Assembly (NCBI RefSeq): GCF_014252375.1
Contig: NZ_CP059221.1
Location: 444,001 to 508,000, forward strand
Length of the DNA: 64,000 nt
Direction: 5' to 3'
Source of the DNA: Blattabacterium cuenoti
GTDB lineage: Bacteria; Bacteroidota; Bacteroidia; Flavobacteriales; Blattabacteriaceae
Of this stretch, positions 1 to 64,000 are shown piece by piece. The notes under the pieces are model-generated. The model ran no database searches. It was not told the origin of the DNA and worked only from the letters and a program-made list of their open reading frames with translations. Made by a program: the position numbers and the translations under genes. Every line of letters begins with the position of its first letter. Position 1 is the first letter of the stretch.

Positions 1-439
1 AAGTTACTATATAATAATCTGAAATATTGTTAGAATATTTCATAGGAAATGAAAAATTTATCAAATGCAATATCAAAAAACATAAAATCAATATTCCTGT
101 AATAATCATTTTACTATTAATAAAGTTATTAATTATAGAATTAAAATTTAAATATTTAAAATTTATATTTCCTTTAGATATATTATTTTTAATAGATAAT
201 TTTATTCCCATAAAAATATGGATAAAAAATCCGGAAGCAAGAAAATACTCCATTATTCGAATGATAATATTTTTTCTCATAAAAAAAACTGCTTCATTAA
301 AAGCTGTTTCTCCTAAAAAAAGAAATAAATTAACACTTAGATGTAATAATAAAAAAATCATAAGAAATATTCCAGTAAATGCCATTAATATTTTTTTTCC
401 AATAGAAGATTGAAAAATGTTTAAACAACTTATATTCAC
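1..439 (-). CDS. sdhC: Succinate dehydrogenase cytochrome b subunit (partial, 3' end outside window)
   Basis: Membrane anchor of succinate dehydrogenase (complex II), passing electrons from succinate to menaquinone. The minus strand reads open from a GTG at 439 to the window edge (146 codons). The N-terminus has QSSIGKKILMAFTGIFL and then LLLHLSVNLFLF, a pattern of the Bacteroidetes five-helix SdhC/FrdC family. His residues lie inside hydrophobic segments (LLLHLS, FFIHIF, LILHLI) and suit haem ligation. GTG is chosen because a TAA lies immediately upstream and no in-frame ATG fits the family N-terminus. The desulfurase gene ends 12 bases upstream on the same strand. The C-terminal third and any sdhA/sdhB lie outside. 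An open plus-strand frame across this region is a shadow. Confidence 0.82.
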   Translation of the reverse strand, partial: MNISCLNIFQSSIGKKILMAFTGIFLMIFLLLHLSVNLFLFLGETAFNEAVFFMRKNIIIRIMEYFLASGFFIHIFMGIKLSIKNNISKGNINFKYLNFNSIINNFINSKMIITGILILCFLILHLINFSFPMKYSNNISDYYIVT

Positions 440-451
440 TTAATTTATTTT

Positions 452-1630
452 TTATTTTTTGTTAAAAAATTTTCTAATCTTTTTTAAAGATTCTATAAGC
501 AAATCTATATCTTTTTTTTCATTAAATATTCCAAAAGATATTCTAATAGGCATCATTTTTTTCAAAAAAACTTTATCTGTAATATGTTGAATAACATGGG
601 AAATTTTTTTTTTAGAACTTTTACAAGAACTACCTTTAGATACAGAAATTCCCATTAAATCTAATTTAAAATAAAGTAAATAATCTATTTTTGATATAGG
701 ATATAAAAAATTTAATATTGCATGACTACTTCTATTAAAATCTTTAGACAATCCATTAAATATTAAAGATGGAATAAGCTTTTCTAATTGTAAAATACAA
801 TAATATTTTAATTCTTTAATTTTTTTTATATGATCAACAAAGTTGTTATAAGATAATTGTAATGCTTTTGATGCACCTACTATTCCTGATATATTTTCAG
901 TACCTAAACGAATACCATGTTCTTGATTATTTATTGAAACTGAAAATTTAATTTTATTTAAAATATTTTTTTTTATAACAACAAAACCTATTCCTTTTGG
1001 CCCATAAAATTTGTGGGCACTTGCAGTAATAAAGTCTACTTGTAATTTTTTCATATTAACAAGAAAATTACCTATAAACTGAATAGTATCGGAATGAAAA
1101 TAAGAATTATATTTATTACATAATTCAATAACTGATTTTGTATTTAAAATATTTCCAATTTCATTATTTACATACATTAAACTAACTAAAATTTTCCCCG
1201 AACATGAATGAAATTTTTTCATTAAGAAATTCATATGATTTAAATCAATAATTCCATTTTTATCAAATTGAATAAAACTTACAGGTATATTATATAATTT
1301 AGAAAAATTAGAAATTGAATTTAAAACGGAAAAATGTTCTATTTTAGAAGTTAAAATATGTTTAATATTTAAATATTGTATAGAAAATTTAAATACTAAT
1401 TCATTTGCCTCAGTTCCTCCAGATGTAAAAATAATTTCACTAGGATCAGAATTTATTGTATTAGCTATAGATATTCTAGATTCTTCTATTAAAGATCTTG
1501 CTTTTCTTCCATAACTATGTTGTAAAGAAGATGGATTACCAAATGTATATTTTAAAGTATCTATCATAACCTTTATTACTTCATTTCTAATAGGAGTTGA
1601 TGAAGCATTATCTAAATATACTTTTTTCAT
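452..1630 (-). CDS. Cysteine desulfurase, NifS/IscS type
   Basis: PLP enzyme that removes sulfur from cysteine as an enzyme-bound persulfide for Fe-S cluster and thio-cofactor synthesis. It is 392 aa, normal for the family. Visible marks are the N-terminal YLDNASST, the PLP phosphate-binding SGGTEAN at 70-76, the E98-H99 pair, the PLP lysine K207 in SAHKFYGPKG, and the persulfide cysteine C336 in SKGSSCKS. The gene is followed after 12 bases by sdhC on the same strand and is divergent from rny. A SufE gene at 38281-38739 could be a partner, although SufE normally works with SufS; the pairing is inference. Whether to call it nifS or iscS cannot be settled from sequence alone. Confidence 0.93.
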   Translation of the reverse strand: MKKVYLDNASSTPIRNEVIKVMIDTLKYTFGNPSSLQHSYGRKARSLIEESRISIANTINSDPSEIIFTSGGTEANELVFKFSIQYLNIKHILTSKIEHFSVLNSISNFSKLYNIPVSFIQFDKNGIIDLNHMNFLMKKFHSCSGKILVSLMYVNNEIGNILNTKSVIELCNKYNSYFHSDTIQFIGNFLVNMKKLQVDFITASAHKFYGPKGIGFVVIKKNILNKIKFSVSINNQEHGIRLGTENISGIVGASKALQLSYNNFVDHIKKIKELKYYCILQLEKLIPSLIFNGLSKDFNRSSHAILNFLYPISKIDYLLYFKLDLMGISVSKGSSCKSSKKKISHVIQHITDKVFLKKMMPIRISFGIFNEKKDIDLLIESLKKIRKFFNKK

Positions 1631-1685
1631 TTTTTTATTTAAAATTATTGTAAATCATTTCTATATATTATATGAATTTATTTTT

Positions 1686-1722
1686 ATTTAAATTTAATAA
1701 CACATATAAATTAAATTTAAAT
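1686..1722. repeat. Inverted repeat between the desulfurase gene and rny
   Basis: Two perfect 13-base arms (1686-1698 and 1710-1722) are separated by 11 bases in the 168-base divergent intergenic region. All arm bases are A or T. The position between two divergent starts would suit an operator or promoter-associated element, but chance is more likely in DNA this AT-rich than for the two longer palindromes in the window. Confidence 0.4.
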
Positions 1723-1798
1723 TAACTTTTTACAAAAATTTTTTAAATTTTAAATATTTTAAAATATCTATTTTATTTTTATTTAATATTGAATAAAT

Positions 1799-3370
1799 AT
1801 GAAAATAAATGTTGGAATTTCGGCTTTTATGGGGTTTTTCATCGGAATTATTACATGTTATTTTTTATGGAAAAAAATTATATTTAAAAAATATATAAAA
1901 TTTTTAAAAAAAGCTGTTAATAAATCAGAAAAAATAATAAAAAATGCTAATGAAAAAGGTGAATATATAAAAAGAATAAAAATTATTCATGCAAAAAAAA
2001 AATTTTTTGAACTTAAATCAAGATACGAAAGAAATATTTTTTTTAAAGAAAAAAGAATAATTGAAATAGAAAATAAAATTAAAGCAAAAGAAAATAGACT
2101 TTATAAAAAAATAGAAATTTTCTATAAAAAAAAAAATAAATTAGAGTCAAATATTCATGTTTATAACTACAATATAAAAATTTTAAAAAAAAGAGAAGAA
2201 AAAATTAAAAATTTATATTATAAACAGATAAAAATTCTTGAGAGATTATCAAATTTTTCTTCAAAACGTGCTAAAAACGAATTATTTAAAACTATTATAG
2301 GAAATGCTAAAATACAAGCTCAATCTCATATACAAAATATTATTGAAGAGTCACAATTAATTGCAAAAAAAGAAGCAAAAAAAATTATAATTCAAGCTAT
2401 TCAAAGACTAGGTATAGAACCCACTGTAGAAAATTCAGTTTCTATTCTAAATATAGAATCTGATGATGTAAAAGGACGTGTTATTGGAAGAGAAGGTCGA
2501 AATATAAAGGCTTTGGAAAAAGCAACAGGAGTAGAAATTATAATTGATGATACTCCAGAAGTAATACTTCTATCTTGTTTTAATCCAATACGTAGAGAAA
2601 TAGCAAGATTATCTCTAACTAAATTAGTTATAGATGGTAGAATCAATCCTACAAAAATTGAAGAAATTGTTTCAAAAACAAAAAAACAAATTGAAGAGGA
2701 AATAATAGAAATAGGTAAAAAAAATATAATTGATTTGGGGATACATAATATTCATCCAAAATTGATAAAAATGATAGGCAAAATGAAGTATAGATCTTCT
2801 TATGGACAAAATTTATTACAACACTCTCGTGAAGTTGCTAATTTAGCATCTATATTATCATCAGAATTAGGATTAGATACTAAATTAGCGAAAAGAGCAG
2901 GATTTTTACATGATATAGGAAAAATTCCTGAATCAGAACCTGAATTACCCCATGCTATTTTAGGAATGCGATGGGCTGAAAAATATGGAGAAAATACAAT
3001 AGTATGTAATGCTATTGGATCTCATCATGATGAGATAGAAATGAAAACTTTAATATCTCCAATAATACAAATATCAGATTCTATTAGTGGATCACGTCCT
3101 GGCATAAGAAAAAATTCTTTTGAATCTTATTCAAAAAGATTAAAAAATTTGGAAGATATTGCTCTTAGTTTTTATGGGGTAAATAAAGCTTTTGCTATTA
3201 AAGCTGGAAGAGAATTAAGAGTAATCGTTGAAAGTAATAAAATTAATGATGAAGAAACTTTTCAACTATCTTATAATATAACGGAAAAAATAAAAAATGA
3301 AATGACTTATCCAGGTCAAATAAAAATAACAGTAATTAGAGAAACAAGAGTAATACAAATAGCTAGATAG
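1799..3370 (+). CDS. rny: Ribonuclease Y
   Basis: Membrane-anchored endoribonuclease that starts mRNA turnover in bacteria without RNase E. It is 523 aa, full family length. Domains in order: one transmembrane helix (about 5-25), a long Lys/Glu-rich coiled coil (about 30-200), a KH RNA-binding domain with GRVIGREGRNIKALE (about 224-240), and an HD metal-dependent phosphohydrolase domain with H342 and the H371-D372 pair in LHDIGK. The ATG at 1799 puts the helix at the very N-terminus as expected. The next gene starts 18 bases downstream, suggesting co-transcription. Together with pnp at 46272 it gives endonuclease and exonuclease activities for RNA decay. Confidence 0.97.
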   Translation: MKINVGISAFMGFFIGIITCYFLWKKIIFKKYIKFLKKAVNKSEKIIKNANEKGEYIKRIKIIHAKKKFFELKSRYERNIFFKEKRIIEIENKIKAKENRLYKKIEIFYKKKNKLESNIHVYNYNIKILKKREEKIKNLYYKQIKILERLSNFSSKRAKNELFKTIIGNAKIQAQSHIQNIIEESQLIAKKEAKKIIIQAIQRLGIEPTVENSVSILNIESDDVKGRVIGREGRNIKALEKATGVEIIIDDTPEVILLSCFNPIRREIARLSLTKLVIDGRINPTKIEEIVSKTKKQIEEEIIEIGKKNIIDLGIHNIHPKLIKMIGKMKYRSSYGQNLLQHSREVANLASILSSELGLDTKLAKRAGFLHDIGKIPESEPELPHAILGMRWAEKYGENTIVCNAIGSHHDEIEMKTLISPIIQISDSISGSRPGIRKNSFESYSKRLKNLEDIALSFYGVNKAFAIKAGRELRVIVESNKINDEETFQLSYNITEKIKNEMTYPGQIKITVIRETRVIQIAR

Positions 3371-3388
3371 TATATAAAAAAAAATATT

Positions 3389-4357
3389 ATGAAAAATTAT
3401 CCTATAACTTCTTTTATAGAAAAATATTTTTGTCATTTTAATGCTTTAAGTTTATATGAAGCGGCAAAATCATATAAAAATCATATTGAAAATAATGGAA
3501 AGATGATGATTACGTTGGGAGGTGCAATGAGTACTGCAGAAATAGGAAAAATTTTAGCTGATATGATTAGAAAAAATAAAGTACATATTATTTCTTGTAC
3601 TGGTGCTAATCTAGAGGAAGATATATTAAATTTAATATCTAAATCTTTCTATAAAAAAATTGTTAACTATAAAGATTTGACTCCTAATGATGAAGAAATT
3701 TTGTTAAATGATGGATATAATAGAATAACAGATACTTGTATTCCAGAAGAAATGGCTTTTAAAAAATTACAAAAAAATATTTTTTTTGTATGGAATAAAG
3801 CAAAAAAAAAATCAGAACGATATTTCCCTCATGAATATATATATCAAATATTATTAGAAAATATGTTAGAACCATACAATATAAATCCTGATGATAGTTG
3901 GGTATTAGCTGCAGCAAAAAAAAATATACCAATGATCGTTCCTGGATGGGAAGATAGTACAATGGGAAATATTTTTTCGTCATATTGTATAAAAAAATTT
4001 TTTGATCCATTTTTAATAAAAAATGGAATTGAATATATGATTTATTTATCTGAATGGTATAAAAAAGAATGTAACAAACACAAAATAGGATTTTTTCAAA
4101 TTGGAGGAGGAATATCTGGAGATTTTCCTATATGTGTTGTACCTATGTTATCTCAAGATGTAGGAATACCAACTCCAGTATGGGATTATTTTTGCCAAAT
4201 ATCTGATTCTACCACTAGTTATGGTTCTTATTCTGGAGCAGTTCCTAATGAAAAAATAACATGGGGAAAATTAAATAAATATACTCCTAAATTTATGATT
4301 GAATCAGATGCAACTATAGTTGCTCCATTGATTTTCGCGTATATACTAAATATGTAA
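3389..4357 (+). CDS. Deoxyhypusine synthase-family protein
   Basis: Member of the deoxyhypusine/homospermidine synthase family, NAD-dependent enzymes that transfer an aminobutyl group from spermidine; 322 aa. The glycine-rich TLGGAMSTAEIG and TGANLEED near the N-terminus, DSTMGN in the middle and PNEKITWGK near the C-terminus match the family. K294 in TWGK corresponds to the lysine that carries the enzyme intermediate in eukaryotic deoxyhypusine synthase, so chemistry may be intact. Bacteria have no eIF5A to hypusinate, so the real substrate is unknown; polyamine synthesis is one possibility. It lies between rny and lpd with 18- and 26-base gaps. The family is clear, the function is not. Confidence 0.85.
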   Translation: MKNYPITSFIEKYFCHFNALSLYEAAKSYKNHIENNGKMMITLGGAMSTAEIGKILADMIRKNKVHIISCTGANLEEDILNLISKSFYKKIVNYKDLTPNDEEILLNDGYNRITDTCIPEEMAFKKLQKNIFFVWNKAKKKSERYFPHEYIYQILLENMLEPYNINPDDSWVLAAAKKNIPMIVPGWEDSTMGNIFSSYCIKKFFDPFLIKNGIEYMIYLSEWYKKECNKHKIGFFQIGGGISGDFPICVVPMLSQDVGIPTPVWDYFCQISDSTTSYGSYSGAVPNEKITWGKLNKYTPKFMIESDATIVAPLIFAYILNM

Positions 4358-4383
4358 TTTTATTTTTATAATAAAAAATTATT

Positions 4384-5811
4384 ATGAACAACAATATGTT
4401 ATTATATGACCTTATAATTATAGGATCTGGGCCTGGAGGATACGTATCAGCAATAAGATCTAGTCAACTTGGATTAAAAACTGCAATTATAGAAAAACAT
4501 TCATCGTTGGGTGGAACATGTTTAAATGTAGGCTGTATTCCATCAAAATGTATTTTAGATTCTTCTAAAAAATTTTTTTTAGCTAAAAAAAAATTTTCTT
4601 CACATGGAATATTTTTTGAAAATTTGAGATTTGATTTAAAAAAAATTATAAATAGAAAAAATAAAACAATTGAAAATATAAATAATGGAATAAAATATTT
4701 AATGAAAAAAAATAAAATAGATGTATATCATGGAATTGGCCATTTTATAACAATCAATACATTGTCTATATTTGATGAGATATCAATGGTAGAGAAAGAA
4801 AAAATTAAATTTAAATTTTGTATAATCTCTACTGGATCTAAACCAATGAAACTTCCACATATAAAAAAATTTGAAGGAAATATAATTTCTTCCACAGAAG
4901 CATTAAATATAAAAGAAATACCAAAAAAATTAATAACAATTGGAGGTGGAATTATTGGATTAGAATTAAGTTCTTTCTTTAATAGGTTAGGAAGTGATGT
5001 TACTATTATTGATAATATGGAAAATATTATTAATAATATGGATAAATCATTAAGTAACGAAATGAAAAAAATACTAGAAAAATCATCTATAGATATAAAA
5101 ACAAATTTGACAGTTGATAAAATCATATCAAATAATAAGGACTATATCTATATTAAAACAAAAAATAAATTAGGTAATGAAATTTCATTTAAAGGAAATT
5201 ACTGTTTAATATCAATAGGAAGAATGGCTAATACTGATAATTTAGGCTTGAATAATATAGGAATAAAAATAGATAGAAAAGGTTTTATTTTAGTAAATAC
5301 TTTTTTACAAACTACAGTGAATAATATTTATGCAATTGGAGATGTTATTGGAGGAAAAATGTTAGCACACAAAGCAGAAGAAGAAGGTTTACATGTAGTT
5401 GAACATATTATAGGACAAAAACCTAATAAAATTAATTATAATTTAATACCATCAATAATATACACTTATCCTGAAGTAGCAAGTGTTGGGTATACAGAAA
5501 ATGAAATAAAAGAAAATAAATTGAAATATAATACAGGAATTTTTCCAATGAAAGCTTTAGGAAGATCACATACTACTGGTAGTATGGATGGTTTTTTAAA
5601 AATGATTACTAATAAAGAAACAGATGAAATTTTAGGTGTTCACATAATTAGTGATTATGCATCTGAAATGATAATGGAAGCAGTTGTTTCTATGGAATTC
5701 AAAGCTTCTTCTGAAGATATATATAGAATATGTCATCCACATCCTAGCTTAAATGAGGCTTTTAAAGAAGCTTCATTGTTAAATTTTGAAAATCGTGCAA
5801 TTCATATATAA
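4384..5811 (+). CDS. lpdA: Dihydrolipoyl dehydrogenase (E3)
   Basis: FAD enzyme that reoxidises dihydrolipoamide in pyruvate or 2-oxoglutarate dehydrogenase and makes NADH; 475 aa, full length. Seen: FAD-binding GSGPGGY at 14-20, redox-active cysteines C46 and C51 in GGTCLNVGCIPSK, NAD-binding IGGGIIGLE in the middle, a second FAD motif YAIGDVIGG, and the C-terminal dimer motif HPHPSLNE with catalytic H453 and E458. M5 is a possible alternative start. It is separate from pdhA and pdhC (53000-55139), as is common in Flavobacteria, and presumably serves that complex. It is convergent with ung, with only three bases between the stops. Confidence 0.97.
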   Translation: MNNNMLLYDLIIIGSGPGGYVSAIRSSQLGLKTAIIEKHSSLGGTCLNVGCIPSKCILDSSKKFFLAKKKFSSHGIFFENLRFDLKKIINRKNKTIENINNGIKYLMKKNKIDVYHGIGHFITINTLSIFDEISMVEKEKIKFKFCIISTGSKPMKLPHIKKFEGNIISSTEALNIKEIPKKLITIGGGIIGLELSSFFNRLGSDVTIIDNMENIINNMDKSLSNEMKKILEKSSIDIKTNLTVDKIISNNKDYIYIKTKNKLGNEISFKGNYCLISIGRMANTDNLGLNNIGIKIDRKGFILVNTFLQTTVNNIYAIGDVIGGKMLAHKAEEEGLHVVEHIIGQKPNKINYNLIPSIIYTYPEVASVGYTENEIKENKLKYNTGIFPMKALGRSHTTGSMDGFLKMITNKETDEILGVHIISDYASEMIMEAVVSMEFKASSEDIYRICHPHPSLNEAFKEASLLNFENRAIHI

Positions 5812-5814
5812 TAA

Positions 5815-6486
5815 TTACGTCCATTTTATAATGGATTTATTATGAAAATATAAAAATTTATTAGTTTTTAAAAAATGTTTACAACCAATAAATCCTAAAT
5901 TAGAAGAAAAAGGAGAAGGATGGGATGTTTTTAAAACATAGTGATTATTTTTTATACAAATTATATGCTCTTTTTCATGAGCATATTTTCCCCATAAAAG
6001 AAATACAATATGTGTTTTTTTTAAAGAAATTATGTGTATCATTTTATTTGTAAAAATTTCCCATCCACGATTTTTATGTGATCCTGGCATTCCATTTCTA
6101 ACAGTTAATATAGAATTCAATAATAAAACACCTTGTTTTGCCCATCTAATTAAAGATCCATTAGTAGGAAATTTTTTATAATTAAAACAATTTTTTACTT
6201 CTATAAAAATGTTTCTTAAAGAAGGAGGAAAAGAAATTCCATTAGGAACAGAAAAACATAAACCATCTGCTTGTCCTTTATTAGGATATGGATCTTGTCC
6301 TAAAATAACTACTTTTATAGTATTAAATGGACAATATTTTATAGAATTAAATATATCATTTTTTTTTGGATAACAATTGTAATTTTTATATTCAAGATTA
6401 ATAAAACTTAATAAATTATTAAAATAATATTTTTTAGATTCTTTTTTTAGAAAAAAATTCCAATTAAAATAATCATTATTTTCCAT
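5815..6486 (-). CDS. ung: Uracil-DNA glycosylase, family 1
   Basis: Removes uracil from DNA to start base-excision repair, relevant in an AT-rich genome exposed to cytosine deamination; 223 aa, family length. Catalytic Asp D65 sits in ILGQDPYP at 62-69, the [10 protein letters not shown] stretch lies at 121-130, and catalytic His H189 is in SHPSPFSSN. The usual GQDPYHG continues here as [10 protein letters not shown], so the His of that motif is Pro, a local departure from the usual consensus. The start overlaps the end of the ferredoxin gene by 11 bases, so the two are probably translationally coupled. Confidence 0.95.
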
Positions 6487-6802
6487 GTAAAAAAAATTTT
6501 TTTTTTATTAAATCTTTTTTTGTTTCTATATTTTTTGAATCTAAAACACAACAATTTACTGGACATATTTCTATACATTGTGGTGTATCATAAAATCCTA
6601 TACATTCAGTACATTTTTCTTTCACAATAAAATATATATTATTTTTTATAGGATTATTTAATGATGTTTTATATAATTCTTTTTTTAAAGAAGTTCCATC
6701 TGACATACTCCATGATGTTCCTCCTTCATAAATAGCTTTATTTGGACATTCAGGTTCACATGCACCACAATTTATGCATTCATTTGTAATTTTTATAGAC
6801 AT
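6476..6802 (-). CDS. 2[4Fe-4S] ferredoxin
   Basis: Small electron carrier, 108 aa, with two 4Fe-4S cluster sites. The first is [11 protein letters not shown] with C9, C12, C15 and C19. The second is [17 protein letters not shown] with C64, C67, C76 and C80, using the longer spacing seen in Allochromatium-type ferredoxins. Extra cysteines C84 and C85 follow the second cluster. It is divergent from the LuxC-type reductase gene 31 bases away, and this pairing recurs in Bacteroidetes. It may supply electrons to pyruvate or fatty-acid redox enzymes, but the partner is not visible here. It overlaps ung by 11 bases. Confidence 0.92.
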
Positions 6803-6833
6803 AAAATATAATTTAGTATAAAATTATAAAACT

Positions 6834-7880
6834 ATGATAAAAAGTTTTGTTAATTTAGGAAAATTATTACTAGAATTTAAAAATATATATAAAAAAAAAT
6901 ATATAAATACATATTTTAATAAATTTTTTACAGAGTTTAAAATTTTATTAAATAAAAATCAATGGTTTTTAAAAGAAGATTTAATTATATCATTTGATTA
7001 TTGGAGTAAAGTTTTAAAAAGAGATAAAATAGAATATTTGATTAAAGGATCTTGTAGATATTGTAAAAAAAAAACTGTTTTAGTAATAATGCCAGGAAAT
7101 ATTCCTATGGCAGGATTTCATGATTTTTTATGTGTTATTTTATCAGGAAATAATATAATAATAAAACTATCAGAAAAAGATAATATTATTATTCCAATAA
7201 TATGTAAAATATTAATAAATGAAAATCCATCAATAAAAAAAAGAATCAAATTTACTAAAAACTTTTTAAAAGAAAAATATGATTGTGTAATTGCTACAGG
7301 AAGTAATAATGCTTTTAGATATTTTAACTTTTTTTTTAAAAAAAAAAATATTCCATCTTTAATTAGAAAGAATAAAATATCTATATCTGTATTACAAGGA
7401 ACAGAAAATAATAATGATTTATTAAATCTATCAAAAGATATTTTATATTATTATGGAAGAGGATGTAGAAGTGTAGGAAAAATATTTATACCATATAACT
7501 ATGATATAAATTTAATATTAAAATCATCATATTCATGTCAATATGTGAGAAAAAACAATAAGTACATGAATAATTATAAATATTATAAATCTATTTTTAA
7601 AATTAATAAAATAAGTTTTTTAAAAAATGAATTTTTAATTCTTATAAAAGAAAAAAAATATTATAATCCAATTTCTGTTTTATATTATGAATATTATAAA
7701 AATTTAAAAAATTTAAAGGAAAATATTAATAATTTTCGTAAAAATATACAATGTATAGTATCAAAAAATTTTGTAAAAGAAGAAATTGATTTTGGAAAAT
7801 CCCAATATCCAAAATTAGAAGAATATTCAGATAAAATTAATACTATTAAATTTTTAAATGAACAAAAAAAATTAAAATGA
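6834..7880 (+). CDS. Acyl-CoA reductase, LuxC family
   Basis: LuxC-type acyl-CoA/acyl-protein reductase of the aldehyde dehydrogenase superfamily, which reduces activated fatty acids to aldehydes with NAD(P)H; 348 aa, usual for the Bacteroidetes version. The VIMPGNIPMAG and ATGSNNAFRYF segments form the nucleotide-binding region, and C211 in YYGRGCRSVGK is the expected catalytic cysteine. No luciferase genes accompany it, so a role in bioluminescence is not implied; the physiological substrate in Bacteroidetes is not established. It is divergent from the ferredoxin gene and overlaps the ribD stop by 9 bases. Confidence 0.85.
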   Translation: MIKSFVNLGKLLLEFKNIYKKKYINTYFNKFFTEFKILLNKNQWFLKEDLIISFDYWSKVLKRDKIEYLIKGSCRYCKKKTVLVIMPGNIPMAGFHDFLCVILSGNNIIIKLSEKDNIIIPIICKILINENPSIKKRIKFTKNFLKEKYDCVIATGSNNAFRYFNFFFKKKNIPSLIRKNKISISVLQGTENNNDLLNLSKDILYYYGRGCRSVGKIFIPYNYDINLILKSSYSCQYVRKNNKYMNNYKYYKSIFKINKISFLKNEFLILIKEKKYYNPISVLYYEYYKNLKNLKENINNFRKNIQCIVSKNFVKEEIDFGKSQYPKLEEYSDKINTIKFLNEQKKLK

Positions 7881-8891
7881 TTTTATAATTAATGTATCAT
7901 TATCAATTTTTTCTTGTAAAATTATTTTTTTATTTATTACAGGAGCATTTAATCCATTATTAAAAACAGTATCAGATATAAAAATACGACATTCGTCCCA
8001 AATATTACTTTTTATAAAACTATCTAATGTTTTTTTCCCTCCTTCAACAATAATAGATTGTATTTTTTTTTTCGACAAAAAAAATAAAATTTGTTCTAGT
8101 ATAGTTTTATCAAAACAAATTTTAATAAATTCTATTTTTTTTTTTTTTTCTGAAACATTCTTTTCAGTGAACACAATAGTATTCTGTAATCCATCAAATA
8201 TATTATAATTATTAGGTATACTTAATTTTCTATCTAAAATAATTCTTATTGGATTTTTACCATACCATTTTCTAATATTTAACTTAGGATTATCAATTAA
8301 TACTGTTTTTCTACCTATTAGAATACTATTTTCTTCTGATCTCCATTTATGAACTAATTGTCTAGAATATATATTACTAATCCATTTCTTTTTATTTAAT
8401 GCCATGAATCCATCATAACTTTGTGCCCATTTAAGTATAATAAATGGACGTTTTTTCTCATAAAAAGTAAAAAAACGTTTATTTATTATTCTACATTTAT
8501 CATATAAATAATTTTCTATAACTTTTATTCCATATCTTTTTAATTTTTTTATTCCTATTCCATTTTTTATAAATGGATCTTTTGATCCTATTATAACAGT
8601 TGGAATTTTTTTTTTAATTATTAAATCTACACATGGAGGGGTTTTACCTATATGAGTACATGGTTCTAAAGTAACATAAAGAGTTGATTTAATAAATAAT
8701 GAATTATCCTTAATTTTATTTATTGCTTTCGCTTCTGCATGTTCTTCACCACATTTATAATGCCATCCTTCTGAAATAATTAATCCATTTTTTTCTATAA
8801 CGCATCCTACCAATGGATTAGGATAAGTATTACCTAATCCATTGGTAGCTATCTGTATAGCTCTTTTCATAAAAATTTCTTTTATTACCAT
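7872..8891 (-). CDS. ribD: Riboflavin biosynthesis deaminase/reductase
   Basis: Bifunctional riboflavin enzyme: deaminates the GTP-derived pyrimidine, then reduces its ribosyl side chain with NADPH; 339 aa. The N-terminal deaminase has the zinc set H51 and E53 in HAEAKA, C78 in PCTH and C87 in PPC, all intact. The C-terminal reductase begins around RPFIILKWAQSYDG and includes the VEGGKKTLDSF motif. The first ATG is kept because residues 1-10 resemble the helix found in homologues; M8 is possible. aroE lies 10 bases upstream on the same strand, so ribD is probably last in an rpsU-aroE-ribD unit. Confidence 0.95.
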   Translation of the reverse strand: MVIKEIFMKRAIQIATNGLGNTYPNPLVGCVIEKNGLIISEGWHYKCGEEHAEAKAINKIKDNSLFIKSTLYVTLEPCTHIGKTPPCVDLIIKKKIPTVIIGSKDPFIKNGIGIKKLKRYGIKVIENYLYDKCRIINKRFFTFYEKKRPFIILKWAQSYDGFMALNKKKWISNIYSRQLVHKWRSEENSILIGRKTVLIDNPKLNIRKWYGKNPIRIILDRKLSIPNNYNIFDGLQNTIVFTEKNVSEKKKKIEFIKICFDKTILEQILFFLSKKKIQSIIVEGGKKTLDSFIKSNIWDECRIFISDTVFNNGLNAPVINKKIILQEKIDNDTLIIKSF

Positions 8892-8901
8892 GAAAAACTT
8901 T

Positions 8902-9693
8902 TTATATATTTGAATTCCATATCTTCCAGGATTCTTCCGCTTGAATATGAAGCATTTCTAATCCATTTTTCACTAAGGCACCTTTTTCTTCTCCTATTTT
9001 TAGAAAAATAGTTTTATACGGATTATATACTAAATCATATAGAATATGATGGTTATATATATATTTATATGGTAAGTTAGGGGAAGAATTTATATTTGGA
9101 TATGTTCCAACAGGAGTACAATTAATAATAATTTTATACTTTTCTATCAAATCTCTATTAAGATCAACATAATTCAATATTTTATTATCTTTTTTTTTTC
9201 TAGATACATATTTATATTTAATTCCTAATTTTTTTAAAACAAATGATATTGTATTAGAAACTCCTCCAGTTCCTAATATTAAAGCTTTCAAATTATTATT
9301 TTTTTTATAAGGATAAGAATTTATTAAATTTTCAAATGATTTTTGAAATCCTATAATATCAGTATTATATCCTATTTTATAATTATTTTTTATTTTTATT
9401 ACATTTACAGATTTAATTTTATTAGCTTCTATACTTATTTCATCTAAAAAATTAATAATACTTATTTTATAAGGTATTGTTACGTTACAACCTAATAAAT
9501 TAGATATATTAAATATTGAATTAACTTCATCAATATTTTTAATATCAAAAATTAAATATGTTGAATTTTTTATATATTCTTTATCAAATTTTTTTAAAAA
9601 AAAATCTCTTGATAAAGAATAACTAATGTTTTTACCAATTAAACCAAATATGTATTTATATTTTTTATTAATATTTTTATAATTATCCTTCAT
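8902..9693 (-). CDS. aroE: Shikimate dehydrogenase
   Basis: NADP-dependent reduction of 3-dehydroshikimate to shikimate in aromatic amino-acid and chorismate synthesis; 263 aa. The catalytic lysine K76 is in NVTIPYK, the substrate-binding D112 in NTDIIGF, the nucleotide loop GTGGVSN at 141-147, and NCTPVGTYP with GLEMLHIQAE near the C-terminus complete the family pattern. Retaining aroE fits a symbiont that makes aromatic amino acids for its host. It overlaps the end of rpsU by 11 bases, a typical coupling arrangement in this genome. Confidence 0.95.
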   Translation of the reverse strand: MKDNYKNINKKYKYIFGLIGKNISYSLSRDFFLKKFDKEYIKNSTYLIFDIKNIDEVNSIFNISNLLGCNVTIPYKISIINFLDEISIEANKIKSVNVIKIKNNYKIGYNTDIIGFQKSFENLINSYPYKKNNNLKALILGTGGVSNTISFVLKKLGIKYKYVSRKKKDNKILNYVDLNRDLIEKYKIIINCTPVGTYPNINSSPNLPYKYIYNHHILYDLVYNPYKTIFLKIGEEKGALVKNGLEMLHIQAEESWKIWNSNI

Positions 9694-9880
9694 TTTTTAA
9701 TTTCATACGTTCCCTATACCTTGCTTTTAAAATTTCATTTCTTCTCCATTCGGATCTTTTTATATATTGTTGCTTTTCTCTAAATTCTTTTAGAATACGA
9801 GTTTTATCAAATTTTTTTTTACTTTTTTTTAAAGCTTTATCTATTGATTCTCCTTCTCTTACTGTAGTAATTAATATCAT
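9683..9880 (-). CDS. rpsU: 30S ribosomal protein S21
   Basis: Small basic protein of the 30S platform that helps mRNA engagement; 65 aa, normal length. The sequence has the S21 pattern: ESIDKALKKSKKKFDKT, then REKQQYIKRSEWRRNE and a basic C-terminal helix. It is first in the rpsU-aroE-ribD minus-strand run. tRNA-Val, in the same direction, lies about 30 bases upstream and may share its promoter. Confidence 0.95.
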   Translation of the reverse strand: MILITTVREGESIDKALKKSKKKFDKTRILKEFREKQQYIKRSEWRRNEILKARYRERMKLKNEG

Positions 9881-9910
9881 AATAAAATAATTTTATATAC
9901 AATGTTATTG

Positions 9911-9985
9911 TGGACACTATCGGATTTGAACCGATGCCCTCTACCATGTCAAAGTAGTGCTCTAAACCTACTGAGCTAAATGTCC
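9911..9985 (-). tRNA. tRNA-Val (anticodon GAC)
   Basis: The minus strand folds as a full cloverleaf. A 7-bp acceptor stem (GGACATT with AGTGTCC, one G-U pair), a D arm with GCTC/GAGC, an anticodon stem CTACT/GGTAG around loop TTGACAT (anticodon GAC), and a T arm ATCGG/CCGAT with loop TTCAAAT are all present. The discriminator is A and the CCA end is not encoded. It lies upstream of rpsU in the same direction. Confidence 0.96.
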
Positions 9986-10025
9986 TTCCTAAAAATTAAA
10001 TAAACTTTATAATATACAAAATAAA

Positions 10026-10064
10026 AATAATTATTTTTTTACATTATGTAAAAAAATAATTATT
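10026..10064. repeat. 39-bp perfect inverted repeat directly before recG
   Basis: Arms 10026-10044 and 10046-10064 are perfect reverse complements (19 bp each) around one central base, and the right arm ends at the base before the recG ATG. It lies between the divergent tRNA-Val and recG genes, so neither neighbour is transcribed into it and a terminator role is unlikely. An operator, a promoter-overlapping cruciform or a 5' UTR hairpin controlling recG are possible readings. Confidence 0.75.
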
Positions 10065-12101
10065 ATGTATTACAATAGTATTTTACAAAAACCTATAGAA
10101 TATTTAAAATTAAATTCAAAAAAAATTTATTTATTTAATAAAGAATTAAATATTTATACATATAAAGATTTAATTCTTTATTATCCAAATGGATATATAT
10201 ATGCAAAACTAAAAAATATTTCAGAACTTGGACAAAATGATAATAATTTTATTCAAGTTGTAGGAAAAATTATTGATTTAAAAGAATTAAAAATAAAAAA
10301 AAATAATAATATAAAAAAAGTATTAATAGCATTATTAGTAGATAAAACTGGGTCTATTGAATTGATTTGGTTTAAAAAAATAAATTTTTTTAAAAATTTA
10401 GAAAAAAATGTTTTAATATTAGTTTTTGGAAAAAAAGTATTTTTTAAAAATAAAATACAAATTATTCATCCAGTAATACAAAAATTTAATATTAAAAAAA
10501 AAATATATTCAATATATCCAACTTATTCTTTATCAAAGAACTTAAGAAAAAATGGAATTGACAATTTTTTTATAATTAATTTATTAAAAATAATTGTAAA
10601 AAAATTAGAAAATAATTCAAAAGAAATAAATCATTTTATATTTCATAAATATACCAACGATAAAAAATTAATAACAAAAAAAAATGCATTGATACAAATT
10701 CATTTTCCAGAATCTTTAAATAATTTAATAAAAGCAAGATATTCTTTAAAATTTGAAAAACTATTTTTAATAAAATTATTTTCTAAAAAAATAATAAAGG
10801 GGAAACCATTTTTGAAAATAGGTAAAAAATTTAATTCTTTTTATAAAAATCATTTACCATTTAATTTAACTGAAGATCAAAAAAATGTTTTCAGAGAAAT
10901 ACGTAATGATTTAAAAAAACCTATTCAAATGAATCGATTATTACAAGGAGAAGTAGGAAGTGGAAAAACTATTATTGCTATGTTAGCTATGTTGCTAGCA
11001 TTAGATAATGGATTTCAATCATGTATAATGGCTCCAACTGAAATATTAGCAATTCAACATTATAATTATTTTACAAAAATGTTATATAAAATTAACATTA
11101 AAATAGCTTTACTTACAAAATCTACATCTTTTTGTGATAAGAATAATATTCATAATTTATTAATTAAAGGTAAAATATCTTTTTTAATAGGTACACATTC
11201 TTTAATACAAGATAAAGTAAAATTTAAAAATTTAGGACTTGCTATTATAGATGAACAACAAAAATTTGGAGTAGAACAAAGAGAAAAAATATATAAAAAT
11301 AATTTTCCACACGTATTAATAATGACAGCAACACCAATACCAAGAACTCTTGCTAAAGTTTTTTATAAAAATTTAAGTATATCTATTATAAAACATAAAC
11401 CTATTGGGAAAATACCAATTAAAACTATTCACTTTTGGAATGAATATAGATATAAGGCTTTTGAAATAATAGAGAATGAAATTTTAAAAGGAAGACAAAT
11501 TTATATAGTTTATCCAATTGTTAATACAGAAAAAAGAAATTATAAAAATTTAATAAATGGATATGAAGAAGTAGTAAAAAGATTTAAATTTTTAAAAAGA
11601 GATCAAATTGGACTTTTGCATGGTAAAATGAACAATAAGGAAAAAGAAATACAAATGAATAAATTTTTAAATAAAAAAACTAAAATAATTGTTACAACTA
11701 CAATAATAGAAGTAGGAATTAACGTAGTTAATGTTTCTGTTATACTAATAGAAAATGCTAATGTATTTGGATTGTCTCAATTACATCAATTAAGAGGAAG
11801 AGTAGGTAGAGGAAAACACGTAAGTTTTTGTATTCTTTTGTCAGAAAGATCTATTAATCCTTTAGGATTATCTAGAATTAATAAAATGTGTAATACTAAT
11901 AATGGATTAGAAATTGCTAAAGAAGATCTTAAATTAAGAGGTGGAGGAAATTTAATTGGTAATGAACAAAGCGGAAAGAAATATTTATTCACAAATATTT
12001 TTAAACATAATGAATTAATCAAAGAAGTATTTTTAACTGTTGATAGATTTATAAAAAAAAATCCAAATTTTATAAAAAATAATTATTTTCATAAAAATTA
12101 A
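10065..12101 (+). CDS. recG: ATP-dependent DNA helicase RecG
   Basis: Branch-migrating helicase that regresses stalled replication forks and processes Holliday junctions; 678 aa, close to the usual length. An N-terminal OB-fold wedge domain (about 60-150) precedes the helicase core. Visible motifs are Walker A GEVGSGKT at 295-302, DEQQ at 396-399 (usually DEQH), TATPIPRT, and QLRGRVGRG for motif VI. The C-terminal LRGGGNLIGNEQSG matches the family. It starts directly after a 39-bp palindrome and is followed after 15 bases by the UvrD-type helicase, so the two repair genes are probably one transcript. Confidence 0.96.
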   Translation: MYYNSILQKPIEYLKLNSKKIYLFNKELNIYTYKDLILYYPNGYIYAKLKNISELGQNDNNFIQVVGKIIDLKELKIKKNNNIKKVLIALLVDKTGSIELIWFKKINFFKNLEKNVLILVFGKKVFFKNKIQIIHPVIQKFNIKKKIYSIYPTYSLSKNLRKNGIDNFFIINLLKIIVKKLENNSKEINHFIFHKYTNDKKLITKKNALIQIHFPESLNNLIKARYSLKFEKLFLIKLFSKKIIKGKPFLKIGKKFNSFYKNHLPFNLTEDQKNVFREIRNDLKKPIQMNRLLQGEVGSGKTIIAMLAMLLALDNGFQSCIMAPTEILAIQHYNYFTKMLYKINIKIALLTKSTSFCDKNNIHNLLIKGKISFLIGTHSLIQDKVKFKNLGLAIIDEQQKFGVEQREKIYKNNFPHVLIMTATPIPRTLAKVFYKNLSISIIKHKPIGKIPIKTIHFWNEYRYKAFEIIENEILKGRQIYIVYPIVNTEKRNYKNLINGYEEVVKRFKFLKRDQIGLLHGKMNNKEKEIQMNKFLNKKTKIIVTTTIIEVGINVVNVSVILIENANVFGLSQLHQLRGRVGRGKHVSFCILLSERSINPLGLSRINKMCNTNNGLEIAKEDLKLRGGGNLIGNEQSGKKYLFTNIFKHNELIKEVFLTVDRFIKKNPNFIKNNYFHKN

Positions 12102-12116
12102 AATATTATTCCATGC

Positions 12117-14150
12117 ATGGAATTAAATGATCTTCAACAAAAAATAGTAAATACTATTAATGGTCCTATTTTAGTAATAGCTGGTGCTGGATCAGGAAAA
12201 ACTAGAGTTATAATATATAGAATAATTCACATGATTAATCATCATGGAATAGATCCATCTAATATACTAACGTTAACTTTTACAAAAAAAGCAGCAGAAG
12301 AAATGAAAAATAGAATATATAATTTAACAGATAATTCCTTATCAAGAAGAATAAAAATAGGAACATTTCATTCTATTTTTTCTAATATTCTAAGAAAAGA
12401 ATCTCATCATGTTGGATTTAATCCTGATTATACTATATATGATCGAAAAGATTCAGAAAATGTAATAAAAAAAATTTTAAAAAATTTAAATATAGATAAA
12501 TTATTTAATTACAAAGATCTTCTAAAAAAGATATCTATATATAAAAATAATTTTTTCTTTTTAAAAAAGAAAATGAAAGATCCATTAAAAAAAATTTATG
12601 ATTTATATACATTAAAATGTTTTCAATCAAAAGCTATAGATTTTGACGATATATTATTATATACATATCGTTTATTTTATCATTTTCCAAAAATACTTAA
12701 TAAGTATCAAGAAAAATTTAGATATATTTTAATTGATGAGTATCAAGATACTAATTTATCTCAAAATATTATTATAAAATTTTTGTCAAATAAATACAAT
12801 AATCTATTTGTAGTAGGAGATGATGCTCAATCTATTTATAATTTTAGAGGAGCAAATATTTCTAATATTAAAAATTTTCATATTGAATATAAAAAAACTA
12901 AAATATTTTACTTAGAACAAAATTATAGATCAACTAATCAAATAGTTCAAACATCTAATAGAATTATTTCATTTAATAAAAATCAAATTTTAAAAAAAAT
13001 ATGGACAAATAATGAACAAGGAGAAAAAATAAAGATACATAGAGCTTATTCTGAAAAAGAAGAGGTATTATATATAATAGATACTATTAATTCTATTATT
13101 AACAAAACAAAATATCAATATAAAGATTTTGCAATATTTTATAGAACAAATTCACAATCTTATATTATTGAATATATTTTAAAAGAAAAAAAAATACCAT
13201 ATAAAATATATGGTAATATTTCTTTAGAAAGACGAAAAGACATTAAAAACTTATTACTATACTTAAAGTTTATAAATAATCCTTATGATGAAGAATTATT
13301 ATTACGTATTTTGTATAACAATAATATTATATATAAAAAAACAGTTGATTCTATAATAGAACTAACAAAAAAATATAAAATTTTTGATATTATAGATAAT
13401 ATAGATTCTTATCGTGAAATAAATAATATTAACAAAAAAACTAAATATAAAATTAAAAAAATATTTTTTTTCATGAAAAATATTTTTTTAAAAAAAAATG
13501 AAAAAAATGTATATGAAATAATAAAAGATGTAATTAATTTTATTTTATCAACACAAAAAGAAAAAAATAAAAATTCTTATATTAATCAACTATATAATTA
13601 TTTTAAACAAGAAAAAATAAATATTAAAAAAAATATTTTTTTATCAGAATTTCTTCAAAATTTTTACTTTGAAAATATTAATGATGATATCTATTTAGAT
13701 GAAAAACAAATAGAAAATAAAGTTTCATTAATGACCATTCATCTATCTAAAGGATTAGAATTTCCTATTGTTTTTATTACTGGATTAGAAGAAAATATTT
13801 TTCCATCAAGATCAAATATTTATGACATATCAAAAATTGAAGAAGAACGTCGTTTATTTTATGTAGCAATTACAAGAGCTAAAAAATTAGCTATTTTAAC
13901 ATATGTTAAATATAGATTACTATGGGGTGATAAAAAAAAAAATATTCCAAGTCGTTTTATTAACGAAATAAAAAGTAAAAAGGAAAATAAAAAAATTTTA
14001 ATAAAAAAAGGAATTAAAGTTTTTCATAAAAAATTTGGTATTGGAATTATTTTATATTTTAAAAATAATAATAAAATAGCTGTAATTAATTTTAAAAAAT
14101 TAGGAGAAAAAAAAATTTTATTAAATTTAAATAAACTAACTTTTTTATAA
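12117..14150 (+). CDS. UvrD/PcrA-type DNA helicase
   Basis: Superfamily 1A 3'-5' helicase acting in nucleotide-excision repair and clearing of proteins from DNA; 677 aa. All core motifs are intact: Walker A GAGSGKT at 23-29, LTFTKKAAEEMKNR, DEYQDTN for motif II, VGDDAQSIYNFRG for motif III, LEQNYRSTNQ for motif IV, MTIHLSKGLEFPIVF for motif V and RRLFYVAITRAKK for motif VI. The C-terminus keeps a small domain (IKKGIKVFHKKFGIG) resembling the PcrA C-terminal module that contacts RNA polymerase. The choice between uvrD and pcrA names is arbitrary for Bacteroidetes. The next gene starts 3 bases after the stop. Confidence 0.95.
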   Translation: MELNDLQQKIVNTINGPILVIAGAGSGKTRVIIYRIIHMINHHGIDPSNILTLTFTKKAAEEMKNRIYNLTDNSLSRRIKIGTFHSIFSNILRKESHHVGFNPDYTIYDRKDSENVIKKILKNLNIDKLFNYKDLLKKISIYKNNFFFLKKKMKDPLKKIYDLYTLKCFQSKAIDFDDILLYTYRLFYHFPKILNKYQEKFRYILIDEYQDTNLSQNIIIKFLSNKYNNLFVVGDDAQSIYNFRGANISNIKNFHIEYKKTKIFYLEQNYRSTNQIVQTSNRIISFNKNQILKKIWTNNEQGEKIKIHRAYSEKEEVLYIIDTINSIINKTKYQYKDFAIFYRTNSQSYIIEYILKEKKIPYKIYGNISLERRKDIKNLLLYLKFINNPYDEELLLRILYNNNIIYKKTVDSIIELTKKYKIFDIIDNIDSYREINNINKKTKYKIKKIFFFMKNIFLKKNEKNVYEIIKDVINFILSTQKEKNKNSYINQLYNYFKQEKINIKKNIFLSEFLQNFYFENINDDIYLDEKQIENKVSLMTIHLSKGLEFPIVFITGLEENIFPSRSNIYDISKIEEERRLFYVAITRAKKLAILTYVKYRLLWGDKKKNIPSRFINEIKSKKENKKILIKKGIKVFHKKFGIGIILYFKNNNKIAVINFKKLGEKKILLNLNKLTFL

Positions 14151-14153
14151 TTT

Positions 14154-15161
14154 ATGATAAAAAAAACTATGATAAGTAGTTTTTTTATACAAAAAATAAT
14201 ATGTCTTGTTGCTGTAATTTTATTTTGTATAAAACTTATTACTTGGCGTATTACATTATCTATTTCCATATTTAGTGATGCAATGGAAAGTTTAACTAAT
14301 ATAATTAGTAGTATAATAGGCTTATTTAGTTTATATATTTCTTCTTTACCAAAAGATAAAAATCATCCATATGGACATGGAAAGATAGAGTTTATATCAA
14401 CTGCTATAGAAGGATTTTTAATATCTATAATAGGAATTACAATATTTATAAATACTTTTATACGTGTTAAATATAACTTTTATCATAAATCATCTTCTTT
14501 ATTATTACTAAAATTAGATTTTGGTATATTATTAATGTTCATTACTGCTATAATAAATTATATTATTGGTTTTTTAGCTTGCAAAATTGGTAATAAAAAT
14601 AAAACTTTAACGTTAATAGCAAGTGGAAAACATCTTCAAATGGATACATTTTCTACTTTTGGAATAGCAATTGGACTAATATTATTAAATAAAACAAAAT
14701 GTATTTGGATTGATCCAATTATTTCAATCATTCTTTCTTTATTAATTTTATATACTGGAATTAAATTATTAAGAAACGCCGCAGCTGGAATTATGGACGA
14801 AACTGATAAAAATCTTTTAAAAAAATTATCTTTTTATCTTAATAAAAAAAGATCTATCTATTGGATAGATCTTCATCATTTAAAAATTATTAAATATGGT
14901 AGTGCACTACATATAGATTGCCATTTAACTATTCCTTGGTTTTTCAATGTAAAAGAATCAAATATAGAAGTAAAAAAATTAACACAGTTAATAAAATATA
15001 AATTTGGTAATAAAGTAGAATTATCTGTACATATAGATCCATGTTCTAAATTTGATTGCATATTTTGTTTTAATAAGATATGTAGATTTAGAAAAAATTC
15101 TTTCAAAAAAAAAATACTTTGGACATTGAATAAAACTTATAAAAATAAATTAATAAAATAA
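14154..15161 (+). CDS. Cation diffusion facilitator family transporter
   Basis: Inner-membrane exporter of divalent metals (Zn, Fe, Mn or Co) in exchange for protons; 335 aa with about six membrane helices. Metal-site motifs are SDAMESLTN (D42, E45, N49) in the second helix and HLQMD (H160, D164) in a later helix. HPYGHGKIEF in the first cytoplasmic loop is a hallmark of the family. The C-terminal cytoplasmic domain is present, with a Cys/His-containing tail (HIDPCSKFDCIFCF) that could bind metal. The metal cannot be told from the sequence. It follows the helicase gene by 3 bases. Confidence 0.9.
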   Translation: MIKKTMISSFFIQKIICLVAVILFCIKLITWRITLSISIFSDAMESLTNIISSIIGLFSLYISSLPKDKNHPYGHGKIEFISTAIEGFLISIIGITIFINTFIRVKYNFYHKSSSLLLLKLDFGILLMFITAIINYIIGFLACKIGNKNKTLTLIASGKHLQMDTFSTFGIAIGLILLNKTKCIWIDPIISIILSLLILYTGIKLLRNAAAGIMDETDKNLLKKLSFYLNKKRSIYWIDLHHLKIIKYGSALHIDCHLTIPWFFNVKESNIEVKKLTQLIKYKFGNKVELSVHIDPCSKFDCIFCFNKICRFRKNSFKKKILWTLNKTYKNKLIK

Positions 15162-15196
15162 ATTATAATTTAATACAAATAAAAAATTAAAATAAT

Positions 15197-15814
15197 ATGG
15201 AATATAACACTACTAGATTTAAACTAGTAATACCTGAATATGGAAGAAATATTCAAAAAATGATAGATTTTGCAATAAAAATAAAAGACAGAAAAAAAAG
15301 AAATCAATGTGCTTTAAGCATTATAAGACTAATGACTGATTCTAATACTAATAAATATAATAAAAAAATTTTTAATTATTTTAAACATAAGTTATGGAAT
15401 CAATTATTTATTATGTCTAATTATAAACTAGATATTGATACACCTTTTCCAAAACCAAATCCAAAAAAAACAAAAAATTTTATAAAAAAAATTGTTTATC
15501 CAGAATATTTAAACAATTTTAGATATTATGGAAAAATTATTAGAGACATGATAAATGTCGCTATAAATTGCAAAGACGAAAAAAAAAAAGAAGGATTATT
15601 ATATTCTATTGCAAATACTATGAAAAAAAATTATTTAAGATGGAATAAAAATATGGTAGAAGATGATGTAATATTTAAAGATTTAACAAAACTATCAAAT
15701 GGAAAAATTTCTATTACAAATAATAATATGGATCCATTATTACAATGTTCTAAAATTTTGAAAAGAAATTTTAATCATAGGATTAGAAAACAGTATAAAA
15801 ATGGGAATTTTTAA
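15197..15814 (+). CDS. DUF4290 domain protein
   Basis: Conserved protein of unknown function restricted to Bacteroidetes; 205 aa. The start YNTTRFKLVIPEYGRNIQ is the DUF4290 signature, and a related stretch recurs (YPEYLNNFRYYGKIIRDMI), suggesting two similar halves. There is no signal peptide or membrane segment, so it is probably cytoplasmic. It overlaps murA by 14 bases, and the pairing with murA recurs in Bacteroidetes, which hints at a link with cell-wall synthesis; that link is inference. The product is basic and Lys-rich like most proteins in this window. Confidence 0.88.
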   Translation: MEYNTTRFKLVIPEYGRNIQKMIDFAIKIKDRKKRNQCALSIIRLMTDSNTNKYNKKIFNYFKHKLWNQLFIMSNYKLDIDTPFPKPNPKKTKNFIKKIVYPEYLNNFRYYGKIIRDMINVAINCKDEKKKEGLLYSIANTMKKNYLRWNKNMVEDDVIFKDLTKLSNGKISITNNNMDPLLQCSKILKRNFNHRIRKQYKNGNF

Positions 15815-17117
15815 AATAAAAGGAGGAAAATCTTTAAAAGGAGAAATAAAACCACAAGGTGCAAAAAATGAATCACTACAAGTATTATGTGCAGTATTAT
15901 TAACTTCAGAAAAATTAAGAATAAAAAATATACCAGAAATAGGAGATGTAAAATGTTTAATTAAAATTTTAAACAATTTAGGAGTTTTAATAGAAAAAAA
16001 TGGAAATGGAGATTATACATTTCAAGCAAAAAATATAAATATTGAATATTTAAATACAAAAAATTTTTATGAGAAATATGGAAAATCTATAAGAGGATCA
16101 ATTATGATAGCTGGTCCTTTATTAACTAGATTTAAAAAAGTATGTATCCCTATTCCTGGAGGAGATAGAATTGGACGTAGAAGATTAGATGCACATCTAA
16201 CAGGATTTAAATTATTAGGAAGCACAATTAATTATAAAAGTAATAATAAATGTTTCTACTTATATACAAATAATAAAAAATTAATTGGCAACTATATCTT
16301 AATGGAAGAAGCTTCTATAACAGGAACTGCTAATATTATAATGGCAGCAACTATGGCAGATGGAGAAACTATTGTATATAATGCAGCGTGTGAGCCTTAT
16401 ATACAACAATTATGTAAGCTTTTAAATAAAATGGGAGCTAAAATAAAAGGAATTGGAACAAATTTAATTAGAATAAAGGGTGTAAACAAATTAAAAGGAG
16501 GAAATCATACGATTTTACCCGACATGGTAGAAATTGGTAGTTGGATAGGATTAGCTGCTATAACATGTTCAGAAATAAGAATAAAGAATGTTAATTGGAA
16601 TAACTTAGGCATTATTCCAATTATTTTTAAAAAAATGGGTATTAATATAAAAAAAGAAAGAGACGACATTATTGTTCCTTACCAAAAATCTTATCGAATA
16701 AAAAAATTATTAAATAATGCAATATTAACAATATCTGATGCACCATGGCCAGGCCTAACTCCTGATTTATTAAGCATACTAATTGTAGTAGCTACACAAG
16801 CAGAAGGTAGCGTTTTAATTCATCAAAAAATGTTTGAAAGTAGATTATTTTTTGTAGATAAATTGATTGAAATGGGAGCACAAATTATATTATGTGATCC
16901 TCATAGAGCTACTGTTATTGGATTAAATCATAAATCTTATCTAAAAGGAGCTATATTAAATTCCCCTGATATAAGAGCAGGAATATCTCTTTTGATAGCT
17001 GCATTATCTGCTAAAGGAACTAGCATAATTAAAAATATAGAACAAATAGATAGAGGATATGAAAAAATAGAAAAAAGACTACAAAATTTAGGTGCTAATA
17101 TATACAGAGTAGAATAA
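15801..17117 (+). CDS. murA: UDP-N-acetylglucosamine 1-carboxyvinyltransferase
   Basis: First committed step of peptidoglycan synthesis: adds enolpyruvyl from PEP to UDP-GlcNAc; 438 aa. The two-lobed EPSP-synthase fold is indicated by KGGKSLKGEIKPQGAKNE at the start, RGSIMIAGPLLTRF near 98-111, and DMVEIGSWIGLAA later on. The position of the fosfomycin-targeted cysteine (Cys115 in E. coli) is D122 in PGGDRIGRRR. Aspartate there is active and gives intrinsic fosfomycin resistance in other bacteria. The start overlaps the DUF4290 gene by 14 bases, and greA follows after 19 bases. Confidence 0.97.
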   Translation: MGIFKIKGGKSLKGEIKPQGAKNESLQVLCAVLLTSEKLRIKNIPEIGDVKCLIKILNNLGVLIEKNGNGDYTFQAKNINIEYLNTKNFYEKYGKSIRGSIMIAGPLLTRFKKVCIPIPGGDRIGRRRLDAHLTGFKLLGSTINYKSNNKCFYLYTNNKKLIGNYILMEEASITGTANIIMAATMADGETIVYNAACEPYIQQLCKLLNKMGAKIKGIGTNLIRIKGVNKLKGGNHTILPDMVEIGSWIGLAAITCSEIRIKNVNWNNLGIIPIIFKKMGINIKKERDDIIVPYQKSYRIKKLLNNAILTISDAPWPGLTPDLLSILIVVATQAEGSVLIHQKMFESRLFFVDKLIEMGAQIILCDPHRATVIGLNHKSYLKGAILNSPDIRAGISLLIAALSAKGTSIIKNIEQIDRGYEKIEKRLQNLGANIYRVE

Positions 17118-17136
17118 TAAAAATAATTAAAAAATT

Positions 17137-17622
17137 ATGGAAAAATTCGAATATATAACTAAAGAAGGATTAAAAAAATTACAAAAAGAAATAAAAAGAT
17201 TAGAAAATATAGAACGTCCAAAAATATCAATGCAAATAGCAGAAGCTAGAGATAAAGGTGATTTATCAGAAAACGCTGAATATGATGCAATAAAAGAAGC
17301 ACAAAATATGTTAGAAATTAATATATCTAAATTAAAAAAAAAATTATATAATACAAGAATTATAGACGGTAAAAAAATAGATAAAACCAGAGTATCAATT
17401 CTTTCTACAGTAAAAGTAAAAAATTTGTTATTTAAAGATGAAAAAATATATACTTTAGTTCCAGAAGGTGAAGCTGACCTAAAATCAGGGAAAATATCTA
17501 TAAATACTCCTATATCTATAGGATTATTAGGAAAACAAGTTGGACAAATTGCTAATATAAAATTACCTAATAAAATGATTATAAATTATAAAATATTAGA
17601 AATTACTTTTAATGAAATTTAA
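17137..17622 (+). CDS. greA: Transcription elongation factor GreA
   Basis: Rescues backtracked RNA polymerase by stimulating transcript cleavage; 161 aa, full length. The N-terminal coiled coil carries the acidic tip in DKGDLSENAEYDAIKEAQ (about 46-63), the part inserted into the polymerase channel. The C-terminal FKBP-like domain includes PEGEADLKSGKISINTPI and LLGKQVGQI. A HIT gene overlaps its end by 11 bases; this greA-HIT pairing recurs in Bacteroidetes. With many long poly-A runs in its genes, backtracking and slippage could matter here, but that is speculation. Confidence 0.97.
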   Translation: MEKFEYITKEGLKKLQKEIKRLENIERPKISMQIAEARDKGDLSENAEYDAIKEAQNMLEINISKLKKKLYNTRIIDGKKIDKTRVSILSTVKVKNLLFKDEKIYTLVPEGEADLKSGKISINTPISIGLLGKQVGQIANIKLPNKMIINYKILEITFNEI

Positions 17623-18016
17623 TATTTTCAATAAAATAATAAATAATGATGTTTTATCTTATAAAATAGCAGAAGATAACGAACATTTAGCTTTTTTAGA
17701 TATTTATCCATTAAAAATAGGACATACATTGGTTATACCAAAAAAAAATTATAATAGTAAAATTTTTTCTATGAAAGAAAAAAATTATATTTCTATAATG
17801 ATTTTTTCTAGAAAGATAGCTATAGGAATAGAAAATGCAATACCTTGTAATCGTGTAGGTATGTTTATTATGGGATTTGAAATACCACATGTACATATTC
17901 ATCTTATACCAATGGATAAAGAATCTGATGCAAATTTTCTTTCAGAAAGAATAAATTTATCTGATGATAAATTTAAATTTATATCAAATAAAATAAGAAA
18001 TTCAATTAAATTATAA
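17612..18016 (+). CDS. HIT family protein
   Basis: Histidine-triad nucleotide hydrolase or transferase, usually acting on adenylated or phosphoramidate nucleotides; 134 aa. The triad is HVHIHLIP with H93, H95 and H97, and an upstream AFLDIYPLKIGHTLVIPKK matches the family core. Both the exact substrate and the role are unknown. It overlaps greA by 11 bases and the convergent coaX by 11 bases. Confidence 0.93.
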   Translation: MKFNIFNKIINNDVLSYKIAEDNEHLAFLDIYPLKIGHTLVIPKKNYNSKIFSMKEKNYISIMIFSRKIAIGIENAIPCNRVGMFIMGFEIPHVHIHLIPMDKESDANFLSERINLSDDKFKFISNKIRNSIKL

Positions 18017-18788
18017 TTTTGTTTTTATAATTAAAATTAAATAAAATTTTTAATCCTTTTATCGTATGTAATTTATCATTAACATGAATACTGTTTGTTA
18101 AAGGAGAATATATATGTGATAATCCCCCAGTTGCTATAACAAAACATTTTATTCCTATTTCTTTATTAACTTTCTCAATTAATCCTTCTATCATACTTAA
18201 ATAACCATATATAATTCCACTTTGTATACAAAATTTAGTATATTTTCCAAGCACTGTAGGAGGTTTTTCAAATTCAATCTTGGATAATTCTTTATTATTA
18301 TTTGTTAGAGATATTAATGAAGTATTTATTCCTGGGGCAATAATTATTCCTTTAATTTTTCCATTTTTATCAATACAAGTTAGACTTAAAGAAGTACCAA
18401 AATCAATTATTAATGTTGCTGTCTGTTTATATATTTCATGTGATGCTACTGCGTTAGCATATAAATCTGTTCCTAATTGATTAGAATTATGTTTAACAGA
18501 TGAAATAGAATTTCTATCTACAATTAATGGATTAAATCCATGTATTTCTTCTAAAGATTGTAATATTCTTTTTGTCAAAGGAGGTACTACAGATCCAATA
18601 ACAATATATTTTATTTTATTTAAAAAAATATTATTTTTTTTATACATTTTTTTAAATAAAAAGGTATATTCATCTAATGATTTAATAGGATTACTATTTG
18701 TTATCCATGAGTAGTTACATTTTAAATTGTTATTTTTAAATAAACCAAAACGAATACTTGAATTTCCAATATTTATAGTTAATAACAT
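18006..18788 (-). CDS. coaX: Type III pantothenate kinase
   Basis: Phosphorylates pantothenate in the first step of coenzyme A synthesis. I start it at the ATG at 18788 (260 aa), which begins MLLTINIGNSSIRFGLF like homologues; an upstream in-frame ATG at 18857 would add 23 residues unlike the family. The family motifs GTDLYANAVA (about 106-115) and IDFGTSLSL (about 128-136) are present, and a GG near the C-terminus closes the nucleotide site. The N-terminal P-loop has N6 where most CoaX proteins have Asp, which may matter for catalysis. It overlaps the HIT gene convergently by 11 bases and is divergent from the hydrolase. Confidence 0.9.
   Translation of the reverse strand: MLLTINIGNSSIRFGLFKNNNLKCNYSWITNSNPIKSLDEYTFLFKKMYKKNNIFLNKIKYIVIGSVVPPLTKRILQSLEEIHGFNPLIVDRNSISSVKHNSNQLGTDLYANAVASHEIYKQTATLIIDFGTSLSLTCIDKNGKIKGIIIAPGINTSLISLTNNNKELSKIEFEKPPTVLGKYTKFCIQSGIIYGYLSMIEGLIEKVNKEIGIKCFVIATGGLSHIYSPLTNSIHVNDKLHTIKGLKILFNFNYKNKIII
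18009..18032. terminator. Possible bidirectional terminator hairpin, HIT/coaX
   Basis: Eight-base perfect arms (18009-18016 and 18025-18032) with an 8-base loop sit across the overlapping stop codons of two convergent genes. The stem is all A-T, so stability would be low and the call is tentative. Confidence 0.25.
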
Positions 18789-18830
18789 TAAAAATATAAT
18801 ATTGATTTTTGTTATAATATTACATAATAA

Positions 18831-19649
18831 ATGATAATTATTATGAATGGTAACCAAATTTATATAAATGATAATTTTAAATTTTTTAATCCAAAAAATT
18901 TTATTAGAAACTTAACAATTATAATGATTCATGGATTTATGGGCAGCTCCAAAATATGGACTCCTATATATAAAATTCTTTGCAAAAAATTTAGAATTAT
19001 TTTAATAGATGTCCCTGGTCATGGATATAGCGTTTGTTTTAAAAAAAATAATATATTAACAATGGAATATATTGCTGATACAATTATAAAATATGTATTA
19101 AAAAAAAATAATATAAATAATGCTATTTTTATTGGGCATTCTATGGGAGGATACATTTCTTTAGCTATTGCAGAAAAAGTTCCTAAATTATTTTTAGGAT
19201 TATGTTTAGTTCATTCTACTGCAAAATCTGATAATGTTCAAAAAAGAAAAAATCGTATTAATTCAATTAAATTAATAAAAAATAATTATAATAATTTTGT
19301 AATTAAAACTGTTGATAAATGGTTTAATCCAAATAATATTCATTTATTAAAAGATGAAATTGATTTTACAAAAAAAATAGCTTTATTAAATTCTTCTGAT
19401 GGAATTATATCTACTTTAATTGGGATAGCACTTAGAAAAGAAAGAAGTTTTATTTTAAAAAAATATTCGTTTCCTAAATTGTATATAACTGGTACATATG
19501 ATTTAATTTTAAATAAGGAAGAAATATATAGAGAAGTAGATAAAGGAATTAATACAAATATAATAGAAATACCTACTGGACATATGGGGCACTTAGAATT
19601 ACCAAAAAAAGTAACAACAATTTTAGAAAAATTTATAAAATCAATATGA
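18831..19649 (+). CDS. Alpha/beta hydrolase
   Basis: Serine hydrolase of the alpha/beta fold, 272 aa from the first ATG; the ATG at 18843 (M5) is an equally good start. Oxyanion-hole region IHGFMGSSKIW and IDVPGHG, nucleophile elbow GHSMGG with the Ser at about 104, and a C-terminal histidine in GHMGHLELP are visible. The closest look is to the MenH/BioH-like group, but no biotin or menaquinone gene adjoins it, so the substrate is unassigned. No signal peptide is seen. The last 4 bases overlap the next gene start (ATGA-type). Confidence 0.88.
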   Translation: MIIIMNGNQIYINDNFKFFNPKNFIRNLTIIMIHGFMGSSKIWTPIYKILCKKFRIILIDVPGHGYSVCFKKNNILTMEYIADTIIKYVLKKNNINNAIFIGHSMGGYISLAIAEKVPKLFLGLCLVHSTAKSDNVQKRKNRINSIKLIKNNYNNFVIKTVDKWFNPNNIHLLKDEIDFTKKIALLNSSDGIISTLIGIALRKERSFILKKYSFPKLYITGTYDLILNKEEIYREVDKGINTNIIEIPTGHMGHLELPKKVTTILEKFIKSI

Positions 19650-20269
19650 TTTATGATAAAAGTTATCTTAGAAAGAAATATTTATTAAAAAGAAAAAATT
19701 CATTTTCTAAAAACGATATTAGTTATATGAGTTATAAAATTTTTTTTAATTTAAAAAAAATTCCAATATGGAATAAAAAATTTTTTCATATTTTTTTATC
19801 TATAGAAAAATTAAATGAAGTTGATACATTTATTATTATTAACTATATTTTTAATAAAAAAGATATATTAATTACTGTACCTTATACAAATTTTAATAAT
19901 TTTTCTATTAAAAATTGTCTTTTTAAAAAAGGAGAAATTTTATTAAAAAATAAATATGATATATTAGAGCCATTCTATAAAAAATTAATTAATCCTATAT
20001 ATATTGATGTTATATTTATACCATTGATAATATTTGATAATAGAGGTTATAGAGTAGGTTATGGAAAAGGTTTATACGATAAATTTATATTTTCATGCAA
20101 AAAAAATATCATTAAAATAGGATTAAGTTTTTTTAATCCTATAAAAATAATATATAATATACATGATAATGATCTAAATTTAGATATAGGTATTACACCA
20201 AATAGGATATTTTTTTTTAATAAAAAATTAAAAAAAGAATTTGAAAATATCCCAAATAATAACAACTAA
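19646..20269 (+). CDS. 5-formyltetrahydrofolate cyclo-ligase
   Basis: Converts 5-formyl-THF to 5,10-methenyl-THF using ATP, returning stored folate to one-carbon metabolism; 207 aa. The N-terminal basic KKYLLKRK and the C-terminal GYGKGLYDKF, the substrate/ATP signature, define the family, and PLIIFDNRGYRVGYG precedes it. It overlaps the hydrolase by 4 bases and the convergent rseP by 42 bases, an unusually long antisense overlap here. Folate use also involves folP and metE elsewhere in the window. Confidence 0.92.
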   Translation: MIYDKSYLRKKYLLKRKNSFSKNDISYMSYKIFFNLKKIPIWNKKFFHIFLSIEKLNEVDTFIIINYIFNKKDILITVPYTNFNNFSIKNCLFKKGEILLKNKYDILEPFYKKLINPIYIDVIFIPLIIFDNRGYRVGYGKGLYDKFIFSCKKNIIKIGLSFFNPIKIIYNIHDNDLNLDIGITPNRIFFFNKKLKKEFENIPNNNN

Positions 20270-21535
20270 CATCAGTAGACTAATTATTAAAAATCCAATA
20301 TTAGTAACACGTTTTAGTATTATTTCACTATATTTTTTACCTATAATCATCTCTAATATAATAAAAATTATATAACCACCATCTAATGATGGGACTGGAA
20401 GTAGATTTATAAATGCTAACCATATAGATAAAGTAGCGGTCAAATTCCAAAAAATATAACAATTCCAATATACTGGAAATTCTTTAGCTATAGAAAAAAA
20501 ACTTCCTATTTGTTTATAAGCTTTGGTTTCTATATTAAAAATATTTTTAAATAATAATATTTGATTTTTCAATATATCCCATGATTTTACAAAACTTTGT
20601 AAAAAACTATTTATAATAGAGTAATTTCTCTTTTCAAGAGTAAAAACTTTTTTAAGTTTTAAAAAATTTTTTAAGTTAATTCCAATAAGATTTTTTGAAT
20701 CAACTAAAATTTTTTTTTTAATAAAATTTCCATTTCTGTTAATTCCTATTGTAATATTTTTTCCTCTATTATTGTAAATTATGTTTTTCAATTGATCTCT
20801 AAACATAATTGGATTATAATTAATAGTCAATATTTCGTCATTATAATATAATTTACATTTATCTGCATTAGATTTTTTTATTACTGAATCTATAATAGGT
20901 GGAATTCTGGGATATAAAAAAAAATTTAATTTTTTCTCATTAAAAAAAATTTTTTTTTTATCATTTAATAAAAAATTTATAGTTTTTCCATTTCTATTTA
21001 TTATCATCATATCACCTAATAATATCAATTTTGTAATATTATTAAAATAATTACTTGATTCATGATCAACAGATAATATTTCATCACCATTTTTTAATCC
21101 TATTTTATGTCCTAGATTATCCACTTCTAATCCAAACGGGACATTTTTTATTGGTAAATTGGATTCTCCATACTTAAATAGTAATAATGAAAATATAATA
21201 ATAGATAATATAATATTTGAAATTATTCCTCCTGAAATAATTAAAATTTTTTTTATAGGTGATTTAGAATTAAATTCTGATTTTTTAGTTTTAGATGGTA
21301 TTCCTACTTCATTTATCATTCCAGATATTTTTATATAACCACCTAATGGAATCCATCCTATTCCATAAATAGTTTCACCTATTTTTTTTTTAAAAATGGA
21401 AAACCATGGATTGAAAAATAAAAAAAATTTTTCAACTTTTACTTTAAATAAAATGGATAAAATAAAATGACCTAATTCATGAATTATAATTAGTATTGAT
21501 ATGCTAATAATTAATTGTGTGAAACGTGAAAACAT
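20228..21535 (-). CDS. rseP: RIP metalloprotease RseP (site-2 protease)
   Basis: Membrane-embedded zinc protease that cleaves transmembrane anti-sigma factors or signal-peptide remnants; 435 aa. Zinc-binding HELGH is at 19-23 in the first helix. A PDZ region covers the middle (about 125-330). The C-terminal LLPVPSLDGG supplies the third zinc ligand, Asp. Further hydrophobic segments lie at about 95-115 and the C-terminus. Bacteroidetes place rseP in envelope stress control, but no anti-sigma substrate is visible in this window, so the target is unknown. It is divergent from feoA and overlaps the cyclo-ligase gene by 42 bases. Confidence 0.95.
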   Translation of the reverse strand: MFSRFTQLIISISILIIIHELGHFILSILFKVKVEKFFLFFNPWFSIFKKKIGETIYGIGWIPLGGYIKISGMINEVGIPSKTKKSEFNSKSPIKKILIISGGIISNIILSIIIFSLLLFKYGESNLPIKNVPFGLEVDNLGHKIGLKNGDEILSVDHESSNYFNNITKLILLGDMMIINRNGKTINFLLNDKKKIFFNEKKLNFFLYPRIPPIIDSVIKKSNADKCKLYYNDEILTINYNPIMFRDQLKNIIYNNRGKNITIGINRNGNFIKKKILVDSKNLIGINLKNFLKLKKVFTLEKRNYSIINSFLQSFVKSWDILKNQILLFKNIFNIETKAYKQIGSFFSIAKEFPVYWNCYIFWNLTATLSIWLAFINLLPVPSLDGGYIIFIILEMIIGKKYSEIILKRVTNIGFLIISLLMLVVIIWDIFKFFF

Positions 21536-21613
21536 ATAATTTTGTTATCAATAATTTATTATATATAAATTTTTAAAATATTTTTTATTGCTAATTATTC
21601 TTTATTTTAAAGC

Positions 21614-21627
21614 ATATTTCGAAATAT
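21614..21627. promoter_or_regulatory. Palindrome upstream of feoA, possible operator
   Basis: The 14-base perfect palindrome ATATTTCGAAATAT ends 10 bases before the feoA TTG start, in a 102-base divergent gap shared with rseP. It contains one of the few CG steps in the local DNA. The position suits binding by a dimeric repressor such as an iron regulator, but no regulator gene is in the window, so this is inference. Confidence 0.4.
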
Positions 21628-21637
21628 ACAAAAAATT

Positions 21638-21865
21638 TTGAATTTATCTGATTTAAAAAAAGGAGAAAAGGGGATTATTAAAGGTTACATAAATGACAAT
21701 TTTCCCATAAAATTATTAGAATTAGGAATTTTACCAGGGGTAAAATTTGAAATAATTTTCGTATCTATTTTTTATGATCTTTTATGTATTGTTTATGACC
21801 AATCTTGTTTAGCATTAAGAAAAAAAGAAGCAGAAAATATATTAATTGAATATATTAAAAATTAA
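21638..21865 (+). CDS. feoA: Ferrous iron transport protein A
   Basis: Small SH3-like cytoplasmic partner of FeoB; 75 aa with the family pattern LSDLKKGEKGIIKGY and LLELGILPGVKFEI. The start is TTG at 21638: the sequence around it matches the FeoA N-terminus and no ATG fits, so the non-ATG start looks genuine. It heads the feoA-feoB-small-peptide set, 17 bases before feoB. A palindrome just upstream may regulate it. Confidence 0.93.
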   Translation: MNLSDLKKGEKGIIKGYINDNFPIKLLELGILPGVKFEIIFVSIFYDLLCIVYDQSCLALRKKEAENILIEYIKN

Positions 21866-21882
21866 AAAAATATCATTACTTA

Positions 21883-23925
21883 ATGAATAAAAATAAAGTT
21901 ATTAAAATAGCTATTATAGGAAATCCTAATGTAGGAAAAACATCTTTATTTAATAAACTTACTGGTCTTAATCAAAAAATAGGAAATTATACAGGTGTAA
22001 CAGTTGATAAAAAAATTGGTTTTTTTTATTATGAAAAAAATTATTATCAAATAATAGATATGCCTGGAACATATAGTATTTATCCTTCATCAGAAGACGA
22101 AGAAATAATTATAAAATTATTATTAAATAAAAAAAATATAGATTATCCAGATAAAATTATTGTTGTAGCTGATTCTTCTAATATAAAAAAAAGTTTATTC
22201 TTACTAAGACAAATACAAGATTTAGGATTTTCAGTATTACTTGTATTAAATATGATAGATGAGGCAAAAAAAAAAGGAATATTAATAAATATAAAAAAAA
22301 TTAAAAAATTACTTTTTACAGATATTGTTTCAGTTAATGCAAGAAAAGGTATTGGAATAAATATTTTGAAGAGTAAATTAAAAAATTTTAAAAATAAAAA
22401 AAAAATTTTTTTTAATCCAGAATTATATTATTATTCTGCTATAAAAGAAATTAAAAAAAATTTTTTAATTGATTCTTATACATCATGGTATTATTTATCA
22501 TCTAATAAAATTAATATTAAATCAGACTATAAAAATTTTTTAATAAAAAAAATAAAAAAAAAATATGGTATAATATCTAGAAGATTACAAATAAAAGAAA
22601 CTATAGTAAGATATGAAGAAATTAATAAAATTTATTCTGATACAATTTATTATATTAAAAATAATAGTTATATAAATTTTTCTAGAAAAATAGATGATAT
22701 ATTGATAATGCATCCATTATTAGGATATATAACTTTTTTAGTTATTATATTTTTTATATTTCAGTCTATATTTTTTTTGTCTGAATTTCCTAAAAATTAT
22801 ATAGAATTTTTTTTCAATTTTTTTCAAAGAAAAATAGAAAATTCTTATAATGGACCGTTAAGTAATTTATTAACACAAGGAATAATTCCTGGAATAACAA
22901 CCGTTTTTACTTTTGTTCCACAAATTTCTATACTTTTATTTTTTTTATTCATAATGGAAGAAAGTGGATATATAAATAGAGTAGTTTTTTTAATGGATAA
23001 AATAATGCGTCCTTTTGGATTGAACGGAAAAAGTATAGTCCCTATGATTTCGAGTATTGCATGTGCAATTCCTGCTATAATATCATCCAGACATATAGAA
23101 AATTATAGAGACCGTTTAATAACAATGTTAATAACTCCTTTTATTACTTGTTCTGCAAAACTACCTGTTTATATACTGATAATATCTTTAATTATACCAG
23201 ATGAAAAATGGTATTTTTTTCAATTAAGAGGAATAGTATTAATGATTATGTATTTTATAGGAATTATATCTGCTTTTATTATAGCAATGATATTAAATAA
23301 AATTTTAAAAAAAAATTATAATAGTCATCTAATTATAGAAATCCCAACTTATAAAGTTCCTATAATTAGGAATATATTTATAAATATTTGGATACATATT
23401 AAATCATTTATTTTTAATACAGGTAAAATAATTTTATTGATAAATATCCTAATTTGGGTATTAGGATCATATGGTAGTCCTATTCTAAAATATAATAATG
23501 TTCGAGAACAAAAACTTGATAATTCCTATCTTGGATTACTAGGAAAAAAAATTGAACCTTTAATCAAACCATTAGGCTATGATTGGAAAATAGGAATAGG
23601 ATTGTTATCATCATTTGTAGCAAGAGAAGTTTTTGTTAGTACAATGAATTCTTTATATAAAATAGAAAATAAAAATAATGAAAATTTAAATAAAATAATG
23701 AAAGATGATTTTGATAAAGTTACAAAAAAACCAATTTATAATATACCTACAGGACTATCGTTATTGTCTTTTTATGCATTTTCTATGCAGTGTACAAGTA
23801 CTTTATTTATTCTTAAAAAAGAAACTAAATCATGGATTTGGCCGATAATACAATTAACTTTTATGACAATTTTATCATATATAATTTCACTTTTAATATA
23901 TCAAATACTAATGAGAATATGTTAG
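21883..23925 (+). CDS. feoB: Ferrous iron transporter FeoB
   Basis: Inner-membrane Fe(II) transporter with a cytoplasmic G domain; 680 aa, slightly short for the family. N-terminal G motifs: GNPNVGKTS at 13-21, DMPGTYS for G3, and NMID for G4. A GDI-like spacer follows, then two gate repeats with conserved SSIACAIPAI and TCSAKLPVYI in the membrane core, and about ten membrane helices in the C-terminal half. Iron for Fe-S proteins (ferredoxin, succinate dehydrogenase) would enter this way. Its last 7 bases overlap the start of the Cys-rich small gene. Confidence 0.97.
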   Translation: MNKNKVIKIAIIGNPNVGKTSLFNKLTGLNQKIGNYTGVTVDKKIGFFYYEKNYYQIIDMPGTYSIYPSSEDEEIIIKLLLNKKNIDYPDKIIVVADSSNIKKSLFLLRQIQDLGFSVLLVLNMIDEAKKKGILINIKKIKKLLFTDIVSVNARKGIGINILKSKLKNFKNKKKIFFNPELYYYSAIKEIKKNFLIDSYTSWYYLSSNKINIKSDYKNFLIKKIKKKYGIISRRLQIKETIVRYEEINKIYSDTIYYIKNNSYINFSRKIDDILIMHPLLGYITFLVIIFFIFQSIFFLSEFPKNYIEFFFNFFQRKIENSYNGPLSNLLTQGIIPGITTVFTFVPQISILLFFLFIMEESGYINRVVFLMDKIMRPFGLNGKSIVPMISSIACAIPAIISSRHIENYRDRLITMLITPFITCSAKLPVYILIISLIIPDEKWYFFQLRGIVLMIMYFIGIISAFIIAMILNKILKKNYNSHLIIEIPTYKVPIIRNIFINIWIHIKSFIFNTGKIILLINILIWVLGSYGSPILKYNNVREQKLDNSYLGLLGKKIEPLIKPLGYDWKIGIGLLSSFVAREVFVSTMNSLYKIENKNNENLNKIMKDDFDKVTKKPIYNIPTGLSLLSFYAFSMQCTSTLFILKKETKSWIWPIIQLTFMTILSYIISLLIYQILMRIC

Positions 23926-24047
23926 AACATATAATTATACTTATTATTTTTATAATTTCTATTTTAATATTTTTAACAAAAATCTTTTTATTTTTTAAAA
24001 ATAAAAAGATTTTTATTTGTAGAAAACAATGTATATGTAAGAAATAA
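23919..24047 (+). CDS. FeoB-associated Cys-rich membrane peptide
   Basis: A 42-aa peptide beginning MLEHIIILIIFIISIL, one membrane helix, then a basic stretch and a cysteine-rich tail ICRKQCICKK with three Cys. This is the architecture of the FeoB-associated Cys-rich membrane proteins often encoded after feoB in Bacteroidetes. I start it at the ATG at 23919, overlapping feoB by 7 bases; an in-frame ATG at 23832 would add 29 residues lying wholly inside feoB. The Cys tail may bind iron. Family function is not established. Confidence 0.8.
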   Translation: MLEHIIILIIFIISILIFLTKIFLFFKNKKIFICRKQCICKK

Positions 24048-24054
24048 TTTAATT

Positions 24055-25032
24055 TTATTTTTTTATAGATGATTCTATAATATTTTTAAAAAAATTTGAT
24101 AAAGATAATCCAGCAGATTTTAATTGTTTAGGAAAAATACTTTCTTTTGAAAGACCTGGTATTGTATTAATTTCTATAAAAAATGGTTTATTTTTTACAA
24201 TAATATATTCTGCTCTTGACATTCCTGACAAATTTAAAATTTTATATACTTTTTTAGCAATTTTTATAATATTTCTTTCGATATTAAATGGTAATTTTGC
24301 TGGTGTTATTTCTTTAGATTTACCAGAATATTTTGATTCGAAATCAAAAAAATCATTTTGACTAATTATTTCCGTTATAGGTAAAACTTTAATTTTTTTC
24401 TTATTAAAAGAATATACTCCAACTGAAACTTCTTTTCCTTTTAAAAAAGATTCAACTATAATTTCTTCATCTAATTCAAAAGCTTTTTTTAATGCATAAT
24501 CAAATTCATTTTCTTTATTAACTTTGCTTATTCCCAAACTAGATCCAGATTTACTAGGTTTTATGAAACAAGGAATCCCTATTTTTTTTAAAATATTTTT
24601 TTTACAAAAATTTTGATTTTTATTTATAAAAATATAATTAGAAACATTTATTCCAAAATCTTTTAAAAACGATAAACAGTATTTTTTATTAAATGTTATG
24701 TTAGAATTATGAAAATTAGAACCAGTATATGGAATATTCAATAAATCAAAATATGCTTGTAGAATACCATCCTCACCAGGAGTACCATGTATAGCAATAA
24801 ATGCAAAATCAAAATTTAATTTCTTATTATTTATAATTACAGAAAAATCACCTTTATTTATTAAATATTCATTATTTTCATTTGATTTTAAAATCCATTT
24901 TTCTTTTGAAATATAAATTTTATAAGGATCATATTTCTTTCTACATAAATTTTCAAAAATTAATTGACCACTTTTTAATGAAATGGATGATTCCTCTGAA
25001 AATCCTCCCATTATAATAGCAACTTTTTTCAT
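24055..25032 (-). CDS. ddl: D-alanine--D-alanine ligase
   Basis: ATP-grasp enzyme making the D-Ala-D-Ala dipeptide for peptidoglycan; 325 aa. Visible: the N-terminal KKVAIIMGGFSEES, HGTPGEDGILQAYFDLL around 80-100, a Lys-rich ATP-binding segment FIKPSKSGSSLGISK, the EIIVESFLKGKEVSVGV region and the metal-binding EINTIPGLS near the C-terminus. It feeds MurF, which is also in the window. It is divergent from the PASTA gene, and ddl-PASTA-rluD is a conserved Bacteroidetes neighbourhood. Confidence 0.96.
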   Translation of the reverse strand: MKKVAIIMGGFSEESSISLKSGQLIFENLCRKKYDPYKIYISKEKWILKSNENNEYLINKGDFSVIINNKKLNFDFAFIAIHGTPGEDGILQAYFDLLNIPYTGSNFHNSNITFNKKYCLSFLKDFGINVSNYIFINKNQNFCKKNILKKIGIPCFIKPSKSGSSLGISKVNKENEFDYALKKAFELDEEIIVESFLKGKEVSVGVYSFNKKKIKVLPITEIISQNDFFDFESKYSGKSKEITPAKLPFNIERNIIKIAKKVYKILNLSGMSRAEYIIVKNKPFFIEINTIPGLSKESIFPKQLKSAGLSLSNFFKNIIESSIKK

Positions 25033-25083
25033 TATTATTATTTTATTGTAATATTTTCAGATAATATAAAATTATTTTTTTAA

Positions 25084-25091
25084 TATTTTTG
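25084..25091 (+). promoter_or_regulatory. Possible -7 promoter box for the PASTA gene
   Basis: TATTTTTG matches the Bacteroidetes -7 consensus TAnnTTTG and lies 15 bases before the PASTA gene ATG. A clear -33 TTTG is not seen upstream, so the call rests on one box in AT-rich DNA. Confidence 0.3.
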
Positions 25092-25106
25092 TTTAGTTAA
25101 TTATTT

Positions 25107-26174
25107 ATGTGCTCTATGATAAAAATAAAATATTTATTTATAATAATAATTAACATATTATTTTCAATATTTCTAGTTCATAAAATTTCACAAATAACAC
25201 TAAGATGGATTGATTCTTATACTAAACATGGAAGTTATGTAGTAGTCCCAAATATACAATATTTAACACTTTCTAAATCCATATCTATAATAAAAAAATT
25301 AGGTTTAAAATATAATGTAAAAAATATTTATAAAAATGAAATTAATTTTTTTAAAAAACATAAGGTAATATTTTTTTATCCTAAAAATGGATCTTATATA
25401 AAAAAAGGAAGATGTATTTTTATTTGGATAAATAACAATTCTAAAGAATTATTCAAATCAATTTTACCAAAAATTATAAATAAAAAAGAATCTACAGCTA
25501 TAGAAATACTTAATAGAAACAACATTTTTATTAAAAAAATTAAATATAAAAATAAAAAACAAAATTATAATAAAAATGTAGTATTAAAAGTTATTTATAA
25601 TAATAAAATAATATATCCTGGATATATATTCCCTTTTTATAACAATTATATTACTTTAATAATAGGAGAAAAAAATAATATTATACCTAACGTTGTTGGA
25701 ATTTCTTTAAGAAAAGCAATTAATATTTTTATAGAAAAAAAATTTAGAAAAATTTTTTTTCATGTAGAAAATGAAATATACATTATATACAATAATAATT
25801 TAATATTAAAAAATATTTTTAATAAATATAAAAATGAAAAAATTTGTAAACAAAACCCATTTTATGGAAAATTATGCAATTACAACGAAATTATTCATAT
25901 ATGGATAAAAAAACATAATAATGAATTAAAAAATAATAATAAAAAAGAATTTTTAGATAATAAAAAAAACGAAAATAAAAAGGAAAATAAATCAGAAACT
26001 TCTAATAAGATAAAATCTAACAGTAAGTTAGGTAATAAAAAAAAGGAAAATAAATCAGGAACTTCTAATAAGATAAAATCTAACAGTAAGTTAGGTAATA
26101 AAAAAAACGAAAATAAATCAGGAACTTCTAATAAGATAAAATCTAACAGTAAGTTAGGTAATAATATTCTATAA
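25107..26174 (+). CDS. PASTA domain membrane protein with C-terminal repeats
   Basis: Single-pass membrane protein, 355 aa, with a helix at about 7-26 and then PASTA-like modules: VVPNIQYLTLSKSISIIKKLGL, then LPKIINKKESTAIEIL, then IPNVVGISLRKAINIF. PASTA modules bind muropeptides or beta-lactams in other proteins, but there is no kinase or transpeptidase domain here. After about residue 285 the chain becomes low-complexity, Lys/Asn/Ser-rich, ending in three near-identical 21-residue units encoded by a 63-bp repeat. M4 is an alternative start. It overlaps rluD by one base (TAATG). The role is probably in the envelope. Confidence 0.88.
   Translation: MCSMIKIKYLFIIIINILFSIFLVHKISQITLRWIDSYTKHGSYVVVPNIQYLTLSKSISIIKKLGLKYNVKNIYKNEINFFKKHKVIFFYPKNGSYIKKGRCIFIWINNNSKELFKSILPKIINKKESTAIEILNRNNIFIKKIKYKNKKQNYNKNVVLKVIYNNKIIYPGYIFPFYNNYITLIIGEKNNIIPNVVGISLRKAINIFIEKKFRKIFFHVENEIYIIYNNNLILKNIFNKYKNEKICKQNPFYGKLCNYNEIIHIWIKKHNNELKNNNKKEFLDNKKNENKKENKSETSNKIKSNSKLGNKKKENKSGTSNKIKSNSKLGNKKNENKSGTSNKIKSNSKLGNNIL
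25982..26165 (+). repeat. 63-bp tandem repeat, three copies, inside the PASTA gene
   Basis: Three successive copies with a period of exactly 63 bases, keeping frame and giving 21-residue units containing SNKIKSNSKLGN. Differences between copies are a few bases (for example SET versus SGT and KKK versus KKN), so the expansion looks recent. Copy number may vary between strains. Confidence 0.93.
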
Positions 26175-27169
26175 TGAATGTAATAATAATAGGAAAAAAT
26201 CAAAAAAAAATTCGTATAGATAAATTTATAATAAATAAAATTACTAATATCAGTAGAAATCAAATACAAAAATATATTAAAACTGGATCTATTTTAGTTA
26301 ATAAAAATATTATAAAAAATAATTATATAATTAAACCATATGATAATATTAAAATTAATATACCATTAAAAATTAAAGAAAAAGTTAACTTATATCCAGC
26401 AGAAAAAATTAACATTGATGTCATACATGAAGATAATGATATTTTAATAATAAATAAACCACCAGGTCTAGTAGTTCATCCAGGAAATGGAAATCAATCT
26501 GGAACATTGATGAATGGTATTAAATATTACCTAAATAATTCATATTTATATAGATGTGGATTAGTACATAGATTAGACAAAGATACTTCAGGTATATTAA
26601 TTATAGCAAAAAATAATAATTCCCAAAAAAATTTAAATAAACAATTTTATTTAAAAACAATTAAAAGAGAATATAGAGCTTTAATATGGGGAAAAATACC
26701 TAATGAATACGGAATAATTGAGGGTTTTATTAAAAGAGATCCAAAAAATAGAAAAAAAATGATTAATAGTAGTTTTAATAATCATGGTAAATATTCAATA
26801 ACTTACTATAATGTTATAGAAAGATTTAATAAATATTTAACATATATCTCTTGTAAATTAGGAACAGGTAGGACTCATCAAATAAGAGTTCATTTTAAAT
26901 ATATTGGATATCCAATATTTAATGACATTCTTTATAGCAAAAGAAAACTTTTTTTTAAAAAAATATCTAAAAAATATAAATTTTTTTTTAAAGAATGTTT
27001 TAAAATTTTACCAAGACAAGCATTACATGCACAATCAATATCATTAATTCATCCAAATAATGGAAAAAAATATTATTTTTGTTGTCCAATACCAGATAAT
27101 TTTAATAAAGTATTAAAACTATGTAGAAAACTATTTAATCACAATAATATTCCATGTAATATAAAATAA
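26174..27169 (+). CDS. rluD: Pseudouridine synthase, RluA/RluD family
   Basis: Converts uridines to pseudouridine in 23S rRNA (by homology positions 1911, 1915 and 1917); 331 aa. An N-terminal S4 domain (about 12-70, IDKFIINKITNISRNQIQKY) precedes the catalytic domain with D135 in VHRLDKDTSGILI, and GTGRTHQIRVHF further on. RluD rather than RluA or RluC is inferred from the S4 domain and the ddl-PASTA neighbourhood. It overlaps the PASTA stop by one base and convergent mgtE by 31 bases. Confidence 0.92.
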   Translation: MNVIIIGKNQKKIRIDKFIINKITNISRNQIQKYIKTGSILVNKNIIKNNYIIKPYDNIKINIPLKIKEKVNLYPAEKINIDVIHEDNDILIINKPPGLVVHPGNGNQSGTLMNGIKYYLNNSYLYRCGLVHRLDKDTSGILIIAKNNNSQKNLNKQFYLKTIKREYRALIWGKIPNEYGIIEGFIKRDPKNRKKMINSSFNNHGKYSITYYNVIERFNKYLTYISCKLGTGRTHQIRVHFKYIGYPIFNDILYSKRKLFFKKISKKYKFFFKECFKILPRQALHAQSISLIHPNNGKKYYFCCPIPDNFNKVLKLCRKLFNHNNIPCNIK

Positions 27170-28494
27170 GATATAGAAAAATATATAATTAATCCAATAA
27201 CATCTACTAATGTAGCTACAAAAGGTGCTGATGAACTTGCTGGATCTCCACCAAACTTTTTTATAATAAATGGTAACATAGATCCACTAAATGTCCCCCA
27301 AGAAACTACTCCTATTAAAGAAAAAAAAATAGTAAATCCAACTAAAATCCAATGATATCCATAATCAAATAATTTCATGTTATGCCAAATTACAATTCGT
27401 AAAAATCCTGTTAATCCTAATATAATTCCCAAAAATAAACCACATATTATTTCTCTTCTCATTACTATTAACCAATCTTTCATTTTAACCTCTTCCAACG
27501 CCATAGCTTGAATAATTAAACTAGATGCTTGAGATCCACTATTACCTCCACTAGATACAACTAGAGGAATAAATAAAGATAATATTATTGCTTTTTCTAT
27601 AAAATTTGAAAATCTTTGCATTACTGTAGTAGTAAACATTTCTCCAATAAAAAGCAATATTAACCATCTTGCTCTTTTTTTTATTAATTTATACAAAGGA
27701 ATACTTAAATATGATTGATTTATAAACTCCATTCCACCCATTTTTTGTAAATCTTCTTTATAATTCTCATTAAAAACTAAAAAAATATCATCAATTGTTA
27801 CAATTCCTAATAAATAATTTTTATCATCTATAACTGGTAAAGATACTCTATTATTCATAGAAAATATTTTAGTTGCTTCCTCTTCTGTATCAGTTACTTT
27901 TAATACATCAGTATATTTCTTATCCATTAATTTATAAACTTTTGTATTAGGATCTACTAATAAAAATTTTCCTATTTTAATGTCATCTATTAATCTACCA
28001 AAATTATCTACTATATAAACAATTTCTATTACATTACTATTTTTAACTTCTTTTCTTATGTAATCTAATACTTTTTTAACTTTCCAAGTTTTTTGTACAG
28101 CTATATTATAAGGTACCATCAATCTACCTACACTATTTTCAGGATATCCTAAAGAGACTAATGTTTTTTTCTTTTCCTCTGGATTTAAATATTTAATTAA
28201 ATATTTTAAAAAATCTTTTGGAAGATCTTCTAAAAAAGAAACGCGATCGTCTACCGATAAATTATTTAAAAATTCTTTTCTTTTTCTTGATGGAATTCTT
28301 TCAATAATCATTTTTTTTGTAGGAAAATCAAGAATTCTAAATACAGATTTAGCTTTAAAAGAATTTAATAAATTAAATATATTTACTATATAATTTGGAT
28401 TATTATGTATTAATTCAACTAATGTACCAATAGTTTGATTATTTAAATATTTTTTATCCAAAAAATGATTTCTATATTCATTTTCATTAAACAT
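27139..28494 (-). CDS. mgtE: Magnesium transporter MgtE
   Basis: Homodimeric Mg2+ channel gated by cytoplasmic Mg2+; 451 aa, usual length. The order is an acidic/helical N domain with LPKDFLKYLIKYLNPEE, two CBS domains (about 130-250) and a five-helix membrane domain with SSGGNSGSQASSLIIQ and GGDPASSSAPFVATLVD, where the pore Asp lies near the C-terminus. The gene is monocistronic here, divergent from leuS and overlapping rluD convergently by 31 bases. Confidence 0.96.
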   Translation of the reverse strand: MFNENEYRNHFLDKKYLNNQTIGTLVELIHNNPNYIVNIFNLLNSFKAKSVFRILDFPTKKMIIERIPSRKRKEFLNNLSVDDRVSFLEDLPKDFLKYLIKYLNPEEKKKTLVSLGYPENSVGRLMVPYNIAVQKTWKVKKVLDYIRKEVKNSNVIEIVYIVDNFGRLIDDIKIGKFLLVDPNTKVYKLMDKKYTDVLKVTDTEEEATKIFSMNNRVSLPVIDDKNYLLGIVTIDDIFLVFNENYKEDLQKMGGMEFINQSYLSIPLYKLIKKRARWLILLFIGEMFTTTVMQRFSNFIEKAIILSLFIPLVVSSGGNSGSQASSLIIQAMALEEVKMKDWLIVMRREIICGLFLGIILGLTGFLRIVIWHNMKLFDYGYHWILVGFTIFFSLIGVVSWGTFSGSMLPFIIKKFGGDPASSSAPFVATLVDVIGLIIYFSISYFILHGILL

Positions 28495-28573
28495 TTTTAT
28501 ATTTTTTATTAAAATATTTTAATTGTATATTTTTTATAAAATTAACACTTAATACATTATTGTAATTTAAAAA

Positions 28574-31306
28574 ATGGAATATAATTTTAGAGAAATAGAA
28601 GAAAAATGGAGAAAATATTGGAAAAAAAATAATATTTTTCGTATAAAAGAAAATAAAAAGAAAAAATATTATATTTTAAATATGTTCCCTTATCCATCTG
28701 GATCTGGATTACATATAGGACATTGTCTAGGATATATAGCTTCAGATATTTACGCTAGATATAAAAGAGCAAAAGGATATAATGTTTTAAATCCAATTGG
28801 ATTTGATTCTTTTGGATTACCAACAGAACAATATGCTATACAAACTGGAAAATCTCCACATAGTATAACTTATGAAAATGAAAAAAAATACAAAAATCAA
28901 ATAGAGGATATAGGTATTTCATTTGATTGGAGTAGAAAATTAAGTACTAGTAATCCAATTTATTATCGTTGGACTCAATGGATGTTTATACAAATTTTTA
29001 ATTCATGGTACGATAAAAAAGAGAATAAAGCTAAAGATATAAATATCTTAATTAAAGAATTTAACAAAAATGGGAATTACAAAATAAATGCATATACTTC
29101 ATACAAAAGAAAATTTAATTCAAAAAAATGGATATATTATAATTTTTTAAAAAAAGAAACTATACTTCAACATTATAGACTTGCATACTTAAAAAGAAGT
29201 TTGGTTAATTGGTGTAACGAATTAGGAACAGTATTAGCTAATGATGAAATAAATAATGGAAAAAGTAAAAGAGGAGGATATCCAATAAATAAAAAAAAAA
29301 TGTTACAATGGCATATAAGAACAACTGCTTATTCAAATAGACTTATTAAAGGATTTGATGATATCAAATGTTCTAACTCTCTAAAAAAATTACAATTAAA
29401 TTGGATTGGAAAATCAAAAGTAATTTCAATATTAATTAATATAATTAATATAGGAAAAATAGAGGCAATAATATTATATCCTGAACTTATATTTGGAATA
29501 ACATTTATTACGTTATCAAAAAATCATTCAATTTCAAAAAAAATAAATAATTTTTATAAAAATCAGGATAATTGTACTTCAAATTTTCTTACAAAATATT
29601 ACGCATTACATCCAATTACAAATAAAAAAATTCCAATTTTTATTGGTGATTTTTTTTTCATAAAAAATAAAAGAAAAGTTTATTTAGGAATACCTGGTCA
29701 TGATAAAATTAGCAAAATATTTTCTTATAAATTCAACAATATTGAAATAATTAATGTATTAAAACATAAAAATGAAAAAGATGAAATATGTATTAATTCT
29801 AATTTTTTAAATGGATTCAATAGAATAGAAGCTAGAAAAAGAATAATAAAAATATTATTAGAAAAAAAAATAGGAAAAAGTGAAACAAGTTATAAAATGC
29901 ACGATGCTATTTTTTCTAGACAAAGATATTGGGGGGAACCAATTCCTATATATTTTAAACAAGGAATTCCAATTCCAATTCCTATTAATAAACTACCTAT
30001 AGTATTACCAATAATAAAAAATTTTTATACAAAAAGTGAAAAATCTGCGTTATATAAATCAAAAAAATGGGCTTGGAATGAGAAAAAATTAAAAATAGTT
30101 TCAACAAATCTTATAAACAATAAATATATATTTCCAATTGAAACTAATACAATGCCTTGTTGGGCTGGATCAAGTTGGTATTTTTTGCGTTATATGGATG
30201 TTAAAAATAATAATTTTTTTTTAAGTAAAGAAAAAGAAGATTATTGGAAAAACGTTGATTTATATATTGGAGGATCTGAACATGCTACTGGTCATTTAAT
30301 ATATGCAAGATTTTGGAATAAATTTCTAAAAGATAGAGGATGGATTAAATCAGAAGAACCATTTAAAAAAATAATAAATCAAGGTATGATTTTACATCAT
30401 TCAGCTATAGTTTTAAAAGTAACTGGAAAAAAAATATTTGTATCTTATGGTTTAAAAAATTATAAAAAATATAAATTTTCATTTCAAGAGATGTATATAG
30501 ACATTTCTTTAACTATAGAAAAAAATAAAATAGATATAAATAAATTTAAAGAATTTTATCCATTATTTAATGATGCAACTTTTCTTTTAGAAAAAGGTTT
30601 TTTTTTCTGTAAAAGAAAATTAGAAAAAATGTCAAAATCTAAATATAATATAATAAAACCTTATGATATATCTAAAAAATATGGTTCAGATGTATTTAGA
30701 ATGTATGAAATGTTTTTAGGACCTATTACACAATCAAAATCTTGGGATGGATATAAAATAAATGGTATAAAAATATTTATAAGAAAAATTTGGAGTATTT
30801 TTCATGAAAATGGAAAATTTTATGTAAATGAAGACAAACCAACAATAGAAGAATTTAGATTATTAAACAACCTAATAAAAAAAATAGATGAAAAAATAGA
30901 ATTGTATCATTTTAATACATGTATAAGTGATTTTATGATATTTATTAAAAAATTGATTAAAATAAAGTGTAATAAAAGAAAAATATTAGAACAATTTATT
31001 AAATTAATAGCCCCATTTGCTCCATATATCTCTGAAGAGATATGGAATAAATTAGGTAAAAAAAAATCTATTATGTATACTTTTATTCCTAATTTTAAAT
31101 CAAAATTTTTATTAGATAATAAAATTAAATATATAGTAATGTTTAATGGAAAATTAAAATTTACAGAAAATTTTGATTCAAAATTTACAATAGAAAAAAT
31201 AAAAAATAATATTTTAAATAATCCTAAAATAAAAAATATTTTAAATAAAAAAAAATTAAAAAAATTAATTATAATACCAAAAAAAATAATAAATATTTTA
31301 TATTGA
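28574..31306 (+). CDS. leuS: Leucyl-tRNA synthetase
   Basis: Class Ia synthetase charging tRNA-Leu; 910 aa. The HIGH motif is H47-I-G-H50 in SGLHIGHCLGY, and KMSKS is at 685-689. The CP1 editing region lies between them, with the Bacteroidetes-type insertions between about 150 and 400, and the anticodon-binding domain ends the chain. It heads a plus-strand run leuS-gdhA-pyrH-frr-asnS-rpoN; gdhA follows after 18 bases. Confidence 0.97.
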   Translation: MEYNFREIEEKWRKYWKKNNIFRIKENKKKKYYILNMFPYPSGSGLHIGHCLGYIASDIYARYKRAKGYNVLNPIGFDSFGLPTEQYAIQTGKSPHSITYENEKKYKNQIEDIGISFDWSRKLSTSNPIYYRWTQWMFIQIFNSWYDKKENKAKDINILIKEFNKNGNYKINAYTSYKRKFNSKKWIYYNFLKKETILQHYRLAYLKRSLVNWCNELGTVLANDEINNGKSKRGGYPINKKKMLQWHIRTTAYSNRLIKGFDDIKCSNSLKKLQLNWIGKSKVISILINIINIGKIEAIILYPELIFGITFITLSKNHSISKKINNFYKNQDNCTSNFLTKYYALHPITNKKIPIFIGDFFFIKNKRKVYLGIPGHDKISKIFSYKFNNIEIINVLKHKNEKDEICINSNFLNGFNRIEARKRIIKILLEKKIGKSETSYKMHDAIFSRQRYWGEPIPIYFKQGIPIPIPINKLPIVLPIIKNFYTKSEKSALYKSKKWAWNEKKLKIVSTNLINNKYIFPIETNTMPCWAGSSWYFLRYMDVKNNNFFLSKEKEDYWKNVDLYIGGSEHATGHLIYARFWNKFLKDRGWIKSEEPFKKIINQGMILHHSAIVLKVTGKKIFVSYGLKNYKKYKFSFQEMYIDISLTIEKNKIDINKFKEFYPLFNDATFLLEKGFFFCKRKLEKMSKSKYNIIKPYDISKKYGSDVFRMYEMFLGPITQSKSWDGYKINGIKIFIRKIWSIFHENGKFYVNEDKPTIEEFRLLNNLIKKIDEKIELYHFNTCISDFMIFIKKLIKIKCNKRKILEQFIKLIAPFAPYISEEIWNKLGKKKSIMYTFIPNFKSKFLLDNKIKYIVMFNGKLKFTENFDSKFTIEKIKNNILNNPKIKNILNKKKLKKLIIIPKKIINILY

Positions 31307-31324
31307 CGATTTATTTTATATATT

Positions 31325-32755
31325 ATGTCAAAAAAAAACCAAAATAACACTGGTTGTAATTTTTTCAATTATAGTATTGAAAAAAATTTTAATAAAGCTG
31401 CAAAGTTTATATCTGTAGATAATGGTATTCTAGATCAAATTAAAGAATGTAATTCTGTTTATAGGATGCATTTTCCTGTAAAAATAGATAAAAAAATAAA
31501 AATAATAAAAGCATACAGGGTTCAACATTCCCACCATAAACTTCCATGTAAAGGAGGAATTAGATACAGTAGTAAAGTTAATCAAGATGAGATTATAGCT
31601 TTAGCTGCATTAATGACTTACAAATGCGCAATAATGGATGTACCATTTGGAGGTGCTAAAGGTGGAATAAAAATAGATCCACAATCTACATCTAAAGAAA
31701 ATATAGAAAAAATTACTAGACGTTATACCTATGAATTAATAAAAAAAAATTTTATTGGTCCAGGAATAGATGTTCCAGCACCTGATTACGGAACAGGAGA
31801 GAAAGAAATGAGTTGGATTTTAGATACTTTTACATCTTTGCGTCCTGGAGATATAAATGCATTAGCCTGTGTAACAGGTAAACCTATTTCTCAAGGAGGC
31901 GTTAGAGGGAGGAAAGAAGCAACAGGATTAGGTGTTTTTTATGGAATTAAAGAATTTTGTAGTATAAAAGAAGAAATGTCATCAATAGGACTTGATGTTG
32001 GTATAAGTGGAAAAAGAATAATAATACAAGGATTAGGTAATGTAGGTTATCATACTGCTAATTTCTTTTATAAATCTGATGCTAAAATAATAGCTTTAGC
32101 TGAAAGAGAAGGAGCAATATATAACAAAAATGGATTAAATGTATCGAAAGTTATTTCACATTTAAAAAATACAGGTTCTATTTTAAATTTTCCAGATGCA
32201 GTTAATATAGAAAAAACAGAAAAAGCTCTAGAAATAGAATGTGATATATTAATTCCTGCTGCATTAGAAAATGTAATACATAAATATAATGCTCATAAAA
32301 TTAATGCTAAAATTATTGGAGAAGCTGCAAATGGACCTATTACACATGAGGCAGATTCAATTTTAGAAAAAAAAGGAATAGTAATAATTCCAGACATTTA
32401 TTTGAATGCTGGTGGCGTTACTGTTTCATATTTTGAATGGTTAAAAAATTTGAGTCATGTTCGTTATGGAAGAGTAGAAAAAAAATTTAGTGAAAATATG
32501 AATGGAGAATTATTAAACATAATAGAAACAATATGTAAAAAAACAATATCAGAAAAAGAAAAAAAAATTATATTAAGAGGCGCTAATGAAATAGATTTAG
32601 TAAGAAGTGGTTTAGAAGATACAATGGTTAGCTGTTTTCATAAAATACGTAATTTAAAAAAATCTTTAAACATACAAAACTTTCGTACAACATCTTTTTT
32701 ATTAGCTATAAATAAAATTATTGATTCTTATGAAAAATTAGGAATTTTTCCATGA
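31325..32755 (+). CDS. gdhA: Glutamate dehydrogenase
   Basis: Interconverts 2-oxoglutarate plus ammonia with glutamate; 476 aa, Glu/Leu/Phe/Val dehydrogenase family. Substrate and catalytic lysines are K76 in LPCKGGIR, K100 in MTYKCA and K112 in PFGGAKGG. The dinucleotide fold includes IQGLGNVGYHTANFF. The coenzyme (NADH or NADPH) is not certain from sequence. In cockroach symbionts this enzyme assimilates ammonia from nitrogen recycling; urease is not in the window, so that role is inferred from knowledge of Blattabacterium. Confidence 0.96.
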   Translation: MSKKNQNNTGCNFFNYSIEKNFNKAAKFISVDNGILDQIKECNSVYRMHFPVKIDKKIKIIKAYRVQHSHHKLPCKGGIRYSSKVNQDEIIALAALMTYKCAIMDVPFGGAKGGIKIDPQSTSKENIEKITRRYTYELIKKNFIGPGIDVPAPDYGTGEKEMSWILDTFTSLRPGDINALACVTGKPISQGGVRGRKEATGLGVFYGIKEFCSIKEEMSSIGLDVGISGKRIIIQGLGNVGYHTANFFYKSDAKIIALAEREGAIYNKNGLNVSKVISHLKNTGSILNFPDAVNIEKTEKALEIECDILIPAALENVIHKYNAHKINAKIIGEAANGPITHEADSILEKKGIVIIPDIYLNAGGVTVSYFEWLKNLSHVRYGRVEKKFSENMNGELLNIIETICKKTISEKEKKIILRGANEIDLVRSGLEDTMVSCFHKIRNLKKSLNIQNFRTTSFLLAINKIIDSYEKLGIFP

Positions 32756-32774
32756 AAATAGTATTATATACAAC

Positions 32775-33488
32775 ATGAAGTATAAAAGATTATTGTTGAA
32801 ATTAAGTGGAGAATCTCTTATGGGAAACAGTAAATTTGGACTTCATTCTGACCGTCTTACACAATATGCAGAAGAAGTTAAGAAAATTGTAAATATGGGG
32901 GGTCAATTAGCTATAGTTATAGGAGGTGGAAACATATTTAGGGGATTTTCCAGAATTAGAGAAAAAGCTATTAATCGTATAGAAGGGGATTATATGGGAA
33001 TGTTAGCTACTGTTATTAATGGTATAGCTTTTCAAGCTTATCTTGAAAAAGTTGGAATATGTGCTCATATTCAAACAGCAATTAGAATGGATCAAATAGC
33101 AGAACCTTTTGGAAAAAATAAAGCTATTTATCATCTTGAAAGAGGCAGAGTAGTAATATTCGTTGCTGGTACTGGTAACCCTTATTTTACTACAGATACA
33201 GCTGCTGTTTTAAGAGCAATAGAAATTAAGGCAGATGTTTTATTAAAAGGAACTAGGGTAGATGGCATCTATACAACAGATCCTGAAAAAAACAAATTTG
33301 CTAGAAAATTAAAAAATATATCGTTTGATATGGCATATAAAATGAAAATTAAAGTAATGGATCAAACAGCATTCATTTTAGGTAATGAAAATAATTTACC
33401 TATTATAATTTTTAATATAAATAAAAAAGGAAATCTTCAAAAATTAATTTCCGGAGAAAAGATTGGAACTTTAGTCTCAAAAAACTAA
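32775..33488 (+). CDS. pyrH: UMP kinase
   Basis: Hexameric bacterial UMP kinase making UDP for pyrimidine nucleotides; 237 aa. The amino-acid kinase fold shows RLLLKLSGESLMG at the N-terminus, VIGGGNIFRG near 56-65, AGTGNPYFTTDTAAVLRA in the middle and KVMDQTAFILG near the end. frr begins 6 bases downstream, keeping the pyrH-frr pairing that is widespread in bacteria. Confidence 0.97.
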   Translation: MKYKRLLLKLSGESLMGNSKFGLHSDRLTQYAEEVKKIVNMGGQLAIVIGGGNIFRGFSRIREKAINRIEGDYMGMLATVINGIAFQAYLEKVGICAHIQTAIRMDQIAEPFGKNKAIYHLERGRVVIFVAGTGNPYFTTDTAAVLRAIEIKADVLLKGTRVDGIYTTDPEKNKFARKLKNISFDMAYKMKIKVMDQTAFILGNENNLPIIIFNINKKGNLQKLISGEKIGTLVSKN

Positions 33489-33494
33489 AAAATT

Positions 33495-34049
33495 ATGGAA
33501 AAATTAGAAAAAATTTTTTCTTTTTGCATAAAAGATATGGAAAAAATTTTTAATATCTTAAAAAAAGATATAAGTAAAATACGATTGGGAATTAGATCAT
33601 TAGCCTCTACTTTAGAAAAAATAAAAATAAAATATTATAATAAATTTGTTCCATTATTAGAAATTTCTAGTATTACAATTATAGACAATAAAAATATTAC
33701 TATCCAACCATGGGATAAAACTATTATTTCTACAATTGATAAAGCTATAATAGATGAAAATCTAGGATTTATGCCAACAAACAAAGGAGGAATAATATAT
33801 ATCAAAATGCCTTCTATTACAGAAGAAGGTAGAAAAAATTTAGTAAAAAAAATAAAAATTTATACTGAACATTCAAAAATATTAATTAGAAATATTAGAA
33901 ATAAAAATAAGAAAAATATAAAAAAATTAATAATATCTGAAGACTTATTAAAATTAGGAGAAAATAAAATACAAAATATTACTAGTGATTATATAAAAAA
34001 AATAGATTTTTTTTATGATCAAAAAAAAGAGGAAACACTAAGAATATAA
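33495..34049 (+). CDS. frr: Ribosome recycling factor
   Basis: Splits post-termination ribosomes with EF-G; 184 aa, full length. It has the three-helix bundle pattern with IRLGIRSLASTLEKIKIKYY near the N-terminus, IQPWDKTIISTIDKAI in the beta domain and ITEEGRKNLVKKIK before the C-terminal helix. It follows pyrH by 6 bases and precedes asnS by 5. Confidence 0.96.
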   Translation: MEKLEKIFSFCIKDMEKIFNILKKDISKIRLGIRSLASTLEKIKIKYYNKFVPLLEISSITIIDNKNITIQPWDKTIISTIDKAIIDENLGFMPTNKGGIIYIKMPSITEEGRKNLVKKIKIYTEHSKILIRNIRNKNKKNIKKLIISEDLLKLGENKIQNITSDYIKKIDFFYDQKKEETLRI

Positions 34050-34054
34050 AAAAA

Positions 34055-35443
34055 ATGATAAGTAAATACTCAATTAAAGAAATTTTAAATAAAGGAATTT
34101 TATTCGAAAATAAAAAATTAATAGTTGAGGGATGGGTTAAATCTTTTAGACATTCTATGTTTATAATGATAAACGATGGATCTACAGTAGAAAATTTACA
34201 AATAGTTTTATATAAAAATTTTATAAAAAAAATTACAATTGGATCTTCTATTAAAGTTATAGGAATAATAAAAAAAAGTTACGGAAGTAAACAAAGTATT
34301 GAATTAAAATCACATGAAATAAAATTTTATAATTTAGTAGATAATAATATTATACAAAAATCTATTTTACAACCTAAAACTCATAGTCTAGAAAAAACTA
34401 GAGAACAAGCTCATATAAGATTTCAAACCAGTATTTTTAGTTGTGTAATGAGAATTCGTCATTTTATATCTTATTTTATACATAAATATTTTTGTAAAAA
34501 AAATTTCTTTTATTTACATACACCTATTATAACTTATTCTAATTGTGAAGGAACTGGAGAAATGTTTGAAATAGTTACTAAAAAAAAAAATAATATTAAT
34601 GAAAATTTTTTTAAAAAAAAATCTTATTTAAGTGTATCTGGTCAATTAGAGGCTGAATCTGCTATTATGGGATTAGGAAAAGTTTATACTTTTGGTCCTG
34701 TATTTAGAGCAGAAAATTCAAATACTAAAAGACATTTATCTGAATTTTGGATGTTAGAACCAGAAATTGCATTTTCTAACTTAGATGATAACATAAATCT
34801 AGCAGAAGATTTTTTGAAATTAACTATTAAATATATTATTGATAATTGTATAGAAGATTTATCATTTTTAGATAAAAATATAAAAAAATGGAATAAAAAA
34901 AAAGAAATTACTGTATTAAAAACATTAGAAATTATACTAAAATTTTCTTTTCACAGAATTACTTATACAGAGGTTATAAACATATTAAAAAAAATAGAAA
35001 AAACGAAAAATATAAATTTTGTCTATCCAATTTATTGGGGAATGGATTTACAATCTGAACATGAACAATATTTAGTAAATGAATATTTTAATGGAATCCC
35101 TGTTATAGTTTTTAATTATCCTTCTTCTATAAAAGCCTTTTATATGCGAATGAATGATGATAATAAAACTGTTAGTGCAATGGATATTTTATTTCCAAAA
35201 ATAGGTGAAATTATTGGAGGTTCTCAAAGAGAAGAACGTTATGAAATGTTACTAAAAAGAATTAAAGAATTAAAAATAAACATTGATACACTTTGGTGGT
35301 ATTTAGACTTACGTAAATTTGGATCTATACCTCATAGTGGATTCGGTTTAGGATTCGATAGATTAGTTCAATTTATTACAGGAATGAATAATATTAGGGA
35401 TGTTATTCCATTTCCAAGAACCCCTGGTTATACTATATTATAA
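34055..35443 (+). CDS. asnS: Asparaginyl-tRNA synthetase
   Basis: Class IIb synthetase charging tRNA-Asn; 462 aa. An N-terminal OB fold (about 18-100, LIVEGWVKSFRHS) precedes the catalytic core with motif 2 in FGPVFRAENSNTKRHLSE and motif 3 in GFGLGFDRLVQF near the C-terminus. The gene therefore gives direct Asn charging. rpoN starts 10 bases after its stop. Confidence 0.97.
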   Translation: MISKYSIKEILNKGILFENKKLIVEGWVKSFRHSMFIMINDGSTVENLQIVLYKNFIKKITIGSSIKVIGIIKKSYGSKQSIELKSHEIKFYNLVDNNIIQKSILQPKTHSLEKTREQAHIRFQTSIFSCVMRIRHFISYFIHKYFCKKNFFYLHTPIITYSNCEGTGEMFEIVTKKKNNINENFFKKKSYLSVSGQLEAESAIMGLGKVYTFGPVFRAENSNTKRHLSEFWMLEPEIAFSNLDDNINLAEDFLKLTIKYIIDNCIEDLSFLDKNIKKWNKKKEITVLKTLEIILKFSFHRITYTEVINILKKIEKTKNINFVYPIYWGMDLQSEHEQYLVNEYFNGIPVIVFNYPSSIKAFYMRMNDDNKTVSAMDILFPKIGEIIGGSQREERYEMLLKRIKELKINIDTLWWYLDLRKFGSIPHSGFGLGFDRLVQFITGMNNIRDVIPFPRTPGYTIL

Positions 35444-35453
35444 TTTTTTAATA

Positions 35454-36944
35454 ATGTTAAAACAACAATTATACCAAAAAGGTCAACATAAATTATCACC
35501 TAAACAAATAAAATTGATGAAATTAGTTCAATTATCTGTTTTAGATTTTGAACAAAAAGTTAGACAAGAATTGGATAATAACCCTGCTCTTGAAGAAGAG
35601 ACATATTCTTTTTGTGAAGATGAGATTTTTGATGAAAAAAATAATACAGAATTTTTAGATGAAAAAGATTCTAATATTGAAACTAATAAAGAATCTGAAA
35701 TATCAGATATTGATGAATATCTTACTTATTTAAGTGATGATGAGTTAGAAGAATTCAAATTAGTAAATAATCATAATATTATAATAAAAAATAATTATAT
35801 ACCAACTATTACATCTAAATACTCATTTCAAGAATATTTAAAAAATCAATTACATACATTTCGTTTAAATAAAAATGATATATCTATAGCTGATTTTATA
35901 TTAGGAAATATAGATGATGATGGATATTTAAGAAGAAAAAATGAATTATTATCTAATGATATTTTTATTGTATTAGGAAAATCAGTTAGTAAAGAAAAGA
36001 TAGAGCAATTAATTGTAAAATACATACAGAAATTGGAACCTATTGGAATAGGATCTAGAAATTTACAAGAATGTTTATTAATACAATTAAACATGAATAA
36101 AAATATATCTTTTGAGTATAATTCTATTGCAATAGAAATTATAAAAAATAATTTTGAATCTTTTATTAAAAAACATTACAAAAAATTACAAAAAAAATTG
36201 AGAATAAGTAGTAAAAAACTAAAAAATGTATTTTTTTTAATAAAAAAACTTAATCCTAAACCAGGAAAAATGTATTCTGAAAATTATAAAATATTAGATT
36301 ATATTATTCCAGATTTTACTATATCTATAGTAGACGAAAAATTAGAATTAACCTTGAATCAAGGAAATACACCAGAATTAAGAATTTCCAATATATATTT
36401 AAATATGCTAAAAAAATATAAAAATAATAAAGGAAAAAATGATAATAAAACTTTGGTATTTATTAAGAATAAAATAGATTCTGCAAAATGGTTTGTTGAC
36501 GCTATAAAACAACGTAAAAATACATTAATGTTAACTATGAATACTATAATGGATTATCAAAAAGAATATTTTATGACTGGTGATCCTGTTAAAATAAAAC
36601 CAATGATATTAAAAAATATTTCAAAAAAAACTGGATTAGATATATCAACAGTTTCACGTGTTGCCAACAGTAAATATGTTAGTACACCATATGGAACATT
36701 TTTAATAAAAAAATTTTTTTCTGAAAAAATGAAAAACAAATATGGAAAAGATATTTCTTCTATTGAAATTAAAAATTTTTTAGGTGAATATATTTCAAAT
36801 GAAAATAAAGAAAATCCTTTAACTGATGAAAAATTATCAAAAATTCTTAAAAAGAATGGTTATCTTGTAGCAAGAAGAACAATAGCAAAATATAGAAATC
36901 AAATGAAAATACCTGTAGCAAGAATGAGAAAAACAATATTATAA
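35454..36944 (+). CDS. rpoN: RNA polymerase sigma-54 factor
   Basis: Alternative sigma factor requiring AAA+ activators; 496 aa. I use the ATG at 35454, which gives the typical region I start MLKQQLYQKGQHKLSPKQ, instead of an in-frame ATG inside asnS that adds 18 residues. The order is region I (about 1-50), an acidic linker, a core-binding domain, an HTH with ISTVSRVANSKYVSTPYGTF, and the RpoN box ARRTIAKYR just before the C-terminus. All parts are present, so it looks functional; activators are not seen in this window. It overlaps the convergent aldehyde dehydrogenase by 6 bases. Confidence 0.96.
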   Translation: MLKQQLYQKGQHKLSPKQIKLMKLVQLSVLDFEQKVRQELDNNPALEEETYSFCEDEIFDEKNNTEFLDEKDSNIETNKESEISDIDEYLTYLSDDELEEFKLVNNHNIIIKNNYIPTITSKYSFQEYLKNQLHTFRLNKNDISIADFILGNIDDDGYLRRKNELLSNDIFIVLGKSVSKEKIEQLIVKYIQKLEPIGIGSRNLQECLLIQLNMNKNISFEYNSIAIEIIKNNFESFIKKHYKKLQKKLRISSKKLKNVFFLIKKLNPKPGKMYSENYKILDYIIPDFTISIVDEKLELTLNQGNTPELRISNIYLNMLKKYKNNKGKNDNKTLVFIKNKIDSAKWFVDAIKQRKNTLMLTMNTIMDYQKEYFMTGDPVKIKPMILKNISKKTGLDISTVSRVANSKYVSTPYGTFLIKKFFSEKMKNKYGKDISSIEIKNFLGEYISNENKENPLTDEKLSKILKKNGYLVARRTIAKYRNQMKIPVARMRKTIL

Positions 36945-38303
36945 TTTATTTATTACTATTGTTTTACAATTGGAAAATTCATTTATAGAATAAAGAGATA
37001 ACTCTCTACCATAACCTGATTTTTTTACTCCTCCAAAAGGGAATATAGGCGATGATTCTACGACTTTATTAATAAATACCATTCCAGAATTAATTTTGTA
37101 AGATAGTTTTTCTGCTTTTTCTATATCATTTGTCCAAATAGAAGTACCTAGTCCATAAATAGTATTATTAACTATATTAATAATCTCTTTTTCTTTATAA
37201 AAAGGAATAATTAATGCTATTGGTCCAAATAATTCTTCTTTATTTAAAATTTTATTTTCTTTATTAACCTGTATTAAAGATGGAGAAAAAAAATTTCTAT
37301 TTCTTTTAGTTCTTAAACATATTTTTCCTCCATTTAATAAAATTTTTTTATATTGATTATACAATTTATCTGATAAATCAGATCTAGAAATATATCCTAT
37401 TCTTGTATCTTTATCATATAAATTACCTTTTTTAAATTTTTTCATTTCGTATATAATTAAATCAATAAAATCATTTATTATATCTTTATCTACTATAAAT
37501 CTTTTTGCAGATATACAAGATTGTCCTGTATTATTTAATCTTGATATTGTTGCTAATTTTGCTATTTTTTTAAGATTATTTTTAGTGTCTTTTAAGACAA
37601 CAAATGCATCATTCCCTCCTAACTCCATAATTGATTTTTTTATATTTTTTCCGGATATAGAACCTATAGTTTTTCCAGAGTTGGTACTACCAGTAAATGA
37701 TATTCCGTGTACTACATCGCTAGATATTACGTTATTTATATCTGAATCTTTTATTAATAATATTTGAAATGATCCAATAGTAAATCCAGAAATATAAAAT
37801 AATTTTTCCAAAAATATAGAAGTACCAGATGTATTTATAGATGGTTTTACTAAAATTACATTTCCTAATATTAAATTAGGAATAGAAAATCTTATAATTT
37901 GCCAAATAGGATAATTCCATGGTGTAATACCTAATATAGAACCTAATGGTTCATATCTAATATATGATTTATAATATTTTTCATCACATATTTTTTTAGT
38001 AGTATTAATATTTTTTATATTACAATAATATTTACATAAATTAATACTTTTATCAATTTCTGATTCAGATTCTTTTATTGGTTTTCCCATTTCTTGGGTT
38101 ATTATCTTTGCTATATAATCTTTATTTTTAAGTATTAAAAAATATAATTTTTTTATATATTTAATTTTAATATTATAATATATATTTTTCCATTTTTGGA
38201 ATGCATTATTAGATATTATTAATTTATTTTCAATTTCTTTTTTAGAAAGAAAGAAATATTTATTTATAACTTTATTATTTTCAGGATTTATTGTACAAAA
38301 CAT
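36939..38303 (-). CDS. Aldehyde dehydrogenase (succinate-semialdehyde type)
   Basis: NAD(P)-dependent aldehyde dehydrogenase, 454 aa, most like the short succinate-semialdehyde dehydrogenase group. The N-terminal TINPENNKVINKYFF resembles GabD-type proteins, EMGKPIKES and LGITPWNYPIWQ are typical, the general base lies in MELGGNDAF (about 230), and the catalytic cysteine is in NTGQSCISAKRF (about 261). Substrate is not certain. Its start overlaps the sufE end by 23 bases, and its stop overlaps rpoN by 6. Confidence 0.88.
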   Translation of the reverse strand: MFCTINPENNKVINKYFFLSKKEIENKLIISNNAFQKWKNIYYNIKIKYIKKLYFLILKNKDYIAKIITQEMGKPIKESESEIDKSINLCKYYCNIKNINTTKKICDEKYYKSYIRYEPLGSILGITPWNYPIWQIIRFSIPNLILGNVILVKPSINTSGTSIFLEKLFYISGFTIGSFQILLIKDSDINNVISSDVVHGISFTGSTNSGKTIGSISGKNIKKSIMELGGNDAFVVLKDTKNNLKKIAKLATISRLNNTGQSCISAKRFIVDKDIINDFIDLIIYEMKKFKKGNLYDKDTRIGYISRSDLSDKLYNQYKKILLNGGKICLRTKRNRNFFSPSLIQVNKENKILNKEELFGPIALIIPFYKEKEIINIVNNTIYGLGTSIWTNDIEKAEKLSYKINSGMVFINKVVESSPIFPFGGVKKSGYGRELSLYSINEFSNCKTIVINKL

Positions 38304-38739
38304 TTTTATCTTTCTTACTAAAATATTTAGAATAAAATTTTATTTTTTTTAAAAAAAGTAATAATCCATTTGAACGAATAGGAGATAAAAATGTTGTTAA
38401 TCCTATTTCATAAATAATACTATTATTTGAATTAATTATTTCATCAGGAAATAATCCAGAATATAATTTTATCATAAGAGCTATCATACCTTTTGGTAAT
38501 AAAGCATCACTATCAGCATAAAAAAAAATTTTTTTATTTTTAAATTTAGCCTCTAGCCATACCATAGATTGACAACCTTGTATCAATTTATCATTTGATC
38601 TAAATTTATCAGACTTTTTTTTTAATTCATCTCCCAAATCAATCAGAAATTGATATTTCTCTTCCCAATTATTAAGAGATTTAAATTCATTTTTTACTAT
38701 TTTTTCTCTTTGTATAAGACTCATATTATATAAATCCAT
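38281..38739 (-). CDS. sufE: SufE-family sulfur acceptor
   Basis: Accepts persulfide sulfur from a cysteine desulfurase for Fe-S cluster assembly; 152 aa. The acceptor C56 is in LIQGCQSMVWL; the residue two after the Cys-Gln is usually Lys and is Met here. NWEEKYQFLIDLGDEL near the N-terminus matches the family. M6 is an alternative start. The gene sits 3 bases after metE on the same strand with no suf genes beside it, so the desulfurase partner must be elsewhere; the NifS-type enzyme at 452-1630 is one candidate. Confidence 0.92.
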   Translation of the reverse strand: MDLYNMSLIQREKIVKNEFKSLNNWEEKYQFLIDLGDELKKKSDKFRSNDKLIQGCQSMVWLEAKFKNKKIFFYADSDALLPKGMIALMIKLYSGLFPDEIINSNNSIIYEIGLTTFLSPIRSNGLLLFLKKIKFYSKYFSKKDKNVLYNKS

Positions 38740-38742
38740 TTA

Positions 38743-41031
38743 TTAAATTAATTTAATTCTTGCAATTTTTGCAGCTTTAACCATATTTTTAATGGATTCT
38801 ACTGCTTCATTCCAAGTTCTAGTTTTTAATCCACAATCTGGATTTATCCAAATGTTTTCTTTTGGTAAAAAATTACATGCTTTTTTAATTAAATTAAATA
38901 TTTCTTTTTCAGTAGGAATTCTTGGAGAATGAATATCGTATATTCCGGGTCCTATTTGATTTGGATAAGAAAATATAGAGAAAATTTTCAATAATTCCAT
39001 ATTCGATCTAGAACTTTCTATAGTAATTACATCTGCATCTAAATCTGATATTTCTTTAATTATATCGTTGAATTCACTATAACACATATGAGTATGTATT
39101 TGTGTCTCGTCTTTTACACCACTAGATGCAATATGAAATGATTTAATAGACCAATCGAAGTATGATTTCCAGTTTTTCTTTTTTAATGGTAATCCTTCCC
39201 TTAATGCTGGTTCATCTATTTGAATAATTTTAATTCCATACTTTTCTAAAGATAAAACTTCATCTCTGATAGCCCAAGCTATTTGATATGAAGTTTTATA
39301 TAATGATTGATCATCTCTTACAAAAGACCATTTTAATATTGTAACAGGACCAGTTAACATACCTTTTACTAGTTTTTTAGTTTTAGATTGTGCATAACAA
39401 ATCCAATCAACAGTTAATTCCTTATTTCTACTTATATCTCCATATATAATTGGGGGTTTTACACATCTACTACCATAACTTTGAACCCAACCATTATTAG
39501 TTGATAGCATTCCATTCAATTTTTCTGAAAAAAATTCTACCATATCGTTTCTTTCAAATTCTCCATGTACTAAAACATCTAAACCAATATTTTCTTGTTT
39601 TTTTATAACATCTAAAATATATTTTTTTATTTTTTTTTCGTATTCTTTCTTACATAATTGTTTTCTTATAAATTTATTTCTTGTTATTCTAATTTCTTTG
39701 GTTTGTGGAAAAGAACCAATAGTCGTAGTTGGAAATAATGGTAAATTAAAAATTTTACGTTGTTTTTTTTGTCTTATTGAAAAAATATTTTTTCTTTTTA
39801 AGTCTTTGCTATAATAAGATCTTTTTTGTATTTCTTTATTATAAATAATATTAGATTTAAAATTAATAGTTGACGAATTGTTAAATAATATATTTTTATC
39901 TCCTTTTATAATTTTTTCTAAATCATTTAGTTCATAAATTTTTTGTTTTGCAAAAGACATTTTGTTTTTTATATCATAATGAATATATTTCTCATCTTCT
40001 AAATCAATTGGTACATGTAATAAAGAACAGTTAGGAGCAATCATAACGCGATCTTCCCCGATTGAACTTATAGATTTCTCTATTTTTTTTACTGAGTTAT
40101 GATATAAATTTTTCCATATATTTCTTCCATTAATTATCCCTAGAGATAATATTGTTTTAGATTCTTTAATAAAAGATAGAACTTTATCTAATTGATTAGG
40201 ATCTTCTACTAAATCTATATGTATAGCATCTATATATTTATAAAATTCATTAAAAATATTTAGATTATCGGAAATTCCATCAAAATAAGATGTTAATAAA
40301 ATTTTTGTATCACTATTATGAAAATGTTTATATATCTTTTTATAAGCATATTTTATTGATGTTTTTTCACGATCTGACAAATCTAAAGAAAGTATAGGTT
40401 CATCTAGCTGAACCCATTTTATATTTTTACTAATTAAAATATCAATAATTTTTATATAAATAGTTACAATATTATCAATTAAATCCATTTTATTAAATGA
40501 AGTATCTTTTTCTTTACCTAAAAAAAGATAAGATACTGGACCTATTAAAACAGGTTTAATTTTATCATATGAATTTAATATATTTTTTAATTCTTCTATT
40601 TCATAAAAAATTTTTTTTGAGTAAAGAAAAAATTTTTGATTTTTAGTAAATTCTGGAACAATATAATGATAATTAGTATTAAACCATTTAGTCATTTCCA
40701 TAGCTTTAATATCAAATTTATTATCTTGATATCCTCTAGCCATAGAGAAATATAAATCAATTATATTTTTGAATTTTGGAATTAAATATGATTCAGGAAC
40801 AACACCTATTAAAATAGATAAATCTAAAACGTGGTCATAAAAACTAAAATCATTACATGGAATTATATCTAAATTAGATTTTATTTGAATATCCCAATTT
40901 TCTTTTCGTATTTTTTTTCCTACATTAAATAAAGTAAGATAATCAATATTATTGGACCAATATTTTTCACAAGCTATTTTCAATTCTCTACCTTTTCCTA
41001 TTCTAGGAAATCCTAAATTATGTTTCAACAT
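38743..41031 (-). CDS. metE: Cobalamin-independent methionine synthase
   Basis: Transfers a methyl group from 5-methyl-THF polyglutamate to homocysteine to make methionine; 762 aa, two TIM barrels. The N-terminal barrel begins LGFPRIGKGRELK. Zinc ligands in the C-terminal barrel are visible as HTHMCYSEF (about 645-653), the Glu in ITIESSRSN (about 670) and C733 in NPDCGLKTR. The motif IIQIDEPALREGLPL is typical. MetE frees the cell from needing B12 and fits amino-acid provisioning by an insect symbiont. It is followed closely by sufE. Confidence 0.97.
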   Translation of the reverse strand: MLKHNLGFPRIGKGRELKIACEKYWSNNIDYLTLFNVGKKIRKENWDIQIKSNLDIIPCNDFSFYDHVLDLSILIGVVPESYLIPKFKNIIDLYFSMARGYQDNKFDIKAMEMTKWFNTNYHYIVPEFTKNQKFFLYSKKIFYEIEELKNILNSYDKIKPVLIGPVSYLFLGKEKDTSFNKMDLIDNIVTIYIKIIDILISKNIKWVQLDEPILSLDLSDREKTSIKYAYKKIYKHFHNSDTKILLTSYFDGISDNLNIFNEFYKYIDAIHIDLVEDPNQLDKVLSFIKESKTILSLGIINGRNIWKNLYHNSVKKIEKSISSIGEDRVMIAPNCSLLHVPIDLEDEKYIHYDIKNKMSFAKQKIYELNDLEKIIKGDKNILFNNSSTINFKSNIIYNKEIQKRSYYSKDLKRKNIFSIRQKKQRKIFNLPLFPTTTIGSFPQTKEIRITRNKFIRKQLCKKEYEKKIKKYILDVIKKQENIGLDVLVHGEFERNDMVEFFSEKLNGMLSTNNGWVQSYGSRCVKPPIIYGDISRNKELTVDWICYAQSKTKKLVKGMLTGPVTILKWSFVRDDQSLYKTSYQIAWAIRDEVLSLEKYGIKIIQIDEPALREGLPLKKKNWKSYFDWSIKSFHIASSGVKDETQIHTHMCYSEFNDIIKEISDLDADVITIESSRSNMELLKIFSIFSYPNQIGPGIYDIHSPRIPTEKEIFNLIKKACNFLPKENIWINPDCGLKTRTWNEAVESIKNMVKAAKIARIKLI

Positions 41032-41062
41032 TAAATAAAATTTTTAGTATTGTAAATTAATT

Positions 41063-42253
41063 TTACGAATTATACAAGTATTCTAATATTTCTTTTTCCA
41101 AAAAAGAAAAAATTTTTCCTCTTCTGTTCATAACTATATATGCAGTTTTACATATTTCTTTAAATGGAATTTTTTTATTATTTTGTATTCCTCCTAAAGA
41201 AAAAGAGGGAATATATCTAGGAGGAAATCCATATCCAAAAATATTTGATCCAACCCCTACTATTGTAGCTGTATTAAATTTAGTATTTATAGATGATTTT
41301 GAATGATCACCCATTATCATACCAAAAAATTTTATTCCAGTAGGAATGAAATTTTTTTCTTTATAATTCCATACAGTTGAATTAGCATAATCATTTCTTA
41401 AGTTTGAAACATTAGTTCCAGCCCCTAAATTACACCATTCTCCTAATATAGAATTACCTACGAAACCATTATGAGATTTATTAGAAAAAGAAAAAAATAT
41501 TGAATTATTAATTTCTCCTCCGATTTTACAAAATGAACCTATAGTCGTTCCACCATATATTTTTGTTCCTATATTTAGGGTGGAATTTCTTCCAATAAAA
41601 GCAGGACCTCTTATTACAGTTCCTTCCATTAAAGTTACTTCTTTTTCAATATATATAGGTCCATTTTTTGCATTTAGTACAACATTATTACATTCTAAAT
41701 TGTCTTGCAAAAAAATTTTTTTATTATTTAAAATAATATTATTACCTAATAAAAAATTAGATTTCTTACCTTTTGTTAATAAAAAAAAATCTTCATTTAA
41801 AAAAAACGAATTTTTTGTAAAAATATCCCAAATATTTTTAATACAAATTAACTTATCTACTTTATAGATTCTATTATATTTTATTTTTTCTAAAAAATTT
41901 TTTTCATAATCTTCATAAGAAAAACGTTTTTTTTTTATTACTACAATTTTATTTTTATATAATATAGCTTCATCATATTTCATTAATTTAATTATATCAA
42001 CAATATTTTCATTAGGTAAATATGAAGAATTTATTAATAATATATCATTAAAAGGTAGATTATCTTTATCTATAGAATATTTTCGTAATAAATACGATTT
42101 AGTAAATAAATAATTTATATTTTTTCCTATAAATTTTTCCCATCTTTCTTTTATAGTTAAAATACCAAATTTTATTTCTGATATTGGTCTAGTAAAAGTT
42201 AATGGTAATAGATTATTCCATATAACTGAATCATCGTATAATATAAAATTCAT
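41063..42253 (-). CDS. GlmU-like sugar nucleotidyltransferase with hexapeptide repeats
   Basis: Bacteroidetes-type GlmU family protein, 396 aa. The N-terminal half has a nucleotidyltransferase-like beginning (LLPLTFTRPISEIKFGI) instead of the canonical GlmU pyrophosphorylase start. The C-terminal half has left-handed beta-helix hexapeptide turns (GTKIYGGTTIGSFCKIGG, GNSILGEWCNLGAGTNVSNL), as in acetyltransferases. It may help make UDP-GlcNAc, but activity is not proven from sequence. It follows the L31 gene by one base and precedes metE by 31. Confidence 0.85.
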   Translation of the reverse strand: MNFILYDDSVIWNNLLPLTFTRPISEIKFGILTIKERWEKFIGKNINYLFTKSYLLRKYSIDKDNLPFNDILLINSSYLPNENIVDIIKLMKYDEAILYKNKIVVIKKKRFSYEDYEKNFLEKIKYNRIYKVDKLICIKNIWDIFTKNSFFLNEDFFLLTKGKKSNFLLGNNIILNNKKIFLQDNLECNNVVLNAKNGPIYIEKEVTLMEGTVIRGPAFIGRNSTLNIGTKIYGGTTIGSFCKIGGEINNSIFFSFSNKSHNGFVGNSILGEWCNLGAGTNVSNLRNDYANSTVWNYKEKNFIPTGIKFFGMIMGDHSKSSINTKFNTATIVGVGSNIFGYGFPPRYIPSFSLGGIQNNKKIPFKEICKTAYIVMNRRGKIFSFLEKEILEYLYNS

Positions 42254-42254
42254 A

Positions 42255-42521
42255 TTATCGTTTTTTTTTTAATTTATTGTATTTTTCATATTTCTTTTTA
42301 AATTTTTCAGCTGGTCCTGTTTTACCAAAAAATCTTTTTTCTCCAGTAAAAAATGGATGAGAATAACTAGATATTTCCATTTTATATAACGGATAATCTT
42401 TTCCTTTTATTTTTATATATTCTTTAGTATTTACAGTTGATTTACACATAATAATTTTATCATTATTAATATCTTTAAAAACAACAAGTCTATAATTTTC
42501 AGGATGTATTTTTTTTTTCAT
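42255..42521 (-). CDS. rpmE2: 50S ribosomal protein L31, type B
   Basis: Large-subunit protein; 88 aa. It starts MKKKIHPENYRLVVFKD and has SSYSHPFFTGEKRF, the type B pattern without the CxxC zinc site. In other bacteria the zinc-free paralogue is a low-zinc replacement; Bacteroidetes often have only this form. It lies between the KAS III gene and the GlmU-like gene in a tight minus-strand run. Confidence 0.95.
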   Translation of the reverse strand: MKKKIHPENYRLVVFKDINNDKIIMCKSTVNTKEYIKIKGKDYPLYKMEISSYSHPFFTGEKRFFGKTGPAEKFKKKYEKYNKLKKKR

Positions 42522-42533
42522 ATATAAATTATT

Positions 42534-43631
42534 TTATTTTTGAAAACGATAAATAATACCATTTATATTCATTCCAGCACCTAAAGAAGCCATTAATATA
42601 ACATCTCCAGGATTAATTTTATGTGGTAACATTTTTTTTTTTAATATTAAGTCTAATATAGTAGGTACAGTAGCAACAGAAGAATTTCCAAATTTTTGAA
42701 TAGTCATTGGCATAATTTTTTTACAAAAATTATTATCTAAATCATAATTATATAATTTTAATAATCTATTTAAAATAGCATAATCCATTTTTGCATTAGC
42801 TTGATGAATTAATATTTTTTTTATATCTTTTAAATGAAAGTTATTATTATCAATAATTTTTTTTAACATTTTTGGCATTTCAGTAATTGCATATTCATAA
42901 ATTTTTCTTCCATTCATTTTAATATTAACTAAAGATTTTTTATAATTTAAATTTATAGATGGTCCATTTGATAAATAATTCAATTCATTATTATTATCAC
43001 ACTGGCTATCATAACCAATAACTCCAAATTTTTCATTTAAATTTTTAATACTAATTGAAGATAAAATTGCTGCACCTGCACCATCAGAAAATATCATAGA
43101 ATTTTTATCATGCGGATCAATAACCTTAGACAAGGTTTCTGATCCAGTTATTAATATATTTTTAGCGTATTTTGATTTTAAAAGTTTATCAGCTAAAATC
43201 ATACCTTCTATCCATCCTGGACATCCAAAAATCATATCATATGGTCTACATTTATTATTTTTAATTTGAAGTTTATTTTTTACTTTAGCCGCAATAGATG
43301 GAACAAGATCAGATTGAAAAGAATTATGATTAATATCTCCATAATTATGAGCTGATATAATATAATCTAATTCTTCCTTATTAATATTTGAATTTGTTAA
43401 TGCTCCTTTTGCAGCAATTGCTGCAATATCTGAATTTAAAATATTTTTTTCTACATATCTTCTTTCTTCTATTTCTGTTATATTTTTAAATTTATTAATA
43501 ATTTCTTTATTAGACTTATTAATTTTTAATCCTCCTTTATTATAAAATTTAAAATTTAAAAAATATTTGTTTTTTATAACTTTTTTTGGCAAATAATGCC
43601 CAGTTCCTTTAATGATTGATATAATCATCAA
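42534..43631 (-). CDS. 3-oxoacyl-ACP synthase III family protein
   Basis: Ketoacyl-ACP synthase III fold enzyme that condenses an acyl-CoA starter with malonyl-ACP; 365 aa, longer than E. coli FabH (317 aa). The catalytic triad is intact: C137 in FGCPGWIEGM, His in LIHQANAKMD (about 273) and Asn in KFGNSSVATVPT (about 313). It could be the FabH of fatty-acid initiation or one of the related KAS III paralogues of Flavobacteria; the extra length leaves this open. It is first in the run to rpmE2 and is divergent from menG. Confidence 0.88.
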   Translation of the reverse strand: MMIISIIKGTGHYLPKKVIKNKYFLNFKFYNKGGLKINKSNKEIINKFKNITEIEERRYVEKNILNSDIAAIAAKGALTNSNINKEELDYIISAHNYGDINHNSFQSDLVPSIAAKVKNKLQIKNNKCRPYDMIFGCPGWIEGMILADKLLKSKYAKNILITGSETLSKVIDPHDKNSMIFSDGAGAAILSSISIKNLNEKFGVIGYDSQCDNNNELNYLSNGPSINLNYKKSLVNIKMNGRKIYEYAITEMPKMLKKIIDNNNFHLKDIKKILIHQANAKMDYAILNRLLKLYNYDLDNNFCKKIMPMTIQKFGNSSVATVPTILDLILKKKMLPHKINPGDVILMASLGAGMNINGIIYRFQK

Positions 43632-43706
43632 TAATAATTTTTATAAAAAATTAATATAAAAATAAAATCAATAATAATTATTACCTATGTTTATAATTTT
43701 ATACTA

Positions 43707-44450
43707 ATGAATAATTTTGAATTAGAAAAAAAATTAAAAGATATGTTTGATAACATATCTGAAGAATATGATATGATTAACAATATTTTATCATTTGGAT
43801 TAGATTCTTTATGGAGAAAAAAGGTTATTAATATTTTAAAAAAATTTTTTTTAAAAAAAAATTATAGAAATATAAAAATATTAGATATAGCTTCTGGAAC
43901 AGGTGAATTATCTTTTCTACTTTGCAATGAATTTTATAGATCTAAAATTATTGGACTAGATCCATCTGAAAAAATGTTAAAAGTAGCAATTAAAAAATTA
44001 AAAAAATACAATAATTGTTTAAATAAAATATTATTCATTAAAGGATATTCTCAAAATATACCATTCGATGATAATACTTTTGACATTATAACTATTTCTT
44101 TTGGATTAAGAAATTTTCAATTTCTTAATGAATCTTTAAAAGAAATATATAGAGTAATGAAATTATATGGAAAACTAATAATATTAGAATTTTCCAGACC
44201 AGATAACTTTTTTATCAGAAAAATTTATCATTTATACAATAAATTTATTATGATTAAAATAGGAGGATTTTTATCTAAAAATTATAATGCTTATAATTAT
44301 TTAAAAGAATCAATAAATTATTTTTCATTTTATTTTAATGGAGAAAAAATGAAAAAATTTTTTCAAAGTAAAAATTTTAGATTGATACATATAAAAAAAT
44401 TGACATTTGGAGTAGCTTCAATATATTTATTAGAAAAAAATATTAATTAA
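43707..44450 (+). CDS. menG: Demethylmenaquinone methyltransferase
   Basis: SAM-dependent C-methyltransferase (UbiE/MenG family) that finishes menaquinone, the quinone used by Bacteroidetes respiratory chains including complex II; 247 aa. The SAM loop is ILDIASGTGELSF (about 57-69), followed by IGLDPSEKMLKVA, and ISFGLRNFQF is the UbiE/MenG signature. MenG is preferred over UbiE on phylum grounds. The GH3 gene starts 8 bases downstream. Confidence 0.94.
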   Translation: MNNFELEKKLKDMFDNISEEYDMINNILSFGLDSLWRKKVINILKKFFLKKNYRNIKILDIASGTGELSFLLCNEFYRSKIIGLDPSEKMLKVAIKKLKKYNNCLNKILFIKGYSQNIPFDDNTFDIITISFGLRNFQFLNESLKEIYRVMKLYGKLIILEFSRPDNFFIRKIYHLYNKFIMIKIGGFLSKNYNAYNYLKESINYFSFYFNGEKMKKFFQSKNFRLIHIKKLTFGVASIYLLEKNIN

Positions 44451-44458
44451 GTTTATTA

Positions 44459-45973
44459 ATGATTAAATACATATCTAATTATATAACATCTTCTTTTTTA
44501 AAAAGAAGAATAAAAAATATAGAATTTACTATTAATTATCCTATAGAAATTCAAAATAAAATATTAAATAAATTATTATTATATGCTAGAAATACAGAAT
44601 TTGGAAAAAAATATAAATTAAATGAAATAAAAAATTACAAAAATTTTTTTGAAAGAATCCCAATATGCAAATATTCCGACATAAAACAAACTATAAATAG
44701 AGTTAGAAAGGGAGAAAAAGATGTATTATGGCCTGGAAAAGTTAAATGGTTTGCTAGATCTTCAGGTACAACAAACACAAAAAGTAAATACATACCTGTA
44801 ACGTTACAGTCTATGAATTCACATTATAAATCAGGAAAAGATATGTTATCTATTTATATAGATAATAATCCAAAAACAAAAATTTTTTTAGGAAAAGCTT
44901 TGCGTCTAGGAGGTAGTTATGAACTATACAAAATGTATAATAATTTTCATGGTGATTTATCTTCTATATTAATAAAAAATTTACCATTTTGGGCAGAAAT
45001 TATTTGTACTCCAAGAAAAAAAATTGCACTAATGAGTGAATGGGATAATAAATTAAAAAATTTAATTAAAATAACAGTTAAAGAAGATGTTCGTATATTA
45101 TTAGGAGTATGTTCTTGGTTATTAATTTTTCTTGATCGTTTATTAAAAAAATATAACAAAAAAAACATTAATGAAATATGGCCAAATATGGAAGTAATAT
45201 TCCATGGAGGAGTTAGTTTAAATCCATACATACTACAATATAATAAATTATTTAATAAAGAAATAAATTATTATAATATTTACAGTGCATCAGAAGGTTT
45301 CTTTGCTATTCAAAATGAAAATAAAATAGAAGATCTTTTATTATTATTAAATAATGGAATTTTTTATGAATTTATTCCTATTGAAGATATTAATAATAAT
45401 AATCCAAAAATATTATCTATAGGTGAAGTAAAATTAAATAAAAATTATGCTATGGTTATTTCTACAAATGCTGGTCTATGGAGATATATTATAGGAGATA
45501 TAGTAAAATTTACTAATTTATCTCCATATAAAATTATAATCTCTGGAAGAACCACCCAATATATTAATTGTTTTGGAGAAGAATTAATTGTAGAAAATGC
45601 TGATAAAGCATTAAAAACTACTTGTATAAAAACAGATTCTATATTGCAAGAATATACTGCTGGACCTATTTATATTAATAAAGGAAAATCTGGAGCTCAC
45701 GAATGGATTATAGAGTTTAAAAAACATCCCAAAAACATTTACAACTTTATAGATATTTTGGATAAAGAATTACAAAATTTAAATTCTGATTATGAAATAA
45801 AACGATATAAAGATATTATTTTACGTCCTCCAATAATACATGTTGCTAGAAATGGGTTATTTTATGATTGGTTAAAATTAAAAAATAAACTAGGTGGACA
45901 AAACAAAATTCCACGTTTATCTAATGATAGAAAATATATTGATTCTATAATTAGAATAAATAATAAAAAATAA
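44459..45973 (+). CDS. GH3 family acyl-adenylating protein
   Basis: Bacterial member of the GH3 family, known in plants as acyl-acid amido synthetases that adenylate hormones; 504 aa. The ATP/AMP-binding region WFARSSGTTNTKSKYIP is at about 101-117, and YIIGDIVKF and ISGRTTQYINCFGEEL are family segments in the C-terminal half. Bacteroidetes widely encode one GH3 protein whose substrate is unknown. It stays full length here despite genome reduction, which argues for a real function. It is between menG and rpsO with gaps under 10 bases. Confidence 0.88.
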   Translation: MIKYISNYITSSFLKRRIKNIEFTINYPIEIQNKILNKLLLYARNTEFGKKYKLNEIKNYKNFFERIPICKYSDIKQTINRVRKGEKDVLWPGKVKWFARSSGTTNTKSKYIPVTLQSMNSHYKSGKDMLSIYIDNNPKTKIFLGKALRLGGSYELYKMYNNFHGDLSSILIKNLPFWAEIICTPRKKIALMSEWDNKLKNLIKITVKEDVRILLGVCSWLLIFLDRLLKKYNKKNINEIWPNMEVIFHGGVSLNPYILQYNKLFNKEINYYNIYSASEGFFAIQNENKIEDLLLLLNNGIFYEFIPIEDINNNNPKILSIGEVKLNKNYAMVISTNAGLWRYIIGDIVKFTNLSPYKIIISGRTTQYINCFGEELIVENADKALKTTCIKTDSILQEYTAGPIYINKGKSGAHEWIIEFKKHPKNIYNFIDILDKELQNLNSDYEIKRYKDIILRPPIIHVARNGLFYDWLKLKNKLGGQNKIPRLSNDRKYIDSIIRINNKK

Positions 45974-45977
45974 GATT

Positions 45978-46244
45978 ATGTATTCAAAAGATAAAAAAAA
46001 AGAAATATTTAAAAATTATGGTAAATCTATATACGATACTGGATCATCTAAAGTACAAATTGCTTTATTTACATATAGAATTAATTATTTAAATAATCAT
46101 CTTGAAAAAAATAAAAAAGATTTTAATACAGAAAGAGCATTAATAAAATTAGTAGGTAAAAGAAAAAAATTATTAAAATATATTGAAAAAATAGATATAA
46201 ATAATTATAAAGATATTATTAAACATTTAAAATTAAGAAAGTAA
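45978..46244 (+). CDS. rpsO: 30S ribosomal protein S15
   Basis: Binds 16S rRNA in the central domain; 88 aa. The family pattern is GSSKVQIALFTYRINYLNNH and LIKLVGKRKKLLKYI. It is followed after 27 bases by pnp, the classic rpsO-pnp pair conserved across bacteria. Confidence 0.97.
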   Translation: MYSKDKKKEIFKNYGKSIYDTGSSKVQIALFTYRINYLNNHLEKNKKDFNTERALIKLVGKRKKLLKYIEKIDINNYKDIIKHLKLRK

Positions 46245-46271
46245 CTTTTTTTCTAATTCAAAGAAAAATGT

Positions 46272-48410
46272 ATGTCAAAAATTATAAAAGAGTCCATATC
46301 TTTGGAAGATGGTAGAAAAATAATTATAGAAACAGGATGTCTTGCTAAACAAGCGGATGGTTCTGCTACAGTTCGTGTGAATGATACTATGCTATTAGCC
46401 ACAGTAGTATCATCTACTTCGAAAATAAAAAAAGAAATAAATTTTTTCCCATTAACAATAGATTATAGAGAAAAATATTATGCAGGAGGTAAAATACCTG
46501 GAGGATTCATAAAAAGAGAAGGAAGACCGTCTAATGAAGAAATCTTAACAATGAGATTAGTAGATAGAGGATTAAGGCCTATGTTTCCAAATATTTTAAA
46601 TAAGGAAATACAAATTATGATATCTCTTTTATCTTACGATAAAACTGTATTACCGGATGGATTAGCAGGATTAGCTGCATCCGCAGCCTTATCTGTCTCC
46701 AATATCCCATTTAATGGACCTATATCTGAAGTACGAATAATTAGATCTGGAAAAAAATTTTTTATTAATCCAAGTTTAGAACAATTAAAAGAAGCAGATA
46801 TAGATTTAGTTGTAGGGGGGTCTAATGATTCTATTATTATGGTTGAAGGAGAAATGAAAGAGATACTAGAAATAGAATTTTTAGAAATTTTAGAAAAAGC
46901 TCATGAAGAAATAAAAAAACAAATTGAGGCACAAAATAAACTAATAAAAAAAATCAATAAACAAAAAATAAATAAAGAAATAAAATCTTCAGAAGAGAAT
47001 GAAATAAATATTTTATTAGAAGAAAAAGCAAATAATTTTTTTACAGAAAAAATTAAAAATATATATAAAAATAATTTTAATAAAAAAAATAGACTTATAA
47101 AAGAAAATTTATTATTAAATGAATTTAAAAATAAATTTTTTACAGAAAAAGAAATAGAAGAAAAAGATTTTTTAATTAATCAATCTTATGAAAAAATTAA
47201 AAAAAAATTAATAAGAAAATTATTAATAGAAAAAGGAATTAGAATTGATGGAAGAAAAAATAGAGAAATTCGTTCAATACATAGCTATGTAAATTATTTG
47301 CCTGGAGTACATGGTTCAGCCTTGTTCTCAAGAGGAGAAACTCAATCTTTAACTACAGTAACATTAGGATCATCATTAGATGCAAATAAAATTGATAATG
47401 TAATAATGGAAAATAATGAAAAGTTCTATTTACATTATAATTTTCCTCCTTTTTCAACAGGTGAAATACGTCATATTAGAGGAGTAAGTAGACGTGAAGT
47501 AGGTCATGGAAATTTAGCACAAAGAGCGTTAAAAAATATTATTCCTGATAGTCCTTATACAATTAGAGTTGTATCAGATATATTAGAATCTAATGGATCA
47601 TCATCTATGGCTACAGTTTGCGCTGCTAGCTTAGCATTAATGGACGCTGGAATATCTATAAAAAATCCTGTATCAGGTATATCAATGGGATTAATTATGG
47701 AAGATGATAAAAAAATAATTATTTCAGACATTTTAGGGGAAGAAGATTATTTTGGAGATTTAGATTTTAAGATAACAGGGACAAAAAATGGTATTACTGC
47801 TTGTCAAATGGACATAAAAAATTCTAAAAAAATAACATATGATATTTTAAAAAAAATTTTAATGCAAGCTTTAGAAGGTAGACTTTTTATTTTAGATAAA
47901 ATGATTAAAACTTTACCTAAATATAGAAAAAAAATGAAACCAAATACGCCAAAAATATATACGTTGGATATCCCAAAAAATTTTATAGGATCAGTTATTG
48001 GGCCAGGAGGAAGAATAATTCAAGATATACAATCACGTACTAATACTAATATTGTTATTGAAGAAAAAGATAAATTTGGTTACATAGAGATTGTAGGAAA
48101 AACTTACGAAAATATAGAAAATGCAATTAATATAATTAAAGAAATTACATTTATTCCAAAAATAGGAAAAGTTTATAAAGCAAAAGTAAAATCAATAAAA
48201 AATTTTGGGGCATTTGTAGAGATATCAAAAGGAGTTGAAGGATTATTACATATTTCAGAAATAGGATGGAAAAGATTAAATAAAATAGAAGAAGAATTAA
48301 ATATAGGTGATATGATTGATGTTAAAATAATGGAAATGGATGAAAAAAATAGGAGAATGAAATTATCTAGAAAAGTACTTATTCCTCGTCCAAATAAAAA
48401 AATGAATTAG
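46272..48410 (+). CDS. pnp: Polynucleotide phosphorylase
   Basis: Phosphorolytic 3'-5' exoribonuclease; 712 aa, full length. Two RNase PH domains (about 10-220 and 330-560) with a helical linker between, then KH with NFIGSVIGPGGRIIQDIQ and S1 with KSIKNFGAFVEISKGVEGLL. FSTGEIRHIRGVSRREVGHG is a hallmark of the second PH domain. The linker (about 220-320) is unusually Lys/Glu-rich. It follows rpsO directly and precedes sigA. With RNase Y it forms the RNA decay set. Confidence 0.97.
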   Translation: MSKIIKESISLEDGRKIIIETGCLAKQADGSATVRVNDTMLLATVVSSTSKIKKEINFFPLTIDYREKYYAGGKIPGGFIKREGRPSNEEILTMRLVDRGLRPMFPNILNKEIQIMISLLSYDKTVLPDGLAGLAASAALSVSNIPFNGPISEVRIIRSGKKFFINPSLEQLKEADIDLVVGGSNDSIIMVEGEMKEILEIEFLEILEKAHEEIKKQIEAQNKLIKKINKQKINKEIKSSEENEINILLEEKANNFFTEKIKNIYKNNFNKKNRLIKENLLLNEFKNKFFTEKEIEEKDFLINQSYEKIKKKLIRKLLIEKGIRIDGRKNREIRSIHSYVNYLPGVHGSALFSRGETQSLTTVTLGSSLDANKIDNVIMENNEKFYLHYNFPPFSTGEIRHIRGVSRREVGHGNLAQRALKNIIPDSPYTIRVVSDILESNGSSSMATVCAASLALMDAGISIKNPVSGISMGLIMEDDKKIIISDILGEEDYFGDLDFKITGTKNGITACQMDIKNSKKITYDILKKILMQALEGRLFILDKMIKTLPKYRKKMKPNTPKIYTLDIPKNFIGSVIGPGGRIIQDIQSRTNTNIVIEEKDKFGYIEIVGKTYENIENAINIIKEITFIPKIGKVYKAKVKSIKNFGAFVEISKGVEGLLHISEIGWKRLNKIEEELNIGDMIDVKIMEMDEKNRRMKLSRKVLIPRPNKKMN

Positions 48411-48427
48411 TAAAATAATATGATTAT

Positions 48428-49291
48428 ATGAGACAACTTAAAATTACTAAACAAGTAACAAATAGAGAATCTGAATCATTAGATAAATATCTTCATGAAA
48501 TTGGAAAAATACCATTATTAACTCCTGAAGAAGAAGTAGAATACGCTAGAAAAGCAAGAAATGGAGATAGTTCAGCTATTAATAAATTAGTAAATGCTAA
48601 CTTACGTTTTGTGGTATCAGTGGCTAAACAATATCAAAATCAAGGATTAAGTTTATGTGATTTAATTAATGAAGGAAATTTAGGATTAATAAAAGGAATA
48701 TTAAGATTCGACGAAACCAGAGGATTTAAATGCATTTCATATGTTGTATGGTGGATAAGACAAGCAATACTACAAGCTATTGCAGAACAATCACGTTCTA
48801 TAAGACAGCCAACAAATAAATTAGCATTATTAAATAAAATATTAAAAACTCTTGCTCAATTAGAACAAGAATTACATAGAACTCCTTCTATAAGAGAAAT
48901 AGCGGATTATTTAAAAATGAATGAAAAAGAAGTTGAAGATTCTATAAAAAATTCTGGTAGACATATTTCTATGGATGCACCATTAGTAGAAGGGGAAGAT
49001 TCTAATTTATATGATTTAGTAAGATCAAATGAATCACCTCGTCCAGATGAATTTTTAGAAAAAGAATCCTTGAAAAAGGATATAAAAAGAATTTTAGAAA
49101 CACTAAGTGAAAGAGAACGAAAGGTTATTGTTTTGCATTTTGGATTAAATGGATCTCCACCAATGACTTTAGAAGAAGTAGGTAAATTTTGTGATTTAAC
49201 AAGAGAAAGAGTAAGACAAATAGAAAGTATTGCTTTAAAAAGATTAAAACATTCATCAAGAAGTAAAATATTAAAACCTTATTTAGGGTAA
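48428..49291 (+). CDS. rpoD: Primary RNA polymerase sigma factor (RpoD/SigA)
   Basis: Housekeeping sigma factor; 287 aa, the short form normal for Bacteroidetes, which lack region 1.1. Region 1.2 is LDKYLHEIGKIPLLTPEEE, region 2 includes DLINEGNLGLIKG and ISYVVWWIRQAILQAIAEQS, region 3 follows from about 135, and region 4.2 ends with FCDLTRERVRQIESIALKRL. This factor in Bacteroidetes recognises TAnnTTTG at -7. It ends just before the oppositely transcribed tRNA-Arg. Confidence 0.96.
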   Translation: MRQLKITKQVTNRESESLDKYLHEIGKIPLLTPEEEVEYARKARNGDSSAINKLVNANLRFVVSVAKQYQNQGLSLCDLINEGNLGLIKGILRFDETRGFKCISYVVWWIRQAILQAIAEQSRSIRQPTNKLALLNKILKTLAQLEQELHRTPSIREIADYLKMNEKEVEDSIKNSGRHISMDAPLVEGEDSNLYDLVRSNESPRPDEFLEKESLKKDIKRILETLSERERKVIVLHFGLNGSPPMTLEEVGKFCDLTRERVRQIESIALKRLKHSSRSKILKPYLG

Positions 49292-49301
49292 AAAAATAAA
49301 A

Positions 49302-49375
49302 AGACCTCGAAGGGATTTGAACCCATAACCTTCTGATCCGTAATCAGATGCTCTATCCATTTGAGCTACGAGGCC
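49302..49375 (-). tRNA. tRNA-Arg (anticodon ACG)
   Basis: Minus-strand cloverleaf with acceptor GGCCTCG/CGAGGTC (one G-U), D arm GCTC/GAGC, anticodon stem TCTGA/TCAGA around TTACGGA (anticodon ACG, normally deaminated to ICG), and T loop TTCAAAT. The T stem has one U-U mismatch and the discriminator appears to be U, both slightly unusual. CCA is not encoded. It lies downstream of the tpiA terminator in the same direction. Confidence 0.92.
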
Positions 49376-49390
49376 TATAATTACAAATAT

Positions 49391-49435
49391 AAAAAAATTA
49401 AGATTGAACAATTTTTAAAAATTGTTCAATCTTAA
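49391..49435 (-). terminator. Intrinsic terminator of tpiA inside its coding end
   Basis: A 38-bp perfect palindrome (49398-49435) covers the last 11 codons and the stop of tpiA and is followed, in the direction of transcription, by seven T residues. That is the shape of a Rho-independent terminator, with the stem encoding KIEQFLKIVQS and the stop. On the plus strand no T tract follows, so it would act only on the tpiA side. Confidence 0.75.
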
Positions 49436-50159
49436 GAGATGATTTCCCTATTAATCCTCCATCAACATTATCACTATATATAATATCTTTTGCATTTAAA
49501 TGATTAATGCTTCCACCGTATAAAATAGATATTTTATTAGAAATAAAATTTCCATATTTTTTGTTAAAAATATTTCTAATAAATTTATGCATTTTTTTTA
49601 TTTGATTAATAGTTGCTGTTGATCCTGTTCCTATTGCCCATATAGGTTCATAAGCTATATGAATTAATTTAATTTCATCTGTAGAGCAATTAAATATTGT
49701 ATTATTTAATTGTTTTTCAATAATTGAATATTGATTATTTTTATTTCTATCTTCATATGTTTCTCCTATACAAAATATAACTTTTATTTTATGTTTTAAT
49801 GCTATTTTTAATTTTTTTAATAAAGAATTTTCATCTTCAAAAAAAATATTTCTTCTTTCACTATGTCCAATAATAACTATATTTATACCAATTGATTTCA
49901 ACATATATGCAGATATTTCTCCAGTATACGATCCTTTCTCTTTAAAATAAATATTTTGAGCTGCAATTTTTAATGAAGTTCCTTGAGATATTTGATTAGA
50001 TATATGTAAAAAGGGAAAAGATGGGGCTATAATAACTTCTTTATTATGAAAGATTTTTTTTTCATTAATATATTTTAAAAAATTTCTTAAAAAAGAAGTA
50101 GTTTCATGTAAATCATAATTCATTTTCCAATTTGCAACTATAATTTTTTTTTTCATCAT
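49398..50159 (-). CDS. tpiA: Triose-phosphate isomerase
   Basis: Interconverts glyceraldehyde 3-phosphate and dihydroxyacetone phosphate in glycolysis and gluconeogenesis; 253 aa. Catalytic residues are visible: Lys in VANWKMN near the start, His in IGHSERR (about 98), Glu in AYEPIWAIGTG (about 168-178), and the phosphate loop in LYGGSINHLNA. The last codons lie in a perfect palindrome that forms its terminator. It follows the DUF1599 gene by 1 base (ends abutting), as in other Bacteroidetes. Confidence 0.97.
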   Translation of the reverse strand: MMKKKIIVANWKMNYDLHETTSFLRNFLKYINEKKIFHNKEVIIAPSFPFLHISNQISQGTSLKIAAQNIYFKEKGSYTGEISAYMLKSIGINIVIIGHSERRNIFFEDENSLLKKLKIALKHKIKVIFCIGETYEDRNKNNQYSIIEKQLNNTIFNCSTDEIKLIHIAYEPIWAIGTGSTATINQIKKMHKFIRNIFNKKYGNFISNKISILYGGSINHLNAKDIIYSDNVDGGLIGKSSLKIEQFLKIVQS

Positions 50160-50160
50160 A

Positions 50161-50673
50161 TTACATTTTATTACAAGAATTGTTGATCGTTTTTTTTATT
50201 AAAAAAATAGTATAAATTAAAATTTCAAAATAAATTTTTTTTAGTTTTTTATTAGATAATCTATCTAAATTTTCCTTTAAATCTAAAATTTTTTTTATTA
50301 AAATATTTATATCAGAATTTATACAAAAATTCATATTATTAATAATATTTAATGTATTTCTTATATTTTTCTCATAAAAATTTATAACATCATAATTTGA
50401 TATTTTATTATTTTTTATATAAAAAACATCTAATTTAATTAATGCAATTAATAAATAATTAATAATATCTATATATGTATCTAATATATTTTCTCCTTTA
50501 ACGTGATAAAATCCTTTTAAAGAAATATTTCTTATTCTGATAATTTTAATGAAAATTTGATCTATAATAGAATGATTTTTTAAAATTTTCCACGATAAAC
50601 CATAACTTTCTAACTTATAGAAAAAAATTTTCTTACATCTTTTAATAAAAAAATATATATAATTATAATTCAT
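50161..50673 (-). CDS. DUF1599 domain protein
   Basis: Conserved Bacteroidetes protein of unknown function. I start it at the ATG at 50673 (170 aa), where the chain begins MNYNYIYFFIKRCKKIFFYK as homologues do; an in-frame start at 50757 adds 28 hydrophobic residues unlike the family and runs into folP. The signature YGLSWKILKNHSIIDQIFIK followed by RIRNISLKG identifies DUF1599. The family tends to sit beside folP and tpiA, as here. Some DUF1599 proteins resemble nucleotide-binding all-alpha folds, but function is unknown. Confidence 0.85.
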   Translation of the reverse strand: MNYNYIYFFIKRCKKIFFYKLESYGLSWKILKNHSIIDQIFIKIIRIRNISLKGFYHVKGENILDTYIDIINYLLIALIKLDVFYIKNNKISNYDVINFYEKNIRNTLNIINNMNFCINSDINILIKKILDLKENLDRLSNKKLKKIYFEILIYTIFLIKKTINNSCNKM

Positions 50674-50711
50674 AACTAAACTAAAATTAAAATACAATAA
50701 AAAATAATTTA

Positions 50712-51548
50712 ATAACAATAAATTGTTCTGGTACTTTATTAAAATTTGACAAACCAAAAATTATGGGGATTGTTAATTTAACTCCTGATTCTTTTTATGA
50801 TGGAGGTTTTCTTGATTCAGAATTAAAAATATTGAAACATGTAGAATTTTTAATAAAAAGTGGAGTTGATATTGTTGATATAGGAGGATGTTCTACTAAA
50901 CCAGGATCTAAAATAATATCAGAAGAAAAAGAATTAAAAAGAGTAATAAATCCAATTAGAGCAATAATAAAAAACTTTCCAAAAATTTTAATATCTATAG
51001 ATACGTTTAGAAGTAAAATTGCAAAAGAAGCAATAGAATCAGGAGTTGTTATTGTTAATGATATTTCAGGAGGTGAATTAGATAAAAAAATGTATTCAAT
51101 AATAAGTAAATTCCAAATACCATACATATTAAATCATATGAAAGGAATTCCAGAATATATGCAAAAAAATATTTTCTATAAAGAAAATATAATAATAGAA
51201 ATAAATAAATTTTTTTCAAAAAAAATTTTCTTATTGAAAAAATATGGAATAAATGACATTATTTTAGATCCTGGATTTGGATTTGGAAAAACAATTAAAC
51301 AAAATTTTCAATTATTAAAACATATAAATTTATTTGGTTTTAAAGATTATTTAATATTAATAGGAATATCTAGAAAATCAATGATAAAAAATTTATTAAA
51401 AATATATAACAATAAAAATTTATTAAATGCAACTTCTATTATACATACAATAGCGTTAATAAAAGATGTAGTAAAATTAATTAGAGTTCATGATGTTAAA
51501 GAAGCACTAGAATGCATAAAAATTATAGATTTTTATAAAAAAATTTAA
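50712..51548 (+). CDS. folP: Dihydropteroate synthase
   Basis: Joins p-aminobenzoate to the pterin in folate synthesis. Motifs NLTPDSFYDGG, CSTKPGS, VNDISGG, DPGFGFGKT, GISRKS and RVHDV are all present. The first ATG is at 50763, but 17 in-frame residues before it (ITINCSGTLLKFDKPKI) match the FolP N-terminus, and no ATG, GTG or TTG occurs between the upstream stop and 50763. I therefore place the start at the ATA at 50712, giving 278 aa; a truncated protein from 50763 (261 aa) is the alternative. Divergent from DUF1599. Confidence 0.9.
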   Translation: MTINCSGTLLKFDKPKIMGIVNLTPDSFYDGGFLDSELKILKHVEFLIKSGVDIVDIGGCSTKPGSKIISEEKELKRVINPIRAIIKNFPKILISIDTFRSKIAKEAIESGVVIVNDISGGELDKKMYSIISKFQIPYILNHMKGIPEYMQKNIFYKENIIIEINKFFSKKIFLLKKYGINDIILDPGFGFGKTIKQNFQLLKHINLFGFKDYLILIGISRKSMIKNLLKIYNNKNLLNATSIIHTIALIKDVVKLIRVHDVKEALECIKIIDFYKKI

Positions 51549-51615
51549 ATAAAATATAATAAAATAATATAATTCATTACTTTACTTTAAATTAAAAATT
51601 TAGGTATAAAAATTC

Positions 51616-52938
51616 ATGAAAATAAAATATGTATATAAAAAATATTATAATATTTCTACAGGAATAGAAACAAATAGCAAAAAAGTTAGTAAAGGATCTA
51701 TTTTTATTGCTTTAAAAGGTGAAAATTTTGATGGAAATAAATTTGTAAAAGAAGCAATAAATAATGGAGCATTATTAGTAATTATGGATAATAATAAATA
51801 TTTTTTTTCTTGTGAAAAAATATTTCTTGTAAAAGATTCGTTAACTTTTTTACAACAATTAGCAGTCTATCATAGATATAAAAATATGCATATTCCTATA
51901 ATAGCGATTACAGGTAGTAATGGAAAAACCACTACTAAAGAACTTACAAAAAATGTTTTATTAAAAAAATATAAAAAAGTACATTACACAAAATACAATT
52001 ATAATAACCATATAGGAATTCCATTAACTATATTATCTATGCCAAAAGATACAGATATCTCTATTATTGAAATAGGAGCTAGTCACAAAAAAGAAATAAA
52101 AAATATGTGTAATATAATTAATCCTGATTATGGTTACATTACAAATTTTGGTAAAGCTCATATGGAAGGATTTGGAAGTGTAGATGGAATTATACATGGT
52201 AAATTAGAATTATATGAATTTATAAAAAAAACCAATAAATTTGTTTTTGTAAATGGAGATGATCCTATTCAATTAGATAATAGCAAAAATATTAAAAGAT
52301 TTATTTTTTCTGGAAAAAAAAATAAAAATTCTGATGTAATATTAAAATACATATGTAATAAAAAAAATATATATTCAACGTTATCTATTAATAACGTGAT
52401 TATTAAATCATCATTAGTAGGAAATTATAATTCATATAATATAGCATTTTCTATTATTGTAGGTATTTATTTTAAAATTAAATTGAAAAATATTAAAAAT
52501 GCAATAGAAGAATACGTTCCAAATAACTATCGATCTCAAATTTTAGAAAAAAAAAATAGTAAAATTATAGTTGATTGTTATAATGCAAATCCAACTAGTA
52601 TGATAAAATCATTAAATTTTTTTAAAAATAATTTTATAGGGAATAAAATGGTTATATTAGGAGATATGTTGGAATTAGGTTCTTTTTCTGAAAAAGAGCA
52701 TGAAAACATAATTTTGTTTTTAAAAAATAGCAATATAAGTATTGCCTATTTAATAGGAGATATTTTTTTTAATACTAAAAAAATAAATTCTAAAAAAATA
52801 AAAATAATAAAGTTTTTAAAAAAAAAAATGTTTATTAAATGGATAAAAGTAAATCCTATAAAAAATATAAAGTATATTTTTATTAAAGGATCTAGAAAAA
52901 TTGGATTAGAAGAAACTATTCCATTTATTGATCCATGA
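51616..52938 (+). CDS. murF: UDP-MurNAc-tripeptide--D-Ala-D-Ala ligase
   Basis: Adds D-Ala-D-Ala to the UDP-MurNAc tripeptide, the last cytoplasmic step of peptidoglycan precursor synthesis; 440 aa. The N-terminal uridine domain has STGIETNSKKVSKGSIFIAL, the central ATP site has AITGSNGKTTTKEL (about 97-110), and the C-terminal ligase domain starts around YVPNNYRSQILE with DCYNANPTSM. It uses the product of ddl. pdhA begins about 60 bases downstream. Confidence 0.96.
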   Translation: MKIKYVYKKYYNISTGIETNSKKVSKGSIFIALKGENFDGNKFVKEAINNGALLVIMDNNKYFFSCEKIFLVKDSLTFLQQLAVYHRYKNMHIPIIAITGSNGKTTTKELTKNVLLKKYKKVHYTKYNYNNHIGIPLTILSMPKDTDISIIEIGASHKKEIKNMCNIINPDYGYITNFGKAHMEGFGSVDGIIHGKLELYEFIKKTNKFVFVNGDDPIQLDNSKNIKRFIFSGKKNKNSDVILKYICNKKNIYSTLSINNVIIKSSLVGNYNSYNIAFSIIVGIYFKIKLKNIKNAIEEYVPNNYRSQILEKKNSKIIVDCYNANPTSMIKSLNFFKNNFIGNKMVILGDMLELGSFSEKEHENIILFLKNSNISIAYLIGDIFFNTKKINSKKIKIIKFLKKKMFIKWIKVNPIKNIKYIFIKGSRKIGLEETIPFIDP

Positions 52939-52999
52939 AATAACTAAAAAATATTACTTTTGTATAAAAAAATTTCATAAAAGCATAAAAATTTTTTTT

Positions 53000-53989
53000 A
53001 TGAAAAAAATAACTGCAGAAATTTATATAAAATGGTTTAAAGATATGTCTTTTTGGAGAAAATTTGAAGATAAATGTCGTTCTTTATACTTAAAACAAAA
53101 AATTAGAGGATTTTTACATTTATATAGTGGACAGGAAGCTATTCCGGCTGGATTAATACATGCTATGGATATGTCAAAAGATAATATCATAACTGCTTAT
53201 AGATGTCATATAATTCCTATAGCTATGGGAACTGATCCTAAAGAAGTAATGTCAGAACTTTTAGGTAAAAAAACTGGAACATCTCATGGAATAGGTGGTT
53301 CTATGCATATTTTTAGTAAAAAAAATAGATTTTATGGAGGACATGGAATTGTTGGTGGACAAATACCATTAGGAGCAGGAATATCATTTGCTGATAAATA
53401 CTTTAAAAGAAAATCTGTTACATTAACATTAATGGGTGATGGTGCAGTAAGACAAGGATCTTTACATGAAACATTTAACATGGCAATGTTGTGGAAACTT
53501 CCTATAATTTTTATATGTGAGAATAATAAATATGCTATGGGGACTTCTGTTGAAAGAAGTTCTAATATTGAAGATATATATAAAATAGGATTATCATATG
53601 GGATACCATCTTATCCAATAGATGGAATGAATCCTGAAGAAATAGCAAAAAATGCATTTTTTGCTATTGAAAAAGCTAGAAACGGAAAAGGAGCCACATT
53701 TTTAGAAATAAGAACTTATCGTTATAGAGGACATTCTATGTCCGATGCTGAATCATATCGTAGCAAAGAAGAAATACTGTTTTATAAAAAAAAAGATCCT
53801 ATTTTAAGGATAAAAAATATTATTAAAAAAAATAATTGGAAAACTGAAGAAGATATAAAAGATTTAGAAAATGAAATAAAAAAAAAGATAGATTATTGTG
53901 TTGAATTTGCAGAAAAATCTTCATATCCTTCTATAAATGATATGTATGATTTTGTTTATTCTGAAACAGAATATCCTTTTTTGAATTAA
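53000..53989 (+). CDS. pdhA: Pyruvate dehydrogenase E1 component, alpha subunit
   Basis: Thiamin-diphosphate decarboxylase subunit of the pyruvate dehydrogenase complex; 329 aa. I use the ATG at 53000, which gives the usual short N-terminus; an in-frame start at 52928 overlaps murF and adds 24 residues. The TPP motif GDGAVRQGSLHETFNMA starts at about 146 and ends in CENN; the phosphorylation-loop-like YRYRGHSMSDAESYR follows. Only the alpha subunit is here; E1-beta must be elsewhere, as in other Flavobacteria. It is followed by pdhC. Confidence 0.96.
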   Translation: MKKITAEIYIKWFKDMSFWRKFEDKCRSLYLKQKIRGFLHLYSGQEAIPAGLIHAMDMSKDNIITAYRCHIIPIAMGTDPKEVMSELLGKKTGTSHGIGGSMHIFSKKNRFYGGHGIVGGQIPLGAGISFADKYFKRKSVTLTLMGDGAVRQGSLHETFNMAMLWKLPIIFICENNKYAMGTSVERSSNIEDIYKIGLSYGIPSYPIDGMNPEEIAKNAFFAIEKARNGKGATFLEIRTYRYRGHSMSDAESYRSKEEILFYKKKDPILRIKNIIKKNNWKTEEDIKDLENEIKKKIDYCVEFAEKSSYPSINDMYDFVYSETEYPFLN

Positions 53990-54026
53990 AAAATTTATTT
54001 ATTATTTTATAAAACAAAATAAAAAT

Positions 54027-55139
54027 ATGGCAGAAATAATATCTATGCCCCAGTTAAGTGATACCATGGAAGAAGGAACAGTAATAAAATGGAACAAAAA
54101 AGTAGGAGAAAAAGTTTTAGAAGGTGAAATTTTAGCAGAAATAGAAACTGATAAAGCTATTCAAGATTTTGAGATAGACATTAGTGGTACTTTATTGTTT
54201 ATAGGTGTTAAAGAAGGGGAAAGAACAAAAGTTAATGATATAATAGCAATTATAGGAGAAGAAGGAGAAGATATAAATCACATTATTAAATCAAAAAAAA
54301 ATAAAAAACTTAATAAAAGTAAAAGAATATTTATTTCTCCTGTAGCAAAAAAATTAGTTAAAGAAAAAGATTTTTCATTAGAAAAAATACACGGAACTGG
54401 AAATAATGGGAGAATTATTAAAAGAGATATTGAATCAAAAAACAATAGTAATTATAAAGAAAATAGAGTTTATCATTCTTTAATGAGAAAAAAAATTGCA
54501 GAAAGACTTTCCTATTCAAAATTTTCATCTCCTCATTATTATCTATTTATGGATATAAATGTTGATAAATTAATTAAATTAAGAAAAAATTTTAATGAAA
54601 AACTTTCTAATGAAGAAAGAATATCATTCAATGATATTATAATTAAAGCTTCAGCTAAATCTCTGGAAAAAAATTTTAAGATGAATGTTTCTTGGAATAA
54701 AGATTATATATCGTTATATAGCGATATAAATATTGGTTTTGCTGTTGCTATTGATGATGGATTGATTGTCCCTGTTATAAAAAATGCTAATAAAAAATCT
54801 ATATTACAAATTTCGAAAGAAGTAAAAGAAAAAATAATACTTTCTAAATCTAAAAAAATATCTTCAGAAGAATTATATAGTAGTACTTTTACTATATCTA
54901 ATTTAGGAATGTATGGAATAGATTCTTTTACATCTATTATTAACAGCCCAAATTCATCTATATTATCCATAGGATCTATAACTGAACGTCCAATTGTAAA
55001 AAACTCAAAAATAGAAGTAGGAAATATTATGAAAATCACATTGTCTTGTGATCATAGGTTAATAGATGGATCTACTGGTAGTGATTATATTAGATCAATA
55101 AAAAAATATATAGAAGATCCTATAACAATATTATTATAA
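54027..55139 (+). CDS. pdhC: Dihydrolipoyl acetyltransferase (E2)
   Basis: Core of the pyruvate dehydrogenase complex; 370 aa, short because it has one lipoyl domain. The lipoylated lysine is K43 in EIETDKAIQDFE, the peripheral-subunit-binding domain is ISPVAKKLVKEKDFSLE (about 98-135), and the catalytic domain ends with LSCDHRLIDGSTG (H343, D347). Linkers between domains are short and Lys-rich. It follows pdhA by 37 bases and overlaps the convergent terC-like gene by 6. Confidence 0.96.
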   Translation: MAEIISMPQLSDTMEEGTVIKWNKKVGEKVLEGEILAEIETDKAIQDFEIDISGTLLFIGVKEGERTKVNDIIAIIGEEGEDINHIIKSKKNKKLNKSKRIFISPVAKKLVKEKDFSLEKIHGTGNNGRIIKRDIESKNNSNYKENRVYHSLMRKKIAERLSYSKFSSPHYYLFMDINVDKLIKLRKNFNEKLSNEERISFNDIIIKASAKSLEKNFKMNVSWNKDYISLYSDINIGFAVAIDDGLIVPVIKNANKKSILQISKEVKEKIILSKSKKISSEELYSSTFTISNLGMYGIDSFTSIINSPNSSILSIGSITERPIVKNSKIEVGNIMKITLSCDHRLIDGSTGSDYIRSIKKYIEDPITILL

Positions 55140-55826
55140 TTTTTTTCTTTTAAAAAAAAATGGAGTTATAAATATAATTAGTATTATTAAAGTAAATATA
55201 TTTTCATAATAATTATTAAATTGTTCAATTAAATATTCTTCAATAAAAAATGAAATAGATAATTTAATTCCTAATAATATCATAATAATAAATATAGAAT
55301 TATTTAATATTGGAAATTTTTTTATTATTTTAATAAAAAAATTTGTAGATAATCTTATAGAAAAAATTCCTATAAATGATCCTAATAATATTAAAAATAT
55401 ATTTTTTGATAAAGCAATAGATGCAAATATATTATCTATAGAAAAAGATAGATCGACTATTTCCATCATTATTATAGTTTTCCAAAGACTATAGTTTTTA
55501 TTTATATCTCTTAATATTTTTTTATTTTTTCTTATAAAAAAATTATTAATTCCAATAATAATTAAATATAAACCTCCTACTAATTTAATCCATTGTATTT
55601 TCATTAAAAATGAAATAAATACTAAACACAATATTCTAAAAAAATAAGCACCTAAAATACCATATTTTATTGCTTTTTTTCTATCTTTATTATCTTTTAA
55701 ATTTAATATCATAGAAGATAATATTATGGCATTATCTATAGATAAAATACTTTCTATTATAATTAAATTTCCAATTATAGAGATTGATAATATAGGATTA
55801 CTAATAATATCTTTTATATACTCCAT
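55134..55826 (-). CDS. TerC family integral membrane protein
   Basis: Multi-pass inner-membrane protein of the TerC/Alx family, some members of which export manganese; 230 aa with about seven helices. The paired acidic motifs IIESILSIDNAIIL near the N-terminus and VDLSFSIDNIFASIAL in the middle, which supply the metal-binding acidic residues, define the family. No partner is obvious. It overlaps pdhC convergently by 6 bases and lies downstream of the ABC exporter on the same strand. Confidence 0.9.
   Translation of the reverse strand: MEYIKDIISNPILSISIIGNLIIIESILSIDNAIILSSMILNLKDNKDRKKAIKYGILGAYFFRILCLVFISFLMKIQWIKLVGGLYLIIIGINNFFIRKNKKILRDINKNYSLWKTIIMMEIVDLSFSIDNIFASIALSKNIFLILLGSFIGIFSIRLSTNFFIKIIKKFPILNNSIFIIMILLGIKLSISFFIEEYLIEQFNNYYENIFTLIILIIFITPFFFKRKKL
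55139..55161. terminator. Possible hairpin at the pdhC/terC junction
   Basis: Eight-base arms of one A and seven T (55139-55146) and the complement (55154-55161) around a 7-base loop lie over the convergent ends. The stem is all A-T, so it would be weak. Confidence 0.25.
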
Positions 55827-55863
55827 TTAATTAATTTAATAATTTCAATTTAAAATTATTATT

Positions 55864-57642
55864 TTACAATATTTTTATTATTTTACCATTGTCTAATGTT
55901 ATAATATGATCTGCATTTTTTATAAAAACTTTTGATAATCTATTAGTAATTAATAATGACGTTTTATCTCTTATTATCATATTTAACATATTTTTTATTA
56001 TTATTTCAGATTCTGAACCTATAGAATATATTGCTTCATCTAATATTAGAATAGGAGGATTTTTTAATATAGTTCTTACAATGCTAATTCTTTGTTTTTG
56101 TCCTATTGATAATTTATTACCATTTTTTCCAATTATTGTATTATATCCATTTGGAAGATTTTTTATAAAAAAATGTGCATTAGCTATTTTTGCTGCTTTT
56201 ATTATTTTATTTAATGATATTTCTTTACTCATTCCTAATGATAGATTATTAATTATAGAATCATTAAAAATTATTGGATTCTGAGTAATTATTCCTAATA
56301 GTTTCCTATATTCTATTATTTTTAATGAATTAATATTATTTCCATCAATAGTAATTTTTCCATATGTAACATTATAAAATTTTGCTAATAAATCAGCAAT
56401 AATTGATTTACCACATCCAGATTTTCCAACTATAACAACTGTTTTTCCTTTTTTAAAAGAAAAAGAAAAATTACTAAGTAAAACTCTTTTATTGTGAATA
56501 AAAGTTACATTATTAAATAGTATTTCGTTATTAAACGACTTAATTGATTTTAATTTAATTTTTTTATTTACAGTATTATAATTATCATTTAGTATATCTG
56601 AAATTCTTTTTGCAGAAGCTTTTCCTTTCTGAATATTAGAAATAGAGGTTACTAAACTTTTAGATGGATTAATAATTTGATAAAATAATCCTATAAAAGG
56701 AAATAAAATTTTAGGTTCTATTTCTTTCTTTTCTAAAAATATTTTACTACCATACCAAATAATTAAAATCATAATAGAAGATCCCATAAACTCTATAATT
56801 GGAGAAATCAATTCTTTTTTACGATTTACACGAGAAGATAATTCTTTTTGATATCTTGATACTTTTTCAAAACGTTTTTGAATTTCATTTTCTGCATTAA
56901 ATACACTTATAATTTTATAATTATTTAAAGTTTCTTCAACAATAGACAGTAATTTACCCAATTGATTTTGAGAATTTTTTGCATCTTTTTTTAGACTATT
57001 TCCTATAATATAAACGAATATTGTCATTATAGGTATAAGCAAAAAAACAAAAATAGTTAATTTATAACTTATTAAAAATAAAGTTAATAAATGAAAAGTT
57101 ATTATAATAGGAGAACTAATTAAATTAGTAAAAGAATGAATTATTGAATTTTCAATATCATTTATATCATTTGATAATCTAGACATTATATCTCCATTTT
57201 TTTTACTTGATAAATAAATTATTGGGGTGTATAATATTTTTTTATGAAAATCATTTTTTATTTTTCTTATAATAGACGTTCTTATTCCTATTAGAATATA
57301 TTCTGCTAAATATTTAAATATATTTTTTATAAAAAATATTAAAATAATAAAAATACAAAATATAGTTAATGTATTTATTTTTCCATATTTATATGAATAT
57401 AACTCAATATTATATTGAAAATATCCTTTTAATAAATCAAACAATCCATTTGAAGAGTTTATAATAATTTTTTTATGATTTTCATTAGGTATTTCTAGTA
57501 AAAAACTTAGTACTGGAGATATTAATACAATGGAAATAATTGAAAATATAGAATGTAATAAATTGCATATTATATTTATAATGTAATGATATTTATAATA
57601 TTTAGAATAACTTAATATTTTATCAAGTGCATTATTATTCAT
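55864..57642 (-). CDS. ABC transporter, MsbA-like permease-ATPase
   Basis: Half-size exporter with a six-helix membrane domain (about 20-320) fused to an ATPase (about 370-592); 592 aa. Walker A is GKSGCGKS (about 402-409), the signature is LSIGQKQ (LSGGQ in most exporters), and Walker B with catalytic Glu is LILDEAIYSIG. The alpha-helical domain and an H-loop-like region are less conserved than usual. Lipid A/phospholipid flipping (MsbA) is plausible given the adjoining envelope genes, but the substrate is inference. It is divergent from tatA. Confidence 0.9.
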   Translation of the reverse strand: MNNNALDKILSYSKYYKYHYIINIICNLLHSIFSIISIVLISPVLSFLLEIPNENHKKIIINSSNGLFDLLKGYFQYNIELYSYKYGKINTLTIFCIFIILIFFIKNIFKYLAEYILIGIRTSIIRKIKNDFHKKILYTPIIYLSSKKNGDIMSRLSNDINDIENSIIHSFTNLISSPIIITFHLLTLFLISYKLTIFVFLLIPIMTIFVYIIGNSLKKDAKNSQNQLGKLLSIVEETLNNYKIISVFNAENEIQKRFEKVSRYQKELSSRVNRKKELISPIIEFMGSSIMILIIWYGSKIFLEKKEIEPKILFPFIGLFYQIINPSKSLVTSISNIQKGKASAKRISDILNDNYNTVNKKIKLKSIKSFNNEILFNNVTFIHNKRVLLSNFSFSFKKGKTVVIVGKSGCGKSIIADLLAKFYNVTYGKITIDGNNINSLKIIEYRKLLGIITQNPIIFNDSIINNLSLGMSKEISLNKIIKAAKIANAHFFIKNLPNGYNTIIGKNGNKLSIGQKQRISIVRTILKNPPILILDEAIYSIGSESEIIIKNMLNMIIRDKTSLLITNRLSKVFIKNADHIITLDNGKIIKIL

Positions 57643-57669
57643 TTCATATCCTTAAATACAATTATTTAA

Positions 57670-57677
57670 CAAAGGTA
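57670..57677 (-). promoter_or_regulatory. Possible -7 promoter box for the ABC exporter gene
   Basis: On the minus strand TACCTTTG is a perfect match to the Bacteroidetes -7 consensus TAnnTTTG, 27 bases before the ABC gene ATG. A TTTG that could be the -33 box lies 25 bases further upstream, a slightly long spacing. Confidence 0.45.
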
Positions 57678-57777
57678 GTTAGAAAATATTTTAATTTTTT
57701 AACAAAAAATTTAATTATCTATTTTATATAAATTTTATTTTATATTTATATTATTTTCATAAATTTAAAAATTTATA

Positions 57778-57945
57778 ATGAAAAATATTTTATTTATTAG
57801 TATTGAAGAAAGTTTATTTATAATATTTATAGCTATATTAATTTTTGGGCCAAAAAATATACCTGGTATAGCTAGAGGATTGGGAGATGGAATAAGATTT
57901 TTGAAAAAAGCAAAAAGAAAAATTAAAGATGAAATTGAATGGTAA
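57778..57945 (+). CDS. tatA: Sec-independent protein translocase subunit TatA/TatE
   Basis: A 55-aa protein: short N-terminal membrane helix (LFIIFIAILIFG), then GPKNIPGIARGLGDG with the amphipathic helix IRFLKKAKRKIKDEIEW. The FGPKNIPGIARGLG turn is the TatA signature (usually FG..KLPE). TatA subunits form the pore used with TatC to export folded proteins. It lies alone between divergent and convergent neighbours; no tatC is in the window. The ATG at 57778 is the only candidate start and the gene is easily missed because of its size. Confidence 0.88.
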   Translation: MKNILFISIEESLFIIFIAILIFGPKNIPGIARGLGDGIRFLKKAKRKIKDEIEW

Positions 57946-57952
57946 TTTATTT

Positions 57953-58006
57953 CTAATAAAACTTTACTAATAAAACTTTATTTTAGATTTTTCTAATAAA
58001 ACTTTA
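57953..58006. repeat. 14-bp repeat, three copies, at the ppiD 3' end
   Basis: CTAATAAAACTTTA occurs at 57953-57966, directly again at 57967-57980, and a third time at 57993-58006. The first copy is past the ppiD stop, the second includes the stop codon and the third is coding. It looks like local duplication of the gene end, probably by replication slippage. Confidence 0.85.
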
Positions 58007-60069
58007 TTTAATTTTTCCAATAAATTTTTTCTTAATATATTATTTAAATATTCCATTTCATATAAATAATCAAATGAATTCTTTTCTTTAGAAAAACGTT
58101 TTTTAGGCTTTATAAAAAAAATACCTTTTTTTCCTAATATAGGATTAGATGTTTTATTTAGTTTTAACGCAAATGCTGCACCTAAAACTTTTGGTTCTTT
58201 TATAAGATTTATTATTGAATTATGAAAATTTACTTTATATGATTTGTTTATTCTTTTATAAAGAAAATTAGAAATTTCTTCTAAACTTTTATTAGAAAAT
58301 TTATTATGTAATATTTTATAAATTTTTTTATTTATAAGGTTAGTAATTAATTGATTTATTTCTTTAATAGAAGCTTTTCCATTATTAATTCCAGATAAAT
58401 ATACTATAAAATTATTTTTTTTTGAATCTACGAATATTTTTTTATCACCTTTTTTTCTTTTTTTTTCAAAAGACCAATTTATAATATCTTTATCCAATTC
58501 AGTATTTAGTCCATCAATATTCCATTGATTTTCTTTTATTTCTTCTAAAAATAATGTTTCAATTTTTTCTTTATTTGCATTATTAATTATTTTATTAATA
58601 TTAGAATATTTATTTTTTAATAAAAATAAATTTATATTTTTATTAATTTTATTTATAGTTTTTTTTGATGACTTCAATGTTTTTATTAAAAAACCAAATT
58701 GATATATGTTTTTTATATTTTTTTGATCATCTATTCTAATAATATTATAACCAAAATTTGATTCAGTAATTCCTATAGATCCTATTTTGTTTTTTATAGA
58801 AAAAATATTAAAATTATTATTTATAATATTTTGATTTTCATATTTTATCCATCCCAATTTTCCATTATTTATTCCTAAATTAACAAAATTATCTGATTTT
58901 TTTAAAAAAAAATTAAAATTATTAGGATGTTTTTTTAATTTTAAAATGATGTTTTTAACTATTTTTAGTGCTTCTTTTTTATTCCTTTTATTTAAAGAAT
59001 ATATTGCGTCTTTATGTGATATTAAAATATTACTAATTAATACAGAATCAAATATTGATTTCTTATCAGTTAATTTAACTATAATATAATTATTTTTATC
59101 CTTTATTGGTCCAAATACGCTACCTACTTTATCATTTTTTTTTAAAAAAAATTTTAGAATAGGCGGAATAGAATCTTTAGTATAAAAATTTTTATCAAAT
59201 GGTGTATCAGAATTTTTATAAATTATATCAAAATGATTATAATTATTTTTTAATTTATATGACAAATTATTCATAATTTTTTTCATATTATTTTCATCTT
59301 CTAATGAAGGAATAGAACGAAATATAATTAAACTTATATTCCTTAAATTATTTTTTTTGTATAAAAATTCATGTTTTTTAATATAATTATATAAATCATT
59401 TTTTGATATATGAATATTATACTTTTTTTCTATTTCTGTATATGGTATAAATATATAATCAATAATTGAAAAAATATTTTTATTTTTTAAATTTAATTCT
59501 ACTTCTTTGTTTGTTACGTTTAATCCATACATTAACATTTCTGCATATTTTTTCGTAATTATTTTATTTTTTATACTATTTTTTTCATAATTCCATATTT
59601 TTTTTTCAGATTTTATTTGAGGAAATAAATAGTATGGTAGTTTATCTAAATTTTTTATATATAATTTAAATTTTTTTACATTCATTTTTCCATTAAAATC
59701 TTTGAAATCATCTATTTTACTGTATATAGATCCAGTTTTTATATATTTCCAAATATCTTTTTCCGTATTTGTTATTCCTAGTTTATATCCTTGTTGACTT
59801 AATAAATTTTCGTTAATTAATAATCTAAATGCATAGTTTTTTAAACTAAGTTCAGAAACTTTACCATTAAATTTCCTTAGAAATTCTAAACAATTTTCAT
59901 ATTCTTTTTTAGAAATATTATTTCCATTTATATTTCCAATATAATTATTATTATTAAAAAAAAATTTTGTTATTAAATTAGGATCAATAATAAAAAATAA
60001 TAAGGAAATACTAATCAATGAAAATATTATCCATGTATTTTTTCTTATTTTATTTAAAAAATTCATCAT
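57967..60069 (-). CDS. Periplasmic peptidyl-prolyl isomerase/chaperone (PpiD/SurA-like)
   Basis: Membrane-anchored periplasmic folding factor; 700 aa. One N-terminal membrane helix (about 12-30), a SurA-type N-terminal chaperone region with GNINGNNISKKEYENCLE, and a parvulin-like domain (about 345-455) with KKSDNFVNLGINNGKLGWI. Bacteroidetes PpiD-like proteins of this size are usual. It assists outer-membrane protein folding, which fits the nearby corC-like gene, lptC and bamA. Its start overlaps the corC-like stop by 4 bases (ATGA). The 3' end carries a small tandem duplication. Confidence 0.9.
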   Translation of the reverse strand: MMNFLNKIRKNTWIIFSLISISLLFFIIDPNLITKFFFNNNNYIGNINGNNISKKEYENCLEFLRKFNGKVSELSLKNYAFRLLINENLLSQQGYKLGITNTEKDIWKYIKTGSIYSKIDDFKDFNGKMNVKKFKLYIKNLDKLPYYLFPQIKSEKKIWNYEKNSIKNKIITKKYAEMLMYGLNVTNKEVELNLKNKNIFSIIDYIFIPYTEIEKKYNIHISKNDLYNYIKKHEFLYKKNNLRNISLIIFRSIPSLEDENNMKKIMNNLSYKLKNNYNHFDIIYKNSDTPFDKNFYTKDSIPPILKFFLKKNDKVGSVFGPIKDKNNYIIVKLTDKKSIFDSVLISNILISHKDAIYSLNKRNKKEALKIVKNIILKLKKHPNNFNFFLKKSDNFVNLGINNGKLGWIKYENQNIINNNFNIFSIKNKIGSIGITESNFGYNIIRIDDQKNIKNIYQFGFLIKTLKSSKKTINKINKNINLFLLKNKYSNINKIINNANKEKIETLFLEEIKENQWNIDGLNTELDKDIINWSFEKKRKKGDKKIFVDSKKNNFIVYLSGINNGKASIKEINQLITNLINKKIYKILHNKFSNKSLEEISNFLYKRINKSYKVNFHNSIINLIKEPKVLGAAFALKLNKTSNPILGKKGIFFIKPKKRFSKEKNSFDYLYEMEYLNNILRKNLLEKLNKVLLEKSKIKFY

Positions 60070-61337
60070 TTTTTTTTTTTTTTATAAAAAATTACTTCTT
60101 CTATTTTGTTTTTAGAAACTTTTATAATTTCAATATAGAAATCTGGACTAATCAAAATTTTATCTCCATTATTTGGAATATTTCCTATATGAGTAACTAT
60201 TAATCCACCCAATGTTTCATATTCATCAGATTTTGGAATATCTAAATTGTATTTTGAATTAATAAAATCTACTTCTAAACGTGCAGAAAATAAAAATTTA
60301 TTATCATTTATTTTTTTGTCTAATAAAAAAATTTCATCATGTTCATCTTTTATATCTCCAAGAAATTCTTCTAAAATATCTTCTATTGTAATTAATCCAG
60401 CTGTTCCACCATACTCATCTAATATGATAGCAATACTAATCTTTTTTCTAATTAAAACATCCATTATTTCTCTTACCGGAGTATTAATATAGAACCATTC
60501 TATTGGCCTAATAATTGATTTATCTAAATATTTTGGTTTTTTTAAAAACTCCAAATAATGAACATATCCTATAACGTTATCTATATTATTTTTATAAATA
60601 ATAATTTTCGATAATCCACTTTTTGTAAATAAATCACGTATTCTGTATACAGAAGATTCCATTATATTAGAAGATATTATCTCTTTTCTTGGCACCATAC
60701 ATTCTCTTGCTTTTTTTTCATAAAAATTTAATGCTTTATGAAAAATATCAATTTTATATTCTGATAAAGAGCCTTTTTTATTAAAATTATGTTTTACATT
60801 TTTTGATAAAAAGTTAATTAAATCATTTTTATCAAAAATTTTTTTTTCAAAATTTTCTTCCTCGTCAAATATTTTCAAAAAAAAATTTGAAATACAAATA
60901 ATAAAATTTGTTATAGGTGAAAAAATTTTATATATGATATATACAGGAACTATAAATAATGTTAATAATTCATTTGAATATATACTAAATATCATTTTTG
61001 GAATAAATTCTCCAATTATTAAAATAACAATGGTAGAAATGAAAGTTTCTAAAAGGAATAACCACATAGAATCTTCAAAAAATGGAAATAACAAAAAAAA
61101 TATTTTATTCATGTAAATACCATATACAACCAAAGATATAGTATTCCCTATTAACATAGTTGTTATTAATTTTTTATAATTATTTATACATTCATAAAGT
61201 ATTTTATAACGAATAGAATTTTTCTTTTTTTCTAGTTCTATTTGAAATAAATTACAAGAAACTAAAGCCATTTCTATTCCAGAAAAAAAAGCAGAAACTA
61301 GTATAGTAAAAATGACTACACTAATATAAAAAATCAT
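60066..61337 (-). CDS. CNNM/CorC-type hemolysin-domain membrane protein
   Basis: Integral membrane protein with a DUF21 N-terminal domain of about four helices (1-190), two CBS domains (about 205-320) and a C-terminal CorC_HlyC domain (about 340-423); 423 aa. Motif EYGGTAGLITIEDILEEFLGD marks the second CBS boundary. Related Bacteroidetes proteins are named GldE, with a proposed gliding role; gliding is not expected in an endosymbiont, so a magnesium/cobalt or envelope role is as likely. It overlaps the ppiD start by 4 bases and follows lptC by 11. Confidence 0.88.
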   Translation of the reverse strand: MIFYISVVIFTILVSAFFSGIEMALVSCNLFQIELEKKKNSIRYKILYECINNYKKLITTMLIGNTISLVVYGIYMNKIFFLLFPFFEDSMWLFLLETFISTIVILIIGEFIPKMIFSIYSNELLTLFIVPVYIIYKIFSPITNFIICISNFFLKIFDEEENFEKKIFDKNDLINFLSKNVKHNFNKKGSLSEYKIDIFHKALNFYEKKARECMVPRKEIISSNIMESSVYRIRDLFTKSGLSKIIIYKNNIDNVIGYVHYLEFLKKPKYLDKSIIRPIEWFYINTPVREIMDVLIRKKISIAIILDEYGGTAGLITIEDILEEFLGDIKDEHDEIFLLDKKINDNKFLFSARLEVDFINSKYNLDIPKSDEYETLGGLIVTHIGNIPNNGDKILISPDFYIEIIKVSKNKIEEVIFYKKKKK

Positions 61338-61348
61338 TTTTTTTATTC

Positions 61349-61864
61349 TTATAAAGGAAGGACTCCACTAATATCTTTTAATTTAAAATTTTTAAGATTA
61401 TTATACATCTCTATACCTTTTTTAGCATGTAAAATAGTTCCATTTAAATTGGATATTGTTACATTTTTTTTATTAAATATTTTTTTTTTATTTTTATCCC
61501 AAAAAATTTCATCAGTTTTAAAAAAATATCCATTAGGGGTTAATATTTTAATATTTCCTTTTATATGAAAAAAAATCATTTTAAATGATTTCATCCAATT
61601 TCCTCTAATATAAATAAGTTTATTATTACTGTCATAAACAACTAAATAAATTCCATTAGGAAATATTGTATAATAGTTATATTCTTTAATTAAAGGTGAA
61701 TATATAAAATATTTTGTAATTCCATTTTTTTTAAAAAAAATACTTGTTTTTATAAAAATGTTTGATGGAATTTTATTTCTATTATATTTATAAATTTTAT
61801 TTACATTATCATTATCACATGATAATAAAAATAAAAATAATATAATAATTAATTTTTTTGATAT
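61349..61864 (-). CDS. lptC: LPS export protein LptC, lipoprotein form
   Basis: Periplasmic LptC-type protein that passes LPS from the inner membrane towards the outer membrane. The first ATG (61594) gives only 81 aa, but the frame stays open upstream to a stop at 61898-61900, adding a lipoprotein signal KKLIIILFLFLLSC with lipobox LLSC and further LptC-like sequence (NGITKYFIYSPLIKEYN, FPNGIYLVVYD, LIYIRGNW). No ATG, GTG or TTG lies in that extension, so the start is probably ATA at 61864 (171 aa) or 61873. Then ILTPNGYFFKTDEIFWD continues in the known part. It precedes corC by 11 bases. Confidence 0.8.
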   Translation of the reverse strand: MSKKLIIILFLFLLSCDNDNVNKIYKYNRNKIPSNIFIKTSIFFKKNGITKYFIYSPLIKEYNYYTIFPNGIYLVVYDSNNKLIYIRGNWMKSFKMIFFHIKGNIKILTPNGYFFKTDEIFWDKNKKKIFNKKNVTISNLNGTILHAKKGIEMYNNLKNFKLKDISGVLPL

Positions 61865-61913
61865 ACTACTTATTATTTTTATTGTAATTTTGTTTATTTA
61901 TACAATTTATAAA

Positions 61914-61986
61914 GGTATCTTAGCTCAGTTGGTAGAGCAAAGGACTGAAAATCCTTGTGTCCCCGGTTCGATTCCGGGAGATACCA
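61914..61986 (+). tRNA. tRNA-Phe (anticodon GAA)
   Basis: Complete cloverleaf: acceptor GGTATCT/AGATACC, D arm GCTC/GAGC, anticodon stem AAGGA/TCCTT around CTGAAAA (anticodon GAA), and T arm CCCGG/CCGGG with loop TTCGATT. The discriminator is A and CCA is not encoded. It lies between the lptC start and the bamA end. Confidence 0.97.
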
Positions 61987-61992
61987 CAATGA

Positions 61993-64000
61993 TTATTTTA
62001 TTTTTCCTATATTAAAACTTATTTTCCATTTTTTATAAAAATTATCTTCTATTGAACTTAATGGATATGAAAAGTCTATTCCAAGTATTCCAAATGGAGA
62101 ACAAAGACAACGTAATCCAAATCCAAGAGATTTATTCATTTCTAATGATGTTAAAGATTTATAAGAATTTCCAATATTTCCAGCTTCTATAAAAGAATTT
62201 AACCATGTTTTAAAATTATTACTTGATCCATTTATTAAATAATGCATTTCTAATGAAATTTTTTTATAACTAGTACCTCCATTTTTAGACATTTTATAAA
62301 ATGAATTATTTTCTGGGAAAGAATATCCCTTTAAAGGAATATGATTCTCTCCAAATTTTTTTGATGTACCACCCATATAAAACATATCGAACGGTGTAAG
62401 TTTTCTTCCAGAATCTTTATTGTATACACCTACATGTCCTAACTCACCTTGACATTTTAATACTAAATTTTCTTTAATTTTTTTATAAAAATTTCCAAAT
62501 AATTTTAATTTAAAATGTTCTGTCCATATGTTATTACTTTTACTATAATCAAAATGTTTAAAAAATGGAATATCAATTTTTCTTAAACCATTGTTTTTTA
62601 TATGCTTTTTTTTTGCAAATGAATTATATTCTTTTTTTTCGAAAAATGAATATGGTGGACTTGATGAGAAATAAAATTTTAATTTTGATCCATCAGTAGG
62701 AAAAAAATTATTTGGAGAAATAGTGTTTCTTTTAAAAGATAAAGAACAAAATAAATTATTAAATTTATATAAGTTATTATTATCACATATTTTTATAAAA
62801 TCAGTTTCTTTAGGAAAAGTCCATCTTTCTCCATGTATAGAAGTTGATATATTAGAATAAGGATCAATAAATTCTATATCTTTATCTAATCCAATAGACA
62901 TTTTAATTTTTCTTAAAAAGAATGGATTTTCTTTATCAATTAAACAATATTTAGTGTTAAATGGAATATCATTTTTTATTAGTTTATTTACAGAATAATT
63001 TGTATCAATTTTTAATGAAGTTGGTTCATCTTTTTTTATCCAAGGTTTTAATAATGAAAGACCAAAAGATTTCATATTTTTTCCAAATTGACTATAAAAT
63101 ATTATTTTATCTCCATCTCCTTGAGGTATTGTTTTCCAAAATTTCCAATTTATAATGTTTTTAATTGAAAAATTATTTAATATAATTTTTAAACCACCAG
63201 TTAATTTTCTTATATCATTTCCTATAATTCCTCCATGAAATTTAAATTCATTATTATCTTTTTCTAATACATGCCATTCTATATCTACAGATTCATCATT
63301 AATAGGAATAATTTCAAAATAAACTTTATCAAAAAGGAATAAATTTTCTATATTATGTAAACTTTCCATAAGTTTTTCAATAGAAAAAATATCTTTATTG
63401 TAAATTTTTATTTCTCTTTTAATTACATAATCTTTAGTAATATTATTACCTAATATTTTTATATTTCTAATATAAACAGGAGAATTTTCTTCTATAAGAA
63501 TATTTATATCAATTTTATTATCATCATCTTTTATTTTTTCTACTGTATTTAAATTAATAAATAAGTGACCTAATTTAAAATAATTATTAACTATACTTGG
63601 TTCTGTTGGATTAAAAATATTTTCTGTTAATTTTGTTTTATCATAAATATTTTCATTGTTATTATATGATATAACTTTTTCTAAATATTTATTACTTACT
63701 TTTTTATTTCCTGTAATATTTATTTTTCCTAAATAATATTTACTTCCTTCAACTATTTTTATTTTAATACCATAGTTTCCTGAACTAGTTTTCCAAACTG
63801 ATTCTAAAAAAACTTTGGCAAACCTATAACCTATAGATTGATATTTTTCTTTTATTTTATCTAAATGTTTATTTATTTGATCACTAACAAATATATGATT
63901 AGGTCTATTTATCAATAATGATAAAAAAGATTTATCCCTATTTATGATACTTAATAATTCTTTATCACTTATTACATTATTTCCATAAAAAACAAATTTT
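61993..64000 (-). CDS. bamA: Outer membrane protein assembly factor BamA (partial, 5' end outside window)
   Basis: Outer-membrane beta-barrel that inserts other barrel proteins. The minus strand is open from the stop at 61993 to the window edge, at least 669 codons. The TTG at 63915 is inside the gene: upstream residues (FYGNNVISDKELLSIINRDK) are POTRA sequence continuing to the edge. Several POTRA domains follow (KINITGNKKVSNKYLEKV, IRNIKILGNNITKDYVIKREI), then an Omp85 barrel (about the last 400 residues) with LKGYSFPENN in place of the VRGF-type motif. It ends with a Lys-rich KIK, not an aromatic residue. Confidence 0.93.
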   Translation of the reverse strand, partial: KFVFYGNNVISDKELLSIINRDKSFLSLLINRPNHIFVSDQINKHLDKIKEKYQSIGYRFAKVFLESVWKTSSGNYGIKIKIVEGSKYYLGKINITGNKKVSNKYLEKVISYNNNENIYDKTKLTENIFNPTEPSIVNNYFKLGHLFINLNTVEKIKDDDNKIDINILIEENSPVYIRNIKILGNNITKDYVIKREIKIYNKDIFSIEKLMESLHNIENLFLFDKVYFEIIPINDESVDIEWHVLEKDNNEFKFHGGIIGNDIRKLTGGLKIILNNFSIKNIINWKFWKTIPQGDGDKIIFYSQFGKNMKSFGLSLLKPWIKKDEPTSLKIDTNYSVNKLIKNDIPFNTKYCLIDKENPFFLRKIKMSIGLDKDIEFIDPYSNISTSIHGERWTFPKETDFIKICDNNNLYKFNNLFCSLSFKRNTISPNNFFPTDGSKLKFYFSSSPPYSFFEKKEYNSFAKKKHIKNNGLRKIDIPFFKHFDYSKSNNIWTEHFKLKLFGNFYKKIKENLVLKCQGELGHVGVYNKDSGRKLTPFDMFYMGGTSKKFGENHIPLKGYSFPENNSFYKMSKNGGTSYKKISLEMHYLINGSSNNFKTWLNSFIEAGNIGNSYKSLTSLEMNKSLGFGLRCLCSPFGILGIDFSYPLSSIEDNFYKKWKISFNIGKIK

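Follow-up and report, generated by a model that had tools for sequence, protein, structure and literature searches.

The folP gene of this Blattabacterium, which encodes dihydropteroate synthase, is probably translated from an AUA codon at position 50712, and we put the probability of this reading, drawn from sequence comparison, at roughly 0.68. The window, as the whole stretch of 64,000 nucleotides that was analysed is called here, spans 444001-508000 of contig 1 of the genome G000. The second contig of G000 (3,320 bases) matched 14 plasmid records at 60-80% identity, and as 12 of them come from Blattabacterium, the cockroach endosymbiont, the genome is assigned to that genus. According to the proposed mechanism, the initiator fMet-tRNA (anticodon CAU) would pair with the A and the U of AUA and tolerate a third-position C-A mismatch. 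The first residue of FolP would still be methionine, and the yield would probably be below that from AUG. The change from ATG to ATA would be a single G-to-A step in a genome of 20.6% GC. It would be tolerated because AUA or AUU already serves this translation system as the start of some genes, with no Shine-Dalgarno sequence. Nor does folP seem to stand alone in this, as glnS, lptC and infC appear to do without an ATG as well. It is also likely that the genus as a whole uses AUA and AUU starts without Shine-Dalgarno sequences, stably in glnS, lptC and infC, probably in a MATE transporter gene, and, as a new case, in the folP of this species.

The features of the folP region, in window coordinates, are given below.

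50161 to 50673, minus strand: DUF1599 gene, divergent from folP
50691 to 51548, plus strand: folP (dihydropteroate synthase) open frame from stop to stop, preceded by TAA at 50688-50690, with matches to TIGR01496 and PF00809
50693 to 50698, plus strand: TACAAT, a possible -10 element upstream of folP; G009 and several relatives also have this word upstream
50709 to 50711, plus strand: TTA, a weaker alternative start; the TTG found ahead of the site in G019 and G020 aligns with it
50712 to 50714, plus strand: ATA, the proposed folP start codon; 35 of 38 folP genes from the genus have ATG in this column
50763 to 50765, plus strand: first in-frame ATG, the conserved internal Met of the M-G-I-x-N motif; the protein from here would be 17 residues shorter

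The identity of the product as dihydropteroate synthase is given by the TIGR01496 equivalog (279.5 bits against a cut-off of 162.6) and by PF00809 (226.1 bits). A preliminary description of this DNA had claimed that none of the 24 codons between the TAA at 50688-50690 and the ATG at 50763 (50691-50762) is ATG, GTG or TTG, and reading of the frame confirmed it. Further in-frame ATA codons, which that description did not list, are present in this stretch at 50697 and 50718, along with the TTA at 50709. The translation around the site reads ...L-I-T-I-N-C-S-G-T-L-L-K-F-D-K-P-K-I-M. With the trinucleotide frequencies of the window (GC 20.6%), the chance of finding no canonical start in 24 codons is P = 0.43. 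The absence is thus unremarkable in itself, and therefore the homologous position must carry the argument. As the DUF1599 gene is divergent, folP has its own short upstream region, 50674-50711. If TACAAT served as the -10 element, the leader before the ATA would be about 7 nt long, and a leaderless transcript is possible on that assumption. A comparison of the region with a plasmid collection returned short or weak matches only, and the FolP protein had no relative in the genome_contigs collection.

Searches covered up to 41 genomes of the genus, G000 included. The folP gene is present in 38 of them and was not found in G040, G048 and G051. In G002 (L031) and G023 (L032), it is split into two frames. 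At the codon matching ATA 50712, 35 of the 38 genes have ATG and the window has ATA; G020 has CTA and G019 has ACG, each with a TTG one codon before the site. The earlier claim that this ATA stands where homologues have Met is thereby upheld. A tree of 36 genomes, built from folP and part of glnS, places G009 (84% identical) as the sister of the window, followed by G043 and G016, and these three relatives all have ATG; G019 and G020 fall on a different branch. Since the nearest relatives keep ATG, the change to ATA is private to the lineage of the window. The preliminary description had left a choice between AUA initiation and a lost start codon. Each is partly true: only in this lineage did the ATG of the relatives become ATA, and for the gene as it now stands AUA initiation is to be preferred, because glnS and lptC of the genus, which lack an ATG start, keep ATA (ATT in some glnS) at the onset of conservation.

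Another reading, an unlikely one, holds that translation begins solely at the ATG at 50763, that FolP lacks its first 17 residues, and that the codons upstream are a recent relic. This ATG is the first canonical start in the frame, and the product from it still scores 275.8 bits for TIGR01496, with nearly the whole catalytic domain kept. Short N-termini are also known among dihydropteroate synthases, the match of 1ad1 starting at query residue 14 and those of Sul1-Sul3 at residues 15-17, where the Met of 50763 is query residue 18. However, even these chains align one to four residues before that Met, and nowhere else is it the sole start: a canonical start is found at codon -17 or -18 relative to it in all 37 other folP genes of the genus. 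Codons 2-17 also look constrained, having 3 synonymous and 1 non-synonymous differences from G009 and a dN/dS of 0.07 against 0.178 for the remainder, though these numbers are small. The N-terminus appears to show no sign of decay in this low-powered test on one short branch, which argues against decay. The context score, a weak measure, is low for this ATG, at the 28th percentile of ATG starts against the 78th for ATA 50712.

An assembly error at 50714, with A standing for the G of a true ATG in the organism, is quite unlikely. The ATA is carried by one genome only, which speaks against the AUA reading in so far as the change could be recent and harmful, or such an error. Compared with G009, several genes of the same genome are split, in two cases at A-runs, and these splits may be real or errors. 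They are, nevertheless, insertions or deletions, whereas position 50714 is a substitution outside any long homopolymer. A second genome of the species was looked for and not found among the genomes searched.

Initiation at another non-canonical codon, namely TTA 50709, ATA 50697 or ATA 50718, is improbable. The site of the TTA is occupied by TTG in G019 and G020, and its context score reaches the 84th percentile by the same weak measure. UUA, however, mismatches the initiator anticodon at two positions, and TTA-ATG is common in relatives with ATG, so the TTA is probably ancestral and not a decayed TTG. Finally, a dispensable folP decaying in this lineage is very improbable: the gene was not found in three of the 41 genomes and is broken in two (G002, G023), but the pseudogene test on the folP of the window was negative, with an intact 285-codon frame and a dN/dS of 0.178 against G009.

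As for the machinery on which initiation at AUA 50712 would depend, the genome has 33 tRNA matches, and ARAGORN called three CAU tRNAs, making no call for one match (L266). No tRNA with a UAU anticodon was called by ARAGORN on the loci covering these 33 matches. With no UAU tRNA and a CAU initiator present, the test for an altered genetic code or an altered initiator was negative. One of the three CAU tRNAs carries a G-G-G/C-C-C anticodon stem, which we take to be the hallmark of the initiator tRNA. In this tRNA (L217, 1500-1574, minus strand) a C1xU72 mismatch was seen by eye, the usual mismatch of initiators being C1xA72. The gene for IF3 was found in 26 of 26 genomes searched. At the place where the E. 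coli protein has Arg99, the infC loci (L066-L091) of the genus and of free-living relatives in the order read KEIRFGP or similar, a variation that may bear on start-codon stringency. In the 90 sites compared (30 of glnS, 22 of lptC and 38 of folP), the longest Shine-Dalgarno match to AAGGAGGT within -20 to -4 is 0 or 3 nt. Bacteroidetes mRNAs lack such sequences (PMC6847099). In vitro, base pairs 1 and 2 must be Watson-Crick and the third is more tolerant, but IF3 disfavours weak pairs, a point against the AUA reading (PMC10158994).

The window holds a second gene of this kind, lptC, located as follows.

61349 to 61897, minus strand: lptC open frame with a lipoprotein signal peptide; no ATG, GTG or TTG before codon 102; PF06835 at 21.3 bits against a cut-off of 21
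61874 to 61876, minus strand: ATA, the proposed lptC start, first ATA of an ATA-ATH-AGT block kept in 22 genus genomes
61914 to 61986, plus strand: tRNA-Phe(GAA), divergent from lptC

The gene was matched in 34 of the 41 genomes, and the counts were made on the 29 in which a script detected the lipobox. G021, G006, G054, G002 and G043 were dropped for want of one, and among these the genes of G006 and G002 are likewise without a canonical start. Between the stop and the lipobox Cys, 18 of the 29 genes have no ATG, GTG or TTG at all. An upstream ATG is present in two, 30 and 33 codons before the Cys, which weighs against the AUA reading. The remaining nine have TTG or GTG, which in all but one case falls within the hydrophobic stretch, 5-8 codons ahead of the Cys; in G045 it is a TTG 57 codons upstream. 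The in-frame ATA-ATH-AGT block was found in 22 genomes (20 in the anchor column, together with G012 and G014), all of them open for more than 150 codons. Its second codon is ATA in 12, ATC in 7 and ATT in 3, and the first is invariably ATA. As the second codon varies like an internal isoleucine and the first does not, the first ATA is taken as the start. A frameshift rescue from an ATG in another frame was considered and rejected, an ATG in any frame lying within 90 nt before the lipobox Cys in only 2 of the 29 genomes.

A survey for startless genes was carried out on 244 kb of G000 (43% of the contig), with 259 frames kept, 217 of which reached at least 150 bits to G009. It added two identified genes that lack a canonical start: the aminoacyl-tRNA synthetase gene glnS (413332-414984) and the MATE transporter gene (408507-409859). 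The frame 527409-527624 of the same contig, also startless, was too short to be used as a case. The first canonical start of glnS in G000 (L096:9332-10984) is codon 157 of the frame. This gene was detected in all 41 genomes of the genus, and from the stop to the conserved F-I-E-K core none of them has an in-frame ATG. Thirty have no canonical start of any kind upstream of the core, and eleven have a TTG, which lies 8-21 codons upstream in seven and two codons before the core in four and which counts against the AUA reading. Exactly six codons before the core, 30 of the 41 genes have ATA and one has ATT. An ATA or ATT is present within codons -4 to -8 in every genome, G000 having ATT at -4, and conservation is poor before this codon and good after it. 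Inside the glnS genes of the genus, isoleucine is encoded by 1068 ATA, 1010 ATT and 170 ATC codons. Judged against such counts, 30 ATA to one ATT at -6 is not ordinary isoleucine usage, although the related genomes are not independent of one another. Relatives in the order with this type of glnS have an ATG start in six of six; the other nine of the 15 genomes gave weak matches only.

A second survey, of positions 1-200000 of G010 against G017, G009 and G024, kept 173 frames and flagged 21. When this list was read by eye, infC alone stood out as startless across the genus; rnpA and a deaminase frame were set aside as they look like frameshift cases. N-termini of infC were obtained for 21 of 26 loci. 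One proved to be a different piece; the 20 whole ones, from the genus and from relatives in the order, have no canonical start in the first 18 codons. The MATE gene (L096:4507-5859), which follows gcvT, is a weaker case, as differences in A-run length blur its start. Its loci were found in 30 of the 41 genomes, one being left out because of a stop within the stretch. In 23 of the 29 loci printed there is no canonical start before the match, while three have ATG and three TTG only.

Taken together, a canonical start at or upstream of the homologous start is absent from folP and lptC of the window and from glnS of G000. An AUA or AUU codon occupies the homologous Met position, which is given by alignment in folP and taken from the onset of conservation in glnS and lptC. 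The non-AUG start is kept among relatives in glnS (ATG in 0 of 41) and in lptC (upstream ATG in 2 of 29), and in folP the ATA occurs in 1 of 38.

Starts of this type are known from other bacteria. In E. coli, infC and pcnB start at AUU. They resemble the present genes in that a start with a mismatch at the third base is read by the initiator tRNA, but there the codon is AUU, the genes are others and the host uses Shine-Dalgarno sequences. Flavobacterium johnsoniae belongs to the same phylum and likewise initiates independently of Shine-Dalgarno sequences, with upstream bases that matter; that work (PMC6847099) concerns these bases (A at -3) and not the choice of start codon or AUU. The closest set comes from S. 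aureus, where single genes start at AUA (infC, ccpN and citZ) or AUU (cvfC1), as here, and where reporters with these codons yield about 10-30% of AUG (PMC13009471). There, cvfC1 is conserved among staphylococci and ccpN is also found in B. subtilis. The S. aureus infC, cvfC1 and ccpN, however, have a predicted extended Shine-Dalgarno sequence as a guide, whereas the match is at most 3 nt here, and apart from infC the genes differ. Hence, none of the glnS, lptC and folP sites joins an AUA or AUU codon to an extended Shine-Dalgarno sequence. A literature search, with subscription journals mostly outside its coverage, listed no report of AUA starts in Blattabacterium.

If the genus-wide AUA reading is true, the genes concerned could form a small set with output tied to the level of IF3, as AUA and AUU starts are sensitive to this factor. 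In these genomes, glnS, lptC and this folP would look truncated or broken to gene finders restricted to ATG, GTG and TTG. With AUA starts kept in tens of species and no Shine-Dalgarno sequences to help, the genus would be a natural test of start-codon choice where such pairing is not used, and folP would exemplify how AT-biased mutation can replace AUG by AUA in a gene that survives the change.

Some other genes on contig 1 of G000 were observed to be interrupted. Those at 521493-522564 (leuB-like, named by eye) and 537800-538250 each show, in comparison with G009, a frame change at an A-run that splits them; the runs may be real, with slippage making them tolerable, or the assembly may be wrong there. 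In the gene at 525833-527403, the split comes from a deletion of 16 bases with respect to G009. On the minus strand, rplR (359206-359565) apparently starts at TTG, and the first canonical start in G009 is at a like place.

Follow-up and report, generated by a model that had tools for sequence, protein, structure and literature searches.

The window analysed here, 64,000 nucleotides of the Blattabacterium cuenoti genome (574 kb, about 80% A+T), carries on its reverse strand a frame for the outer-membrane transport protein LptC, which is open from stop to stop over 182 codons (61352..61897, with its own stop codon at 61349-61351 and a TAA immediately 5' of it at 61898-61900). Upstream lies the 3' part of what is probably bamA (61993..63999, reverse strand, open at the window edge and named from its context), and downstream a gene (60066..61337, reverse strand) whose product is, judging by sequence likeness, probably a CorC/HlyC-like membrane protein. 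A tRNA-Phe(GAA) gene found by ARAGORN (61914..61987, forward strand) is antisense to the lptC leader. The first ATG of the lptC frame is codon 102 (61592-61594), which yields the 81-residue open reading frame that a program lists at this place. As the first-pass annotation had recognised, this is the C-terminal part only: the frame continues upstream to 61897 and encodes the LLSC lipobox of a lipoprotein signal peptide (61817..61828, cysteine codon 61817-61819), and nowhere in the window does it hold an in-frame ATG, GTG or TTG upstream of codon 102. It matches the Pfam LptC profile (PF06835) over residues 17-174 with 21.3 bits, a borderline score against the curated cut-off of 21. Its homologues in relatives form one orthologous set, in which a hydrophobic run followed by an SC lipobox is kept, as befits the N-terminal lipoprotein signal of an LptC. 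LptC proteins are expected to adopt a beta-jellyroll fold; an AlphaFold2 model of this one is of low confidence (mean pLDDT 53), and its strands begin only at about residue 68.

The missing start is shared by most of the genus. Among 49 Blattabacterium genomes an lptC orthologue was matched in 42 (the two named genomes among the matches are both Blattabacterium cuenoti strains), and we read the 5' ends at 41 of these 42 loci, aligned on the tRNA-Phe gene and leaving out G046. A standard start was considered usable when it lay in frame and 14 or more codons ahead of the lipobox cysteine, a distance that leaves a usable signal peptide. Such a start is absent upstream of the conserved N-terminal sequence at 37 of the 41 loci, and at 30 of the 41 the interval that separates the tRNA and the signal peptide is free of standard starts whatever the frame, although these loci share ancestry and the counts overstate their independence. 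The loci of G036 and G060 likewise have none. In the four exceptions a standard start is possible: an ATG lies upstream in frame in G020, G051 and G043, each time at a different place, and a TTG lies downstream in frame in G058. Other genes nearly always have ATG at their consensus start position (387 of 405 gene-by-genome tests in the window with eight genomes, 528 of 598 in a 200-kb block with four), which places the shared absence in lptC beyond chance. The first-pass annotation had named two findings that would undo its case, a sequencing error hiding an ATG or TTG and a lack of conservation of the upstream peptide. Neither came about: sequencing error is excluded by the recurrence of the absence in most genomes of the genus, and the peptide with its lipobox is conserved. 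Elsewhere in the order, in the sample that we read, most lptC genes do carry an ATG in frame close to the signal, and so the AUA appears to be derived within Blattabacterium.

We then anchored 33 lptC loci on a conserved pair of residues, Ile/Val followed by Ser/Arg, requiring nothing before the pair and thus assuming no start. Two codons ahead of the conserved Ser/Arg (61874..61876 in the window), 32 of the 33 anchored loci have ATA, so that the same near-cognate codon is kept at the putative start position. The neighbouring, anchoring codon (61871..61873) is also ATA in the window and varies among the loci (ATA in 19, ATC in nine, ATT in four and GTT in one). On the locus tree the neighbour changes five times and the preceding ATA once, while well-conserved isoleucine codons inside the LptC domain change 5, 8, 5, 7, 7 and 1 times, a contrast that is suggestive and does not amount to a formal test. 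Because the first codon is nearly invariant while the next one varies, we favour 61876-61874 as the start over 61873. The earlier proposal of an AUA start thus gains from the genus comparison in its substance and loses in its coordinates: both ATA codons it had pointed to are real, but the one nearer the lipobox (61862..61864) is not conserved, the one at 61873 is the less likely start, and the conserved ATA adjacent to the latter had been overlooked. Counted from the AUA at 61876, the product would have 175 residues. The codon before the ATA is mostly AAA or ACA, which puts an A at -3 in most relatives. A start-context profile was too weak to choose among the codons, showing A enrichment only.

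We consider it likely that the intact lptC is translated from the AUA at 61876-61874, and the comparison as a whole suggests that synthesis of the protein begins at this codon, one rarely used by bacteria. Less probably by far, translation could begin at another nearby non-AUG codon, either the one at 61873 or an AUU in some lineages. This would suit G041 and G067, where the ATA is absent and the stretch from the stop to the signal peptide keeps only GTA and ATT, which would make AUU or GUA necessary there (AUU may serve), as well as G065, the single anchored locus with TAT in place of the ATA, where the following codon is ATA. It sits badly with the variability of that following codon, which has become GTT in G009, next to an almost unchanging ATA.

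The opposite strand offers a different reason for conservation. The sequence TAATTTTG (61885..61892, forward strand, opposite to lptC) matches the Bacteroidetes -7 promoter element TAnnTTTG (PMC6847099) and would belong to tRNA-Phe; the box is kept in relatives, where it precedes the tRNA by 22 to 29 bp. Box and tRNA gene together take up 61885-61987, and the box overlaps the 5' region of lptC. It is quite improbable, in our judgement, that the ATA block is conserved merely as DNA of this promoter and says nothing about the start of lptC. The box adjoins the ATA and does account for the conserved CAAAAnTA, which reflects the element on the other strand. However, box and ATA stand anywhere from 2 to 19 nt apart across loci, so that a fixed -33/-7 promoter geometry fails to account for the ATA, and lptC would be left without any start. 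In the predicted RNA of the lptC leader, a stable fold of the antisense tRNA sequence lies upstream and the AUA is unpaired in the minimum-energy structure.

There remains the question of whether lptC is a working gene. Seven of the 49 genomes gave no lptC match (G049, G056, G057, G059, G061, G062 and G064), through lineage loss or excess divergence, and in four or more others the frame is disrupted near the lipobox. In G020, G034, G031 and G060 (loci L014, L028, L030 and L069) the break falls just after the lipobox, near A runs, and may reflect slippage or decay. The gene is dispensable in some Blattabacterium lineages, as these seven absences and at least four breakages indicate, and both observations would fit a gene that is decaying and no longer translated with its signal peptide. 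For the genus at large we hold this very unlikely, since most relatives, whose proteins are 43 to 61% identical to that of the window, keep both the frame and the lipobox intact, which would be unexpected for an untranslated gene at such a base composition; a frame that stays open in most relatives at about 80% A+T argues for selection on lptC. Delivery of ribosomes from a standard start further upstream, whether by frameshifting, by slippage of the polymerase on runs of A or by reading through from the preceding gene, has just as slim a chance: A-rich runs are common and poly(A) slippage occurs in other endosymbionts, but 30 of the 41 loci, as noted, lack standard starts of any frame over the interval from tRNA to signal peptide, and one TTG within the antisense tRNA sequence meets, by eye, a stop at the end of that sequence.

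How would a ribosome start at the AUA? The absence of a Shine-Dalgarno sequence is the normal state in this bacterium's phylum, and among 867 ATG starts with good support, only 4% have a motif of that kind upstream. Flavobacterium genes, too, lack such motifs, and an A at -3 favours initiation there (PMC6847099). On the lptC leader, initiation would proceed without such a sequence, the initiator fMet-tRNA (anticodon CAU) pairing with the AUA despite the mismatch at the third position. That the ordinary initiator tRNA could do this is plausible by analogy, because in Staphylococcus aureus reporters the non-canonical AUA and AUU sites tested yield about 10 to 30% of AUG (PMC13009471). The weak codon would keep LptC synthesis low, at a level set by the strictness of IF3 against non-AUG codons, as for infC. 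The comparison shows the frame, its conservation, the lack of standard starts and the conserved ATA; that initiation takes place at this codon, how efficient it is and whether IF3 controls it are inferred. IF3 is present in all 49 genomes of the genus; an altered IF3 as the cause of AUA starts was considered and dropped, its alignment to E. coli IF3 being that of an ordinary protein. Going further, one may speculate, with far more doubt than belief, that selection for weak and regulated initiation maintains the AUA, and that Blattabacterium has a few genes, including infC and lptC, whose output IF3 stringency gates with no help from Shine-Dalgarno sequences. Transport of LPS to the outer membrane would then be tied to how the translation apparatus stands.

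Conserved weak starts have precedents. The pcnB gene of E. coli starts with AUU and resembles lptC in that a weak start is fixed in one more gene besides infC, although gene and codon (AUU versus AUA) differ. In infC itself, a conserved AUU or AUA replaces AUG as in lptC, and the gene is autocontrolled by IF3. However, infC encodes the discriminating factor and lptC does not, and we know of no regulatory loop for lptC. In S. aureus, AUA starts of infC and ccpN have been demonstrated experimentally (PMC13009471), and lptC would be a further case of this kind of gene. In Staphylococcus, ccpN (AUA) and cvfC1 (AUU) show that outside infC, too, a non-AUG start can be conserved and reduce initiation, as it would in lptC, but they rely on extended Shine-Dalgarno motifs (PMC13009471), which the Blattabacterium genes do not have.

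The AUA of infC is shared between S. aureus (PMC13009471) and Blattabacterium, where ATA precedes the KKKF residues in 24 of 24 genomes, mostly with no earlier standard start (loci L129, at about 168253 of G000:C1, L101-L120, L140, L150 and L160). Many infC frames in a sample of the class Bacteroidia also have no standard start, often with an ATA, by eye, at the expected place. A search for start-less genes, as the first-pass annotation had advised, brought up infC as a companion of lptC, and these two are the only genus-wide cases of the AUA type that we found. A general use of AUA starts in the genome was rejected, the window and the 200-kb block giving folP alone as a clean case. Most positions without ATG at the consensus start have a nearby alternative, and folP is the sole clean replacement of ATG by ATA without one in about 1000 gene-by-genome tests. 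The ATA of folP (50712..50714, forward strand), which had been put forward as a second AUA start beside lptC, is indeed there, but all 29 relatives read, including the closest, have ATG, which supports a change private to this genome.

Blattabacterium is a cockroach symbiont, and its lptC offers a natural setting, free of Shine-Dalgarno sequences, in which to study AUA initiation. Across nearly the whole genus, lptC would be overlooked or cut short by any gene finder restricted to ATG, GTG and TTG, as would infC, and this distorts statements on gene loss in these symbionts. The CorC-like gene downstream looked for a time like another AUA start, with ATA at the ATG position in one clade. This was discarded: the clade shares an in-frame GTG (once ATG) about eight codons upstream, and this upstream codon overlaps the end of lptC.
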